Source: Romanomermis culicivorax (taxonomy: Eukaryota > Nematoda > Enoplea > Mermithida > Mermithidae). Taken from it: a stretch of DNA of 64,000 nt. Each line of letters begins with the position of its first letter. Positions within the stretch are counted from its first letter, which is position 1. The DNA lies in NCBI GenBank assembly GCA_963922205.1, contig CAWUHX010000014.1, forward strand, positions 2,180,889 through 2,244,888. Reading direction: 5' to 3'. Below are positions 1-64,000 of this stretch, one piece after another. Made by a program: the position numbers and the translations under genes. Below the pieces are notes generated by a model. It saw only the letters and a list, made by a program, of their open reading frames with translations, was not told the DNA's origin and did not search any database.

Positions 1-900
1 AGTATTCAGCATATTTTCAAAATGCTCACCTTCCCCGTCATATGTTGCAAAAAGGAACTCCGAGTTTTTCTGATAGATTGTATCGATAGTCAGCGGGATT
101 GGTTGAACATATTCGTTGAACTTGATAGGATTGATCTGTTTAACTAATGCAATGTTGTTGATGCTGCTTGTATGTTCCTTGGATTCTTCTTCAATGGAAA
201 ATTCCGGGTGGATAAGAATATCGCAAACAAATGTTTGCTGCAGCCTTTCTTCAGTCCCACCAGAATACAGGAAGTTTGAACCAGCGAACACTGAACTTTG
301 TGGAAAGGCTGGTCTGAAAATAGCTCAGCTCGAACACTAATGACAAAATCATTACCTTATTAACCTATAGCCAGGGAAAATTTACCAAAACTCGAGTCAG
401 CTAACCCTTGGAGAAAATATTGAGTATTATGATGTGCTGCAATTTATTTGGATAATACCCCTATAGAAATCTACACTTGATAATTAATATGAGAATTTAA
501 TCATAACTTTTTTATTTTAGCTTATACTCTGCCATGCAAACATCTGAAATAAGTGAATCCAGGTGCATTCGAAGAATAAATGTTTTTAAGTGATTAAAGT
601 AGTTCCCCAATTTCCTGATAAAATTAATAGTTAAGGCTCTGAATGTTTGTTGAGTGAACTTTGTGTGATCCTAAACTTTTCTTGAAAATGTCTTACAATT
701 TAAATGCACATGTTGCAGTAGTCAATGCATATTTCGTTTCTCCTGCCTTCGCATAGGGCCATATGTCAGAAACATCGGTCAAAACACCATTGCATATGTC
801 ACGTTCAGACTTAATATGTATCATCCAAGGCATAGAATGCATCGTCGTTTTCAAGGCATTCACATTTGGAATGAATTCCTTAAAAGTCAGGCCATTGATG
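1..900 (-). pseudogene. Truncated third copy of the pseudo-S1 protease exons
   Basis: This stretch aligns with 29866-30770 and 46025-46930, the pseudo-S1 half of the two large units, but is more diverged than those are from each other. Two exons can be placed on the minus strand by homology and splice signals. The 900-697 piece encodes the segment ending YALTTATC, where the catalytic His is replaced by Thr, with donor GTAAGA. The 313-30 piece contains [11 protein letters not shown], where the catalytic Asp position is Asn, with donor GTGAGC. Both stay open. The upstream exon is cut at 900 where the LTR of element B begins, so the gene cannot be complete here. The window edge hides the downstream exons. 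Confidence 0.7.
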
Positions 901-1519
901 TGTTGTGCAGGTCTTTTCTTAAGAGGCGTAAGAAAAGATGGAGACTTCTGGTCTGAACTGACCTGTTAGAACTACTCCCTTGGCTAAGCCTCAGTGATAG
1001 TGCAACAGTCCGGTTCCCCAGACCTACAACAACAAAGATTACTTTAACTTAGATGCGGGGCCTCACCAGAGAGCTCCGCAGTCTCCTAGCTGAGACAAGG
1101 AATCCTTTTACTTGGTCTTACTTGGTCGGATCCCCTGAGTTTTCCGCGGCTTGCTGACTGCAAGCTGGCGCCTGGGCCTTTGGCCCTCCGGCTTTGACGA
1201 TCGATAGTAATATCTAAATAATAAACAAATATATTTATCAATATTTCCGACAAAATACTAAAAAATGTGGAATGACCACAGTAGATTAATATGCAAAAAT
1301 AAGACGAGTGTGCTGGGAAATATTTCATGGACGCCAGCAAAAATATATCAAGAATAATATAAAAAATCATAATAAAGTGAAAGAATAATTTTCACTATCA
1401 TTTCTTGGTCTTTCTGTGGTGCTCCACTTCTATGCAAATGTCTGTGCCGCTGGTCGTCCATTTCATCGATTTGCATGGCGATTTCCCAATGCGGTTTGCC
1501 ATCAACAGGGTGCACAACA
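901..1519 (-). repeat. LTR of element B (619 bp)
   Basis: The ends are matched inverted repeats: TGTTGTGCA at 901 and TGCACAACA ending at 1519, giving the TG...CA form of an LTR. A diverged copy in the opposite orientation starts at 63406. Immediately upstream in the element's own direction is a purine-rich tract ending AGGGA, the expected plus-strand priming site. Confidence 0.8.
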
Positions 1520-2230
1520 TCCCTTGCATGTCGAAACGGACCTACCATAGGTAGAAAAAAAACTTTCGGCCAGGTTACCCCGGCATTAAAAGAATTAATC
1601 AAAGAGAAAAAATTTACTACTCCGGTTTTCACAGTCTGTCTCAATCGGACTCCCTTTTTCACAGTCTGTCTTTATCAGACTTCCGTGATGGTCATTGGAC
1701 ACAACCAATACCAAGGACTCCTCCGCAGTGGCTGGCAAGTGACGCCCATTTTGACCTCGGCTTTGATGGATAACCTCCTGTCCTAAGGAGTATGACAATG
1801 ACGTCAGTGCAGATTCGGGTTGATTTCGGGTTGGGTTGCTCGGTCTGCATGTTGTGGCAAGCCGTTGGTCATTGGTCTACCTGCATGCAAATCGTTTCCC
1901 GCTTCTCATTTTTTCTAAAGTAAATCAAAATACGAGATTATATTATATGATACAACAAAGACGACGTGGGAATGTACAAGTAACACAAAATTTGAAATGT
2001 GCTAAAAATTGAGCATAAAATTGTGGCCAAAAATTTGAAAAATGTTTTTGCCGTTGCGTTTTGCACCGGTTTGTCAAAAAGAAAATTTTTGTTGGCCAGC
2101 AGCACCGAAATTTATATAATATTTTTGGATTTTGTAATTTTTTGATTTTTTTTGGATTTTGTATTTTATGAAATTAGTAAGAAAAATAAATGTGAAAAGA
2201 TAAATTTTGGGCCAAAATATGTGCGGCTAA

Positions 2231-3240
2231 TTACTGCTGCTGCCCGCCGCCTCTATAGACTCCTCGAGGCATTCCTCGATAGTATCCCCTCTGGCAGGGT
2301 TGGCCTCAGGTCTTACCTCCATCCTGGCCCTGATTCTGGCCTTCTTGACTTCCGCTGCACCTACCAAGCGGTTGAAAGTTCGGATTGTAGAATTGTGTGT
2401 CCAGGTCTTGGCCATGGTATTGCCAGTTTTGGCCAGTTTCCTTGGCCTCTGAAGGGTCGCTGGGGGTGCCCTCTGAAGCCTCCTCTGACTTGACCTTGGT
2501 CATACCCTGGTCTAGCCCTGTATGGGCTCGGTTTGAGAACATATCATCTCTCCCCTGTTGCCTTTGTGCTGGACCACTGCTAGTGGAGCTGCTGCATTGC
2601 GGTTTTTGAGTCCGAAAAGTTGAATTTAAAGATTTTGATGATGTTGATTTAGATCTAGAAAGCGAACTTTTATATGAAGTGCTAACAGCTTCACCAAACG
2701 ACCTCTGGCTGGTCCCAGTAGATGATTATTGTGTTGTCGGCAGCTGTTTCCTAACCGGTGGAAGTCTAGGCACTTTAAACTTACTTGGGCTCTTGGCGGC
2801 TGTTTGCTGATATTTTTCAGCTTGCGATCTGTCATCACCTGGTGCCTTCCTTTTAACACCCATCTGGTTTAACCTCTGCGAGCCCATAAAGATATACTGA
2901 TTAAAGGCTGTAATGTAGACCTCGTCTACTCGGTTTCCCTGGGCCTGGACGACCAGTTGTCTATTCCCAAACAAACACGCCTGGCATACTACCTACCAAT
3001 TGCTGTCAGTGTGATTGGCGCGAAATCCAACTGTAAAAAGATCATTAAGGTCACGTATCTAATGGCCCTAAAGACGTCTGAAGCATCGTAATCCTGAAGC
3101 CATCTGGGAACAAGAGCTAAAATGATCCACTCCCAAATTTCCTCAGGGAGGCGTTCTCCGTCAAACATGAATTGGCCCTGCATTTGGAATTGTTGGCCAT
3201 AATTGTCATGAAGATTTGGCCAAAGGTTGTTTGCGATTGG
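2231..3240 (-). pseudogene. Decayed C-terminal part of the element B third ORF
   Basis: Pieces of protein at 3235-2989 and 2974-2726 align with residues encoded at about 13440-12900 in element A. A shared core has the pattern P-E-x-I-W-E-W/Y followed by a Trp-rich stretch and AIRYV/AVRYL. The end of the frame gives a short Arg-Gly-Gly-Gln tail and a TAA at 2233-2231, as in element A. Frameshifts break it. The function of this domain is unknown. Its presence in two diverged elements shows that it belongs to the element family. Confidence 0.65.
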
Positions 3241-3355
3241 TGTATAACATTATGATTCTCTATTCCTTGGCCTTACAATCGCATAAAAATTATATAATGC
3301 TTTTATTTTGCCCGTAGGCACACAATGAACGAATAATAACAGTGGTTATGGTAAC

Positions 3356-3387
3356 GTTTCCGTAGTCTACCTACTACCTTCCTCAGG
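3356..3387 (-). ncRNA. Hammerhead-like ribozyme core (degenerate)
   Basis: On the minus strand CTGAGGA (3386-3380) fits the hammerhead CUGANGA box and GAAA (3360-3357) fits the second box. Between them GTAGT and ACTAC can pair as stem II. The base pair directly next to the boxes is not the usual G-C, and I could not find convincing stems I and III or a cleavage triplet. It may be a dead relic of a hammerhead, as known in Penelope-like elements and some SINEs, or chance. Confidence 0.3.
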
Positions 3388-3424
3388 CGACAATAAACTC
3401 CTTTTTTACAAAATTCGCTACTTG

Positions 3425-3490
3425 AGAGAATTGAACCCTGGTCATTTGATTGAGAGTCTAGAGCGCTACCACTGGGCCATGGGGGCCAGT
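3425..3490 (-). repeat. tRNA-derived (SINE-like) sequence with A and B boxes
   Basis: The minus strand shows TGGCCCAGTGG (3479-3469), matching the pol III A box, and GGTTCAATTCT (3437-3427), matching the B box, with roughly tRNA-like spacing. The intervening part does not fold into a convincing anticodon arm, so a functional tRNA is unlikely. It lies just upstream, in its own direction, of the hammerhead-like core, as in a composite short retroelement covering about 3500-3240. Confidence 0.5.
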
Positions 3491-3499
3491 AGTAACTTG

Positions 3500-4171
3500 T
3501 TTAGAAGTGCTATATATCCTGACTTGGGGGTACTAGTTCAGACTTGGGTTCCTGTCTGTTGCCCTTCTAAGGAATGCTTGGTTCCATATGTGGCCTATTT
3601 CAATGCTCTTACTACCTACATTTTTTGACCCCACCTTTTCATTCTCAATGGTTTCTCTGATCTTCCTTTTGTAGGCATTAGGCTCTTGGGCAAGTATGGT
3701 GGTATTGTCAAAATTGGGTGTACATCCACATGATAGGCAATGTTCCCCCACACCACTTTTCTCAAGGCTCAGGTTCTTAAGGGCATTTCTGTGTTCATAA
3801 TAATAAAAACGAATAAAGATAATACACAATGAGAGAGACCAGCCCACACGTACCAACATGCCCTACAGTAAGACAGCTGCTAATGGTCCGCGTTGCTCCC
3901 TATACTTGCCACCCGCGGGCCTCATTCGCGCTTTGACAAAATGACGAAAATCGGTGGAAGACACACTACAACACACGCAAAGTGCCATAGACATCTTACA
4001 GTAATCAGGCATAGAACCACAACAATTTGGGATAAAATACTCGAAAATGTATGTTTTGTAGACTATGCTTATTTTCAAGTCAATTTTTTGGGCACTGTGT
4101 TCAATTCAAAACATTGTCATTTTTCAAATTCTTCTTTATTCGATCATTCAGTCAATTTTTCTTCATTCTAG
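3500..4171. other. Intergenic, no gene recognised
   Basis: Short open frames occur on both strands, but none has recognisable domain content or paired splice signals. Part of this DNA may belong to the SINE-like piece on its left. Confidence 0.4.
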
Positions 4172-4431
4172 CCCTTGGGAGAAATTTCGCCACCACCTGA
4201 GCCATTTATGAGTCGTCTAACGAAGATGAAAATGCAGAGAATGATGACCACGATGCCGAAAACACTGGTGACACTCAAACAGGCAAATCATCCGCCATTG
4301 GAATGAGCCAAAAAATGGAAAGTGACGACGGCAAAATAGGAGGTTTGGACGCCAATGAAATAGAATGGCGCCAGGTGCACGTTACTGAAGATGGTTATCA
4401 AATAATAAATTTTGAAAAAATTAAATTTTAA
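4172..4431 (+). pseudogene. Possible relic last exon, acidic tail
   Basis: A plus-strand acceptor (TTCATTCTAG, ending 4171) is followed by a proline-rich start in one frame. After about 12 codons the neighbouring frame opens into a 70-codon acidic, Asp/Asn/Gly-rich stretch ending EKIKF and TAA at 4429-4431. Joining the two needs a frame change near 4210, so this looks like a decayed exon. No family is recognised. It could also be chance. Confidence 0.3.
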
Positions 4432-4685
4432 CGACTTTCGTTTATGCGGCTTGATTATTTGTTGCTAAAACATAAGCTTGTCTTTGAGGCGAAAAAAGCT
4501 TTTCGAGCAGCATCACGCCCAAAAATGTTTCCCAAGTTATCCCAAACCTGTCAGACAGCCTCAAAATATTTTTCTAGAAATTCAATCCGAATTCTAGAGC
4601 CGAAAAAATTATTTATGTACAGTAAACTTTTTTAATTGCGTTTTCTAACAGGGTGTTTTCATTTCTGACAGGCTATTTTCATCTG

Positions 4686-5605
4686 GGCGATCCCCTAATG
4701 AGTCAATTCCCAATTGAGCGATTCCCAAGTAAGCAAACTCTTAAGTGAGCGATTCCCAATTGAGCAAGTTCCCAAATGAGCGAATTCACAATAGGGTGAT
4801 TACAAACTCGAGAATGCTATAACACGTTCTTAGTATTTTTTGTGTTTTTTTTCTCTCGTTTTTTCTGTCTATTGCTTATGTTTCGTTTATGTATGTTTTT
4901 AAGTGTTTATTTTTTGTCTGTGATTTCTTTCATTTTATTCCTTCTTGACATCTAACATAGAAAAAGCAGCAAGAGGGAAGGAAAAAATAATGTGGAAAAA
5001 CAACGAAAAAGAAAGAATCACAGGAATAGAAAAGGTAGATAGAGGAGTAAAAGCAAAAAACTAAGATAAAACTAAGAATGGAGAAAAATCACAAAGAATA
5101 AAATTAGATAGGAAATAGAGCAGGCCGAATTGAATAAGAATTACATGGGAGACAATGCTGATTAAAATTGACTACTTGTAATGTATTGTTTAATGGGCAA
5201 AAAAGAAAAAAGTAGACGACAAGAAAATAGAAAATGAAAGAAAGCAGAGACAAAGAATTAAAAATACAACAACATACATAAACGAAAACAAGCAACGCAC
5301 AGAACGAAAGAAAAAATAAATATATACAAAGAAAAATATAAGGTAAACAAGGAAAATGTGAAGAAAGTGTTATTATTACATTTTCTATCGCTCATTTGGA
5401 ATCGCCCAATTGGGAATTTGTTTGTTTTGGGAATTTGCTCAATTGGGAATTGCTCAATTGGGAATTTGCCCACTTAGGAATTTGGTCAATGGGGAATCGC
5501 TTAATTGTGAATTCGCTCCATGGGGAATCGCCCACATAGTTATCGCACCCTTGTGAAAGACGCTCAATTGAGAATCTTTTAGTTTGGAATCGCTCACTTG
5601 GGAAT
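4686..5605. repeat. Fold-back element type 1 (GAGCGATTCCCAATT ends), copy 1
   Basis: The left end holds several degenerate copies of a unit like GAGCGATTCCCAATT and the right end holds the reverse complement (AATTGGGAATCGCTC type). T-rich left and A-rich right inner sequences (about 4840-4940 and 5210-5340) are also roughly complementary. No protein is encoded. Related elements lie at 41096-42070 and 57224-58150. Confidence 0.65.
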
Positions 5606-6425
5606 CCACGACTATGCCCTTAACCACTGTGGGTTTGGATCTCCAGTTTTGTTGGTAGAGTCCACGAGTTGTATAAACTCAAACAGCACAGAAATTTATA
5701 GTATTCTCCAGAGCAGCCTGACACATGAGATGGGACGATTTTGATGACCAAATTATGAATAAACTGAGTTATTGACCATTGATAAATAAAAACAATACAG
5801 TATTTTTTTGAAGAAAGTAGCCACAGAAACATTCCTATGGAACTGCGCTGCACATGTGTGATTTTGCTACGTTCGACTACCTGTCACGGTTTAATCCTAC
5901 AATGGTTTGTTTGTTTGTTCCTTTTTAACTTTGTTCACTCGTTTGTCATCGATCTTCCTTCAATTATACTCCGATAAGGCTCAAATTGCTGGATAACTTT
6001 CTCCATAATTATGTAATTCAGTTTTGATTTATTTGTCAAAGTTCTATTCAATTATATTCAAAAAAAGCATCATTTCTTCACAGCGAAACATATCGACTAT
6101 TTGGCTTGCAATTGTGCGAATTGATCACAGGATATCACGTTTTCCTTATATATGCCCATTGCTTTCAACACAGTCATTGCAATTAACTAAACAGAAGTTT
6201 TTTTGTCACTTGTCGGAATTCACACCAAAAATATATATAGTGCAGAGAAAAGAGAGTTATCAGATCAATAAAATTTAGCATTGGTTATTCTGCATAAATT
6301 GACAGTAATAATTTCTGTTCAAATATACTAGTATGAAAAAAATATAACTTTTCCTTTCAATGGCAAATAACTTAAGAACTGAGATCTGCAGCTAATTTAT
6401 GAATGTTAAATTGTAATATCAGGTT
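5606..6425. other. Intergenic, nothing recognised
   Basis: AT-rich sequence downstream of the Cys-rich gene (which is transcribed leftward to 6426). No conserved open frame or repeat was recognised. Confidence 0.4.
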
Positions 6426-7616
6426 TCAAGTTTGTTCCAAAATCTGGAAAGTCAATGTGAAACTACTTTAGTGAATGATGAAATGATAAACAAATAGACA
6501 TCCCTCAATTGGGATGATGTCATGATGGCATGAGGATCTCGAGACGACAAACAACCATATTTGGGTGATCATTGTTGTGCATATCGCACATACTTTCCCA
6601 AATTTTTTGTAATTATCATCCATTAGTTGTTGACCAATGTCTCTGCATTCCAGAGTGTCACGTTCGTTTTCGGACCAGTGTTTCTCTTTGTTCAGGCAAT
6701 CGGATTTCAGACAATGCTTCCGTCTAATAAAAAGAGGATTCAGTATCAGCATTTTAATTATCGACCCATGGCAAACAATTCATTGTAAATTATATCAGAA
6801 CGTGTTAATTATGGCAACGCCTGGACTACAGAAAAATTCTAAAGGGAAAAAGCTGCACATAAGAAATTTTCGGTTTGTTTTCCGATTCATGTTGTACTGT
6901 TAATAGAGAGAAATTTGAAAAGATTCATGCACACTTGCAAAGTTAAAGAAAAGACATGTTACAGTTGGACCGGTCAGCTCAACTCACTCGCAACCTTTCA
7001 CGATAAGAGAAATGTCATAAAGATTTCCATCAGGTGGCTTTCTGCACATCATTCCACAGTTCTCAGCGATGAATCTTCGAACTAGCAGTATGCAGTAGAA
7101 TTCCTTGGAGTCTTCTGAAATACAATGAAATGTATCATGAAAATCAAAGAATAAGAAATTCCAAGAGAGAAAATTCGCATTTAACCAAAACAAGACCATC
7201 ATGCAAAGTGTCTGAAAACTGGATTTTGTCCGTACCTTGTTTATTATTCAACAGCTGACATTCACGTATAGATGAGTAAAAATCCACCAATGCGTTCCCA
7301 AAATCGGTTTCAGGCATAGATTTTGCACACTTCAAAAACTTTGCAGTTTCTCTGAGATAAGATTGTAAAATTTGAGTCATTTTTGACATAATTTATGTGG
7401 GTTTTACGTGCAATAAAGCTCTATCTGTTCCTTTCCGGCAAATAGGTCGCTATCATTCCGTTCCATCTCGTTCAAATGAGACACTGAATCATTCCATAAG
7501 CAACCATTCATTATTGGATCTTTCCGCAGCTCGTTCCTTAAATAAATGGTCTTAGGTGAAACAAATCCATTTGACAAGTCCAATAGAACTCGAAGCAATT
7601 CGAAAGCCTTATTGAA
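6426..7616 (-). CDS. Cys-rich multi-exon protein (5' end not found)
   Basis: Five exons fit by splice signal and phase: 7616-7408, 7351-7236, 7114-6988, 6723-6594 and 6443-6426, totalling 600 coding bases and ending in TGA at 6428-6426. Every junction keeps frame and the acceptors are TTTTAG, CTCAG, TTTCAG, TTATTAG and TTCCAG. One donor, GTGAGT at 6987, overlaps an in-frame TGA that splicing removes. The visible 199 residues hold about a dozen Cys, including the motifs KCAKS, NCGMMC and HCLKSDC. This resembles small nematode-specific secreted Cys-rich families (DUF19-like), but I cannot assign one. The first exon and any signal peptide are missing. A short ATG-bearing stretch at 7736-7713 with donor GTGAGA is in phase but weak. 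Confidence 0.65.
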
Positions 7617-7794
7617 CTAAAATGTTTGATCTATTCCCTATACTTACTATTCACAGCTTGTTGCGACCTGATGCATTGAGGTATGTGTATTTTTATGTCC
7701 TTTTTTTCTCACCGCATGTGTCTCACATGTTTCCATTGTGCTATGCTCATTTTGTATGTACATAGACGTTCATGTGCATGATTCATTCGTCCAG

Positions 7795-8770
7795 AGACCA
7801 GTTTCACCGAAAAACTCTGCATTGGGAGTATTAGTCATAAGTCCCTTGTTATAAGAGTCACAATGGCCGTTTCATCAAAAATCAGAGTTTAAGAGTGAAG
7901 AATTATGAATCTATGAGTGGTACGAGTGATTGTTTCACCAAAAATCAAAGTTTACGAATACAGGATCACGAGTTACGAGTGATAGGAGTGATAGATTTTC
8001 ATAATTTACAACTGTTCAGTTTCACCAAATGAGTTACTCATCGCTATGAAAATGAAAGGACTTATAAATTTGAAGAGATTTTCACGGCCCAAAAGTGGGT
8101 TTGTGAGACTCGTAGCTATGTTGTATTTGAGCATTTTTGCCATTTGTTTTGTTCCTTCTCTCGAATTATTATGGATACTAGCACAGATAGTGATAGTAGT
8201 GATTGTGATCAAGCTCCACCAATGCGTCGAAAAAAATTTTTCGGCAACTGATCAATTTCTACCTTAGTGATTTTGTAGCTCATTTTTGCCTATCTCGAAG
8301 AATGGTGGCTGGAATGTGTTCTGTTTTTTCATCAATATTTTCAATTTCTTGGAATCAACTGCTGAAAAGTCGGTAGTCAGTTTATCATATGACTTCGTTT
8401 GAGCAGAATTGATGCAAAATTCAAAAAGAACTGAAAGAATTAAAAAGAAATTTCAATGTCATCAAAGAATAATCGAACCAAACAAAACAAATATTTCCCA
8501 ATTATTACAACATCCATGGTCATTTTACGAGTCCTATGAAAAACATGGTGAAACACCCTTACTATGAACTCGTATCTCAAAGCATGTCACCTGTAGCTCA
8601 AATTTCGCCACTCATAGCTTGTTGTCCATCACCCGTGGCCTGTAGCTCGTCACTCGTATCAGGAGTGAAGCTGGTGAAACTCTTTTACTAGTAGAATTTG
8701 ACACACTTAGTACTCGTAAGACTCCTAATGTTGTGGTCTTAGTCGGTCTGGCTTGTAGCTAACATTTTAT
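7795..8770. repeat. Fold-back element with ACGAGT-type subrepeats
   Basis: The left arm (7800-8010) contains repeated phrases such as GTTTCACC, TATGAGTGG and ACGAGTGAT. The right arm (8520-8760) contains their reverse complements (GGTGAAAC, CCACTCATA, TCACTCGT). The arms are degenerate. The 73-codon hydrophobic frame in its centre shows nothing to support a gene. Confidence 0.5.
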
Positions 8771-8934
8771 AATTGTGCTTCTTGCTACTAGAGATATACA
8801 AATCTTTACTCAGCACAAATACAACATGGCCTAATCCCTGAAAGGTCATATCACACTAGACACCCAATTTGCATCACGTGAGAAACTGAGTCATCAGTTC
8901 ACATAATGTATCCATGGTTAATCAATTGTTCATC

Positions 8935-9405
8935 ATATTCAATCCCGACTGCTGTACTTTTCCTTCCAGTTAGAAGAGTTATCAAGATTTGAAGACTCTC
9001 ATCATATCTGATCGTGATTCTCCAAACACTTTCAATATTATGCTTAGAATCAAATCACTCCAGACTTTTATAGTCTCCAAGAACATTTTTGATGTCCAAA
9101 ATAGAAATAATTACCATCAAAATGAACTTTTCGTTCCAAAATCGAAACTCTTGCTACAACAGATGCATGGATATTTCACTATTAAAAGCCTTCATTCCAA
9201 CAGGAACGAGAGCCAATAGTACGCTGTTTACATCCTGTAGCTTATCTAAATGATGCTCGATATCAGCATACATATGGAGCTGAAATCGTTTAATGATTCA
9301 AAAACATTCCAAGAGAGTGGAATTGTAGTATTCAAGAATGATAGTGTCACACTATTACCAAAAGCTTGAACATCCGCCAAATCCTCCTGACTCAATCAGT
9401 AGTTT
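8935..9405 (-). repeat. Diverged direct repeat, left copy (possible membrane-protein relic)
   Basis: Aligns along its length with 10180-10645. Read on the minus strand, both copies give matching peptides, including DVQ-x-F-x-NS near the start, ALVPVGM in the middle, and a hydrophobic VII-x-IL-x-I-x-NVLG segment, with in-frame stops in each. Shared reading frame suggests a decayed coding sequence, perhaps a receptor-like membrane protein, but the family is not recognised. Confidence 0.4.
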
Positions 9406-10179
9406 ATTGATATATAAAAGCAACTTGACTTCGGTGTCATTTCTGGAATACGAAAATGACTGAAATTCTAAATCAAGACTATTTCTCTCCTACTGCTTCA
9501 ATTTTTTCTTCATTTGCGAATCTATCGGCGATTTTTTAAACAGTATATGGCTCCCTAAGACCCCTGCTCGAGCAAAATTCAAACTAGTGATAATACAACA
9601 CCATATGTAGAATTTTAAGACTTTGACTCTCTAAAGCGCGCCAGAAGACCCTTTTTGTTCTTGATGACCAAATTTTTCTTAAAGCTTAGTGGAACAGAAA
9701 TCTCTACGTGCAAATAAGAAAAAAATATGCCTCAATTCTATCGAAACTTGGCGTCTGTTCAAACTACAAAAAACATCCAGTGTGCATGTGTATGTGATCG
9801 GCATGTGTCGAAGAAAATCTCGATTTGCTTTTTCGGACGTGTTTTGCGTCGTGGTTTTTGAACCGACGACAAATTTAGATCTCAAATTATTGAAAATTTA
9901 ATTTTTCGTTAATTTTTTTCCGAATCTTTGATTTTGGGATCCCTTTTTCGAAATTTTGTGACCAGAATGTCGAACATTTTCATCTGAAATTCTGCCGATC
10001 GAAAAGTTTTGTCACAACACACAGAAAATTTTCCAAAAATAAGACAAATATACAAGGATTTTGTAATAGTTAGTTTTTTTCTTAAAAATGGCTAAAGCAA
10101 CATTTTTTTATTCTCTGGCTTGGAAAATATAGTAATCAGTTCACTCCTGATGATAGCAACACTTGACTGGTTCTCCATG
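9406..10179. other. Intergenic, nothing recognised
   Basis: AT-rich spacer between the two halves of the direct repeat. A 70-codon frame at 9689-9901 has no supporting feature. Confidence 0.4.
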
Positions 10180-10645
10180 CTCGGCTTCGAGTGTTGTACA
10201 TTTTCTTTCCACTTGCAAAGATTTCAAGAGCCCTATAGTGTCTGATTGTCATCGTTCAAACACTTTCAACACTATTTTTAGAATATACTCACTGATCATT
10301 TTTATCGCCTCCAAGTACATTTTCGATGCCCAATATGAGAATTATCACCAGCAATACGAACATTTCCTTCCAAATTGGAAATTCCTGGTATATCAGATCC
10401 TTCGGTATTTCACAACTGAAAGCTGTCATTCCAACAGGAACAAGAGCAATATGCTAACATATCTACATTTCTTGGCTTACATAATCAATGTTCAACGGTA
10501 GCATAAATTTGAAGCTAAAATCAGCATATCCAGTCCAACGAAATATTATTCAAAAAACGTTCCGAGCAAGGTGGAATTGTTGAATTGGAAAGATGACAGT
10601 GTCAAACTATTACGAAAAGACTGAACATCGGTGAAAATCTATTGA
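10180..10645 (-). repeat. Diverged direct repeat, right copy
   Basis: Partner of 8935-9405, about 1.24 kb away in the same orientation. The minus-strand peptide with ALVPVGM runs without a stop through a hydrophobic segment with IILILGIENVLGG, longer than in the left copy. Further stops occur downstream, so it also looks decayed. Confidence 0.4.
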
Positions 10646-10877
10646 CGTTGTCCTGAGTTTCATGATATATGTATGTGTCGAGGAATTTTTCTAGTTGCTC
10701 CTATGAGGAAAACCAGGAAAAACTTCGCATAAAAAATATTTTTGCAGGGACACATAAAGTTGATTTTAAAAAATTGATGAAGTTACAAGAGGTAATTGCT
10801 AAGTTTGTTTGGAGGCAGATTAACTAATGTAACTTTTTTTCAGCAGTAACTGTAGGCAACTGATATACACCATGACC

Positions 10878-11120
10878 CGACAATTGAGCGCCAGAAAATT
10901 GAGCATCGACAATTGAGTGCCGACAACTGAGCGCCAGACAACTGAGCGCCGTGACAACTGAGCGCTGACAACTGAGCACCGACAACTGAGCGCCAACAAC
11001 TGAGCATCGACAACTGAGCGCCGAGACAACTGAGCACCGACAACTGAGCGCCGAGACAGCTGAGCGCCAGACAACTGAGCGCCAGATAACTGAGCGCCGA
11101 GACAACTGAGCGCCGACAAC
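10878..11120. repeat. Minisatellite, GACAACTGAGCGCC-type unit
   Basis: About 16 degenerate copies of a roughly 14-16-base unit based on GACAACTGAGCGCC. Open frames through it are only repeat translations. It ends some 60 bases before the TTAGGC array. The CAAYTGAGCG core is shared with the ends of fold-back element type 1. Confidence 0.85.
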
Positions 11121-11182
11121 TGACCCCCGACTATTTAATGTCAGATAAATAACCCAATCAGTTTGAAGTAACTTTTTTGCAT

Positions 11183-11277
11183 TTAGGCTTAGGCTTAGGT
11201 TTAGGCTTAGACTTAGGCTTAGGCTTAGGCTTAGGCTTAGGCTTAGGCTTAGGCTTAGGCTTAGGCTTAGGCTTAGG
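11183..11277 (+). repeat. Telomere-type TTAGGC array, left of element A
   Basis: About 15 tandem TTAGGC units with a few variants (TTAGGT, TTAGAC), with the G-rich strand on the plus strand. TTAGGC is the telomere repeat known in nematodes. The array stops at the LTR edge of element A and resumes, in the same orientation, at 24425. Confidence 0.95.
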
Positions 11278-11756
11278 TGTTAGGCTGCTGTGGGGTCAAA
11301 CACTATGCAACAGTTCTGACCACAGGCTAACAACAACAACAACCACAAAACTCTCCCAGACGTTTCACCAGATACTCGCCAGAACTTTCACTAAACCTCA
11401 GGCAGAACACCTTGGCACGTACCTCAGGAGCTCCTACCCAAGTCTCCAATCCTACTCTTATACACTCCTTCCTCTACGCTCACAGAACAATACACTTAGG
11501 GGTTCAAGTTGTATTGGGTAGCTAGTGGCGACGCCAAAGTAACAATAATAAACAAAAATATTGTAGAAAGGCGATGGCGGCATCGCTCCATAAAAACAAA
11601 TAAATCTAACACTGACTAACAAACAGAAAAATCGCAAAACAGTGGCAGCATACATCTATGTAAATTATCACTTCTTTTCGGCCACTTTTCGCCGCGTCCA
11701 ACCGCCTGCGCACCGACGCCGGAAGCTGAACACGTGCACCTGAGACCACCTCAACA
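11278..11756 (-). repeat. 3' LTR of element A
   Basis: 479 bp, with TGTT and AACA ends, differing at 5 positions from 23941-24419. On the plus strand it begins TGTTAGGCTG and so includes one TTAGGC unit at the junction with the telomere-type array. Open frames inside it occur in both LTRs, but nothing supports them as genes. Confidence 0.95.
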
Positions 11757-11770
11757 TCCCTCAGCCCTCA
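11757..11770 (-). other. Polypurine tract next to the 3' LTR
   Basis: On the minus strand a G/A-rich run ending GCTGAGGGA directly abuts TGTTG of the LTR. This is the expected primer for plus-strand synthesis. Element B has a comparable AGGGA at the same place. Confidence 0.6.
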
Positions 11771-12499
11771 AAACCGACCAACGGGAGGTGAAAACCTTTC
11801 TGCAGCCTGAGTCTCATACTGAGGCTCCGACTGCATAACAGTTTTCCCCTCGGAAAACAAATTTTTGGGGCTACCCCCTCCAAAATGTGATCCAGCCCCT
11901 ACCAGGTCCTTCAGGTGAGGGCGACCTTGACCAATCCATTTGGCAGGGCACTCCTTTTCAGGCTACCGGAAATGATCACGAACTTAGTTCGGCCTGGACT
12001 TTGACGTTGATCTGTGCCTAGATCCGGGGCGTCGCCGTTCCTCTTCTCCCATGTACTGGTTTTTACAGCTTCGGTGATGAGGTATCCCAGGTGCGCTTCC
12101 TCCACGGTCGGCCGCTTGCCACGTCGCTCCGTCCAATACAAATCTACTCAGTAAAAAAGATTTTCTATAAAATACTTCGAATATCTAATTACGAAAATTT
12201 TATAAATGCAATTAAAATTTTCACGTCTTCATCTTTTTCAGGCCCTGAAATTAAACGAGAAAAAATACGAGGGCTATGTACACGCCCGAAATAAGATGGA
12301 CGGAAAGACGAATTTCGCCGGGCGACTTTTGGGCACCGGTAAACGAGAAAAAATTTTAAAATTTAAAGCAACAATAAAATGAGATAATATTTTTTTTTGT
12401 ATTTTGTATTTTATTTGTGTTTTTGTATTTTGTATTTTTTGAAATAAAATTTGTACGAAATAACGAATTTTGGTCCAAAAGTGATGCGGCTATATGAAA
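11771..12499 (-). other. 3' noncoding region of element A
   Basis: About 730 bases between the third-ORF stop and the LTR, without a conserved frame. Element B has a region of similar length in the same position. Confidence 0.6.
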
Positions 12500-15400
12500 T
12501 TATTGTTGCCCGCCGCCACCATAACCGCCGTATTGGAAGCTACCACGGTGAGGGTAGGGACCACCCCGAGCTCCACGACCCCTGAGGAATCCCCCAAAAA
12601 CTCCTCGAGGTTGGGCCACAGGAGGGGGTCCGCCCATCGCCTGTCCTCTATACCGTTGCGGATTAACCATTTTGAAGGGTCTTCCTTGACCCTGTCCCTG
12701 ACCCCAGCCTCAGCCATATCCCCCTCCAGTTCCCCTCTAGTACCTGCCCTGAGTGGAACTTACGGAAGATACTCCAGAACCTGAGGTACTGGACCTACCT
12801 TGACTCTGTTGATTAGCATATGGTACTTTGAATACTCCAGGCTGGTGCCGACCCTGCGAGTGAGACGATTGTCACGAGTGCTGGCTCCATGACCTGGATG
12901 TATCCCTAGGTTGTCTCTCCGTTAAAATGGGAATCTTGAAGGGTTGCCCCTCCTCATCCTCGGCCTTCTGAAATTTACCAGAAAATTTCTGAACCATGTC
13001 CGACAACCTTCTCTTTGCTGCCATATCTACTGCAGTTTGTTGGTGTTCCTGCATTCGGTTGGCATACGCTTCCCTGAATGCAGTACTACCTTCTCCCCGC
13101 AGATAGATAGAATAGTATCTTTCCGTGACAAATGACTTGGCCCGTACATCCACTGCACCAATGTGTCTCGGGCCTAACTGCTGTTGTTCTAACTTTAGCA
13201 ACACCATGGTACATAAGTATCTCACGGCTGCCATGACTATTCCCGCATCAAAATGATGAAACCAATTTGGCATGAACTTGAGCCAAATGTACTCCCAAAT
13301 GGGCTCAGGAACGTTTACATGATCATACAGGAAACCACCTTGAAGATCAAAGTGATCCCCGTAGTTCTCGTAAAGCTCCTCTACTCCATTATTCACCAAT
13401 GCCCAGATGATTTGATTCCTATTATCATCTGGCATATCCTGAGCAAAGAATTCGATCACCTCCGGTGTCGAAAAATCTATCCTTCCCTTCACCAAGGGAA
13501 ACTTCTTATGGACATCCCAGTAGTCTCTCAAAACAGAACTCAGGTACTCCAAAGTTACTTCCTTATCTCTACTTCTCTTGACCCATTTTGTCCGTTCCGA
13601 CGTAGAGGGTTTAGAAACAACTTTTTTCCCTGCGGAACTGCTCTGGTTCTACTGAGAAGTCTTATCCACCTTAGACACGGGCTTAGCCAAAGTACTTTTC
13701 ATCATTGCACTTACCTGAGATGCAGACGATTTACTAGGTACTTTAGCCGAAGCAACCGTCGACTGCACCTGACTCATAGAACTTTTGGTTCCAGGCATCA
13801 GGCTCCTCGGCGTAGTTCCAGTCTTGGACTTGGTTGAATCCATCAATAAAGTTGTAGATCCTGCAAACTTCAAGTCCACAGACGTAGAACTCCCTGTCTG
13901 TTCTCCTTCACCATCACTAATTTCAATAACATCTTCTTCATCTCTCCTTTTAGCCCTATTGGCCCTTCGGGCTAACTTTCTCCTTCCTAATCTTTTAATC
14001 TGATCGTCCATACGACCTTCTGCTCTGAACTTTCTAACCTCTTTGGCAGTATACATACCTGGTATACCACCGTCCATACTTGGATCTCTGGGCGCTACTT
14101 GAACTGTCTACTTGAACGGATTATCTTTGTACTGCGGACACTCCGCCAAATGCTTCCTTTTATCTTCCAGTCTTTGCTCCCATGACTTTGTCTTGGGCCA
14201 AAATCGGATCGGCAAAAATCCGAGACGATTTCCCCAACATGTAATCGCATCGCCCTTTGTTGGCGTATGCACCTCGGTTACTGGAAGACTGTTCAAAAAT
14301 GATAAGTATTGACCATACCTATCTCCCCTCCACAACATCTTCAAGAGTTGTTCCTTTCCCTCAGGGCTAAAGGATCTCAAATAGTTGTGGTCAAGGAGAG
14401 AGGTAAGGTACTCCTCCGCTTCCTCTCTACAAGCTGGCCAAAATAAATGAAACGTGAGCGGAACTTTATTACACACTGACTCCAAATTCTTAAAATTGTC
14501 CTCAATCAATATTTCAGAATAAGGACCGATATCCATACTCCAGTGTTGTCTTACATAGGAGTCTTTACCATTCGAAACTCTGACTGGTTCATACTCGTAG
14601 TAATCAACTTCCAGAGATGTTATCTCCAACAACTGTTTTGTTTCTTTCCTATACCTTAGGAAATTCTCGTATAAAACCATAGATACTGGTTCATCAAGTC
14701 TACTGAAACTTTTCCCTTGATTCACCATATCTACCACCTTCTTCGTAATTCGAGTTCTAATCTGCTTTTCCGACAAAGCTTCTTCGAACTCTTCATCCTC
14801 ACTTACCGTATCATTACCATCCACATTCTTACTTTTCTTTTTGATGGTATAATCAGGATGAATACCTTTAGGTATACTTACGTCTCTCCCTCTTTTCGGA
14901 TTTGACTCGTAATGAGGGAAGCTGTACTCCGTATAGCCTCCAAATGAGGTGTCCATTTGGGCAGCCATACGGGCATACACTTCCTGTCTCATCACGTGAT
15001 AAATAGCCGATGTGATAAATAAATAGCCATTATCTGAATTTGATAAATAGCCATTATCTGAATTTGATCCGCTTTCATCAAATCATGCGGAAAATACTGG
15101 AATCCGACCTCAACTTCCATAGCTAACTCATAGTGGAAAAACTCTAGGAAAACCAACAATGAGTAGTAGGCGTCCAGTGCTGAATACCGTATTTCAAACT
15201 GCGTCAATGTATGCCTACAGAATCGCTCACGTTGCGCTCTCTGACGGAAATCGATTTGGAAATAACCGACATCTGCCAGATACAGCTCTGTGAACAATCC
15301 TTTCAGCTTGAAAGTCTCCGGGCAAAGTCCCAACTTCCTGGACAATGCCAAAAATCTTCCGTTCAACTGGTCTCCTACCTTGGCTACGTCATAATAACGG

Positions 15401-16786
15401 CCATACGAAGACGTTACTCTATGCTTGATCTCCAGTGTTAGATCAACATCCTGGTGCTTTCTACCTGCGCCATTAACAATCCAGATGGGGACCAGATCTG
15501 TAACCAAGTTGTATCCAACGAGAAGCATGTCCGAATCTAGGAGCTCATGAATGAGCGTCCATTCCTTCGGCATGATTGTCGTAGTATCTACAACAAAGGT
15601 GTCTCCAGTTACCGTCGAGAAGCTAATGACTCTCGCGAACTCCTTCCCTTTTGGGTTATCAACCCCAGAAGTCGCGAAAACCTTACTCACATACTCTTGA
15701 GTAACTTTCTCGGTATCAAAACCGATAATTGGCTGTCCTCGAAACCTGCTCACCTTCAGGGTTTCGATCATCTCAGCCACCTTACCTATTTCGACCAATT
15801 TCGGTTCCGTCAATTCCAACGGAAATCTCCCGAAATTCGTGGCGAACCACCGTTCCAATTCGCCAACTCTAACAATGCGCTTGACATTGTAGTCTAAAAA
15901 ATTCAGGCGAAATGTTTACAACTTTTTAATGGAAATTTCTCGAAGCGGACACACATCGGTTAGACTCTACCTTCACCACAGATAGTAAGCACAAAAAGGA
16001 AAAAGAAAAAGAAATTGCAAGCAGGGGACAATAAGGTACCAAACATATATTGGGTTAGTGTTGGCAGATAGTTGAACACAAGTGCGGCCCCGACTTCTAC
16101 CTTATACGGGAGTACACGCACAGACCACCTGCGTCTTCCATCATTCGACTGCTAGCCATCTCAATCCAACGCCCAAAACGGCCTATCCAACTAATAAATT
16201 AAGAATTTCCAGGAAGAAATTTAAAATATATTTACTAATTTACCCAAAATGTGGAAATTCGTAGAAAAATAGATAATGATGGAATTTAGAAATTTAAATG
16301 AATTTGAAAATTATCTACCCCTAGTCGACTAGTTGCTACACTCCACTTCTTCCCCATCACATAGACGAATTTATTCAACTCGCTATGTGTGTAGAGGAAT
16401 GATGTAGTTTCGCAAAAAGTCCAAATTTCGCGCTACGGGCAGCTTTGCCACACTTTTTCAAGTTTGACAGAACAAATATGTTCCCACTAAATTTTTACAA
16501 TTGTCTAGGCCTTCATCTAGACACCCGTGGGCTATAACATCCTGCTTTGCCCAAATAATTTTTAGATTAACTAAGTTTAATAACTTAGGTCGCTTACCAT
16601 CGACTAGAAAATACCGATTATTTTGCCGCACCTGCGGCTGACCGTAGGTCACGTGGGGGTCCGTGACCAAGTATTGCTTTGTCCGGCGTCCATTGGGGGG
16701 CCTGGACATCTCGACCGCTTCTTTCTCAAATTCTTCGAATTCTGCGCTATCAATTTTCGAAAATTTTTGATAATTTTTTATAAGAG
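12500..16786 (-). pseudogene. Element A third ORF: DEDDy 3'-5' exonuclease plus unknown domain and RGG-like tail
   Basis: Model: exon 1 16786-16598 (ATG at 16709), intron 16597-15894, exon 2 15893-12500. Exon 2 starts with a domain bearing all DEDDy exonuclease motifs. Numbered from codon 15858, these are GFDTE (D48, E50), GYNLVTD (N117, D121) and YSALD (Y225, D229). This is the RNase D/WRN/MUT-7 pattern for metal-dependent 3'-5' trimming of RNA or DNA. Then follow an acidic and charged region (about 14900-14110), a Ser/Lys-rich linker, a conserved domain with PEPIWEY and AVRYL (about 13440-13180), and a Gln/Gly/Arg-rich tail. The frame change near 15000-15060 lies in a short tandem duplication. 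In-frame stops are at 14110, 13651, 12874, 12739 and 12712. It occupies the env position, but no membrane segment or signal peptide is seen. The exonuclease call is firm, its biological role is not. Confidence 0.8.
15894..16597 (-). other. Predicted intron in the third ORF
   Basis: Donor GATG/GTAAGC (exon ends 16598) and acceptor TTTTTTAG (exon begins 15893). The upstream exon leaves one codon base and the downstream exon supplies two, so the frame continues into the exonuclease ORF. Without splicing, a TAA in frame just upstream closes the exonuclease frame. Exon 1 itself is preceded by TTTTTCAG (to 16787), usable for cis- or trans-splicing. Confidence 0.6.
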
Positions 16787-17183
16787 CTGAAAAATCGACA
16801 AAGTTTCCGCTTTCGCTACTTTTTGTCTATTTTCACTCTAAAACTCAGCGGTTTTCCCAATTCTTCCAATATTCACAGAATTGGGGGGCAACAACTAACT
16901 ATTTCCTCTGAAAAAATTAATCGGACTCGGGGAAATTTAAAATTTTAAGCCATAAAAAAAGTTTTTAAAATTTTAGGTTTTTGCGAAGAGTGCTTTTTTA
17001 CCAAAAATTTTGAGAAATTTTTAGATTTACGCGAGGGAAAATTAAAAATACAGGATAAATACGCAATAAATACATAAATAATTATAATTAAATACAATTT
17101 GTACTTAAATACACAATTCGGGACGAAAAAATATGGGGGGGGTAATCATATGCACACACACACGCGAAGAACAGCGCTACGCG
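16787..17183 (-). other. Noncoding spacer between pol and the third ORF
   Basis: AT-rich stretch of about 400 bases after the integrase stop. It ends in the TTTTTCAG acceptor of the third ORF. No domain is seen. Confidence 0.5.
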
Positions 17184-20100
17184 CTACGGCAGTTTATAAT
17201 TACTAATTTTTGAATCTACAGTAAACTGCATGTCCTTAGATGACACGTCGTTAGACTGCAGCCATCTGCCGGTCTCGTAGCGAAAGTGCTTTAACCTGCT
17301 CACGGATACCACCTGCTTTTTCAGCGGCTCTCTCCAGTGCGCGATTTCAAGCACATTCTCTGATAATCTCCTATTATCAGTAACAACATACGGTCCTTGC
17401 CACGGCAGACCCAGTTTTTTCTGTTCATCGACTTTCAGCAAAACCCAATCATTGATGGAATAATCATGAGCTTTTGCTTTACGGTAAAAAAACTTTTTAC
17501 TGCTCTCCGCAGCCTTCCTGATATTCTCTGAAATGACTTCATAAGTTTCTACTAAACTTTCGGTTAGTATATGCTTATAAGCCTCATAGTTCATTGGCAG
17601 AACTATATTTCTTGCAACACCAATACTAATGCCAAAATTAGCCTCATGACCTCTCAATAAGGCAAATGGAGAACATCTCGTTGAGGTATGAGGTGTGGCA
17701 TTATACGCAAAAACGATAGATTGCAAGTATCTGTCCCACTTATCTGAATCCTCTATAGCAACCTTTCGCAACTGCTTGATCAAGGTTTGGTTAAACCTTT
17801 CAACCATTCCATTTCCTTGTGGAATGTAGGCAGTTGTGAAAATCTTCTGACACTCCAACAATTTACAGACTGACGTCATCAAATCAGCTGTAAAGCATGA
17901 ACCGTTATCACTCAACAATTTCACTGGGGTTCCATGCCTGAACACAATATTCCGAAGAAAACTGTCCACAATTGTTACAGCAGATTGATCCCGAATCATT
18001 TCTGCTTCCACCCATTTTGTAAAGTAATCTTGAAATACTATCACATACGGTCTTTTCTCGCTCATGGGAGATATTCCCACAATATCAACAGAGACTATGT
18101 CAAATGGTCCTCTAGGAATGATTGGATTCAATGGCGGAACTGTAGCCTTTCCTGGAGTCGCAATTTGACATATCGGACAAAAGCTGATCCAGCTCCGAAC
18201 ATCCTTCTCGATGCTCGGCCACCAGAACCGCTTTTTAATAATAGCAAGGGTTCTCTTAAACCCTTGATGCATCATCATCATTGCTCCATGATACTGATGC
18301 AGGACAACTTTTTTGAGAACAGAGGGGACAACAACTTGATCCTCTGCCTCGCCAAAAGTCTCTCTATATAGTATCCCTTGATCGATATAAAAGTTACTTT
18401 GAGACTTGGTGCCACTATTAGCACTTAGTTTCTCGAAGATCACTTTTAGATCTTTATCCTTTCCTGGCAACTTTGACATCAAGGTGTTTGAGATAAGCCC
18501 TTTCGGTCTACCATCTTCAATCTCTGGGGCTTCTTCAAACTCCTTCTCCTTCGGTTCAAAAATTCTCTTCATCTCTTCTTTAGGTTTAGCTTGCTCAGGA
18601 GGATGTCCTTTTTCCTCCTGCTGCAAGTTTTTCGCCATTTGTCTAGTGACTACCGCCTCAATTTCATATTTCTCAGGCGTTCGATAATTATCAAATTCTG
18701 GAGAAATATTAAGTTGAGTTTCATCACTAACACCATAGTTTGAAGCCACTGAAGCTGTGGCCATCTTCACCGGAGTGAAGACTCCTACAGCCTCATCCAC
18801 TTCATCTCCTCTGAGTTCCCGAAGTTGTTTCACTAAAACTTTGTGGTTTTGGTTAAGGACTTCGTCTTCAGTAAGAGATTTCACATCTTCTTTCTGAAAG
18901 ATAAGTTCCCATTTTGGTGGCAACTTCTCTTTCTGCTCATCCGGTTCCTCCTTCCTGGAGAGAAAATCTGCCATGGCATTCTGTCTGCCAGGCACGTACT
19001 CCAACTTGTGATCAAACTGGCAAATGAATGCGTACCACCTCTTGAGTTTGTCATTAGTCTGTGTGTTGACCCTCATTGATAATAAAGGTTTGTGGTCAGT
19101 TTGAATCCTGACCTTTTGGCCCAAAAGATAATGTTTGTAAATTTTAAGGCCGTAAACCACAGCTAAGCATTCCCTTTCGGTGGCGCACCATTTCCTTTCT
19201 TCTGCCCGCAATATCCGACTATTGTAGGCAATCACCCAACGTTCCGAGTCAGTCTCTTGACATAACACTGCTCCCAATGCAATTCCACTGGCATCCGTTT
19301 GAAGAATGAATCGCGCAGATCCATCTAGAATTGGATGTCTTAAGAAAGGTACTGAGGTCAATGCTACTTTGAGCTTCTCAAAAGTTGTGTAATGTAACTC
19401 CGTCACATTCCATGTTCCCTTCTTGCCCGTTAATTTGTACAAAGGTTCAGCTAGTGCTGCTAGGTCTGGTATAAATTTCTTACACCATTGTAGCATACCT
19501 AGGAATCTTTGCATTTTCTTAACAGAATCCGGGAATGGAAATTCCGTTATCGCCTTGACCTTCTTAGGATCCGGAGAAATTCCATTCCCATCCAAGATGT
19601 GTCCTAAAAAGTGCACCTTCTCGGGAAGAAATTCACATTTCTCCGGCTTAAGAGTCAACTTCGCCTTCCTCAGTGCTTCTAGCACCATTTTCAAATTCTC
19701 TAAGTGTTCCTCCAACGTATTCGAGAAGATGATAATATCATCTATGTACACTAGGCAAATTTTCCATACCAAATCCCCAAGGATTCTCTCCATCATCCTT
19801 TGGAATTCAGCAGGTGCATTCTTCAATCCAAACGGCATCACTTTAAACTGAAACAAGCCCTCTTGGCATATAAAAGCCGTTTTCTCCTTGCTCTCCTCCT
19901 CCATCGGGACCTGCCAATATCCCGACTTCAGATCTAGAGTCGTACAAAACTTAGCTCTTCCAAGGCAATCTAAATAGTCATCCATTCTCGGGATGGGATA
20001 TTTATCATCCTTGGTCACTTCGTTTATACCTCTAAAATCAACTACTGGTCTCGTAGTTCCATCTTTCTTTCCAACCAGGAACAAGGGTGCAGCCCACGGT

Positions 20101-20501
20101 GACTTCGAGGGCTCGATCACTCCTTGATCCAACATCTCCTTTATATGTCGCCTTACTCCTGGCCAACTATTAATTGAAGCTCTGTAATATCTCTTTGCTA
20201 CAGGTCTCGCATCTCCTGTATCTATCTTGCATGTCAGAGCTGGGGTTGTAGTAGCCGGATCACCAGGCAAGCTAAAGACATCTCTGTACTTCAACAAAGA
20301 TTCTATAGCTTCCGTTTTCTTCTCTTCCGAAATTTTCGCCTTCGATATCATCCTGCATAGTGAAGTATAGAACTCTACAGAATCAGCTTTTGATAATGCA
20401 GGCATTCCTTCCTTTACCATACAGGTCTGATATTCCTTTTCCTCCTTTATCTTTTTCATTTCCTTCACCTTCTTGTACGTATCATCATCTTCAATAAGCA
20501 T
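17184..20501 (-). CDS. pol: Pol: reverse transcriptase, RNase H and integrase
   Basis: An uninterrupted 1105-codon frame. RT: LDLKSGYWQV (D190) and YIDD (252-255), residues about 90-340. RNase H: QTDASG (D403), ATERECLAV (E442 or E444), TDH (D469), ADFLSR (D512). A charged spacer (about 520-700) precedes integrase. Integrase: zinc-binding H738, H745, C775, C778, then catalytic D806, D865 and E901, with 35 residues between the last two, as usual for DDE integrases. It copies element RNA to DNA and inserts it. The start is arbitrary: the frame opens further upstream, where it should continue from the protease, but two frame changes (near 20660 and 20585) separate them. No chromodomain is seen at the C-terminus. 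Confidence 0.93.
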   Translation of the reverse strand: MLIEDDDTYKKVKEMKKIKEEKEYQTCMVKEGMPALSKADSVEFYTSLCRMISKAKISEEKKTEAIESLLKYRDVFSLPGDPATTTPALTCKIDTGDARPVAKRYYRASINSWPGVRRHIKEMLDQGVIEPSKSPWAAPLFLVGKKDGTTRPVVDFRGINEVTKDDKYPIPRMDDYLDCLGRAKFCTTLDLKSGYWQVPMEEESKEKTAFICQEGLFQFKVMPFGLKNAPAEFQRMMERILGDLVWKICLVYIDDIIIFSNTLEEHLENLKMVLEALRKAKLTLKPEKCEFLPEKVHFLGHILDGNGISPDPKKVKAITEFPFPDSVKKMQRFLGMLQWCKKFIPDLAALAEPLYKLTGKKGTWNVTELHYTTFEKLKVALTSVPFLRHPILDGSARFILQTDASGIALGAVLCQETDSERWVIAYNSRILRAEERKWCATERECLAVVYGLKIYKHYLLGQKVRIQTDHKPLLSMRVNTQTNDKLKRWYAFICQFDHKLEYVPGRQNAMADFLSRKEEPDEQKEKLPPKWELIFQKEDVKSLTEDEVLNQNHKVLVKQLRELRGDEVDEAVGVFTPVKMATASVASNYGVSDETQLNISPEFDNYRTPEKYEIEAVVTRQMAKNLQQEEKGHPPEQAKPKEEMKRIFEPKEKEFEEAPEIEDGRPKGLISNTLMSKLPGKDKDLKVIFEKLSANSGTKSQSNFYIDQGILYRETFGEAEDQVVVPSVLKKVVLHQYHGAMMMMHQGFKRTLAIIKKRFWWPSIEKDVRSWISFCPICQIATPGKATVPPLNPIIPRGPFDIVSVDIVGISPMSEKRPYVIVFQDYFTKWVEAEMIRDQSAVTIVDSFLRNIVFRHGTPVKLLSDNGSCFTADLMTSVCKLLECQKIFTTAYIPQGNGMVERFNQTLIKQLRKVAIEDSDKWDRYLQSIVFAYNATPHTSTRCSPFALLRGHEANFGISIGVARNIVLPMNYEAYKHILTESLVETYEVISENIRKAAESSKKFFYRKAKAHDYSINDWVLLKVDEQKKLGLPWQGPYVVTDNRRLSENVLEIAHWREPLKKQVVSVSRLKHFRYETGRWLQSNDVSSKDMQFTVDSKISNYKLP

Positions 20502-20658
20502 AGATTCTGTATCGCCAATGATCTGATCTCTCTCAAACCGACAACCAGAACCCGTAGTATTGGAGATTAGTACTAAAACTCCTCTTGTGATCCGTCTACA
20601 ACCGCTTTCTCCATTCTGAACTTCCTTTCAGAACCCTTTGATTCGACAATAATTCCAT

Positions 20659-23600
20659 TCAACGTGGCATCTCCATGTTGATCCCAAATTTTGCCTTCAT
20701 CAAAACATCTGTTCCATATGGAATGTAGGTTTTACTACATGCAACAATTGCAACAGTTGTCTTTAGCAGACAGACTTTTGGATAAACAATTTGATTTATG
20801 CAATCAGTCGACGCCACACTGACTTTAGTTACTTCTTCCATTACCGTTTGCACAGTAGTTACAGAAGGAACTTGAACTACGTCAATCTTTCTTTCAATGC
20901 CCTGTATTGTCATGGCATTCCTTTTGAAATCAATCACCACACCTAAATCTGGGTGTGCTAAAAAATCTGTGCCCAAGATCAGGTCCTCACCTGCATCTGG
21001 CAACACTATAGCATTGACTGGAAAACTTCCAAATTCAGTCTTCATACAAACTGGTACATACCCATAGGCATGCACAACTTTTCCATCAGCTACAGTCACT
21101 TTAAGAATACGAGGGTACACTGTATAATCAACGTCTAATGCCCTTTTCAGGAGCTTAGAAGACATGACCATACACTGAGCTCCTGTATCGATTAAAGCTC
21201 TGGTAGCCGTTTCTTTAATAACTACATTTATATAGAAAGGAACCGTTTTCGGATAATTTTCCAACAACCTTCTCTCTACGTCCATTGCTTTCCTTCCATA
21301 TTTCACATGAGCCAAATCTCTTTCTTTCACTTTTTCTAGAGGTGTCACCTTATCCAGGTGAATAATACTTCCGAGAACCAAACTAGAAGATTTGTTTCTA
21401 CTCTGTTCGCTTTCATCATCCACATCCGTACGGCTTGTCACCATTACATTATGCGAACTAGGTTGCGACTGGTTCGAAACAAATGATCCAGACTGATCCT
21501 GGACGGTACTACCCTGAATAGCAGGTTGACTAGTTGGTGCAGGTAACATCAACTGAGGCTGTCTCTGCAACTGGATGCCTTGTTCCATGAGTCTGCAGAA
21601 TTCCCTGTATCTCTCAAACTCTGGGTCATACCCGTACATTTGATCTTCTTCGGGGAATCCTACATAATAGGCACCTCTTCCTCTTCCTCTAAATCCAAAC
21701 TGAGGTCCACCTCTACCTCTAAAACTTCCTCTATATGAAGCATTCCTATCACCACCATAATACTGATTAGGCATGCCACGGTTAAATCCACCGCGTTGCT
21801 GTTGCTGACGCCGGTATGCTAATGTCTTACACTCCTCCGTAGCATGCGTATTATTCTTATGATAAATGCAATAGGGTCTCTGCTGCTTCAACTGCTTCTG
21901 CTTTTCAGCAGACGCAGCCTTCACAGTAGTCAACTCCTTTAAGGCTTCACTCTGAGTAACTTGTAATTTATCTACTTTCTGAACCAATTGTAGCCATTCC
22001 TTCGAGAGAATAGCTAGAAAAGACTCCTTGGCCTGCTCCTCGTTAGACTTTTTGACATCACAAGGCGACGGACCAGGTAGCATCTCTTCCGCATTCTCCT
22101 CACTTCTCTCCTCTTCCACTGCCTTTTGCAACTGATTTTGTGGTCTTGACTTCGTCTGGTCATACTTTTTAGTACTTCCATACGGAGCATTCCCTACAAA
22201 AGCAATTTCCGGGCACTTCTCCTCTGCTACAACTTGATTCACCACAATTGGTTTATCCTTGGCTCCAAAAGCAGTAAACACATTCTTATATTTCTTATCA
22301 ATCTGAGTTACGGCGTATGCAAGGTCTTACCAAGTTTTCATCGATGGCAATACATCCTGCAACTCCGTCTGATACAACGGACTACTCTTATAAATGAAGG
22401 CATTAATAATATTCTCTTGCCATACTTGATCACTCTGATCTGCATAGACCAGATCCACATGATTACTCAATCTCTTTAAAAACTCAAAGGCTGACTCGCC
22501 TTCTTCCTGTTTCATATTAAACAACTCCCTTTTGAGCATCGTCAAATCATAAGTCGGCGCGAGATACTTTAAAATATTTCTCCGCGCTTCTGTATAACTT
22601 GAGGATGTTCTTGCTATCCTCCTCGCCGTGTTCTGAGACAACCTTCTCAAACACTCCTTTTTCACTTTATCAGCCGTATTCTCCAGAAATTCACTTTCCA
22701 GATCAGTAAAAAATTTCAAAGCCTCTGTCGGCTTTATACTATCATGTAAAGGTCTATGCTTCAAGGCCTTTACCACATCTCTCACATCAACTTCAACACT
22801 TGAGCTAGAGTTCGAAGTAGATGAACTGCTATTATCACTATCCGAGTAATGTCTACTTCTAGCTCTAGATCTGTGAGATCTCATTCTACTCTTTGACCTC
22901 TTCTTTCTCCTCCTCTCAGGGCTAAGGTCAGCTCTATTTGCGGTATCTCTCCAAGGAGTAGGACGAGAAAACCTATCCTCTCCCTGGGACGATTCGCCGC
23001 AAATAGTCACCTTCCTTTCCCTAGACCTCCTATTCTCTGAGTAACCGTAGGCATTCGATTGTGCTTGTTCAGCATTCCTCGAACTCTGCGGCTCCTCAGT
23101 CCAACCTCTATCTCTAGTCGAATATTTGTCTCTATCATCTTGAGACCTGACATTAACTTCTGAATGAACCTCTCTCTTAGGTTCACTAACTCTCTCAACT
23201 CTATTCTCAAGGTAAGAAGACTCACCTATCTTCCTCCATTGATCATCCTCCGTTTCTTTTTCCTTGACTTGCGCGCTTTCAATAACCTTGATCAATAATT
23301 CGACCTTTTTCTCCAGCGCATTAAATCGTAAATCCTTGGGATCGACTCGATCCCTTGGATCCTCTCATCGATTCCAATTCGTAATTCCGGGCTCGTATCG
23401 CCTCGAATATTTATCGTCATATAAATCAGCCGGTGCGTCCTCGTAATATTCATCGTAATTCATGTCCACCATGTTCGACCTCCACGCCGGTTTCGATTTC
23501 CGTCTAATCTCCTCCAGCGTTTCGGCCATCGGATGGACCAACTTCGAGGGCGACGTCGGTCTCTCCTTCTCAAAGGTCTGCTGACCTCTGACACTACCAC

Positions 23601-23832
23601 TTACAGTAGTTTCAATCTCGGCTCTCCTAGCCATCTCAAAACCACTTCTCCTCAACTCTTCTTCAACTCTTGCCATTTCGGCAATTCCACTCTCTCTCCT
23701 TCCTTCAGTCTCAGGCGCCTGTGCTTGAACCTTTTCTACCGCTGCGTGTTCTTCAGCAGAGTCAAGATTCGAAACACTAGGTTCATGTTACCTAGGAGGA
23801 GTCCTCAACGTTTTTCCTACCGGTATACTCAT
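20659..23832 (-). pseudogene. gag-pro: Gag plus retropepsin frame, broken by stops
   Basis: One reading frame from ATG at 23832 to TGA at 20661, interrupted by TAA 23790, TGA 23367 and TAA 22329. It has an Arg/Ser-rich stretch (about 22940-22830), a gag capsid-like region (about 22760-22330), and a nucleocapsid knuckle C-x2-H-x4-H-x4-C (C138, H141, H146, C151, counted from 22281). Arg/Gly repeats (about 164-205) and a retropepsin follow, with IDTGA (active-site D365) and the downstream ILGTDFL motif. Gag packages the RNA and the protease matures the proteins. Two stops lie in GTAAC/GTAAG-like contexts that could also be splice donors, but plain mutation is the simpler reading. Confidence 0.85.
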
Positions 23833-23940
23833 CTTCTTAATTTTTCCGGTATGTGACTGCAAGTAAAACCCAGGAGGTTTAGTTATTTTTCTGGTGGTTC
23901 TCCGGTTATCCGTCGTGAGAGGCGTTAAGAGTCCACCACT
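23833..23940 (-). other. Leader of element A with candidate primer-binding site
   Basis: Two bases after the 5' LTR the minus strand reads TGGTGGACTCTTAACGCC (23938-23921). The initial TGG is what a tRNA CCA end would pair with. I could not name the tRNA. The rest is a short untranslated leader up to the gag ATG. Confidence 0.45.
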
Positions 23941-24419
23941 TGTTAGGCTGCTGTGGGGTCAAACACTATGCAACAGTTCTGACCACAGGCTAACAACAAC
24001 AACAACCACAAAACTCTCCCAGACGTTTCACCAGATACTCGCCAGAACTTTCACTAAACCTCAGGCAGAACACCTTGGCACGTACCTCAGGAGCTCCTAC
24101 CCAAGTCTCCAATCCTACTCTTATACACTCCTTCCTCTACGCTCACAGAACAATACACTTACGGGTTCAAGTTGTATTGGGTAGCTAGTGGCGACGCCAA
24201 AGTAACAATAATAAACAAAAATATTGTAGAAAGGCGATGGCGGCGTCGCTCCATAAAAACAAATAAATCTAACACTGACTAACAAACAGAAAAACCGCGA
24301 AACAGTGGCAGCATACATCTATGCAAATTATCACTTCTTTTCGGCCACTTTTCGCCGCGTCCAACCGCCTGCGCACCGACGCCGGAAGCTGAACACGTGC
24401 ACCTGAGACCACCTCAACA
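23941..24419 (-). repeat. 5' LTR of element A
   Basis: 479 bp, TG...CA ends, nearly identical to 11278-11756. It should hold the promoter and the polyadenylation region. I did not identify a TATA box with confidence. Confidence 0.95.
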
Positions 24420-24424
24420 TAGTC

Positions 24425-24554
24425 TTAGGCTTAAGCTTAGGCTTAGGCTTGGGCTTAGGCTTGGGCTTAGGCTTAGGCTTAGGCCTAGGCTTAGGCTTAG
24501 GCTTAGGCTTAGGCTTAGGCTTAGGCTTAGGCTTAGGCTTAGGCTTAGGTTTAG
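24425..24554 (+). repeat. Telomere-type TTAGGC array, right of element A
   Basis: About 20 units of TTAGGC with variants (TTGGGC, TTAAGC, CTAGGC), in the same orientation as 11183-11277. Element A interrupts what was one array of roughly 220 bases. Confidence 0.95.
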
Positions 24555-24569
24555 CTTCTGACATTTTCC

Positions 24570-24775
24570 ACGGTACCGATACGTTCGGTCTACAGAAAAA
24601 TCTTTTTTTTTGTGGACGTGTTTGGAATACCAAAACGTACGAAATACCCATACGTTTAGGACACTGATCTATTAGGTGTACGGATAAGTTTCGTTTTTAT
24701 TGTATAACATTGTTCTGGATGTTGAAACATTCGGTATACTGATAGATTTGGTATACCGATAAAAAATCGATTTTA
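24570..24775. repeat. Degenerate GGTATACCGATA-type repeats
   Basis: Several loosely spaced variants of a palindromic phrase (GGTACCGATACG, GGTGTACGGATA, CGGTATACTGATA, GGTATACCGATA) directly after the TTAGGC array. Confidence 0.5.
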
Positions 24776-25466
24776 TAACCTCCAACAACAACTCCAGGAA
24801 TCAACGATTGATCCGACTTTTAGGGTTCATCATTAATTGTTCATGAAACCGAAATTCAATATGCAACATTACAAAAAGTCATTACAACAGGCAAAATATC
24901 GGTTATCACTGTAGTCTTCTCATGGCATGGTCGACTTACTGGGAAGTTATTCATCTAAAAGAGTGGCGATTATATCACTAATTGAGTTACTGGGATGGTC
25001 GACTCTTTGGCAAGGTCGAATTACTGGGCGGTCGACTCACTGGGACATAGTGGGATAATGACCTACTAGGATAATACCATATTTTATCATTTTGTTTAAT
25101 AGATTTCATTAAATCTATGAAACTGCATTGAAAATCCTTAGTCGAAGCATTTCCTTATAGATAATAACAATAAATGCATTAGAGGATTGCATGATTAACC
25201 ATAGAAGCAGTCCTACTAATACGGCAAGAATTTCTCGGTTTCTGAACTATATACTATACATGCAGATAAAAATTCGTGGTTTCTTCAGTACAGTCATGAA
25301 TAAAATCCCTGTATCATTATTATCAGTTGTGGTAGATTACCGTTCTCAATGAATCCAGACTTTAGTGGTTCAATATAAATTTTTTTCAACATATCTAATC
25401 ACCATGATCTGACCCTGATCAACATAATGTGAATATCTAACTTACCGTAAAATAGTGTCACTCAGA
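24776..25466. repeat. Intergenic, with a short GGTCGACTYACTGGGA minisatellite
   Basis: Between about 24925 and 25065 there are four or five degenerate copies of GGTCGACTYACTGGGA. The rest is AT-rich without a recognised gene. Confidence 0.5.
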
Positions 25467-25722
25467 CATGCACGGCAAGAATTTCCCAGATGGGAGGGTC
25501 CATGGACTTTTTTCTGTGGGGGGTAATGCGGTGGGTGAGCAAAAAAACAAAAAAAAAGTTTTGCAAGCCTGTTTTTCATACAAAATATGCACAAAAATAA
25601 TTAAAAAAGCTGTCTTGGAAAAAGTTCAGAGGGGTGTTTGATGATTTTTTCGGCCAGAGGGGTTGGCCGGGTTTTCAGGTATGGGGGTTTACCCCCCCCC
25701 CTATCCCCCCTATGTGCATGTA
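25467..25722. repeat. Dispersed repeat, copy 1
   Basis: Starts with a GCAAGAATTTCCCAGA phrase, has GCATATTTTG-like inner sequence in reverse, and ends in a C-rich CCCCCCTATG run. A second copy in the same orientation lies at 26909-27130. Confidence 0.55.
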
Positions 25723-26908
25723 TGGTGTCACTAACATGGCAAGTTAAGACATTGTCGGTTACTTTCTGCAACGCATATTTACCAAGTTCTATACGAATTT
25801 AAAAGAACAAACGAAAATGAATTTTCACTTCTCAAATTTTGATTGATGGACAAAAGCCAAATTTGGGAATGAAGTCTTGTTTTTGGATATATATTTTTGA
25901 CAGTTATATTTGAAAATCACAAATATCAATATCGTTTTGTTTTCATTGTGCTTAATTGAACAAAACTAAACAAAAAACGAAACTCGTTACGTTTTTCTAA
26001 AATTGTAAATTCTTAACCAATCAATGCGACTTTTTTTGGTTATAGCTCGAATTGACAAACGAGAATAGGCTGACCTGATGGGGCACGGACACAACATCCA
26101 TCTAATTTTGTGATCTAGGGTCATCCAAGTCATCTTCCGATCAAAATATATATACATCGTTATCAAGATATTTTGGTTATAACATGAAATCAGTCGAGAT
26201 CACCTGAATTTTTACAGGACCTGGTTTGCAGAATTCAGAAGCAGATGCTGGACCATTCTGGGGTCAGTTGCACAAATATCTCTCCGGTACAGCTGCTACC
26301 TAGCGTCACTGATTTGGCTAAGGTCTAGCAACTAAATGAGAAGCTCAGTCGTTCATTTCAAGCATGTTCTAACTGTGTAAGACTGAATCCAGTCGGACCG
26401 GTTCTGACAGGGTTTTTTGACTTGGCCTGGGAACTGTGCTTAATCTGATTACAGCATACATGTAATTAGGGGGAAGTGCTATAGGAACCCCCAAAAAATC
26501 GTCCACCATATGGCTAGCAATTGGACGACCGCCCCCCAGGATTTTCCGATCCAACGGCTAGCCATATGATAGCCATAGGAACCCATATACTTTTGGCCAG
26601 GAAAATACTGAAAAATGTCACTTTTTCGATTCAAAATGTCAATTTTTGAAAGAAAAATGGTAAAAAATGTGAATTTTCTTGGCGCTTCGCGCCATAGATA
26701 AATTTTTTCGTTCTCTTTAGGGAAAAATTATTTTTTTTGAACTATTTTTCGGACTTTTTTCGAGAAAAAATCAAAATACTTTTCCTTGAAAAACCCCTCC
26801 CCCAAAATTTAGGGAATTACTAACCCCCGGCCCCAAAAAAGTCGCCCAACCCCCCCAGACCTCGGGGCTGCGTTACTTGTATGGATTACAGGGCTTTGCA
26901 TCAGACAT
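25723..26908. other. Intergenic, with a short inverted repeat
   Basis: No gene is seen. Around 26507-26572, CATATGGCTAGC and GGCTAGCCATATG form an inverted repeat with a spacer of about 40 bases. Between 26580 and 26900 are low-complexity A/T and C runs. Confidence 0.45.
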
Positions 26909-27130
26909 ACATGGCAAGAATTTTCCAGAGGGGCGAGGGTCCAATGACTTTACCAAGATGGGTTGGGGGGCTGGGCGAATAAAAAACTAAAAGAAAATTT
27001 CATAAGCATGTTTTTCAGACAAAATATGCATAAAAATTTCATTGATGGGTATTTGGCGATTTTTTCAAGTCAGACGGATGTACAGGGTGTCAGGTAGGAG
27101 AGTTTACCTCCCCCTCGTCTTCCCTATGAG
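26909..27130. repeat. Dispersed repeat, copy 2
   Basis: Diverged direct copy of 25467-25722, sharing the GCAAGAATTTTCCAGAGG start, the ACAAAATATGCA middle and the C-rich CCCTATG end. Confidence 0.55.
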
Positions 27131-28087
27131 AATTATTGCTTAGCATTCATAACAGTACAGTTATGATTTCACCGACTTTCAAACTCTGTTATGTTCAAGA
27201 ATCAACAGCCAAGTATTTGAATGAAAATAGTCAGTTCACATAATTTGCAGTTTTCAAAATTCTCAGAATTTCGTGAGTATAGCAGTCATCTTCTCAGGAA
27301 AGCAAGCCTTGTAATTGTTTTCAAAATTTGCAAGAATTTTTGAAACAAAGTGACAAATTACTTATAAACGCAATCAAAAATGCTACTAAAACATATTAAA
27401 ACACGTTATTTTTTGATTTTCGCCTGCAAGTCAAACAACTTCTAAATTTCGAATTTTCCATTCATTAGTTATTTATCAAAAAAAAATATTTCTAATTTGT
27501 AGAAATTAGGTTAATATCAAACATCATTTCTCGATTGAAATTTCCGAAAATTCCTGCGCTGTTTTTATACGTTTAAATTTGTGTTCTCATGCTTGACGAG
27601 TAGTCCAGAATTCTGAATTCAAATTTCGGATATTTGAGCTTGATGAAGATTCTATTATCCTTGAAAAATGCAAAGTTCTTCGACAAGGTGAAAAAATTAA
27701 TTTCTTGTCTATTTCTTGGCTGAAATATGTCGCTCTTTCGGTCGCCTGGAAATGAGTTTAAAGAAACTTTTTATGCAGTAAATATTTCAGATATCGAAAT
27801 TTTGAATTCTGAAATATTAAAAAATACGAGAATCTTTCAGATGCACGAAATAAAAGTCGTTTTTTTGTAGCATAAAAATACAATCAATTAATGTTAAGCA
27901 TAAATCTATATGTATGTAATATCATGTCTGGTTCATGTGTGTCAGTTACCATTTCGATGGCTTGTGAGATGTAGTCATTGGTGAGTAGCATTGAAGAGTT
28001 TTGCATATGAATGCAGTAAAAGAAATTTACTAAAAAACTAAACACTAAAAAACAGAAAATTTTGAAAAGGAGCAATTATTAATTAAT
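27131..28087. other. Intergenic, nothing recognised
   Basis: AT-rich sequence downstream of the protease-like gene of unit 1. A 63-codon hydrophobic frame at 28075-27884 just past the stop has no support as a gene. Confidence 0.4.
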
Positions 28088-30946
28088 CTATTCATAGTCA
28101 TTGACTAGTTGTTTCATTTCACCGAACAATCGATCCCTTTCTTGACGTGAAAATTCTAGGCTTTCATTGATCCATGTCTTGTATGAAGGGGAAATTTTTT
28201 CATGCAGGTCAATTAATTCTCCATTTTTTTCAACCGTTTTATACTGGAAGCCAACCATTTTGCAATCTCGAGTGCCTCTTTCACAAGCCAAAAGAGGCTT
28301 TCCATCTAATCCCTGCAGTTGAATCAAACAACAGGGCTATATAAAAATCAAATGTATAAGAGACATTTCTCACCCAACTAGAAGCACAATTTTCACATTG
28401 GTAATGATGTAGACGTTTCGTGCTAATCATTGCCGTTTGGTTTTCAGGTGTCATGTCTGTTCCATCTGTATTCGCTTCAATGGCTACAGGTATTTCATGC
28501 AAAGGTCCATACAACTCGTTATCTAAATGAATAGAATACAAAATTATTTGGTTTAGTTATTTTCTAGCTAGGTTTATCATCTACAATCAAAACAAATGTA
28601 GCTGACATTACTTTGATCAGATAATATCACAACTCCCTTAGTTTTCAATTGAGCCCAAGAGTCCAATAAACATGGAAAACCTGATGAGAATGGATAGCAA
28701 GTCAACAATTTCTATTCTCAACCTGAAATCGCAACTGTAATACGGTCAATCAGACAACAAAGACGGCCACCTGCACACTTTGTTCATTTTTTCTTTTCTG
28801 AGCTGTGATATTTCGAAACATGTACACAGACCGAAAAATGTCAGAAATATGTAAAAATTCTAAACTTTAGAATACTGTAGCCATGCGAATGTTGTTTTTT
28901 TATGTGGAATGAATGTTTCCACAATATTCAGCACACAAAACTACTGAAAATATATATTATTAATTTTAAACTTGTCATACTTCAATGGAACAGGAGGTTA
29001 AATCTTTGAGAAACTGTGTCCCAATGCAATATAATACTCTGTCGTTGATGCTTGAATTTTTTTATAGAAAACTTACAGGTACAATACAGGTACGCACAGG
29101 TACATTAGCTAGAATCTACTGACACTCAAATTTCATAGGCAGGGTGAATATTTTCTGCTCAGCCAGTAAGCACCCGACTTCCGTTCATTTATGATATCTT
29201 TGAGATTTTCAAGGCCTGAATGAAGTAAAAGTGGAATCTGATATTTTCAAACAAAATGCTGCCTGAATTAAGTACCTCCAAAAACCTCTAAAATAATATA
29301 CTTCTGGTGAAAGAAGACAATGGAGAAGGTCAATTTATATTTTCTTATTATATCTCTTTATTGTTGTGGTAATCAGTCAAACAGAATGTACCGCACCTGT
29401 GGATGCTTGAATATTATCTGCTGCAGAAAGAAATATATTGGGCATAAATCTCAAAGACTGTCAATCCTGCGTGTGAGCCTACTGATACAGTTCTCCTGAC
29501 TTGTTCTCAGTATTAACAACTCATTGGAAGTCTTCTAGTCTGGAGAGTGCTTGAGTCACCTGAAGTTCTCATCGGATATATCAGGTGATCATTTGTTGAG
29601 AGCAGGATCGACTGAACAGTTGCATTCTAGTTCTAGTCCTGTATAGGTTGTAGAGGGGTAGTGATTACATCTTTCATTCTCAACACAAAATGAGATCTCA
29701 CTTAAACACATAACAGACAAAGTGACTGCAGAAGAAGAATTCTTTTCAGTTTTCTGCGAAAAAAGAAGGTGTTGATAGTAATGGTTAGCACGAAACTTTG
29801 AAACACACTTACTTGACATGGGGGGACAAAGTCGTTAATTCAATATTGTTGGATAAAAATCAGATAGAGTATTCAGCATATTTTTTAAATGCTCACCTTC
29901 CTCGTCATATGTTGCAAAAAGGAACTCCAAATTTGGCTGATAGATTGTATCGACAGTCAGCGGGATTGGTTGGGCATATTTGTTGAACTTGATAGGCCTT
30001 GTCAGCTCAACTAAGGCAATGTTGTTGATGCTGCTTGTATGATCATTGAATTCTTCTTTATTCGAAAATTCCGGGTGGATAAGAATATTGCGAACAAATT
30101 TTTGTTGTAGCCTTTCTTCAGTCTCGTCGACATACAGGAAGTTTGAACCAGCAAACACTGAACTTCGTGGAAAAGTTGGTCTGAAATTAGCTCAGCTCGA
30201 ACATTTATGACAAAATCAATAACTTATTAACCTATAGCCAGGGAAAATTTACCAAAAATTGAGTCAGCTCACCCTTGGAGAAAATTTGAGTATTATGATG
30301 CGCTGCAATATGTTTGGATAATATCCCCATAGAAATCTACACTTGATAATTAATATGACAATTTAATCATAACTTTTTTGTTTTAGCTGATACTCTGCAA
30401 TGCAAACATCTGAAATAAGTGAATCCAGGTGCATTCGAAGAATAAATGTTTTTAAGTGATTAAAGTAGTTCCCCAATTTCCTCATAAAATTAATAGTTAA
30501 CGCTCAGAATGTTTGTTGAGTGAACTTTGTGTGATCCTAAACTTTTCTAGAAAATGTCTTACAATTTAATTGCACATGTTGCAGTAGTCAATGCATAGTT
30601 CGTTTCTCCGGCATTCGCATAGGGCCATATGTCAGAAACATCGATCAAAACACCATTGCATATGTCCCTTTCAGACTTAATATGTATCATCCAAGGCATA
30701 GAATGCATCATCGACTTCAAGGCACCCACATTTGGAATGAATTCCTTAAAAGCCAGGCCGTTGATGTCTTCTTCATAATGTCCGAAGTTAGTTGGATAAC
30801 CCATAGGCAAAGGGATTCGATTGATCCGGAATGACAGCACCGATCCATTAAGACACTGTTCCTGCATAGTTTGGGCAGTCAACTCGATCGCCCTGCCATC
30901 GATTAACACCATCATATTGATTTTTGATTCGTCAGAAGCATTCAAC
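28088..30946 (-). CDS. Pseudo-S1 (catalytically dead chymotrypsin-fold) domain, unit 1
   Basis: Four exons in phase: 30946-30563, 30180-29897, 28522-28374 and 28312-28088 (stop TAG 28090-28088). The fold is recognised from PWMIHI...CNGVLI, then YALTTATC in place of TAAHC, then [10 protein letters not shown] in place of HDIALL. A Cys-containing stretch CENCASSW then runs into GLDGKPLL in place of GDSGGPL. All three catalytic positions have therefore changed (His to Thr, Asp to Asn, Ser to Asp). Such nematode S1-like proteins may bind instead of cut. It may be the C-terminal half of the same protein as 35782-44445 or its own gene: the last exon placed upstream does not splice in phase directly to 30946, so at least one exon is missing. 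Confidence 0.7.
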
Positions 30947-31262
30947 CTGGAACAAAAGTCACCGAGTGAAGTGTTTAAACTTAGTATTACTCAAATAGCA
31001 TTGTGCTAGCATTAATAAGTAAATTTTTTCTTGGTTTTGTTGCTCCAGTTCAACCTCAACCAAGATCTCAATTTCTAAAGTCGCGCTTAATGTGAATCTT
31101 TGTTAATGATTGTGTTTGAGTTGAACAGACTACTAAGCATACTACTGGAGCCCATCCTGACTCTTTGAACAACTGAGCAGTCGACGTCAACTATTTTTTG
31201 GCATTCTATAGCAATATCCAGGAAAAGCCCTGTCACCTGACAGACATTAGGTTGCTGGGGCT

Positions 31263-31599
31263 GGTTTCATCAAAGGGACTTAATCTCTAGCTGAGCTGCA
31301 GCTTATGCTGTAGCTTAATTTTGTATGTTATATTAATGTCGCTAAGCTTCAGCTCAGCTGTAGCTCAACTTATACAAACAAAATATATCGAGAAAGTTAA
31401 GCTGCAGCTGAGCTGCACCTTATCGACAATGCTATAACTTATGGAGTTATGCTACAGCTCAGCTGCAGCTTAACTTTCTCGATATTTTTTGTGTGCATGA
31501 GCTAAGCTGCAGCAGCTGAGCTACAACTCAACGGCATTGTTGTAACCTGTACAGCTTAAGCTGCAGGTCAGCTAGAGTTTAAGTCTCTTTGATGAAACC
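31263..31599. mobile_element. MITE with AGCTGCAGCT-rich interior, unit 1
   Basis: Terminal inverted repeats GGTTTCATCAAAGGGACTTAA and its near reverse complement ending GATGAAACC enclose about 337 bp full of AGCTGCAGCT and AGCTCAGCT phrases, able to fold on itself. No protein is encoded. Unit 2 has it at 47422-47769, 11 bases longer. Confidence 0.7.
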
Positions 31600-33024
31600 G
31601 GACCCTGATTTTTATCAAACCTATGAACCTTGACCATAAAATAGCATGAAAACTGGAAGTTTTTTTGGTTATGTTCCAATAAAATCAGCTCTATGTTGGT
31701 TGAAAATTTCACTCCATTCATTCCGAAATGTTTCATGCAGCAGTAAAAGTTTTAATAAACATAGTTTTACTAGAGGTCATGAAACTAATTCCAATGATCT
31801 TAAAATATTTGAAAAGTCTGATCATTAATGAGTCTATCTCACGAATGAAAAAATCATTAAATTGGGAAGGCAATCCTTCAATAGTAAAAATAAAAGGTTC
31901 GCTATGATCTCGCCTTATTAATTATTCAAAAATGAAATGTTGTCCTGAGAAGCTGAGAATTATGAGAAGCGGTATTTGAGTTTTCATGCATAGAAATGAT
32001 CGATACGGAGCAAAGAGCAATCTAAAATTATGATTCTTGATTCCGCCAATCACGGCATTGAATTATTTTGTCTAGCATCATTGGCTTTCCAAGAACAATA
32101 GAAGAATAAGAGCTAAATCAGATCAAAGAATACCTCATTTCTCTGGATGGATACGAAATTATGTCTCTTCTTTTTTCCATGAGAAAATGAGAACCATTTT
32201 ACATTTTATTAAATTACTTAGACTTGGAATGACAATGTGAATTTTATTTTACCTTTTTACAGACCTCTAGAAAAACTACATGGTATTTTGCTGGAAGGTT
32301 TTCGACACATCTTAACTTACCGGTACACATTTCCAATCAAAAATAGCACACTTGGAGCTATTTTTCTTATTGTGGTTAATTGACATGAAACCTATTTTTG
32401 GCAGTCATAATATAAGCCTTTTGTAAAAAGCAGCAATAATAAAACAGTTCACGAAAGTGTGAAACATATATCTAGTAGTTGGTGCAGTACTTTTGAGGTT
32501 GGTGACTTATAAAATCAGTGATACTACATTGACTTACCTGTCAATATGCACAATGACAACATCAGTACTACTACTTTTACCTTAGCAGTGATAGACAGTT
32601 TGCCGAAAAGCTGATAGTATCATAGGCGATGGCATCTACTGACGATAAGTAGCCCAAACAATGAACGAGCTCTGATTCTTCAATTGAAGCACTGACCTTC
32701 CATACAGTTGACATTGGTTGATGGCTTTTTGGTTTCCTTGTTGCTGATACATTATTGGCTATATAATTGCTCATATTTCCTGAAACTAATGTAGTCTGTT
32801 CAGTTTTTCTAGCTGCAATGGCCATGAACTTATAGTTATGAGCTTGCAATAATCATACGACTAAAAATCTGCAGATTGTTCCTCATTTTCACTGGATTGT
32901 TTGTTCTGAACCTTGAATTCCCACTAAACGTCAAGACCAAAAATGTTTTATCACATTAATAGTTCAAGCTCATATCATCAATACTCATTATGAAGTGAAA
33001 TTATCCTTTTTTGTGACTGGAAAT

Positions 33025-34380
33025 TAGAGTGCGGGACAATAAGTGCGGACATTAGAGCTCAGAAACACTAGATCAGAGAGAAATAGACAAACCAAAAATA
33101 AAATAATTTGAAAAATAACCATATTTCGGCTCAAAAATGCTTTCTTGACATTTTGTTAGCAGTCCAGGTCCCACCATTTTTCCACATTAAATATTTTTCC
33201 AGTTTTTCTTCCCTTTGTTCATTTTTCTCTTTTTTAATTTCACATTTCTTGCTTTATCTTGCATACTTATTGCTTTGTTATCAGTTTTTTGTGTTGTTCT
33301 CTTTTGTTCTTTCATATCTCATTTTTCGTCCACTTTCTCATTATTCATGTTCTTTTTATATTTTTTAATCAGTTGCTGATATGGAATTTACCTATAATTC
33401 ATTTAAAAAGTTTTTTGTTAGTAGATGAATGGGGGAATCAATACCTGTTCGAGTTGTAAGTAAAATGATGGGGTATGCAAATTTCTCATACAAAAAGTGA
33501 GAAAGACACGAAAAATCGCAAACATTTGACCTTTGAAACTGTGAATCAAATTATTCATGTCATTTTGAATCAAATTATTCATTTTGTAATTTTCGAATAA
33601 TTCTTGAATTTTTAACTCGCATTCAGGATGACACATGCCGTTTCTTGACAACATTTGAAATAAAAATACTTTCTTAATATTCTTTTCATGTTCGAAAACA
33701 ATTCAAAATTTGCGCTCATCACAGATCAGGGAATGTTGGCCCCAAAAAATCAGTTTTTCCACATCGACCTTACATGTTTTATCACATTAATCTGGGCGCA
33801 AGTTAAAAATTCAAGAGATATTCGAAAATAACAAAATGAAACAATTTGATTCACAGATACAAAAATCAAATATTTGCGATTTTTTGTGTCTTTCTCAACT
33901 TTTGTATGAGAGATTTGCACTCCTCAACTTTTTACTAACGACTCGAACAAGTATTGATTCTGCCATTCATCTACTAACAAAATGCTTTTTGAATGAATTA
34001 GAGGTAAATTCCATATCAGCGACTGATTAAAAAATATAAAAAGAACATGAATAATGAGAAAGTGGACGAAAAATGAGATATGAAAGAACAAAAGAGAACA
34101 ACACAAAAAACTGATAACAAAGCAATAAGTATGCAAGACAAAGCAAGAAATGTGAAATTAAAAAAGAGGAAAATGAACAAAGGGAAAAAAAACTGGAAAA
34201 ATATTTAATGTGGAAAAATGGTGGGACCTGTACTGTCAGGAAAAAATGTGAAGAAAGCTTTTTTGAGCTAAAATATAGTTATTTTTCAAATTACCTTATT
34301 TTTGGCTTTTCACTTTTACTCTGATCTAGTGTTTCTGTGTTGTATTGTCCTACACTCTAATCTCCCATGCTCTAATGTCT
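33025..34380. repeat. Long palindrome (fold-back element type 2), unit 1
   Basis: Arms of roughly 600 bases read as reverse complements: GGTCCCACCATTTTTCCACA near 33171 is matched by its complement near 34215. The outer ends both carry ATTAGAG and ACATTAGAG phrases. Open frames in one arm reappear mirrored in the other, so they are repeat shadows. Confidence 0.75.
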
Positions 34381-35781
34381 CACCTCCTTTCTTATTTGAA
34401 TCTTTGTCCTGATTGGGTGAGTATTTCAATCTATTAGTTATCCAAGGGCTCCAGTTGTTCCACTTTGTAGTGCATCTGTTCTGGGAGTAGTAGGTTAAAG
34501 CTTGGAGCCCTTCAGGGAGCATCATTATTCTGAGACGTGGCACAAACTTATTCCAACATATAACAGAAATTAAATTCCATATGAGCTATTTTGTTCCGAA
34601 CAAAATGCAAGTGTTTTTAATCAAATGCACTTATAAATCGAATTCATCATTTTCTTTACAGAAAAGAGTGGTCTGGATGAGTTCTACCAAATGAAATAAA
34701 TCATATTTTGCGTAAAAGCTGGATTGCAAATATATAGTGGACTTAAGTCAAACATAATAGATATCATCTCATTGGAAGTTTTGATGTCTAGTTCTTGATC
34801 TATCATTTACTAAGGTGCAAAGAGTCCTTTGAGTGATAATTTGAGGTGTCTTTTTAGTCTAAATAGTCAGTTGTCAGGAACTCATTCAGTGAATTTACCC
34901 ACAATGGTTTACCATCAAACTCATGTTTGACTACGGTCTACCTTGGCTATAAAATTTCCGTTTCCCAGACACGGCTTTCATAAAACTGATCTCTAATCAT
35001 CAAACCGAGTTCTTACTGCAGAAACCCAGTTCTCAAATTGCATACTGTTCTCAAACCTTTCTTTGTTTAAATTTTGGAGTATAGACAGTGAAAAAGTTTA
35101 TCAAATGTTCCACTTACTCTTTCTTTTGAAACTCTGTTTCTAGAGAACATGAGATGCTGCTGTGAAGGTAGAATCTCTAGTTCAACGTATTTTTCTTCAC
35201 CAGATGACTTGCTTTGGTAGAGTACACGATTTTCAAACTGATTTCAATGCAGTTACACTCTGTTTTATAAAACCACTGTAAAACACACTGTCATCAAAAT
35301 AGTCTGTTGAAAATTTTTACTCTAAAATTTTTACTCAAAAACTTTTTGAATGTTAATGGAGCATATGAACAAATTTTCAGTCCTATGAGACTTAATGACT
35401 CAACAGAAAATCGTAAAAAAACGAAAAAGTACGTGCTTTCTACTTTTATTATTTAGAAGCGTAAGGTGCTCTCATTTTCAAGTTATCTGAAGACAGAGTG
35501 CTCCTTTTGATACGTAATATCTGCAGTGAACTACAAATTATGTCCAAACCACATCATCACTTCACAAATTATACGTGTACCTGAACCTATCTAGGCTCGC
35601 CCATTGCAACATCTGACTAAACGTTTGAATGACTTTATCACTCCTAATAAGCTTTTCAACATGACTGCATATTTTAATGGCTTTTGTTTTGGAAACCTAA
35701 CTTTCTGAACAGTCCAAGTGGAATATTTGTTCATAAATCGATAAAATATATGTTTACCATTTGGGTAAATAATTGACTCAC

Positions 35782-38700
35782 CCGATGTCCCTGAGCCAGC
35801 ATGCTTTTGCTCCTTGAGATTCATTGACACTACTGCATGATGTCCGAGTTTCACACAATCTTGCTCACGAAATCTGTGGAATGACAAATAACAGTGCTGG
35901 GGTTGTGCTATATATACACATGATCCCTCGTGGAGCCGCAAGGAGCACAACGTTGCACAGTGATAGACGTTCTTCACTGTAACAAAGCCACGTACTCTCC
36001 GGGCACAAAACCGATTGGCTATAATTCTAAATTTTCGGTACACCTGGTTAAAGAACCATTGCTCATGGTATGAAAATATTTGTGTATTCAGGAAATTCAG
36101 GTTTGATTTGTAAACTTCTTCATCCTCTTCAATAATACCCAACAAATAATCCAGCTGTTTCAAGGCAATAGCTTTTCCACGACCAATGTTTTTTGCAAAG
36201 CTTGCCAATAATGAATGATATGGCATCTTCGATTGGATCTCCATGTAAGCTTCTGAGATCCATTGGAAATGGTCCACAATGTCTGTAAAATGTTCTCGTC
36301 TATTTGAGCCTACAGACACTACCCCTCTGGCAATAGGTTGGCCATCCATGATGCATACTATTGGGCTGCCAGAGTCGCCCTGAAAGTGAATAAACATAAT
36401 AAAACATTTTGATTTACGTGTGCACTATGGGATTTTGTACACAAAAAGTGTCACAAACAGTACCATATAAAATTAACCGCATTTGCTGGACATGTTCTAA
36501 ATGCATTCAAGATGCATCCAATGAACTTCGCCTACAATAAAATTAACAAATCACATGCTTATGTTAAAGAAAGCCATATAATTTCGCTGATGCTTCCTTC
36601 ATGTGTTTCTTACAGGAAGCACAAATCATCTGTCAGGTCAACTTTTATCATACTATAGGTCTAAACAAAGTGCATATCTACTACGCATTTTCAAAATTTT
36701 ATGATTGACATTTATTGCATGGAAGTCAGTTATTAAGAATGGCCAAAGTTTTGTTTGTGCTGTTGAAAAAGATGTTTTCTGGAAGCGTTTGAGATGCTAC
36801 AAATACGCGTTTCGGATGCTACCTGGAAGCATCCAGAATACTTTCAGGATGCTACTTTTTGAGGGTTAATTTCATCTGGTACTGTATCTCATATACTTAC
36901 TTCAGCAACAAGTGAATACTCATCAATTTCTCCGATTTTGTAGGTCAAATAATAACCCTCATCCACCAATTTGTTGAAGATAATTGTTGACAATTCCACA
37001 GCTGTAACAAATGGAGAAAATATTGCACAACTGAATATATTTTCTATAGAGTTTTTATAATCAGCCGATATTGCAGCCAGAAAGGATAAGCTTGGTTCCA
37101 ATTTTAGTGTTTGAATCCATATGGATTTTATTCTAACTTCTTTTTAGTTGATTGGTGGAAAATTTGAATTGACCATGAGCTAAAAATTGTGGTCATTTTG
37201 CCACCAAACTTCCAGTCTGTTTTTATCACATTTTGTTTTCCCAGAAAGAGTTAAAAGTAAGAACTAAAGCATGAATGGGAAAGATGCTATAATTCAGTCC
37301 ATGTTACATTCGGATTTGGAAAACCCCCTTAGCTCCTGAATCTCGCCTGCTTTGGGTAAAGCATCGTCACACGTTTCAGTAAAATATGGGTCCATGCCAG
37401 ATCCAGTGGGTAGACAATGAATGCGGACATCTACTGTATCCAAGTGCTGGTTCTGGAAGAATGTATAAAACCCAGTGCCAGATATGCCTGAACTCTGGAC
37501 AAACGTAAGTTCTAAGCCTGAACAAAATCGCTCAATAAAGATTTCTTCATACCGGTATGACTGGAGACTGGGATTCAGCAATGGAATTATGTAAAGGCCA
37601 CAGGTAAACTATGTGATCTTTATGGGAGTAGGTCACGTGAGGTCATTCAAATAGCCTCTGATTAGTCATGCAGCTTTATGAACAACAATATTCCTAGCAA
37701 TCCAGAGAATATTATGGTGATAATTTGATGTTGTCCAGAGTAATGGTCAAGTGACCACTGACCCCGAGAAACAATTTCCTCGCATGTGCTGGTTCTATCT
37801 TTGGCTGCATGGCCTAACGATGTGATGATCAAAAATGACCAATCTTGAACAAAGGCTTGAGAGAGTAATTTATTGTCATTGTGTAAGTGGCCCGAGTGAA
37901 CATTGGTCATCCATATAAACATTCAATCAAAAATGACGAGAATATTTACCAAAATTTTTTATTATAGATGTGAGGTCATGTGAAGTCACTCGAAGGACCA
38001 ACAGATATATTTTCCACTAAAAACCATGGAAATGGTCACCGGGAATTCCTCACAATGAAGTTTGGTATTGCTGTGGTTGCTCGCGTGACTATTGGCAAGT
38101 TAATCAATTAATTTGACATTATGGAAATTCTTCGAAGCTCAGTGGTCAACTAATCTGGGGTCACTTAGCCAATCGTGTATTTAGCTTACCACTGGTCTTT
38201 TGACCTCTTAATTCAACTTTAATAGTAGAGCTCTGCATGAACAATTCATTTCTGGTGTCATCTCACTTCTATTGGTACAAAAAAATTATTACTGTTGTTT
38301 TTAGTGGTACTGTTCGATCATTTACTTCTATTCATTCTAAGTCATCTTCAAATATAGTTTAGTCTCAATATCAAAAGAGGTATGTTGAAAAACCTATTTG
38401 GGAGCAGACAGAGTAGCCAAATCATCTCTGGTTAATGCCTCTGAAAAAGAATTCATTAAATCATTCAGATTAATTTTCAAATTTTATACCAAATATGTAA
38501 ACAGAAAGCTGATTTTCACTAGAAAAATCGATTATAGAGCTTGAGCTGCCATAACTTGATGATATTCTGCTTCTTTATGCATTTTTAAAATCCCACTTGA
38601 ATTTTGATCCAATCGAAAATTGTTGATTCAGGAACCATTTTGAGCTGAAGTGACCACTGGTCATCCGAATCACTTCAGATGGGGTGAGTTCAGTCCGAAA

Positions 38701-41700
38701 AATGTCTTCAACATTTCCAGGATTCTCGATTGAATGGTTACTTGAGTGGCCAGTTGGTATTATTAGAAAAGTAGTTATTAGAAACGTATTAGAAACTTAT
38801 GGTGATCTTTCTGGTATTTTTAATGAGAAAGTCATCCGAGTGACCGGCAGCCACTCCGACTGCCTAATATTATCATGGAAAAAATAATGTGATTTTTTCT
38901 ATATTCTGCGATGAAAAATTTTCTAGAGTGACTAGAGGTCACTTCAGTTATCCAGGTTGACTCCTGAGCTGAAAACCTTTGGTAATTATCTGCGGGATTC
39001 TTGATAGGGAGGTCATTCATATGACTCCACATCATTGACTCTATCAAGGATATAGCCAAGGAACAACATTATCATCTGAGTGAATATTATATCTCAGCAG
39101 ATATTTAGCGACATAGTTCGATACCGTCCATCACTATATTGATTTTTGATTCAAGATAGGACATTTTTCATCAGGGCAACAGTAGTGTTTCATCATGATT
39201 CTGTTCCCAGATCTGATATTTTGCAAGCTGCAAATATTCCAGGTGCGGTTTAGAGTCCTTTCTGGGTTTTACTCAAAAATGAAAAATCAACCGACAAGCT
39301 CTGGCACCAGGTTCTAATCGCTGAGTCCAGACTGGAACCCGGAGCTGGTCGAGTCAGAGTGGGGTGATACCTAAAGCAATTTGGTCGCAGGTAGATCCAC
39401 ACACCCAGATCTGAGCAGTTCTTGCTTCCAGTGCCAACTTAGTCTCAATCAATGTTTTACTCAAACTCTTTCACATACATTGCTTATTTGTCCCATGCAA
39501 GCATATTATTATTATTATTACTAGTATTTGAAAAATAATCTTGTAGGCAAAAGGGGGAATGAATGTCTTCTGATCAGTCAGTTATTCTACTGATAAATGT
39601 GAATTCATAGACAACTATTGACGTCTGAAAACAGTGAGATTTTAATTTAGTCGTTGATCAATATTTAGCAGAAAATTATCAAAATATAAAATGATTGAGT
39701 TAATCAAGTTTCATTTTCTAGAAATATTATAAGAATGAGGAGAAGAAAACCAGACTACAGTTTTTGTAAATATGAATCTATAGAATCGTTTCATTATATA
39801 TTGGCTCTAAAAACTCATCTCATAATTTGCAGATTTCGTTTTCATTATTTCATTTCTAATTCAAAATTTTACCTAATTCACTTTTAGCTACAATTTCTTT
39901 TCTAAATGGCTTAATTCATCAACAATTTTCACTTTTTATTCTAATTCATTCATGTTTTTCAATTTTTATAGCCAATTTTTCTGACTTCCACAAAACATGT
40001 TGCATCCATAACATTAAATGCAGATGTTTTCTCACAATGGTAGAGATAATCACGACCTCGGACTTAAACCTGAGCATCAGTCAATCGCAACTTCAACTTT
40101 TTTATTGCGGTCTGAAAAAGATTGAACCGAGCTCACGATTAACTAATTCTCAGCATTAACGACTTAATACTCAGCTCGAGATGATCCTGAACATTAGTTA
40201 TGGCAACCGGGCCCTGCATTTTGATTGACTGATTTTCAGTTATTCTTCTCGAGCAGGCCTCGTCGAGTGAAGTAGAAGTACAATGTTTCGTTGTCTAAGC
40301 GGTTACTTTTGGAATGATAGATGCAGGGAGAGTTAATTAGCAATTTGTTGGTATACTCTAATAATCACTCCAAAAGAACCTGCAATATAACTTATAGACA
40401 AGAGCTGCAATAACTAATTGGTCTGTCTGAGATCAAAAGAACTGTCCAAATATTAAAATGGACGCTATGTTGAATGTTCACTCGGTTAAATATCAATGCT
40501 AAAACTGATGTCCGATCTGATTCGGCAGAACCAGTCCAAATGTAGTAGGCATCACTATACTTCGAAAGACCATGAAAACAAGAATATAAACACAATGAAT
40601 TTATGATTGAAATTCAAAAACTTCCAGTTTGTCTCACATGGATTACTGGCTTTCCTTACAGCGCAAGTTTTTTCCCAAATACCTTTGCACGTTATAAGGA
40701 GTTCTTTAAAATGAAATGAAGGTAATCAAAATTAATTTACCTCCTATAGTTGTCCTGGTGTCCCAACCGGACATAGAGCAATCGTGCAAAACAGTTGTAT
40801 TTGACGACAATATCACTGGCTGTATGTTTTGATCGAAGAAAACTGGCTCCTTCATCTTCAGCATAGCTATGTCGTGATTTTGCGGAAGGCGATCATCTCT
40901 ATCATAATCTGGATGTGTGAGTACATGGTCGACAAGTACATCTAATCGGGTTTCTTCACCATGAAATGCGAGATCGTGTCTTCCAAAAGATATGTATAAA
41001 TTGCTGAAACTGAAGACAACAGAAATAATCAAATCATTATTACTTTTTATAATATTATATACATGTACCTGCATATAAATTGATGAAAAGGGGGTGAGTG
41101 ATTCCCAATTGAGCGAATTCCTAACTGAGCGATCTCCCAAGTGAGCAATACCGAACCAGCGATTAGTAACACTTTCTTCATATTTTCCTTCTTTACCTTA
41201 TATGTTTCTTTTTATGTATTTTTTTTGTTTTTTGTATGTATTGTTAATGCTTTCGTTTATGTATGTTTTTGCATTTTCATCTTTTATTTTCACTTTGCTT
41301 TCCATCCAATATTTTCTTTTTTCACTCATGAAACAACAAATTACAAGTTCTTTTTTCTAATAAGCATAGTCTCCCGTATAATTTTTATACAGTTCAGCAC
41401 GCTCTATTTTTTACATAATTTTATCCTTTGTGATTTTTCTTGATTATTTTTCATCTTAGTTTTTGCTTTCAATCTCTCCTGATTTTATCTTTTTTGTTCT
41501 GTTTTCACATTTTTTCTTCCTTTCTTGCTGCTTTCTCCATGTTGCTTCTTCTTTATTGTCACTGTCTTCATGTTTTCTATCTTTTTTAAAAGCTTTTCCA
41601 CCAATTTTCACTTATTCTTAATGTGTTCATTTATGTTGACGTTTCCTTTCTCTTGATGTTTTGTTTGTTTCAGCATTATTTTGTTTATATTTTTTATGAA

Positions 41701-44445
41701 GATTTTCACACCTACAACGATATAAGACTCAAGCATGTAGAACTGTACTAGAATTATACAGAAGATTACGGTTATTGACAACTTGTAATGTTTTGTTTCA
41801 TGAGCAAAAAAAGTAGGTGACAAGAAAAAGGAAAAGGAGACAAAAGATGAAAACGTTAAAACGTACCTAAACGAAAACATTAACAAAACACCCAGAAAAC
41901 GAAAGAAAAAAGAAATACATACAAAGAGAAATATTAGGTAAAGAAAGAAAATATGAAGAAAATGTTATTAGATTCTTGATCGCTCGTTTACAATCACCCA
42001 ATTGGGAGTTGGCTCAATTGGGAATCGCTCACTTGGGAATCGCAGACTTGAGAATCGCTCACTTGGGAATAGACCAATGAAAAGTTCAAGCACCCTTCAC
42101 CCTGGAAGCTTATTGCATTGCATGTCTGGCATTTTCCATCTTGGGTACCCATCTGGCTGCACAAGACGGAAGCAATGCTTGTTGCATCCAACAACCATCA
42201 TATTGGAAAACAAAGTAGACGATAGCAACGCTTATCATGCTTTTTAGAAAAGATTTTGTGTGAAGTATTGGGAAAAGCGAAAGATAATCAAGCCATCCAC
42301 ATCACAGTCAAAATTTGCGTTCCTACAATACTCCAAGGTTTTGAACTTTCCAATTTTTTCGCATTTTTCCGTCTGTGTATGTGTTTCGAAGTGTTCCAGC
42401 TCAGGAAAGACGCGACTCTGTAGCCAAGTGTTCATCAAATGCAGAATATCACGCTCTCTATTCAGGTGTGAAAATGAGATTACTCCCTCGGTCTGTCTTT
42501 ATTATGCTATTTTAAAACGAAGTCGAAATAAATCGAGATAGTCATTTGTAGCCTTTTTGGGACACCTCCCATTTGAATGCCGCAGAATTTTTTCTTTATT
42601 TATAAATCCACTAATGTTCGGGATATTGTATTGAAACTTGAATCAGATCTCCATGCTGTTTCCGAAGCTATATGTGCCTGCACTTACTTCACGTTCACGC
42701 AAAAATGCTTTTAATCCCATCAGATATTCTATCGATAAGATGCAGTAAACGTTTGAAAACGTATAGATTAGGCGCATGTGGATCGAATCACAAAAAAAAT
42801 TTCATTGATCTATTCACAATGGTTGTGCAACAGCATCTAAAACTTATCTATTCTATAATTTAATTGGAAAAAACTGCAGCTGTATGTTTGATGTTACAAA
42901 GTCTGTCTGACTCCCACACAGTTAAAGACATATTGTTTAACACTACGTAGAATGATTCAGAAGAAAATAAATCAGGTTGTAGTCGATTGCAAGATCATGA
43001 CCAACACAGCACGGCGCTTCTGGAAACTGTCATTTTCCTCTAAATCTAATTCAACAATCACTCAATCTCTAGCATTCAGTGAAAATTTTCGCAGATTTCA
43101 GACTGGCATTAAACATGTATTGTTCAGTAGCCATTAGCATGATCAATGAAAACTTATCGACACTTGGAATCAAACTTTCTTCATGATGTATCAGGTCAAG
43201 ACGCAGAACATCAATCTTTCTGAATTTTTCAAGATCGAAGACGTATTTAAATGACAGTGTGGTGTGAGAAAATCTCCGCACAAGACGTTCGACAATAATG
43301 CTCACAGAAATGAAAGAAAAAGTTCTGCAAGGTCCTATGAGAAGATACTCAAAGTGTTTCCAATGACTTTTTCATCCATTTTCCATCACTCTATTCACAC
43401 TTTAAAATATCACAAAAGTGTGGAATATGAGATTAGGAAAATGACCTGGTTAAGCACAACATGAATTCATTATGGTCTCATGTCGTGCTCATCTGGCACT
43501 TGCCTTACACGACCTGTAGGAGAAAACTTACTTCAGAGAGCAGCGAAATAAGGCCATGATATGAAGTAAGAGTTGTAATATGAATCGTCAGAATACATAA
43601 AGGTATATTTACCGTCTAGACATAGTAAATCACATCTGGTACGGACCGTGCGAATCTTATTCAGATGCTTCTCTGTATTCAGATCATGGTGCACCCTATA
43701 ATATCATCTGATGTCAATGTGCAGCACGTACAGGTAAGGTATCCACCTGCTCCAGTCTTGTCTTATACTATGCTGCAGCAGATCACGCCAAGCCATACTG
43801 ACATAAACTGATGGAATTACACTTCACAAACGTTCTCTGGGTGGTAGAATGTAGAGCTATGAGACTTTACATTGTTTTGCTTTAGTATCTTGAAGGTATA
43901 GGAGAATCGCAGATATTCAACTGTCTCAAAAACGGAAAGAATAAGCATAGCTTAAACTAAGGATGAGGCTTGCCCTTCAAACACCACAAACCGCCAAAAA
44001 TAAGGATTAGATCATCTGGAGTCCAGCTTTTATTTGTCTGAGAAGAATGTCGATTCCATCTCTGATTCTATCTGAGTCTGCATCTGCGTTTCAGACGCGA
44101 TCTGCCACCTGCATCTGAAAGCAGATCTTCCGTTTAGTTGCACCCTACCTGAAAGCTGCTCCCCAACATCACGGTATGAAGCATTAGCACACAACAAATA
44201 GTACTGAAAAAGATTCACTTTTTTCCAGAAGGAACGCAGTGGGCAGCTGTGAGCACAATATCTGAGGAAACTCCATTCGAAACGTTCATAGGAGGATTGA
44301 TCAAAAACGCGTCACAAAAGCCCAGAGGACGTTTTTCGTCACCAATTTCGAAAAGACGGCCCATCCATGGTTGGGAACCTGGTTCAGTCTGGTCGCGATT
44401 GATAAGACGTTTATGACGACGTAAAGAAGAATGATCAACTGTCAA
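35782..44445 (-). CDS. S1 serine protease with PAN/apple-like region, unit 1
   Basis: Well-supported exons: 44445-44219, 41009-40741 and 36379-35782. Less sure: 37608-37308 and about 37101-36903. Exon 1 shows RRHKR before LINRD, a furin-like activation site in place of the usual IVGG entry, and TAAHC (catalytic His). Exon 2 starts in phase and has NHDIAML (catalytic Asp) and MSGW. The 36379 exon opens with GDSGSP (catalytic Ser). After the S1 end (DHFQWI) about 60 residues of linker lead to a Cys-rich stretch with FC...HCATLC...SC...HCYLS...DC, like a PAN/apple domain. The signal-peptide exon should lie upstream, in the N gap. The protein is likely a secreted, active protease. Substrate is unknown. 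If the 36903 exon is right, position 189 is Leu, not the Asp of trypsin. Confidence 0.7.
36457..36885. mobile_element. MITE in protease intron, unit 1
   Basis: About 22-bp terminal inverted repeats: ACAGTACCATATAAAATTAA at the left and its near complement GGTTAATTTCATCTGGTACT at the right, 429 bp in all. The interior has GATGCATCC/GGATGC phrases. It lies in the intron before the GDSGSP exon. Unit 2 copy: 52617-53045. Confidence 0.75.
37625..39060. repeat. Degenerate GTCAY-N-RTGAC repeat region, unit 1
   Basis: Many short phrases such as GGTCATCC, GAGTGACC, GGTCACTT and AAGTGACCAC on both strands, spaced over 1.4 kb inside the intron between the second and third protease exons. It looks like an old fold-back element built of short palindromic units. 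Open frames in it are not accepted as exons. Confidence 0.5.
39061..40740. other. Intron sequence, nothing recognised, unit 1
   Basis: AT-rich intron DNA, with a short ATT microsatellite near 39508. The frame at 40595-40392 differs at several residues between units and lacks good splice signals. Confidence 0.4.
41096..42070. repeat. Fold-back element type 1, unit 1
   Basis: Same family as 4686-5605, with GATTCCCAATTGAGCG units at the left end and AATTGGGAATCGCTC units at the right. T-rich left and A-rich right arms face each other. It sits in the first intron of the protease gene. Confidence 0.7.
42071..44218. other. Intron 1 sequence of the protease gene, unit 1
   Basis: About 2.1 kb with several short open frames on both strands. 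The same frames occur in unit 2, as expected from the duplication, but none shows domain content. Confidence 0.4.
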
Positions 44446-44482
44446 CTGTAAAGAGATACAGAAATCTGTTAAGAATAAAAAT

Positions 44483-44582
44483 NNNNNNNNNNNNNNNNNN
44501 NNNNNNNNNNNNNNNNNNNNNNNNNNNNNNNNNNNNNNNNNNNNNNNNNNNNNNNNNNNNNNNNNNNNNNNNNNNNNNNNNN
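44483..44582. other. Assembly gap, 100 N
   Basis: Exactly 100 unknown bases, the usual placeholder for a gap of unknown size. It falls at the junction of the two tandem units. It removes the upstream exon of the unit 1 protease and the last exons of the unit 2 pseudo-S1 domain. Confidence 0.98.
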
Positions 44583-47105
44583 AATCATTGCCGTTTGGTT
44601 TTCAGGTGTCATGTCTGTTCCATCTGTATTCGCTTCAATGGCTACAGGTATTTCATACAAAGGTCCATACAACTCGTTGTCTAAATGAATAGAATAAAAA
44701 ATTATTTGGTTTAGTTATTTTCTAGCTTGGTTTATCATCTACAATCAAAACAAATGTAACTGACGTTACTTTCATCAGATAATATCACAACTCCCTTAAT
44801 TTTCAATTGAGCCCAAGAGTCCAATAAACATGGAAAACCTGATGAGAATGGATAGCAAGTCAACAATTTCTATTCTCAACCTGAAATCGCAACTGTAATA
44901 CAGTCAATCAGACAACAAAGACGGCCACTTTCACATTTTGTTCATTTTTGCTTTTCTGAGCTGTGATATCTTGAAACATGTACACAGACCGAAAAATGTC
45001 AGAAATATGTGAAAATTCTAAACTTTAGAATACTGTAGCCATGCGAATGTTGTTTTTCATGCGGAATGAATGTTTCCACAATATTCAGCACACAAAACTA
45101 CTGAAAATATATATTATTAATTTTAAACTTGTCATACTTCAACGGAACAGGAGGTCAAATCTTTCAGAAACTGTGTCCCAACTCTGTCGTTGATGCTTGA
45201 ATTTTTTATAGAAAACTTAAGAGCACAGTATTCTAATGAGCTACTATTGGTCGCACAGGTACATTAGCTAGAATCTACTGACACTCAAATTTCATAGGCA
45301 GGGTGAATATTTTCTGCTCAGCCAGTAAGCACCCGACTTCCGTTCATTTATGATATCTTTGAGATTTTCAAGGCCTGAATGAAGTAAAAGTGGAATCTGA
45401 TATTTTCAAACAAAATGCTGCCTGAATTCAGTACCTCCAAAAACCTCTAAAATAATATACTTCTGGTGAAAGAAGACAATGGAGAAGGTCAATTTATATT
45501 TTCTTATTATATCTCTTTATTGTTGTGGTAATCAGTCAAACAGAATGTACCGCACCTGTGGATGCTTGAATATTATCTGCTGCAGAAAGAAATATATTGG
45601 GCATAAATCTCAAACACTGTCAATCCTGCGTGTGAGCCTACTGATACAGTTCTCCTGACTTGTTCTCAGTATTAACAACTCATTGGAAGTCTTCTAGTCT
45701 GGAGAGTGCTTGAGTCACCTGAAGTTCTCATCGGATATATCAGGTGATCATTTGTTGAGAGCAGGATCGACTGAACAGTTGCATTCTAGTTCTAGTCCTG
45801 TATAGGTTGTAGAGGGGTAGTGATTACGTCTTTCATTCTCAACAGAAAATGAGATCTCATTTCAACATATAGCAGACAAAGTGACTGCAGAAGAAAAATT
45901 CTTTTCAGTTTTCTGCGAAAAAAGAAGGTGTTGATAGTTATGGTTAGCACGAAACTTTGAAACACACTTACTTGACATGGGGGGACAAAGTCGTTAATTC
46001 AATATTGTTGGATAAAAATCAGATAGAGTATTCAGCATATTTTTCAAATGCTCACCTTCTCTGTCATATGTTGCAAAAAGGAACTCCAAATTTGGCTGAT
46101 AGATTGTATCGACAGTCAGCAGGATTGGTTGGGCATATTTGTTGAACTTGATAGGCCTTGTCAGCTCAACTAAGGCAATGTTGTTGATGCTGCTTGTATG
46201 ATCATTGAATTCTTCTTTATTCGAAAATTCCGGGTGGATAAGAATATTGCGAACAAATTTTTGTTGTAGCCTTTCTTCAGTCTCATCAACATACAGGAAG
46301 TTTGAACCAGCAAACACTGAACTTCGTGGAAAAGTTGGTCTGAAATCAGCTCAGCTCGAACATTTATGACAAAATCAATAACTTATTAACCTATAGCCAG
46401 GGAAAATTTACCAAAAATCGAGTCAGCTCACCCTTGGAGAAAATTTGAGTATTATGATGCGCTGCAATATGTTTGGATAATATCCCCATAGAAATCTACA
46501 CTTGATAATTAATATGACAATTTAATCATAACTTTCTTGTTTTAGCTGATACTCTGCAATGCAAACATCTGAAATAAGTGAATCCAGGTGCATTCGAAGA
46601 ATAAATGTTTTTAAGTGATTAAAGTAGTTCCCCAATTTCCTGATAAAATTAATAGTTAACGCTCTGAATGTTTGTTGAGTGGACTTTGTGTGATCCTAAA
46701 CTTTTCTAGAAAATGTCTTACAATTTAATTGCACATGTTGCAGTAGTCAATGCATAGTTCGTTTCTCCGGCATTCGCATAGGGCCATATGTCAGAAACAT
46801 CGATCAAAACACCATTGCATATGTCCCTTTCAGACTTAATATGTATCATCCAAGGCATAGAATGCATCATCGACTTCAAGGCACCCACATTTGGAATGAA
46901 TTCCTTAAAAGCCAGGCCGTTGATGTCTTCTTCATAATGTCCGAACTTAGTTGGATAACCCATAGGCAAAGGGATTCGATTGATCCGGAATGACAGCACC
47001 GATCCATTAAGATACTGTTCCTGCATAGTTTGGGCAGTCAACTCGATCGCCCTGCCATCGATTAACACCATCATATTGATTTTTGATTCGTCAGAAGCAT
47101 TCAAC
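44583..47105 (-). CDS. Pseudo-S1 domain, unit 2 (3' end in the gap)
   Basis: Exons 47105-46722, 46339-46056 and 44680-44583 (cut by the gap) correspond to 30946-30563, 30180-29897 and 28522-28374 of unit 1, with few amino-acid changes. The His-to-Thr and Asp-to-Asn replacements are kept. The exon with the changed Ser position is missing because of the gap, so its state is unknown. The same question of linkage to the upstream S1 half applies. Confidence 0.65.
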
Positions 47106-47421
47106 CTGGAACAAAAGTCACCGAGTAAAGTGTTTAAACTTAGTATTACTCAAATAGCATTGTGCTAGCATTAATAAGTAAATTTTTTCTTGGTTTTGTT
47201 GCTCCAGTTCAACCTCAACCAGGATCTCAGTTTCTAAAGTCTCGCTCAATGTGAATCTTTGTTAATGATTGTGTTTGAGTTGAACAGACTACTAAGCATA
47301 CTACTGGAGCCCATCCTGACTCTTTGAACAACTGAGCAGTCGACGTCAACTATTTTTTGGCATTCTGTAGCAATATCCAGGAAAAGCCCTGTCACCTGAC
47401 AGACATTAGGTTGCTGGGGCT

Positions 47422-47769
47422 GGTTTCATCAAAGGGACTTAATCTCTAGCTGAGCTGCAGCTTAAGCTGTAGCTTAATTTTGTATGTTATATTATTGTCG
47501 CTAAGCTTCAGCTCAGCTGTAGCTCAACTTATACAAACAAAATATATCGAGAAAGTTAAGCTGCAGCTGAGCTGCACCTTATCGACAATGCTATAACTTA
47601 CGGAGTTATGCTACAGCTCAGCTGCAGCTTAACTTTCTCGATATTTTTTGTGTGCATGAGCTAAGCTGCAGCAGCTGAGCTACAACTCAACGGCATTGTT
47701 ATAACCTATAGAGTTAAGGTACAGCTTAGGCTGCAGCTCAGCTGGAGTTTAAGTCTCTTTGATGAAACC
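47422..47769. mobile_element. MITE with AGCTGCAGCT-rich interior, unit 2
   Basis: Copy of 31263-31599 with the same inverted ends and 11 extra bases near the right end (around 47700-47730), so the copies have changed independently inside the palindromic part. Confidence 0.7.
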
Positions 47770-49192
47770 GGGCCCTGATTCTTATCAAACCTATGAACCT
47801 TGACCATAAAATAGCATGAAAACTGGAAGTTTTTTTGGTTATGTTCCAATAAAATCAGCTCTATGTTGGTTGAAAATTTCACTCCATTCATTCCGAAATG
47901 TTTCATGCAGCAGTAAAAGTTTTAATAAACATAGCTTTACTCGTGGTCATGAAACTAATTCCAATGATCTTAAAATATTTGAAAAGTCGGATCATTAATG
48001 AGTCTATCTCAGGAATGAAAAAATCATTAAATTGGGAAGACAATCCTTCAGTAATAAAAATAAAAGGTTTGCTATGATCTCGCCTTATTAATTATTCAAA
48101 AATGAAATGTTGTCCTGAGAAGCTGAGAATTATGAGAAGCGGTATTTGAGTTTTCATGCATAGAAATGATCGATACGGAGCAAAGAGCAATCTAAAATTA
48201 TGATTCTTGATTCCGCCAATCACCGCATTGCATTATTTTGTCTAGCATCATTGGCTTTCCAAGAACAATAGAAGAATAAGAGCTAAATCAGATCAAAGAA
48301 TACCTCATTTCTCAGGATGGATACGAAGTTATGTCTCTTCACTTTTCCATGAGAAAATGAGAACCATTTTACATTTTATTAAATTACTTAGACTTGGAAT
48401 GACAATGTGAATTTTATTTTACCTTTTTACAGACCTCTAGAAAAACTACATGGTATTTTGCTGGAAGGTTTTCGACACATCTTAACTTACCGGTACACAT
48501 TTCCAATCAAAAATAGCACACTTGGAGCTATTTTTCTTATTGTCGTTAATTGACATGAAACCTATTTTTGGCAGTCATAATATAAGCCTTTTGTAAGAAG
48601 CAGCAATAATAAAACAGTTCACGAAAGTGTGAAACATATATCTAGTAGTTGGTGCAGTACTTTTGAGGTTGGTGACTTATAAAATCAGTGGTACTACATT
48701 GAGTTACCTGTCAATATGCACAATGACAACATCAGTACTACTACTTTTACCTTAGCAGTGATAGACAATTTGCCGAAAAGCTGCAAGTATCATAGGCGAT
48801 GGCATCTACTGACGATAAGTAGCCCAAACAATGAACGAGCACTGATTCTTCAATTGAAGCACTGACCTTCCATACAGTTGACACTGGTTGATGGCTTTTT
48901 GGTTTCCTTGTTGCTGATACATTATTGGCTATAGAATTGCTGATATTTCCTGAAACTAAATAGTCTGTTCAGTTTTTCTAGCTGCAATGGCCATGAACAT
49001 ATAGGTATGAGCTCGCAATAATCATACGACTAAAAATCTGCAGATTGTGCCCCATTTTCACTGGATTGCTTTTTCTGAACCTTCAATTCCCACTAATCGT
49101 CAAAACTAAATATGTTTTATCACATTAATAGTTCAAGCTCATATCATCAATACTCATTATGAAGTGAAATTATCCTTTTTTTGTGACTGGAA

Positions 49193-50540
49193 ATTAGAGT
49201 GCGGGACAATAAGTGCGGACATTAGAGCTCAGAAACACTAGATCAGAGAGAAATAGACAACCCAAAAATAAAATAATTTGAAAAATAACTATATTTCGGC
49301 TCAAAAATGCTTTCTTGACATTTTTTAGCAGTTCAGGTCCCACTGTTTTTCCACCATTGAACATTTTTCCAGTTTTTCTTCATTTTATTCACTTTTCTCT
49401 TTTTTATTTCACTTTTCTTACTTTATTTTCGCTTTGTTTTCAGTTTTTTGTGTTGTTCTCTTTTGTTCTTTCATATCTCATTTTTCGTCCACTTTCTCAT
49501 TACTCATATTCTTTTTACATTTTTTATCCAGTCGCTCATATGGAATTTACCTCTAATTCATTTAAAAAGCATTTTTTTAGTAGATGGAAGGGGGAATCAA
49601 TACCTGTTTCAGTTGTTAGTAGAACGATGGGGTATGCAAATTTCTCATACAAAAGTTGAGAAAGACACGAAAAATCGCAAATATTTGACCTTTGAATCTG
49701 TGAATCAAATTATTCATTTCATTTTGAATCAAATTTTTCATTTTGTTATTTTCGAATAAATTTTGAATTTTTAACTCGCACTCAGAATGACACATGCCGT
49801 TTCTTGACAACATTTGAAATAAAAATACTTTCTTAATATTTTTTTCATGTTCGAAAACAATTCAAAATTTGAGCTCATCGCAGATCAGGGAATGTTGGCC
49901 CCAAAAAATCAGTTTTTCCACATCGACCTTACATGTTTTATCACATTAATCTGGGTGCAAGTTAAAAATTCAAGAGATATTCGAAAATAACAAAATGAAA
50001 CAATTTGATTCACAGATACAAAAATCAAATCTTTGCGATTTTTTGTGTCTTTCTCAACTTTTGTATGAGAGATTTGCACACCTCAACTTTTTACTAACGA
50101 CTCGAACAAGTATTGATTCTGCCATTCATCTACTAACAAAATGCTTTTTAAATGAATTAGAGGTAAATTCCATATCAGCGACTGATTAAAAAATATAAAA
50201 AGAACATGAATAATGAGAAAGTGGACGAAAAATGAGATATGAAAGAACAAAAGAGAACAACACAAAAAACGGATAACAAAGCAATAAGTATGCAAGATAA
50301 AGCAAGAAATGTGAAATTAAAAAAGAGAAAAACGAACAAAGGGAAGAAAAACTGGAAAAATATTTAATGTGGAAAAATGGTGGGACCTGTACTGTCAGGA
50401 AAAAATGTGAAGAAAGCTTTTTTGAGCTAAAATATAGTTATTTTTCAAATTACCTTATTTTTGGCTTTTCACTTTTACTCTGATCTAGTGTTTCTGTGTT
50501 GTATTGTCCTACACTCTAATCTCCCATGCTCTAATGTCTC
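49193..50540. repeat. Long palindrome (fold-back element type 2), unit 2
   Basis: Counterpart of 33025-34380. The left arm differs more from unit 1 (49320-49520, with a deletion) than the right arm does. Confidence 0.75.
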
Positions 50541-51941
50541 ACCTCCTTTCTCATTTGAATCTTTGTCCTGATTGGGTGAGTATTTCAATCTATTAGTTAT
50601 CCAAGGGCTCCAGTTGTTCCACTTTGTAGTGCATCTGTTCTGGGAGTAGTAGGTTAAAGCTTGGAGCCCTTCAGGGAGCATCATTATTCTGAGACGCGGC
50701 ACAAACTTATTCCAACATATAACACCAATCAAATTCCATATGAACTATTTTGTTTCGAACAAGATGCAAGTGTTTTAAATCAAATGCACTTATAAATCGA
50801 ATTCATTTTTTTCTTTACAGAATAGAGTGGTCTGGTTGAGTTCTACCAAATGAAATAAATCATATTTCGCGTAAAAGCTGGATTGCAAATATATAGTGGA
50901 CTTTAGTCAAACGTAGTAAATATCATCGCATTGGAAGTTTTGATGTCTAGTTTTTGATCTATCTTTTACTAAGGTGCAAAGAGTCCTTTGAGTGATAATT
51001 TGAGGTGTCTTTTTAGTCTAAATAGTCAGTTGTCAGGAACTCATTCAGTGAATTTACCCACAATGGTTTACCATCAAACTCAAGTTTGACTACGGTCTAC
51101 CTTGGTCTATAAAATTTCCGTTTCCCAGACACGGCTTTCATAAAACTGATCTCTAATCATCAAACCGAGTTCTTATTGCAGAAGCCCAGTTCTCAAATTG
51201 CATACTGTTCTCAAACCTTTCTTTGTTTAAATTTTGGAGTATAGACAGTGAAAAAGTTTATCAAATGTTCCACTTACTCTTTCTTTTGAAACTCTGTTTC
51301 TAGAGAACATGAGATGCTGCTGTGAAGGTAGAATCTCTAGTTCAACATATTTTTCTTCACCAGATGACTTGCTTTGGTAGAGTACACGATTTTCAAACTG
51401 ATTTCAATGCAGTTACACTCTGTTTTATAAAACCACTGTAAAACACACTGTCATCAAAATAGTCTGTTGAAAATTTTTACTCTAAAATTTTTACTCAAAA
51501 ACTTTTTGAATGTTAATGGAGCATATGAACAAATTTTCAGTCCTATGAGACTTAATGACTCAACAGAAAATCGTAAAAAAACGAAAAAGTACGTGCTTTC
51601 TACTTTTATTATTTAGAAGCGTAAGGTGCTCTCATTTTCAAGTTATCTGAAGACAGAGTGCTCCTTTTGATACGTAATATCTGCAGTGAACTACAAATTA
51701 TGTCCAAACCACATCATCACTTCACAAATTATACGTGTACCTGAACCTATCTAGGCTCGCCCATTGCAACATCTGACTAAACGTTTGAATGATTTTATCA
51801 CTCCTAATAAGCTTTTCAACATGACTGCATATTTTAATGGCTTTTGTTTTGGAAACCTAACTTTCTGAACAGTCCAAGTGGAATATTTGTTCATAAATCG
51901 ATAAAATATATGTTTACCATTTGGGTAAATAATTGACTCAC

Positions 51942-54900
51942 CCGATGTCCCCGAGCCCGCATGCTTTTGCTCCTTGAGATTCATTGACACTACTGCATGA
52001 TGTCCGAGTTTCACACAATCTTGCTCACGAAATCTGTGGAATGACAAATAACAGTGCTGGGGTTGTGCTATATATACACATGATCCCTCGTGGAGCCGCA
52101 AGGAGCACAACGTTGCACAGTGATAGACGTTCTTCACTGTAACAAAGCCACGTACTCTCCGGGCACAAAACCGATTGGCTATAATTCTAAATTTTCGGTA
52201 CACCTGGTTAAAGAACCATTGCTCATGGTATGAAAATATTTGTGTATTCAGGAAATTCAGGTTTGATTTGTAAACTTCTTCATCCTCTTCAATAATACCC
52301 AACAAATAATCCAGCTGTTTCAAGGCAATAGCTTTTCCACGACCAATGTTTTTTGCAAAGCTTGCCAATAATGAATGATATGGCATCTTCGATTGGATCT
52401 CCATGTAAGCTTCTGAGATCCATTGGAAATGGTCCACAATGTCTGTAAAATGTTCTCGTCTATTTGAGCCTACAGACACTACCCCTCTGGCAATAGGTTG
52501 GCCATCCATGATGCATACTATTGGGCTGCCAGAGTCGCCCTGAAAGTGAATAAACATAATAAAACATTTTGATTTACGTGTGCACTATGGGATTTTGTAC
52601 ACAAAAAGTGTCACAAACAGTACCATATAAAATTAACCGCATTTGCTCGACATGTTCTAAATGCATTCAAGATGCATCCAATGAACTTCGCCTACAATAA
52701 AATTAACAAATCACATGCTTATGTTGAAGAAAGCCATATAATTTCGCTGATGCTTCCTTCATGCGTTTCTTACAGGAAGCACAAATCATCTGTCAGGTCA
52801 ACTTTTATCATACTATAGGTCTAAACAAAGTGCATATCTACTACGCATTTTCAAAATTTTATGATTGACATTTATTGCATGGAAGTAAGTTATTAAGAAT
52901 GGCCAAAGTTTTGTTTGTGCTGTCGAAAAAGATGTTTTCTGGATGCGTTTGAGATGCTACAAATACGCGTTTCGGATGCTACCTGGAAGCATCCAGAATA
53001 CTTTCAGGATGCTACTTTTTGAGGGTTAATTTCATCTGGTACTGTATCTCATATACTTACTTCAGCAACAAGTGAATACTCATCAATTTCTCCGATTTTG
53101 TAGGTCAAATAATAACCCTCATCCACCAATTTGTTGAAGATAATTGTTGACAATTCCACAGCTGTAACAAATGGAGAAAATATTGCACAACTGAATATAT
53201 TTTCTATAGAGTTTTTATAATCAGCCGATATTGCAGCCAGAAAGGATAAGCTTGGTTCCAATTTTAGTGTTTGAATCCATATGGATTTTATTCTAACTTC
53301 TTTTTAGTTGATTGGTGGAAAATTTGAATTGACCATGAGCTAAAAATTGTGGTCATTTTGCCACCAAACTTCCAGTCTGTTTTTATCACATTTTATTTTC
53401 CCAGAAAGAGTTAAAAGTAAGAACTAAAGCATGAATGGGAAAGATGCTATAATTCTGTCCATGTTACATCCGGATTTGGAAAACCCCCTTAGCTGCTGAA
53501 TCTTGCCTGCTTTGGGTAAAGCATCGTCACACGTTTCAGTAAAATATGGGTCCATGCCAGATTCAGTGGGTAGACAACGAATGCGGACATCTACTGTATC
53601 CAAGTGCTGGTTCTGGAAGAATGTATAAAACCCAGTGCCAGATATGCCTGAACTCTGGACAAACGTAAGTTCTAAGCCTGAACAAAATCGCTCAATAAAG
53701 ATTTCTTCATACCGGTATGACTGGAGACTGGGATTCAGCAATGGAATTATGTAAAGGCCACAGGTAAACTATGTGATCTTTATGGGAGTAGGTCATGTGA
53801 GGTCATTCAAATAGCCTCTGATTAGTCATGCAGCTTTATGAACAACAATATTCCTAGCAATCCAGAGAATATTATGGTGATAATTTGATGTTGTCCAGAG
53901 TAATGGTCAAGTGACCACTGACCCCGAGAAACAATTTCCTCGCATGTGCTGGTTCTATCTTTGGCTGCATGGCCTAACGATGTGATGATCAAAAATGACC
54001 AATCTTGAACAAAGGCTTGAGAGAGTAATTTATTGTCATTGTGTAAGTGGCCCGAGTGAACATTGGTCATCCATATAAACATTCAATCAAAAATGACGAG
54101 AATATTTACCAAATTTTTTTATTATAGATGTGAGGTCATGTGAAGTCACTCGAAGGACCAACAGATATATTTTCCACTAAGAACCATGGAAATGGTCACC
54201 GGGAATTCCTCACAATGAAGTTTGGTATTGCTGTGGTTGCTCGCGTGACTATTGGCAAGTTAATCAATTAATTTGACATTATGGAAATTCTTCGAAGCTC
54301 AGTGGTCAACTAATCTGGGGTCACTTAGCCAATCGTGTATTTAGCTTACCACTGGTCTTTTGACCTCTAAATTCAACTTTAATAGTAGAGCTCTGCATGA
54401 ACAATTCATTTCTGGTGTCATCTCACTTCTATTGGTACAAAAAAATTATTACTGTTGTTTTTAGTGGTACAGTTCGATCATTTACTTCTATTCATTCTAA
54501 GTCATCTTCAAATATAGTTTAGTCTCAATATCAAAAGAGGTATGTTGAAAAACCTATTTGGGAGCAGACAGAGTAGCCAAATCATCTCTGGTTAATGCCT
54601 CTGAAAAAGAATTCATTAAATCATTCAGATTAATTTTCAAATTTTATACCAAATATGTAAACAGAAAGCTGATTTTCACTAGAAAAATCGATTATAGAGC
54701 TTGAGCTGCCATAACTTGATGATATTCTGCTTCTTTATGCATTTTTAAAATCCCACTTGAATTTTGATCCAATCGAAAATTGTTGATTCAGGAACCATTT
54801 TGAGCTGAAGTGACCACTGGTCATCCGAATCACTTCAGATGGGGTGAGTTCAGTCCGAAAAATGTCTTCAACATTTCCAGGATTCTCGATTGAATGGTTA

Positions 54901-57900
54901 CTTGAGTGGCCAGTTGGTATTATTAGAAAAGAAATTATTAGAAACGTATTAGAAACTTATGGTGATCTTTCTGGTTTTTTTAATGAGAAAGTCATCCGAG
55001 TGACCGGCAGCCACTCCGACTGCCTAATATTATCATGGAAAAAATAATGTGATTTTTTCTATATTTTGCGATGAAAAACCTTCTAGAGTGACTAGAGGTC
55101 ACTTCAGTTATCCAGGTTGACTCCTGAGCTGAAAACCTTTGGTAATTATCTGCGGGATTCTTGATAGGGAGGTCATTCATATGACTCCACATCATTGACT
55201 CTATCAAGGATATAGCCAAGGAACAACATTATCATCTGAGTGAATATTATATCTCAGCAGATATTTAGCGACATAGTTCGATACCGTCCATCACTATATT
55301 GATTTTTGATTCAAGATAGGACATTTTTCATCAGGGCAACAGTAGTGTTTCATCATGATTCTGGTCCCAGATCTGATATTTTGCAAGCTGCAAATATTCT
55401 TTCTGGGTTTTACTCAAAAATGAAAAATCAACCGACAAGCTCTGGCACCAGGTTCTAATCGCTGAGTCCAGACTGGAATCCGGAGCTGGTCGAGTCAGAG
55501 TGGGGTGATACCTAAAGCAATTTGGTCGCAGGTAGATCCACACACCCAGATCTGAGCTGTTCTTGCTTCCAGTGCCAACTTAGTCTCAATCAAGGTTTTA
55601 CTCAAACTCTTTCACATACATTGCTTATTTGTCCCATGCAAGCATATTATTATTATTATTACTAGTATTTGAAAAATAATCTTGTAGGCAAAAGGGGGAA
55701 TGAATGTCTTCTGATCAGTCAGTTATTCTACTGATAAATGTGAATTCATAGACAACTATTGACGTCTAAAAACAGTGAGATTTTAATTTAGTCGTTGATC
55801 AATATTTAGCAGAAAATTATCAGAATATAAAATGATTGAGTTAATCAAGTTTCATTTTCTAGAAATATTATAAGAATGAGGAGAAGAAAACCAGACTACA
55901 GTTTTTGTAAATATGAATCTATAGAATCGTTTCATTATATATTGGCTCTAAAAACTCATCTCATAATTTGCAGATTTCGTTTTCATTATTTCATTTCTAA
56001 TTCAAAATTTTACCTAATTCACTTTTAGCTACAATTTCTTTTCTAAATGGCTTAATTCATCTCAATTTTCACTTTTTATTCTAATTCATTCATGTTTTTC
56101 AATTTTTATAGCCAATTTTTCTGACTTCCACAAAACATGTTGCATCCATAACAATAAATGTCAATGTTTTCTCACAATGTTAGAGATAATCACGACCTAG
56201 GACTTAAACATGAGCATCAGTTAATCACAACTTCGAGTTTTTTATTGCAATCTGAAAAAGATTGGACCGAGCTCAGGATCAACCAATTCTCAGCATTAAC
56301 GACTTGATACTCAGCTCGAGATGATCCTGAACATTAGTTATGGCAACCGGTCCCTGCATTTTGGTTGACTGATTTTCAGTTATTCTTCTCGAGCAGGCCT
56401 CGTCGAGTGAAGTACAACCACAATGTTTTGTTGTCTAAGCCGTTCCTTTTGGAATGATAGATGCAGGGAGAGTTAATTAGCAATTTGTTGGTATACTCTA
56501 ATGAGGACCTGCAATATAACTTATGGACAAGAGTTGCAATAACTAATTGGTCTGTCTGAGATCAACAAAACTGTCCAAATATTAAAATGGACTCTATGTT
56601 GAATATTCACTCGGTTAAATATCAATGCTAAAACTGATGTCCGATCTGATCCGGCAGAATCAGTCCAAATGGAGTAGGCATCACTATACTTCGAAAGACC
56701 ATGAAAACAAGAATATAAACACAATGAATTTATGATTGAAATTCAAAAACTTCCAGTTTGTCTCACATGGATTACTGGCTTTCCTTACAGCGCAAGTTTT
56801 TTCCCAAATACCTTTGCACGTTATAAGGAGTTCTTTAAAATGAAATGAAGGTAATCAAAATTAATTTACCTCCTATAGTTGTCCTGGTGTCCCAACCGGA
56901 CATAGAGCAATCATGCAAAACAGTTGTATTTGACGACAATATCACTGGCTGTATGTTTTGATTGAAGAAAACTGGCTCCTTCATCTTCAGCATAGCTATG
57001 TCGTGATTTTGCGGAAGGCGATCATCTCTATCATAATCTGGATGTGTGAGTACATGGTCGACAAGTACATCTAATCGGGTTTCTTCACCATGAAATGCGA
57101 GATCGTGTCTTCCAAAAGATATGTATAAATTGCTGAAACTGAAGACAACAGAAATAATCAAATCATTATTACTTTTTATAATATTATATACATGTACCTG
57201 CATATAAATTGATGAAAAGGGGGTGAGTGATTCCCAATTGAGCGATTTCCCAAGTGAGCGATTCCGAACCAGCGATTAGTAACACTTTCTTCATATTTTC
57301 CTTCTTTACCTTTCGTTTATGTATGTTTTTGCATTTTCATCTTTTGTCTCTGCTTTCTTTTATTTTCGCTTTCCTTTCCATCTAATATTTTCTTCTTTGC
57401 TCATGAAACAACAAATTACAAGTTCTTTTTTCTAACAAGCATAGTCTCCCTTATAGTTTTTGTACAATTCGGCACGCTCTATTTTCTACATAATTTTATT
57501 CTTAGCGATTTTTCTTGATTATTTTTCATTTTAGTTTTTGCTTTCAATCTCTTCTGATTTTATCTTTTTCGTTCTTTTTTCACATTTTTTCTTCCTTTCT
57601 TGCTGCTTTCTCTATGTTGCTTCTTCTTTATTGTCACTGTCTTCATGTTTCTTCATGTATCTTTTTTTAATGCTTTTCCACCTATTTTCACTTATTCTTA
57701 ATGTGTTCATTTTTGTTGACGTTTCCTTTCTCTTGATGTTTTGTTTGTTTCAGCATTATTTTGTTTATATTTTTTATGAAGATTTTCACACCTACAACGA
57801 TATAAGACTCAAGCATGTAGAACTGTACTAGAATTATACAGAAAATTACGGTTATTGACAACTTGTAATGTTTTGTTTCATGAGCAAAAAAAGTAGATGA

Positions 57901-60525
57901 CAAGAAAAAGGAAAAGGAGACAAAAGATGAAAACGTTAAAACATACCTAAACGAAAACATTAACAAAACACCCAGAAAACGAAAGAAAAAAGAAATACAT
58001 ACAAAGAGAAATATTAGGTAAAGAAAGAAAATATGAAGAAAATGTTATTAGATTCTTGATCGCTCGTTTACAATCACCCAATTGGGAGTTGGCTCAATTG
58101 GGAATCGCTCACTTGGGAATCGCAGACTTGAGAATCGCTCACTTGGGAATAGACCAATGAAAAGTTCGAGCACCCTTCACCCTGGAAGCTTATTGCATTG
58201 CATGTCTGGCATTTTCCATCTTGAATCCCCATCTGGCTGCACAAGATGGAAGCAATGCTTGTTGCATCCAACAACCATCATATTGGAAAACAAAGTAGAC
58301 GATAGTAACGCTTATCATGCTTTTTAGAAAAGATTTTGTGTGAAGTATTAGGAAAAGCGAAAGATAATCAAGCCATCCACATCACAGTCAAAATTTGCGT
58401 TCCTACAATACTCCAAGGTTTTGAATTTTCCAATTTTTTCACATTTTTCCGTCTGTGTATGTGTTTCGAAGTATTCCAGCTCAGGAAAGACGCGACTCTG
58501 TAGCCAAGTGTTCATCAAATGCAGAATATCATGCTCTCTATTCAGGTGTGAAAATAAGATTACTCCCTCGGTCTGTCTTTATTATGCTATTTTAAAACGA
58601 AGTCGAAATAAATCGAGATAGTCATTTGTAGCCTTTTTGGGACACCTCCCATTTGAATGCCGCAGAATTTTTTCTTTATTTATATATCCACTAATGTTCG
58701 GGATATTGTATTGAAACTTGAATCAGATCTCCATGCTGTTTCCGAAGCTATATGTGCCTGCACTTACTTCACGTTGACGCAAAAATGCTTTTAATCCCAT
58801 CAGATATTCTATCGATAAGATGCAGTAAACGTTTGAAAACCTATAGATTAGGCGCATGTGGATCGAATCACAAAAAAAATTTCATTGATCTATTCACAAT
58901 GGTTGTGCAACAGCATCTAAAACTTATGTATTCTATAATTTAATTGGAAAAAACTGCAGCTGTATGTTTGATGTTACAAAGTCTGTCTGACTCCCACACA
59001 GTTAAAGACATATTGTTTAACACTACGTAGAATGATTCAGAAGAAAATAAATCAGGTTGTAGTCGATTGCAAGATCATGACCAACACAGCACGGCGCTTC
59101 TGGAAACTGTCATTTTCCTATAAATCGAATTCAACAATCACTCAATCTCTAGCATTCAGTGAAAATTTTCGCAGATTTCAGACTGGCATTAAACATGTAT
59201 TGTTCAGTAGCCATTAGCATGATCAATGAAAACTTATCGACACTTGGAATCAAACTTTCTTCATGATGTATCAGGTCAAGACGCAGAACATCAATCTTTC
59301 TGAATTTTTCAAGGTCGAAGACGTATTTAAATGACAGTGTGGTGTGAGAAAATCTCCGCACAAGACGTTCGACAATAATGCTCACAGAAATGAAAGAAAT
59401 AGTTCTGCAAGGTCCTATGAGAAGATACTCAAAGTGTTTCCAATGACTTTTTCATCCATTTTCCATCACTCTATTCACACTTTAAAATATCACAAAAGTG
59501 TGGAATATGAGATTGGGAAAATGACCTGGTTAAGCACAACATGAATTCATTATGGTCTCATGTCGTGCTCATCTGGCACTTGCCTTACACGACCTGTAGG
59601 AGAAAACTTACTTCAGAGAGCAGCGAAATAAGGCCATGATATGAAGTAAGAGTTGTAATATGAATCGTCAGAATACATAAAGGTATATTTACCATCTAGA
59701 CATAGTAAATCACATCTGGTACGGACCGTGCGAATCTTATTCAGATGCTTCTCTGTATTCAGATCATGGTGCACCCTATAATATCATCTGATGTCAATGT
59801 GCAGCACGTACAGGTAAGGTATCCACCTGCTCCAGTCTTGTCTTATACTATGCTGCAGCAGATCACGCCAAGCCATACTGACATAAACTGATGGAATTAC
59901 ACTTCACAAACGTTCTCTGGGTGATAGAATGTAGAGCTATGAGACTTTACATTGTTTTGCTTTAGTATCTTGAAGGTATAGGAGAATCGCAGATATTCAA
60001 CTGTCTCAAAAACGGAAAGAATAAGCATAGCTTAAACTAAGGATGAGGCTTGCCCTTCAAACACCACAAACCGCCAAAAATAAGGATTAGATCATCTGGA
60101 GTCCACGTTTTATTTGTCTGAGAAGAATGTCGATTCCATCTCTGATTGTATCTGAGTCTGCATCTGCGTTTCAGACGCGATCTGCCACCTGCATCTGAAA
60201 GCAGATCTTCCGTTTAGTTGCACCCTACCTGAAAGCTGCTCCCCAACATCACGGTATGAAGCATTAGCACACAAAATATAGTACTGAAAAAGATTCACTT
60301 TTTTCCAGGAGGAACGCAGTGGGCAGCTGTGAGCACAATATCTGAGGAAACTCCATTCGAAACGTTCATAGGAGGATTGATCAAAAAAGCGTCACAAAAG
60401 CCCAGAGGACGTTTTTCGTCACCAATTTCGAAAAGACGGCCCATCCATGGTCGGGAACCTGGTTCGGTCTGGTCGCGATTGATAAGACGTTTATGACGAC
60501 GTAAAGAAGAATGATCAACTGTCAA
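51942..60525 (-). CDS. S1 serine protease with PAN/apple-like region, unit 2
   Basis: Exons 60525-60299, 57138-56870 and 52539-51942 are well supported. Exons 53768-53468 and about 53261-53063 are less sure. His (TAAHC), Asp (NHDIAML) and Ser (GDSGSP) are all present, as are the RRHKR/LINRD activation site and the PAN-like Cys pattern. The GDSGSP exon encodes the same protein as in unit 1. The open frame continues upstream of 60525 through TCTTTACAG, a good acceptor, so the apparent hydrophobic N-terminus starting at 60573 is probably intron read-through. The true signal-peptide exon should lie further right and was not found. Confidence 0.7.
52617..53045. mobile_element. MITE in protease intron, unit 2
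   Basis: Counterpart of 36457-36885 with the same inverted ends and almost no change. Confidence 0.75.
53785..55220. repeat. Degenerate GTCAY-N-RTGAC repeat region, unit 2
   Basis: Counterpart of 37625-39060 in the same intron. Confidence 0.5.
57224..58150. repeat. Fold-back element type 1, unit 2
   Basis: Counterpart of 41096-42070, about 50 bases shorter because of deletions in the left T-rich arm. These account for most of the drop in offset between the units. Confidence 0.7.
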
Positions 60526-60562
60526 CTGTAAAGAGATACAGAAATCTGTTAAGAATAAAAAT

Positions 60563-63405
60563 GTTCTGGTCATTTTTCTACAATGATACAAATTGTCGAC
60601 AGTTCATATGACTGATGAAAGATGAAAATTTTGAGAAAGATTCTGTTATGAGGAAGAATTTGTTCGTGACAAGTCGAAAATTGATTTTTCTGTGAGTCAG
60701 ATTTTCAGTAGGTTAATCTTTCACAACAAGTCAAAATTTGCACATGTACAGTGATATACTTTCGATTTTGTTGCATTTTTGGTCAGTGTATAGAATAATG
60801 ATATTGAAGCCAATAAAACCCATACCTTATGATCATTTCATATGTTCCAAAATAACGGCCTACGACGATTTAGAGCTGAAGACTATTAGAAAGTGTCTCG
60901 ACACATGATAGCAGGTCAATCATCTCCATTTAAAATTTACCAAAAGTTTTTCGCACAGCACTGTAGCTTTAATGGAATCCAACATGTTATTATCGAGTGC
61001 CAATCAGATTTGCATTCATGTATACTGATTTCCTTGGATCTAGATAGTTAGACTTATAACCATGAAAATTCCAGCTTCGGATTACGCCTTCCAGGACTCA
61101 ATTCCTATTTAAACTATGATTCTTAATTCCTCGATTCGAGGAAGGCTTGAAGTAAAGCTTGAATTGGGCTTGGAATTTCCGGCCCCGCCCTGAACGAAAA
61201 TTTTTTTAGAACCCCGAACCCGGCCCGGTCCGAAATTGGGCTTTAAGCTTGAGGCCCAGCTTGGCCCAATGGAAAAAAAAGCCCAAGGCCCGATCCGAAA
61301 GTCCGATTTTGAGACACACTTCCTGAGAAAATTCAGTTTCTCATACAGAGAGTTGTGATAAGTAAAAACTTAACCCGACCTGAAAATCACACATTCGGTG
61401 TAACTTGATGCGCTAGGAACGAAAAGGGTTATCATTTCGTCTGAAAATCAAAACTCACACAGCTATAGTAAGACAAAAAATGACAATTTTCGATGTTTTC
61501 GATTTTTCACATACAGTTCTTTCAACTTTTGCAAGTTTAGGTACGTCAGGCATCGTGTTCTAAAAACTTACCCAATATTAGGCCCATCAATGACCACAAT
61601 TTACTGTAGGATTCGTCAGTGAATACAGAGGTGCTCGAAACATCAAATTTTTAAAACGAACATTGTCATTTTTTTCACAAAAATCATCATATCTACCGTT
61701 AAAGCTCAGAAACTCCAAGAAGTTCCCCTTCAATAGATAGTTAACGATGTCTTCTACCTGCCGACAAATAATTACGGAAATTCACGTACTGCTAGAGGAT
61801 TATAGGAATTGGAATATGGATACCATCTTATAATTGCATTATTGAAGAAGTTCCATAAGGGACGCAATGGCCCACCAGCTTAAGTGGAAGATCTAACCAC
61901 AACCAAAACTTGATACTTTTTAAAAATGAGACATCGTTCATAGCGCATCAAGGTACACCAAATATGTGATTTTGATTTAGAGTTAATTTTTTACTTATCA
62001 CAATTCAGTTGAATCCTCTCAAAAATCGGGTCGTAAAATTTTGTGTAAATTCAATTTCCTTTAGTGGAGCAAAAAAAACGGAAGCAGAGAAGAAAGAGTG
62101 TGAGTAAAGAGCACAGTTGGTCAGGCCGAGCTTTGGCTACTTTGCCTATGGTTTTTGGTTTTAAAACAAATTAAGAAATTGAAAATCTTTTGGTTTTCTT
62201 CAGGTACACTGAAAAAGATTAGGCGTCACGAACAAAATTTATTTTATACAGTGTTCACAACGAACATGATAAAAAAACTATAACTTGCATATTAAAATAT
62301 GTTAGGCTATCATTGGTTTTTTTTGGGCTTTTGAAAAATAGGTCGGCCCAGCCTGGCCTGGCCAGAGAATTTTTCCAGACAGCCCGAACCGGGCCCGAAG
62401 CCCATAATTCGGGCTGGCTTTCGGGCTTAAATTCCGGCCCTAGCTTGAAACTCAAAAAGTGATCAAATACACTCAGAATTTTTGATTGGTTTTTCCTCGC
62501 ACTTGCAAGAAGACCACCAATCTACAAGTCTCACAGATGTATATCCAATTCTCATTTTCTGATTAGAGCGTAGTTTTGCTACACTGTGTGTTACAAAGTT
62601 CATATCACCATGCACACCACGAAAATCAGTACCTTATTCATTTTAAATTGGTCAATGAAACTATGCCTAGGGGCGAAATTTGGCAGATTTCCAGTTTCTA
62701 AAACACAATGATGATTGGTATCGATATCTCCTAAAGTATACGAACTTGTTCTGAACGTCTCTCTAACAGAATATTGGTACTGAAAAAATAAGTATTTCTG
62801 AATAAATTCTTAAACGTACCATGAAGATCATAAAATTAATAACAGGTGCCAGTACCGAATACACTAATGTGAGATTTCAAAACTACTTGAAAACCAAGTT
62901 CTACAGTTTTTCACCAAGAGGAGTGAAATCTGGGCTAGCATAATTGAAAGGTCGGATCTATGTTAAAAACAAATCATCACTGAGTAGTGTAAAACGAACT
63001 TTTGAGGAAGAGTTCTCAATTAAACGGGCAGAAGAGTATTTCCTCGTAAATCAGAGGTTTCTACAAAACTCATCAGTTGATATCTCTGAATATCAATTGG
63101 GAAATGAATTTGAAGCTTAAAATGAATGAAAAATAAATGCGTACAGCAAAGAAAAAGAATGATTTCATGTTAAGCCTTCCAAACCCCCTTAATTTTTTTG
63201 ACTTTCAAATCAGCTTTTTCTCTCGACAGCAATTTACACATTCCCAAGAGTGAGACCCAATTGAAAGGGTAGTGGCCGAAATAATGCCCAAAGAGAAAGA
63301 AAATCCTCCTTTAAACGGTGAGAGAAATCACTGCCTTGGAATAGAGTAAAAAAACCCAGAATTAGCAGTATTGACCACTAAAAAATAGTAAATATAATGC
63401 CAGTG
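60563..63405. other. Intergenic upstream of the protease of unit 2
   Basis: No convincing gene. Between about 61160 and 62455 there are two GC-richer patches with GGCCC, CCCGAA and GGGCTT phrases, and an AATTTCCGGCCC/AAATTCCGGCCC phrase at each outer edge, probably the ends of one dispersed repeat. The promoter and first exon of the unit 2 protease should lie here but were not identified. Confidence 0.4.
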
Positions 63406-64000
63406 TGTTGGGCACCCTGTTGATGGCAAGTTGTGTCAGGAAATCACCATGCAAATCGACAAATTGGACGACCAGCGGCGCAGACATTTGCATAGAAGCG
63501 CCACAAAGAGAAGGAAGTGATAGTGAAAAATCATTCTTCACTATTATCGTTTTATTATATTTTTGGTCAACAACGCTGGCATCCAATAAACATTATCCCA
63601 GCATTTTGTATTTAAATTTACATAAATTATATAGTGGTATAGCCACATTCTTTTTACTATTCGTTGGGATTTATTGCTATACATATTGTTTGTTATTTAG
63701 ATCTGATCGACCCATCAGAGCGTAGGGCCAAAGGCCCAGGCGCCCGCTTGCAGACTGCAAGCTCTGGAAGACCCATCAGGGGATCCAGCAAGTAAGTCTA
63801 TCCCTGATGAGATTCCTTTTCTCTTCTAGGAGACTATGAGGGCTCTGTGTGAGGCCCCTCATTTAAACTAAGTTTATCTTTGTTGTTGCCAGGTCAGGGG
63901 AACCAGACTGTTGCACTATCACCGAGGCTTAGCCAAGGGATTAGTTCTAACAATTCAGTTCAGACCAGAAGTAAGCTTTTCTTAAACCCTTAAGGAAAGA
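63406..64000 (+). mobile_element. LTR of the element B family, plus orientation, cut by window end
   Basis: Begins TGTTGGGCACCC and aligns along its length with the reverse complement of 901-1519, much diverged. About 10-25 bases should be missing at the right. There is no purine tract before it, so it is a 5' LTR or a solo LTR. The internal part, if any, lies outside the window. Confidence 0.75.

Follow-up and report, generated by a model that had tools for sequence, protein, structure and literature searches.

A probable DEDDy exonuclease in the third open reading frame of Ty3-type LTR retrotransposons of the nematode Romanomermis culicivorax

Background

LTR retrotransposons carrying a DEDDy 3'-5' exonuclease are known from bdelloid rotifers, in which the elements Juno and Vesta encode it in an ORF3 (Rodriguez, Kenefick and Arkhipova 2017, PMC5408684). 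According to the parts of that paper considered here, the bdelloid DEDDy ORF3 was acquired at least twice and has no coiled-coil or membrane part, and the within-genome variation of the env-like and GDSL-like rotifer ORF3s looked mostly neutral. The review PMC6338049 counts a DnaQ-like exonuclease among the well-known accessory domains of LTR elements, citing Novikova 2008 and Ustyantsev 2017. A first-pass annotation of the DNA studied here had presented an exonuclease in such an element as new, a claim that fails because the DEDDy ORF3s of Juno and Vesta were published in 2017 (PMC5408684).

Results

We analysed a window of 64,000 nucleotides from contig CAWUHX010000014.1 of Romanomermis culicivorax, a nematode parasite of mosquitoes; the window holds one minus-strand copy of an LTR element family, F1. 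Its 5' LTR (23941-24419, minus strand, with TG...CA ends) and its 3' LTR (11278-11756, minus strand, ~479 bp) agree in 475 of 480 aligned columns, i.e. with 5 mismatches, and a primer-binding-like stretch beginning with TGG follows the 5' LTR from 23938 downwards on the minus strand. The copy is enclosed by a 4-bp target duplication in which one base differs (TAGG at 11274-11277 and TAGT at 24420-24423). The copy has the nearly identical LTRs, the TG...CA termini and the short duplicated target of an LTR retrotransposon. In Pfam the gag-protease frame (20659-23787, minus strand) matches gag-asp_proteas (E 5e-10) and, weakly, Retrotrans_gag (E 0.011), and the pol (17184-20627, minus strand) matches RVT_1 (9e-41), RT_RNaseH (3e-30), Integrase_H2C2 (1.5e-18) and the integrase core rve (7e-12). 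Gag, protease and RT-RNase H-integrase follow one another as in Ty3-type elements, and the predicted domain order and Pfam families assign the element to that type.

Downstream of pol, on the same strand and between the LTRs, GFDTE, GYNLVTD and YSALD share one frame, the exonuclease part of ORF3 (15915-14992, minus strand). ExoI (D67 and E69, 15717-15709), ExoII (D140, 15498-15496) and ExoIII (Y244 and D248, 15186-15172), all on the minus strand, occur in the order required of a DEDDy exonuclease. The remaining ORF3 (12500-15082, minus strand) has an Arg/Gly-rich tail and no Pfam domain. The motifs, LTRs and pol domains confirm the first-pass annotation in placing an exonuclease frame behind integrase, and its term "env position" was correct. 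It had also described a single ORF, which holds for the frame with the motifs and not for the full ORF3 of this copy, broken by a 24-bp tandem duplication near 15068-15019 and by stops at 14108 (TAG), 13649 (TAG) and 12872 (TGA). The gag-protease frame is broken as well (TGA at 23365, TAA at 22327), and the window copy is decayed.

ORF3 is predicted to begin in a short upstream exon (16598-16709, minus strand; 37 codons plus 1 nt), followed by a predicted 704-bp GT...AG intron (15894-16597, minus strand) that runs from the end of pol to the main ORF3 exon. The donor (ATG/GTAAGC) and the acceptor (TTTTTTAG/ACTACAA) are kept in 9 of 9 copies, and the phases agree. Exon 1 has a pN/pS of 0.12 (9 copies); its start codon is missing in one of the nine (L009). 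In a related family, F5, the ORF3 (L079) is likewise preceded by a similar GQPQ.RQ.N segment. From the conserved splice-like sites and the phase we infer that ORF3 may be expressed separately, from spliced RNA.

The Pfam check proposed in the first-pass annotation gave a match of the window protein to PF01612 (E 0.0015), with a score of 18.8 bits that stays below the curated gathering cut-off of 23.6. Two full-length 1445-aa F1 proteins match at only ~0.04, and in NCBIfam a bifunctional 3'-5' exonuclease/polymerase is weakly matched (0.0054). In phmmer, with E-values scaled to a target set of 2012 sequences, the window protein matches the related ORF3s of F5 (5.7e-11) and F3 (1.7e-9), the best of 2000 shuffles reaching 0.38, and F3 in turn matches PF01612 at 7.7e-8 (32.8 bits, above the gathering cut-off). 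The PF01612 scores are 41-51 bits for F2 (3 of 3 scanned, all passing) and 23.0 for F4, just under the cut-off; F1b and F5 have no Pfam match. As judged from these sequence comparisons, homology to PF01612 is firm through the intermediates F3 and F5, with weak direct Pfam support. The five catalytic residues are retained in F1, F1b, F3, F5 and F2 (alignment A5), the exception being the F4 fragment L072, in which the ExoI part is missing and the Tyr column lacks this residue.

Against the PDB, profile A5 finds WRN, EXD2 and a mut-7 homologue at ~1e-4, mainly through the ExoIII end and with the help of F2. Profile A6 (F1) found no known exonuclease there, profile A8 ranks calmodulins (0.024) above the mut-7 homologue (0.51), and F1 alone has no significant match to cellular DEDDy exonucleases. 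Protein searches at E<=0.01, 0.001 and 1, in which shared 5-residue words were required, returned R. culicivorax proteins only. Pfam and NCBIfam found no envelope domain in ORF3; in one copy, which has the Arg/Gly-rich tail, the best 19-residue hydropathy is 1.53. We rejected an env-bearing errantivirus-like element on the grounds that this copy has no clear membrane span and ORF3 no envelope domain. The five residues and the homology chain bear out the proposed DEDDy assignment, Tyr included, and we are highly confident that the ORF3 of F1 has a putative DEDDy 3'-5' exonuclease domain at the start of a large non-envelope protein.

The count of exonuclease matches in the R. culicivorax genome is a lower bound, because only 129 of 3337 first-look candidates were scored and every one passed E 1e-3. 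A 1445-codon ORF3 frame surrounds more than 60 of these 129 and is unbroken in all eight fetched copies, which were picked for that property. ORF3 lies 1262-1282 bp downstream of pol, on the same strand, in 31 of 40 scored pol copies; for the other nine it falls outside the 129 scored matches, which does not imply its absence. Many of the 40 have a single open gag-pol frame of ~2258 aa. Stop readthrough, considered as an account of the broken frames in the window, was rejected because copies without those stops exist. A host gene artefact was also rejected, with ORF3 sitting between LTRs and behind pol in scored copies; the occurrence only as a host gene outside LTR elements, named earlier as counter-evidence, was not what the 31 of 40 pol copies gave.

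Ten LTR pairs show 0 to 9 differences over ~477 sites, and some F1 copies have transposed recently. Both outer flanks were read in ten LTR pairs, with flanks and target duplications judged by eye. The nine pairs other than the window copy all have exact 4-bp duplications in unrelated flanking sequence, and a scored exonuclease lies between the LTRs in six of the nine. Only the window copy, in which 3 of 4 duplicated bases agree, has a TTAGGC setting, with arrays of this repeat (which we take to be the nematode telomere repeat) at 11183-11277 on one flank and at 24420-24554 on the opposite flank. TTAGGC was present in the 3' flanks of 0 of 8 fetched copies, two of them from LTR pairs already counted. 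With nine of ten LTR pairs outside TTAGGC repeats, a telomere-specific or telomere-targeting retroelement was rejected, and the earlier idea that the exonuclease could process telomeric ends for insertion is not supported by the same ten pairs.

The ORF3 of F1 is under purifying selection, and the domain and its catalytic residues are kept. For the exonuclease core the pN/pS is 0.11, and for the stretches behind it 0.09-0.20 (8 copies); a second set of 6 copies, three of them shared with the first, again gives 0.11 for the exonuclease. The F1 pol tail, as a control, gives 0.23 (74 codons, 5 copies); three of eight loci without a recognisable tail were dropped from this control, and two of eight without the exonuclease stretch from the exonuclease value. 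An open reading frame was a selection criterion for most copies behind the pN/pS values (an intact frame for L009-L016, an open ORF3 for the F2 sets), a choice that gives a bias towards constraint.

F2 comprises LTR elements carrying a second exonuclease ORF3, and no RT domain was found in the two F2 copies read. Over the same 8 copies the pN/pS is 0.03 in the F2 exonuclease versus 0.79 in the integrase region, the latter leaving out a frame-shifted end (0.87 if included). The profile-profile comparison of F1 and F2 with hhalign gave a probability of 10% (E 0.003), and the F2 profile had no match to the F1 exonuclease above shuffles. With no detectable sequence relation between the two, we take the F2 exonuclease to have been acquired separately or very long ago, and any inference from F2 to F1 is only by analogy. 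F2 alone matches the uncharacterised BAD_0989 at 0.003 and WRN at 0.006. Relatives of F2 with a ~92%-identical RNase H-integrase exist, and of 19 matches that cover RNase H-integrase only, 15 have no scored F2 exonuclease within 5 kb downstream, so such relatives can seemingly replicate without the exonuclease. In F5, identity is 43-51% for pol and 24-26% for the exonuclease.

A GR.PL stretch before ExoI is common to F1 and F2 and missing in F1b and F5. It is a hint only of a tie between F1 and F2, as an alignment over such a distance may be off.

Discussion

Our analysis suggests that the ORF3 protein of F1 would be a separate nuclease that binds RNA, translated from a spliced transcript, and would be an accessory factor working on RNA 3' ends, an explanation to which, as a whole, we give an even chance. 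Most likely it would blunt Dicer-dependent silencing by shortening small or double-stranded RNAs directed against the element; somewhat less likely, it would trim RNA, tRNA primer or cDNA ends of the element itself. The anti-silencing step is argued from host biology and the F2 contrast and is offered tentatively. The piRNAs are said, in a part of PMC6436959, to be lost in R. culicivorax. A part of PMC4323106 gives no 5'-triphosphate small RNAs for this species and proposes, with Trichinella data, that basal nematodes use Dicer-made siRNAs against transposons. The exonuclease/integrase contrast in the RT-less F2 (0.03 versus 0.79) suggests that the exonuclease acts in a way that does not depend on the polymerase of its carrier. 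We speculate further, with considerable doubt, that the exonuclease might be an element-encoded suppressor of siRNA silencing, which RT-less satellites would retain under strong selection while their own pol decays, using the machinery of an autonomous relative.

An alternative hypothesis, which we find somewhat improbable, is that the exonuclease serves replication by trimming element RNA, tRNA primer or cDNA at the 3' end, or by removing misincorporated ends, so that reverse transcription and integration can go ahead. Enzymes of the RNase D type mature the 3' ends of RNAs. In the part of PMC5408684 considered, the rotifer authors propose this role for DEDDy ORF3s; pol and ORF3 occur together in 31 of 40 scored pol copies and have diverged together, and the RT-less F2 could borrow RT in trans from the ~92%-identical relatives as candidate donors. 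Yet ORF3 stands outside the gag-pol frame and is therefore not obviously packaged, the F2 exonuclease is constrained where its integrase region is not, and the 15 of 19 matches without a scored exonuclease speak against the same role.

ORF3 could also be an RNA-binding or structural protein that keeps the fold for binding and not for catalysis, as in the inactive Maelstrom and EXD1. The exonuclease domain is one part of 1445 residues under similar constraint throughout, and inactive DEDD relatives were raised by the rotifer authors (PMC5408684, in part); however, apart from L072 (F4), even highly diverged families retain the catalytic residues, which makes this unlikely. The env-like position and the predicted splicing would suit an envelope substitute for cell-to-cell transfer, but the single copy checked shows no clear membrane span and ORF3 no envelope domain, which makes this very improbable. 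Even less probable is a host gene fragment captured by chance and now drifting: the window copy is decayed, but the pN/pS of 0.11, the 1445-codon frame around more than 60 of 129 matches and the several diverged families are against it.

The presence of several families that have diverged, the intact catalytic motifs and the measured purifying selection argue that the element gains something from the enzyme, and the contrast within the RT-less F2 allows the worth of the nuclease to be told apart from that of its carrier's pol. R. culicivorax, reportedly without piRNAs, is therefore a place to study elements against Dicer-type silencing in animals. Searches for precedents in the open-licence literature turned up, apart from the rotifer paper, reviews or listings. 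In the literature searched, the nematode host, the intact DEDD and the giant ORF3 behind a predicted intron are new, as are the measured constraint on the exonuclease and the RT-less carriers.

WRN, EXD2 and the mut-7 homologue are host genes, unlike the element-borne F1 exonuclease. Arenavirus NP and ERI-1 are DEDD nucleases countering RNA-based defence and belong to DEDDh, not DEDDy; they act on small or double-stranded RNA, as is proposed for the F1 exonuclease. Terminon/Athena Penelope-like elements are also retroelements with DEDDy exonuclease cargo; as described in parts of PMC5408684 and PMC6431247, they have an Athena-like RT, are endonuclease-deficient and attach to telomeric ends, whereas F1 has LTRs, integrase, 4-bp duplications and scattered sites.

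The closest likeness in arrangement is to Juno and Vesta, whose ORF3, behind pol and inside the LTRs, is likewise of the DEDDy (RNase D-like) kind; F1 is likened to them by description only, and differs in its 1445 codons and predicted intron. In the parts of PMC5408684 considered, the rotifer motif reads DEED, as against the intact DEDD in R. culicivorax, and all bdelloid clades but Mag have a dUTPase, which Pfam did not find in the window's frames. DEDDy cargo is known in rotifers, with no selection test on the DEDDy ORFs in those parts, section 3.6 included, whereas the F1 and F2 exonucleases are under clear purifying selection. The non-autonomous rotifer TelKA2n, with most of its pol gone and an env-like ORF3 kept, parallels F2 (PMC5408684, in part). 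Given the earlier rotifer cargo, exonuclease cargo looks like a recurrent strategy of such elements and not an accident.

The F1 element and its copies in the genome

Romanomermis culicivorax is a clade I nematode and a parasite of mosquito larvae. The minus strand of the window carries a 13.1-kb LTR element of a Ty3-type family, here called F1. Its LTRs (23941-24419 and 11278-11756, minus strand) have 5 differences over 480 aligned columns, and its pol (20627-17184, minus strand) has RT, RNase H and integrase domains, preceded by a protease and a weak match to gag. TTAGGC arrays lie on both sides (11183-11277 and 24420-24554), and the outer flanks TAGG/TAGT fit a 4-bp duplication in which one base has changed. 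The window copy has decayed. Stop codons break its gag frame at 23365 and 22327, and ORF3, the third gene, which lies behind pol and begins with the exonuclease domain, is interrupted by a 24-bp tandem duplication and by stops. The matches found in the protein database are R. culicivorax proteins.

The first-pass annotation placed an exonuclease ORF inside the LTR element, on the same strand and downstream of the integrase, and this position is borne out in the window and in other copies across the genome (359,112,060 bases in 595 contigs). Among the best 40 LTR matches scored of 1326 candidates, we found 15 same-strand pairs within 20 kb, 10 of which have a scored exonuclease match between the LTRs. 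Thirteen pairs span 13.1 to 14.4 kb, and the remaining two 11.7 kb (with the exonuclease) and 6.0 kb (no scored exonuclease). Both outer flanks were read for ten pairs, window copy included; all nine besides the window copy have an exact 4-bp target duplication, six of them with a scored exonuclease inside. The LTRs of these ten pairs differ at only 0 to 9 of ~477 sites, and hence some insertions are recent. The exonuclease lies 1262-1282 bp downstream of pol on the same strand in 31 of the 40 scored pol matches; for the other nine it is not among the best 129 scored exonuclease matches, which does not imply absence. Many of the 40 pol matches are part of an open frame of ~2258 aa.

The window copy interrupts its TTAGGC array, which is not so for the nine other LTR pairs checked. 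A minisatellite with a ~14 bp unit (CCGACAACTGAGCG, 17 copies, 10877-11131) adjoins this array. Elsewhere in the window, two arrays of one 15-bp unit (CAATTGGGAATCGCT, 41999-42070 and 58079-58150) have identical statistics and lie ~16.1 kb apart, and 14-bp arrays at 35310 and 51470 lie ~16.2 kb apart, which suggests a large repeated segment.

Architecture of ORF3

In eight copies fetched for having a listed 1445-aa frame, ORF3 has 1445 codons, aligns gap-free and is 95.2-98.5% identical; this frame is present in more than 60 of the 129 scored exonuclease matches. The exonuclease comes first, followed by ~1100 residues, with no Pfam match and only chance-level NCBIfam matches, and an Arg/Gly-rich tail at the end. 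We considered ORF3 as an envelope gene and found no envelope features, including no clear membrane span in the one copy checked.

An intron is predicted between a short conserved coding stretch ending in GT (exon 1, 16709-16598, minus strand) and the main ORF3, which begins after an AG at 15893. All nine of nine copies keep the two sites, and the phases agree. Exon 1 has a pN/pS of 0.12, and a similar segment precedes the ORF3 of F5, a diverged relative. The exon 1 start codon is missing in one of the nine copies, so the true 5' end of ORF3 is uncertain.

Identity of the exonuclease

The direct evidence for an exonuclease in the window ORF3 is modest. The Pfam search proposed in the first-pass annotation did give a match to the exonuclease family PF01612 (E 0.0015), but at 18.8 bits it falls under the cut-off of 23.6. 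Two whole ORF3 proteins match PF01612 at E ~0.04, and an NCBIfam exonuclease/polymerase model is matched at 0.0054. Against PDB, the window protein alone finds EXD2 at 1.5, an F1-only profile finds no exonuclease, and a profile of F1, F3 and F5 places calmodulins at 0.024, ahead of a mut-7 homologue at 0.51.

The stronger case comes through a chain of homology. The window protein matches F5 at 5.7e-11 and F3 at 1.7e-9 in a set of 2012 target sequences, the best of 2000 shuffles reaching 0.38, and F3 matches PF01612 above the cut-off (7.7e-8, 32.8 bits) with ExoI covered. In an alignment, the D.E, D and Y...D residues are retained across F1, F1b (44% identical), F3, F5 (24-26%) and F2, a separate LTR family. 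A profile including F2 matches WRN, the mut-7 homologue and EXD2 at ~1e-4, mainly at the ExoIII end.

Loci L071, L074 and L072 represent further DEDDy families (F3 and F4); the F4 fragment L072 starts after ExoI and is without the Tyr. F3 matches are mostly interrupted, F1b frames have 1356 aa and the F5 ORF3 up to 1361 aa. In one F5 copy, ORF3 follows an RNase H-integrase frame that is open and shares 43-51% identity with that of the window, and hence pol and ORF3 appear to have been associated for a long time.

F2 carriers and selection

The F2 ORF3 has 608 aa and matches PF01612 at 41-51 bits in 3/3 proteins scanned. The best 20 of 116 PF01612 genome matches, fetched as loci L047-L066, are all F2, and 18 of them are preceded by integrase-like sequence on the same strand. 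F2 LTRs are ~620 bp. Upstream sequence was read for two copies, and there ORF2 carries a zinc knuckle, RNase H and integrase, with no RT match in either; an RT-like stretch in locus L067 is on the opposite strand and outside the LTR.

A genome search with a piece of F2 ORF2 gave 71 rows, 7 second fragments of split matches being left out. A scored F2 exonuclease lies within 5 kb downstream in 37 of the 41 matches starting at the front of the piece (some partial), in 4/4 other partial matches and in 4 of the 19 RNase H-integrase-only matches, with four exonuclease positions taken from the separate PF01612 search. Three of these 19 lie in frames over 2000 aa, and one (C21) belongs with the 41, its other half being a left-out fragment. 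Three F2 fragments of equal score, spaced exactly 5778 bp apart at G000:C158:179777-194956, suggest tandem amplification.

We calculated pN/pS as uncorrected Nei-Gojobori-type proportions over copies mostly with open frames. In F1 it is 0.11 for the exonuclease core, 0.09 to 0.20 for later parts of ORF3, and 0.00 and 0.11 for two short N-terminal stretches. The F2 exonuclease gives 0.06 in 11 copies. Eight close F2 copies give 0.03 (3.1 nonsynonymous vs 29.0 synonymous differences per pair), against 0.79 (27.7 vs 9.8) for their integrase region of ~268 codons; in this second LTR family (L067, L069 and L047-L066) the exonuclease is strongly constrained and the integrase region almost unconstrained. 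Synonymous divergence is 3x higher in the F2 exonuclease than in ORF2, possibly through recombination between lineages, and the contrast in pN/pS stands whatever the cause. F2 ORF2 is open over 1151-1165 codons in nine copies among the matches listed (e.g. C69, C74, C58, C343), with a nearly unconstrained tail. A simple simulation treating copies as unrelated puts the chance of 8/8 open tails (~300 codons) at ~0.005.

Possible function

The place of the ORF3 exonuclease inside the element, its conserved catalytic residues, its constraint and the lack of envelope features are read from sequence. We infer an enzyme that would be made separately via splicing, act on RNA 3' ends and benefit its element. 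We favour a role against silencing of the element for two reasons. The contrast seen in F2 separates the enzyme from its carrier's own pol, and two papers report on the host: R. culicivorax is without piRNAs (PMC6436959), 5'-triphosphate small RNAs were not seen, and siRNAs made by Dicer are proposed to act against transposons in the nematode group that includes it, the data being from Trichinella (PMC4323106). The exonuclease might instead help, in cis or in trans, with reverse transcription, which is nearly as likely as this anti-silencing role.

Comparison with known elements

The first-pass annotation knew of no Ty3/gypsy family of this kind, but the novelty this implies is not supported. 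DEDDy ORF3s were published in 2017 for the bdelloid LTR elements Juno and Vesta and for Athena elements, having been gained at least two times, with their function left open (Rodriguez et al. 2017, PMC5408684). Their motif is given there as DEED, and the variation test in section 3.6 covers env-like and GDSL-like ORF3s, judged mostly neutral within the genome, with none reported in that section for DEDDy. The same paper describes TelKA2n, a non-autonomous bdelloid family that has lost most of pol and retained an env-like ORF3, and thus a precedent for an ORF3 outliving pol. According to a 2019 paper, the DnaQ-like domain is well known as an accessory domain in LTR elements (PMC6338049). DEDDy-carrying LTR elements are therefore already known as a kind; what is new, relative to the papers searched, is the nematode families, which we set beside the rotifer ORFs by their published description.
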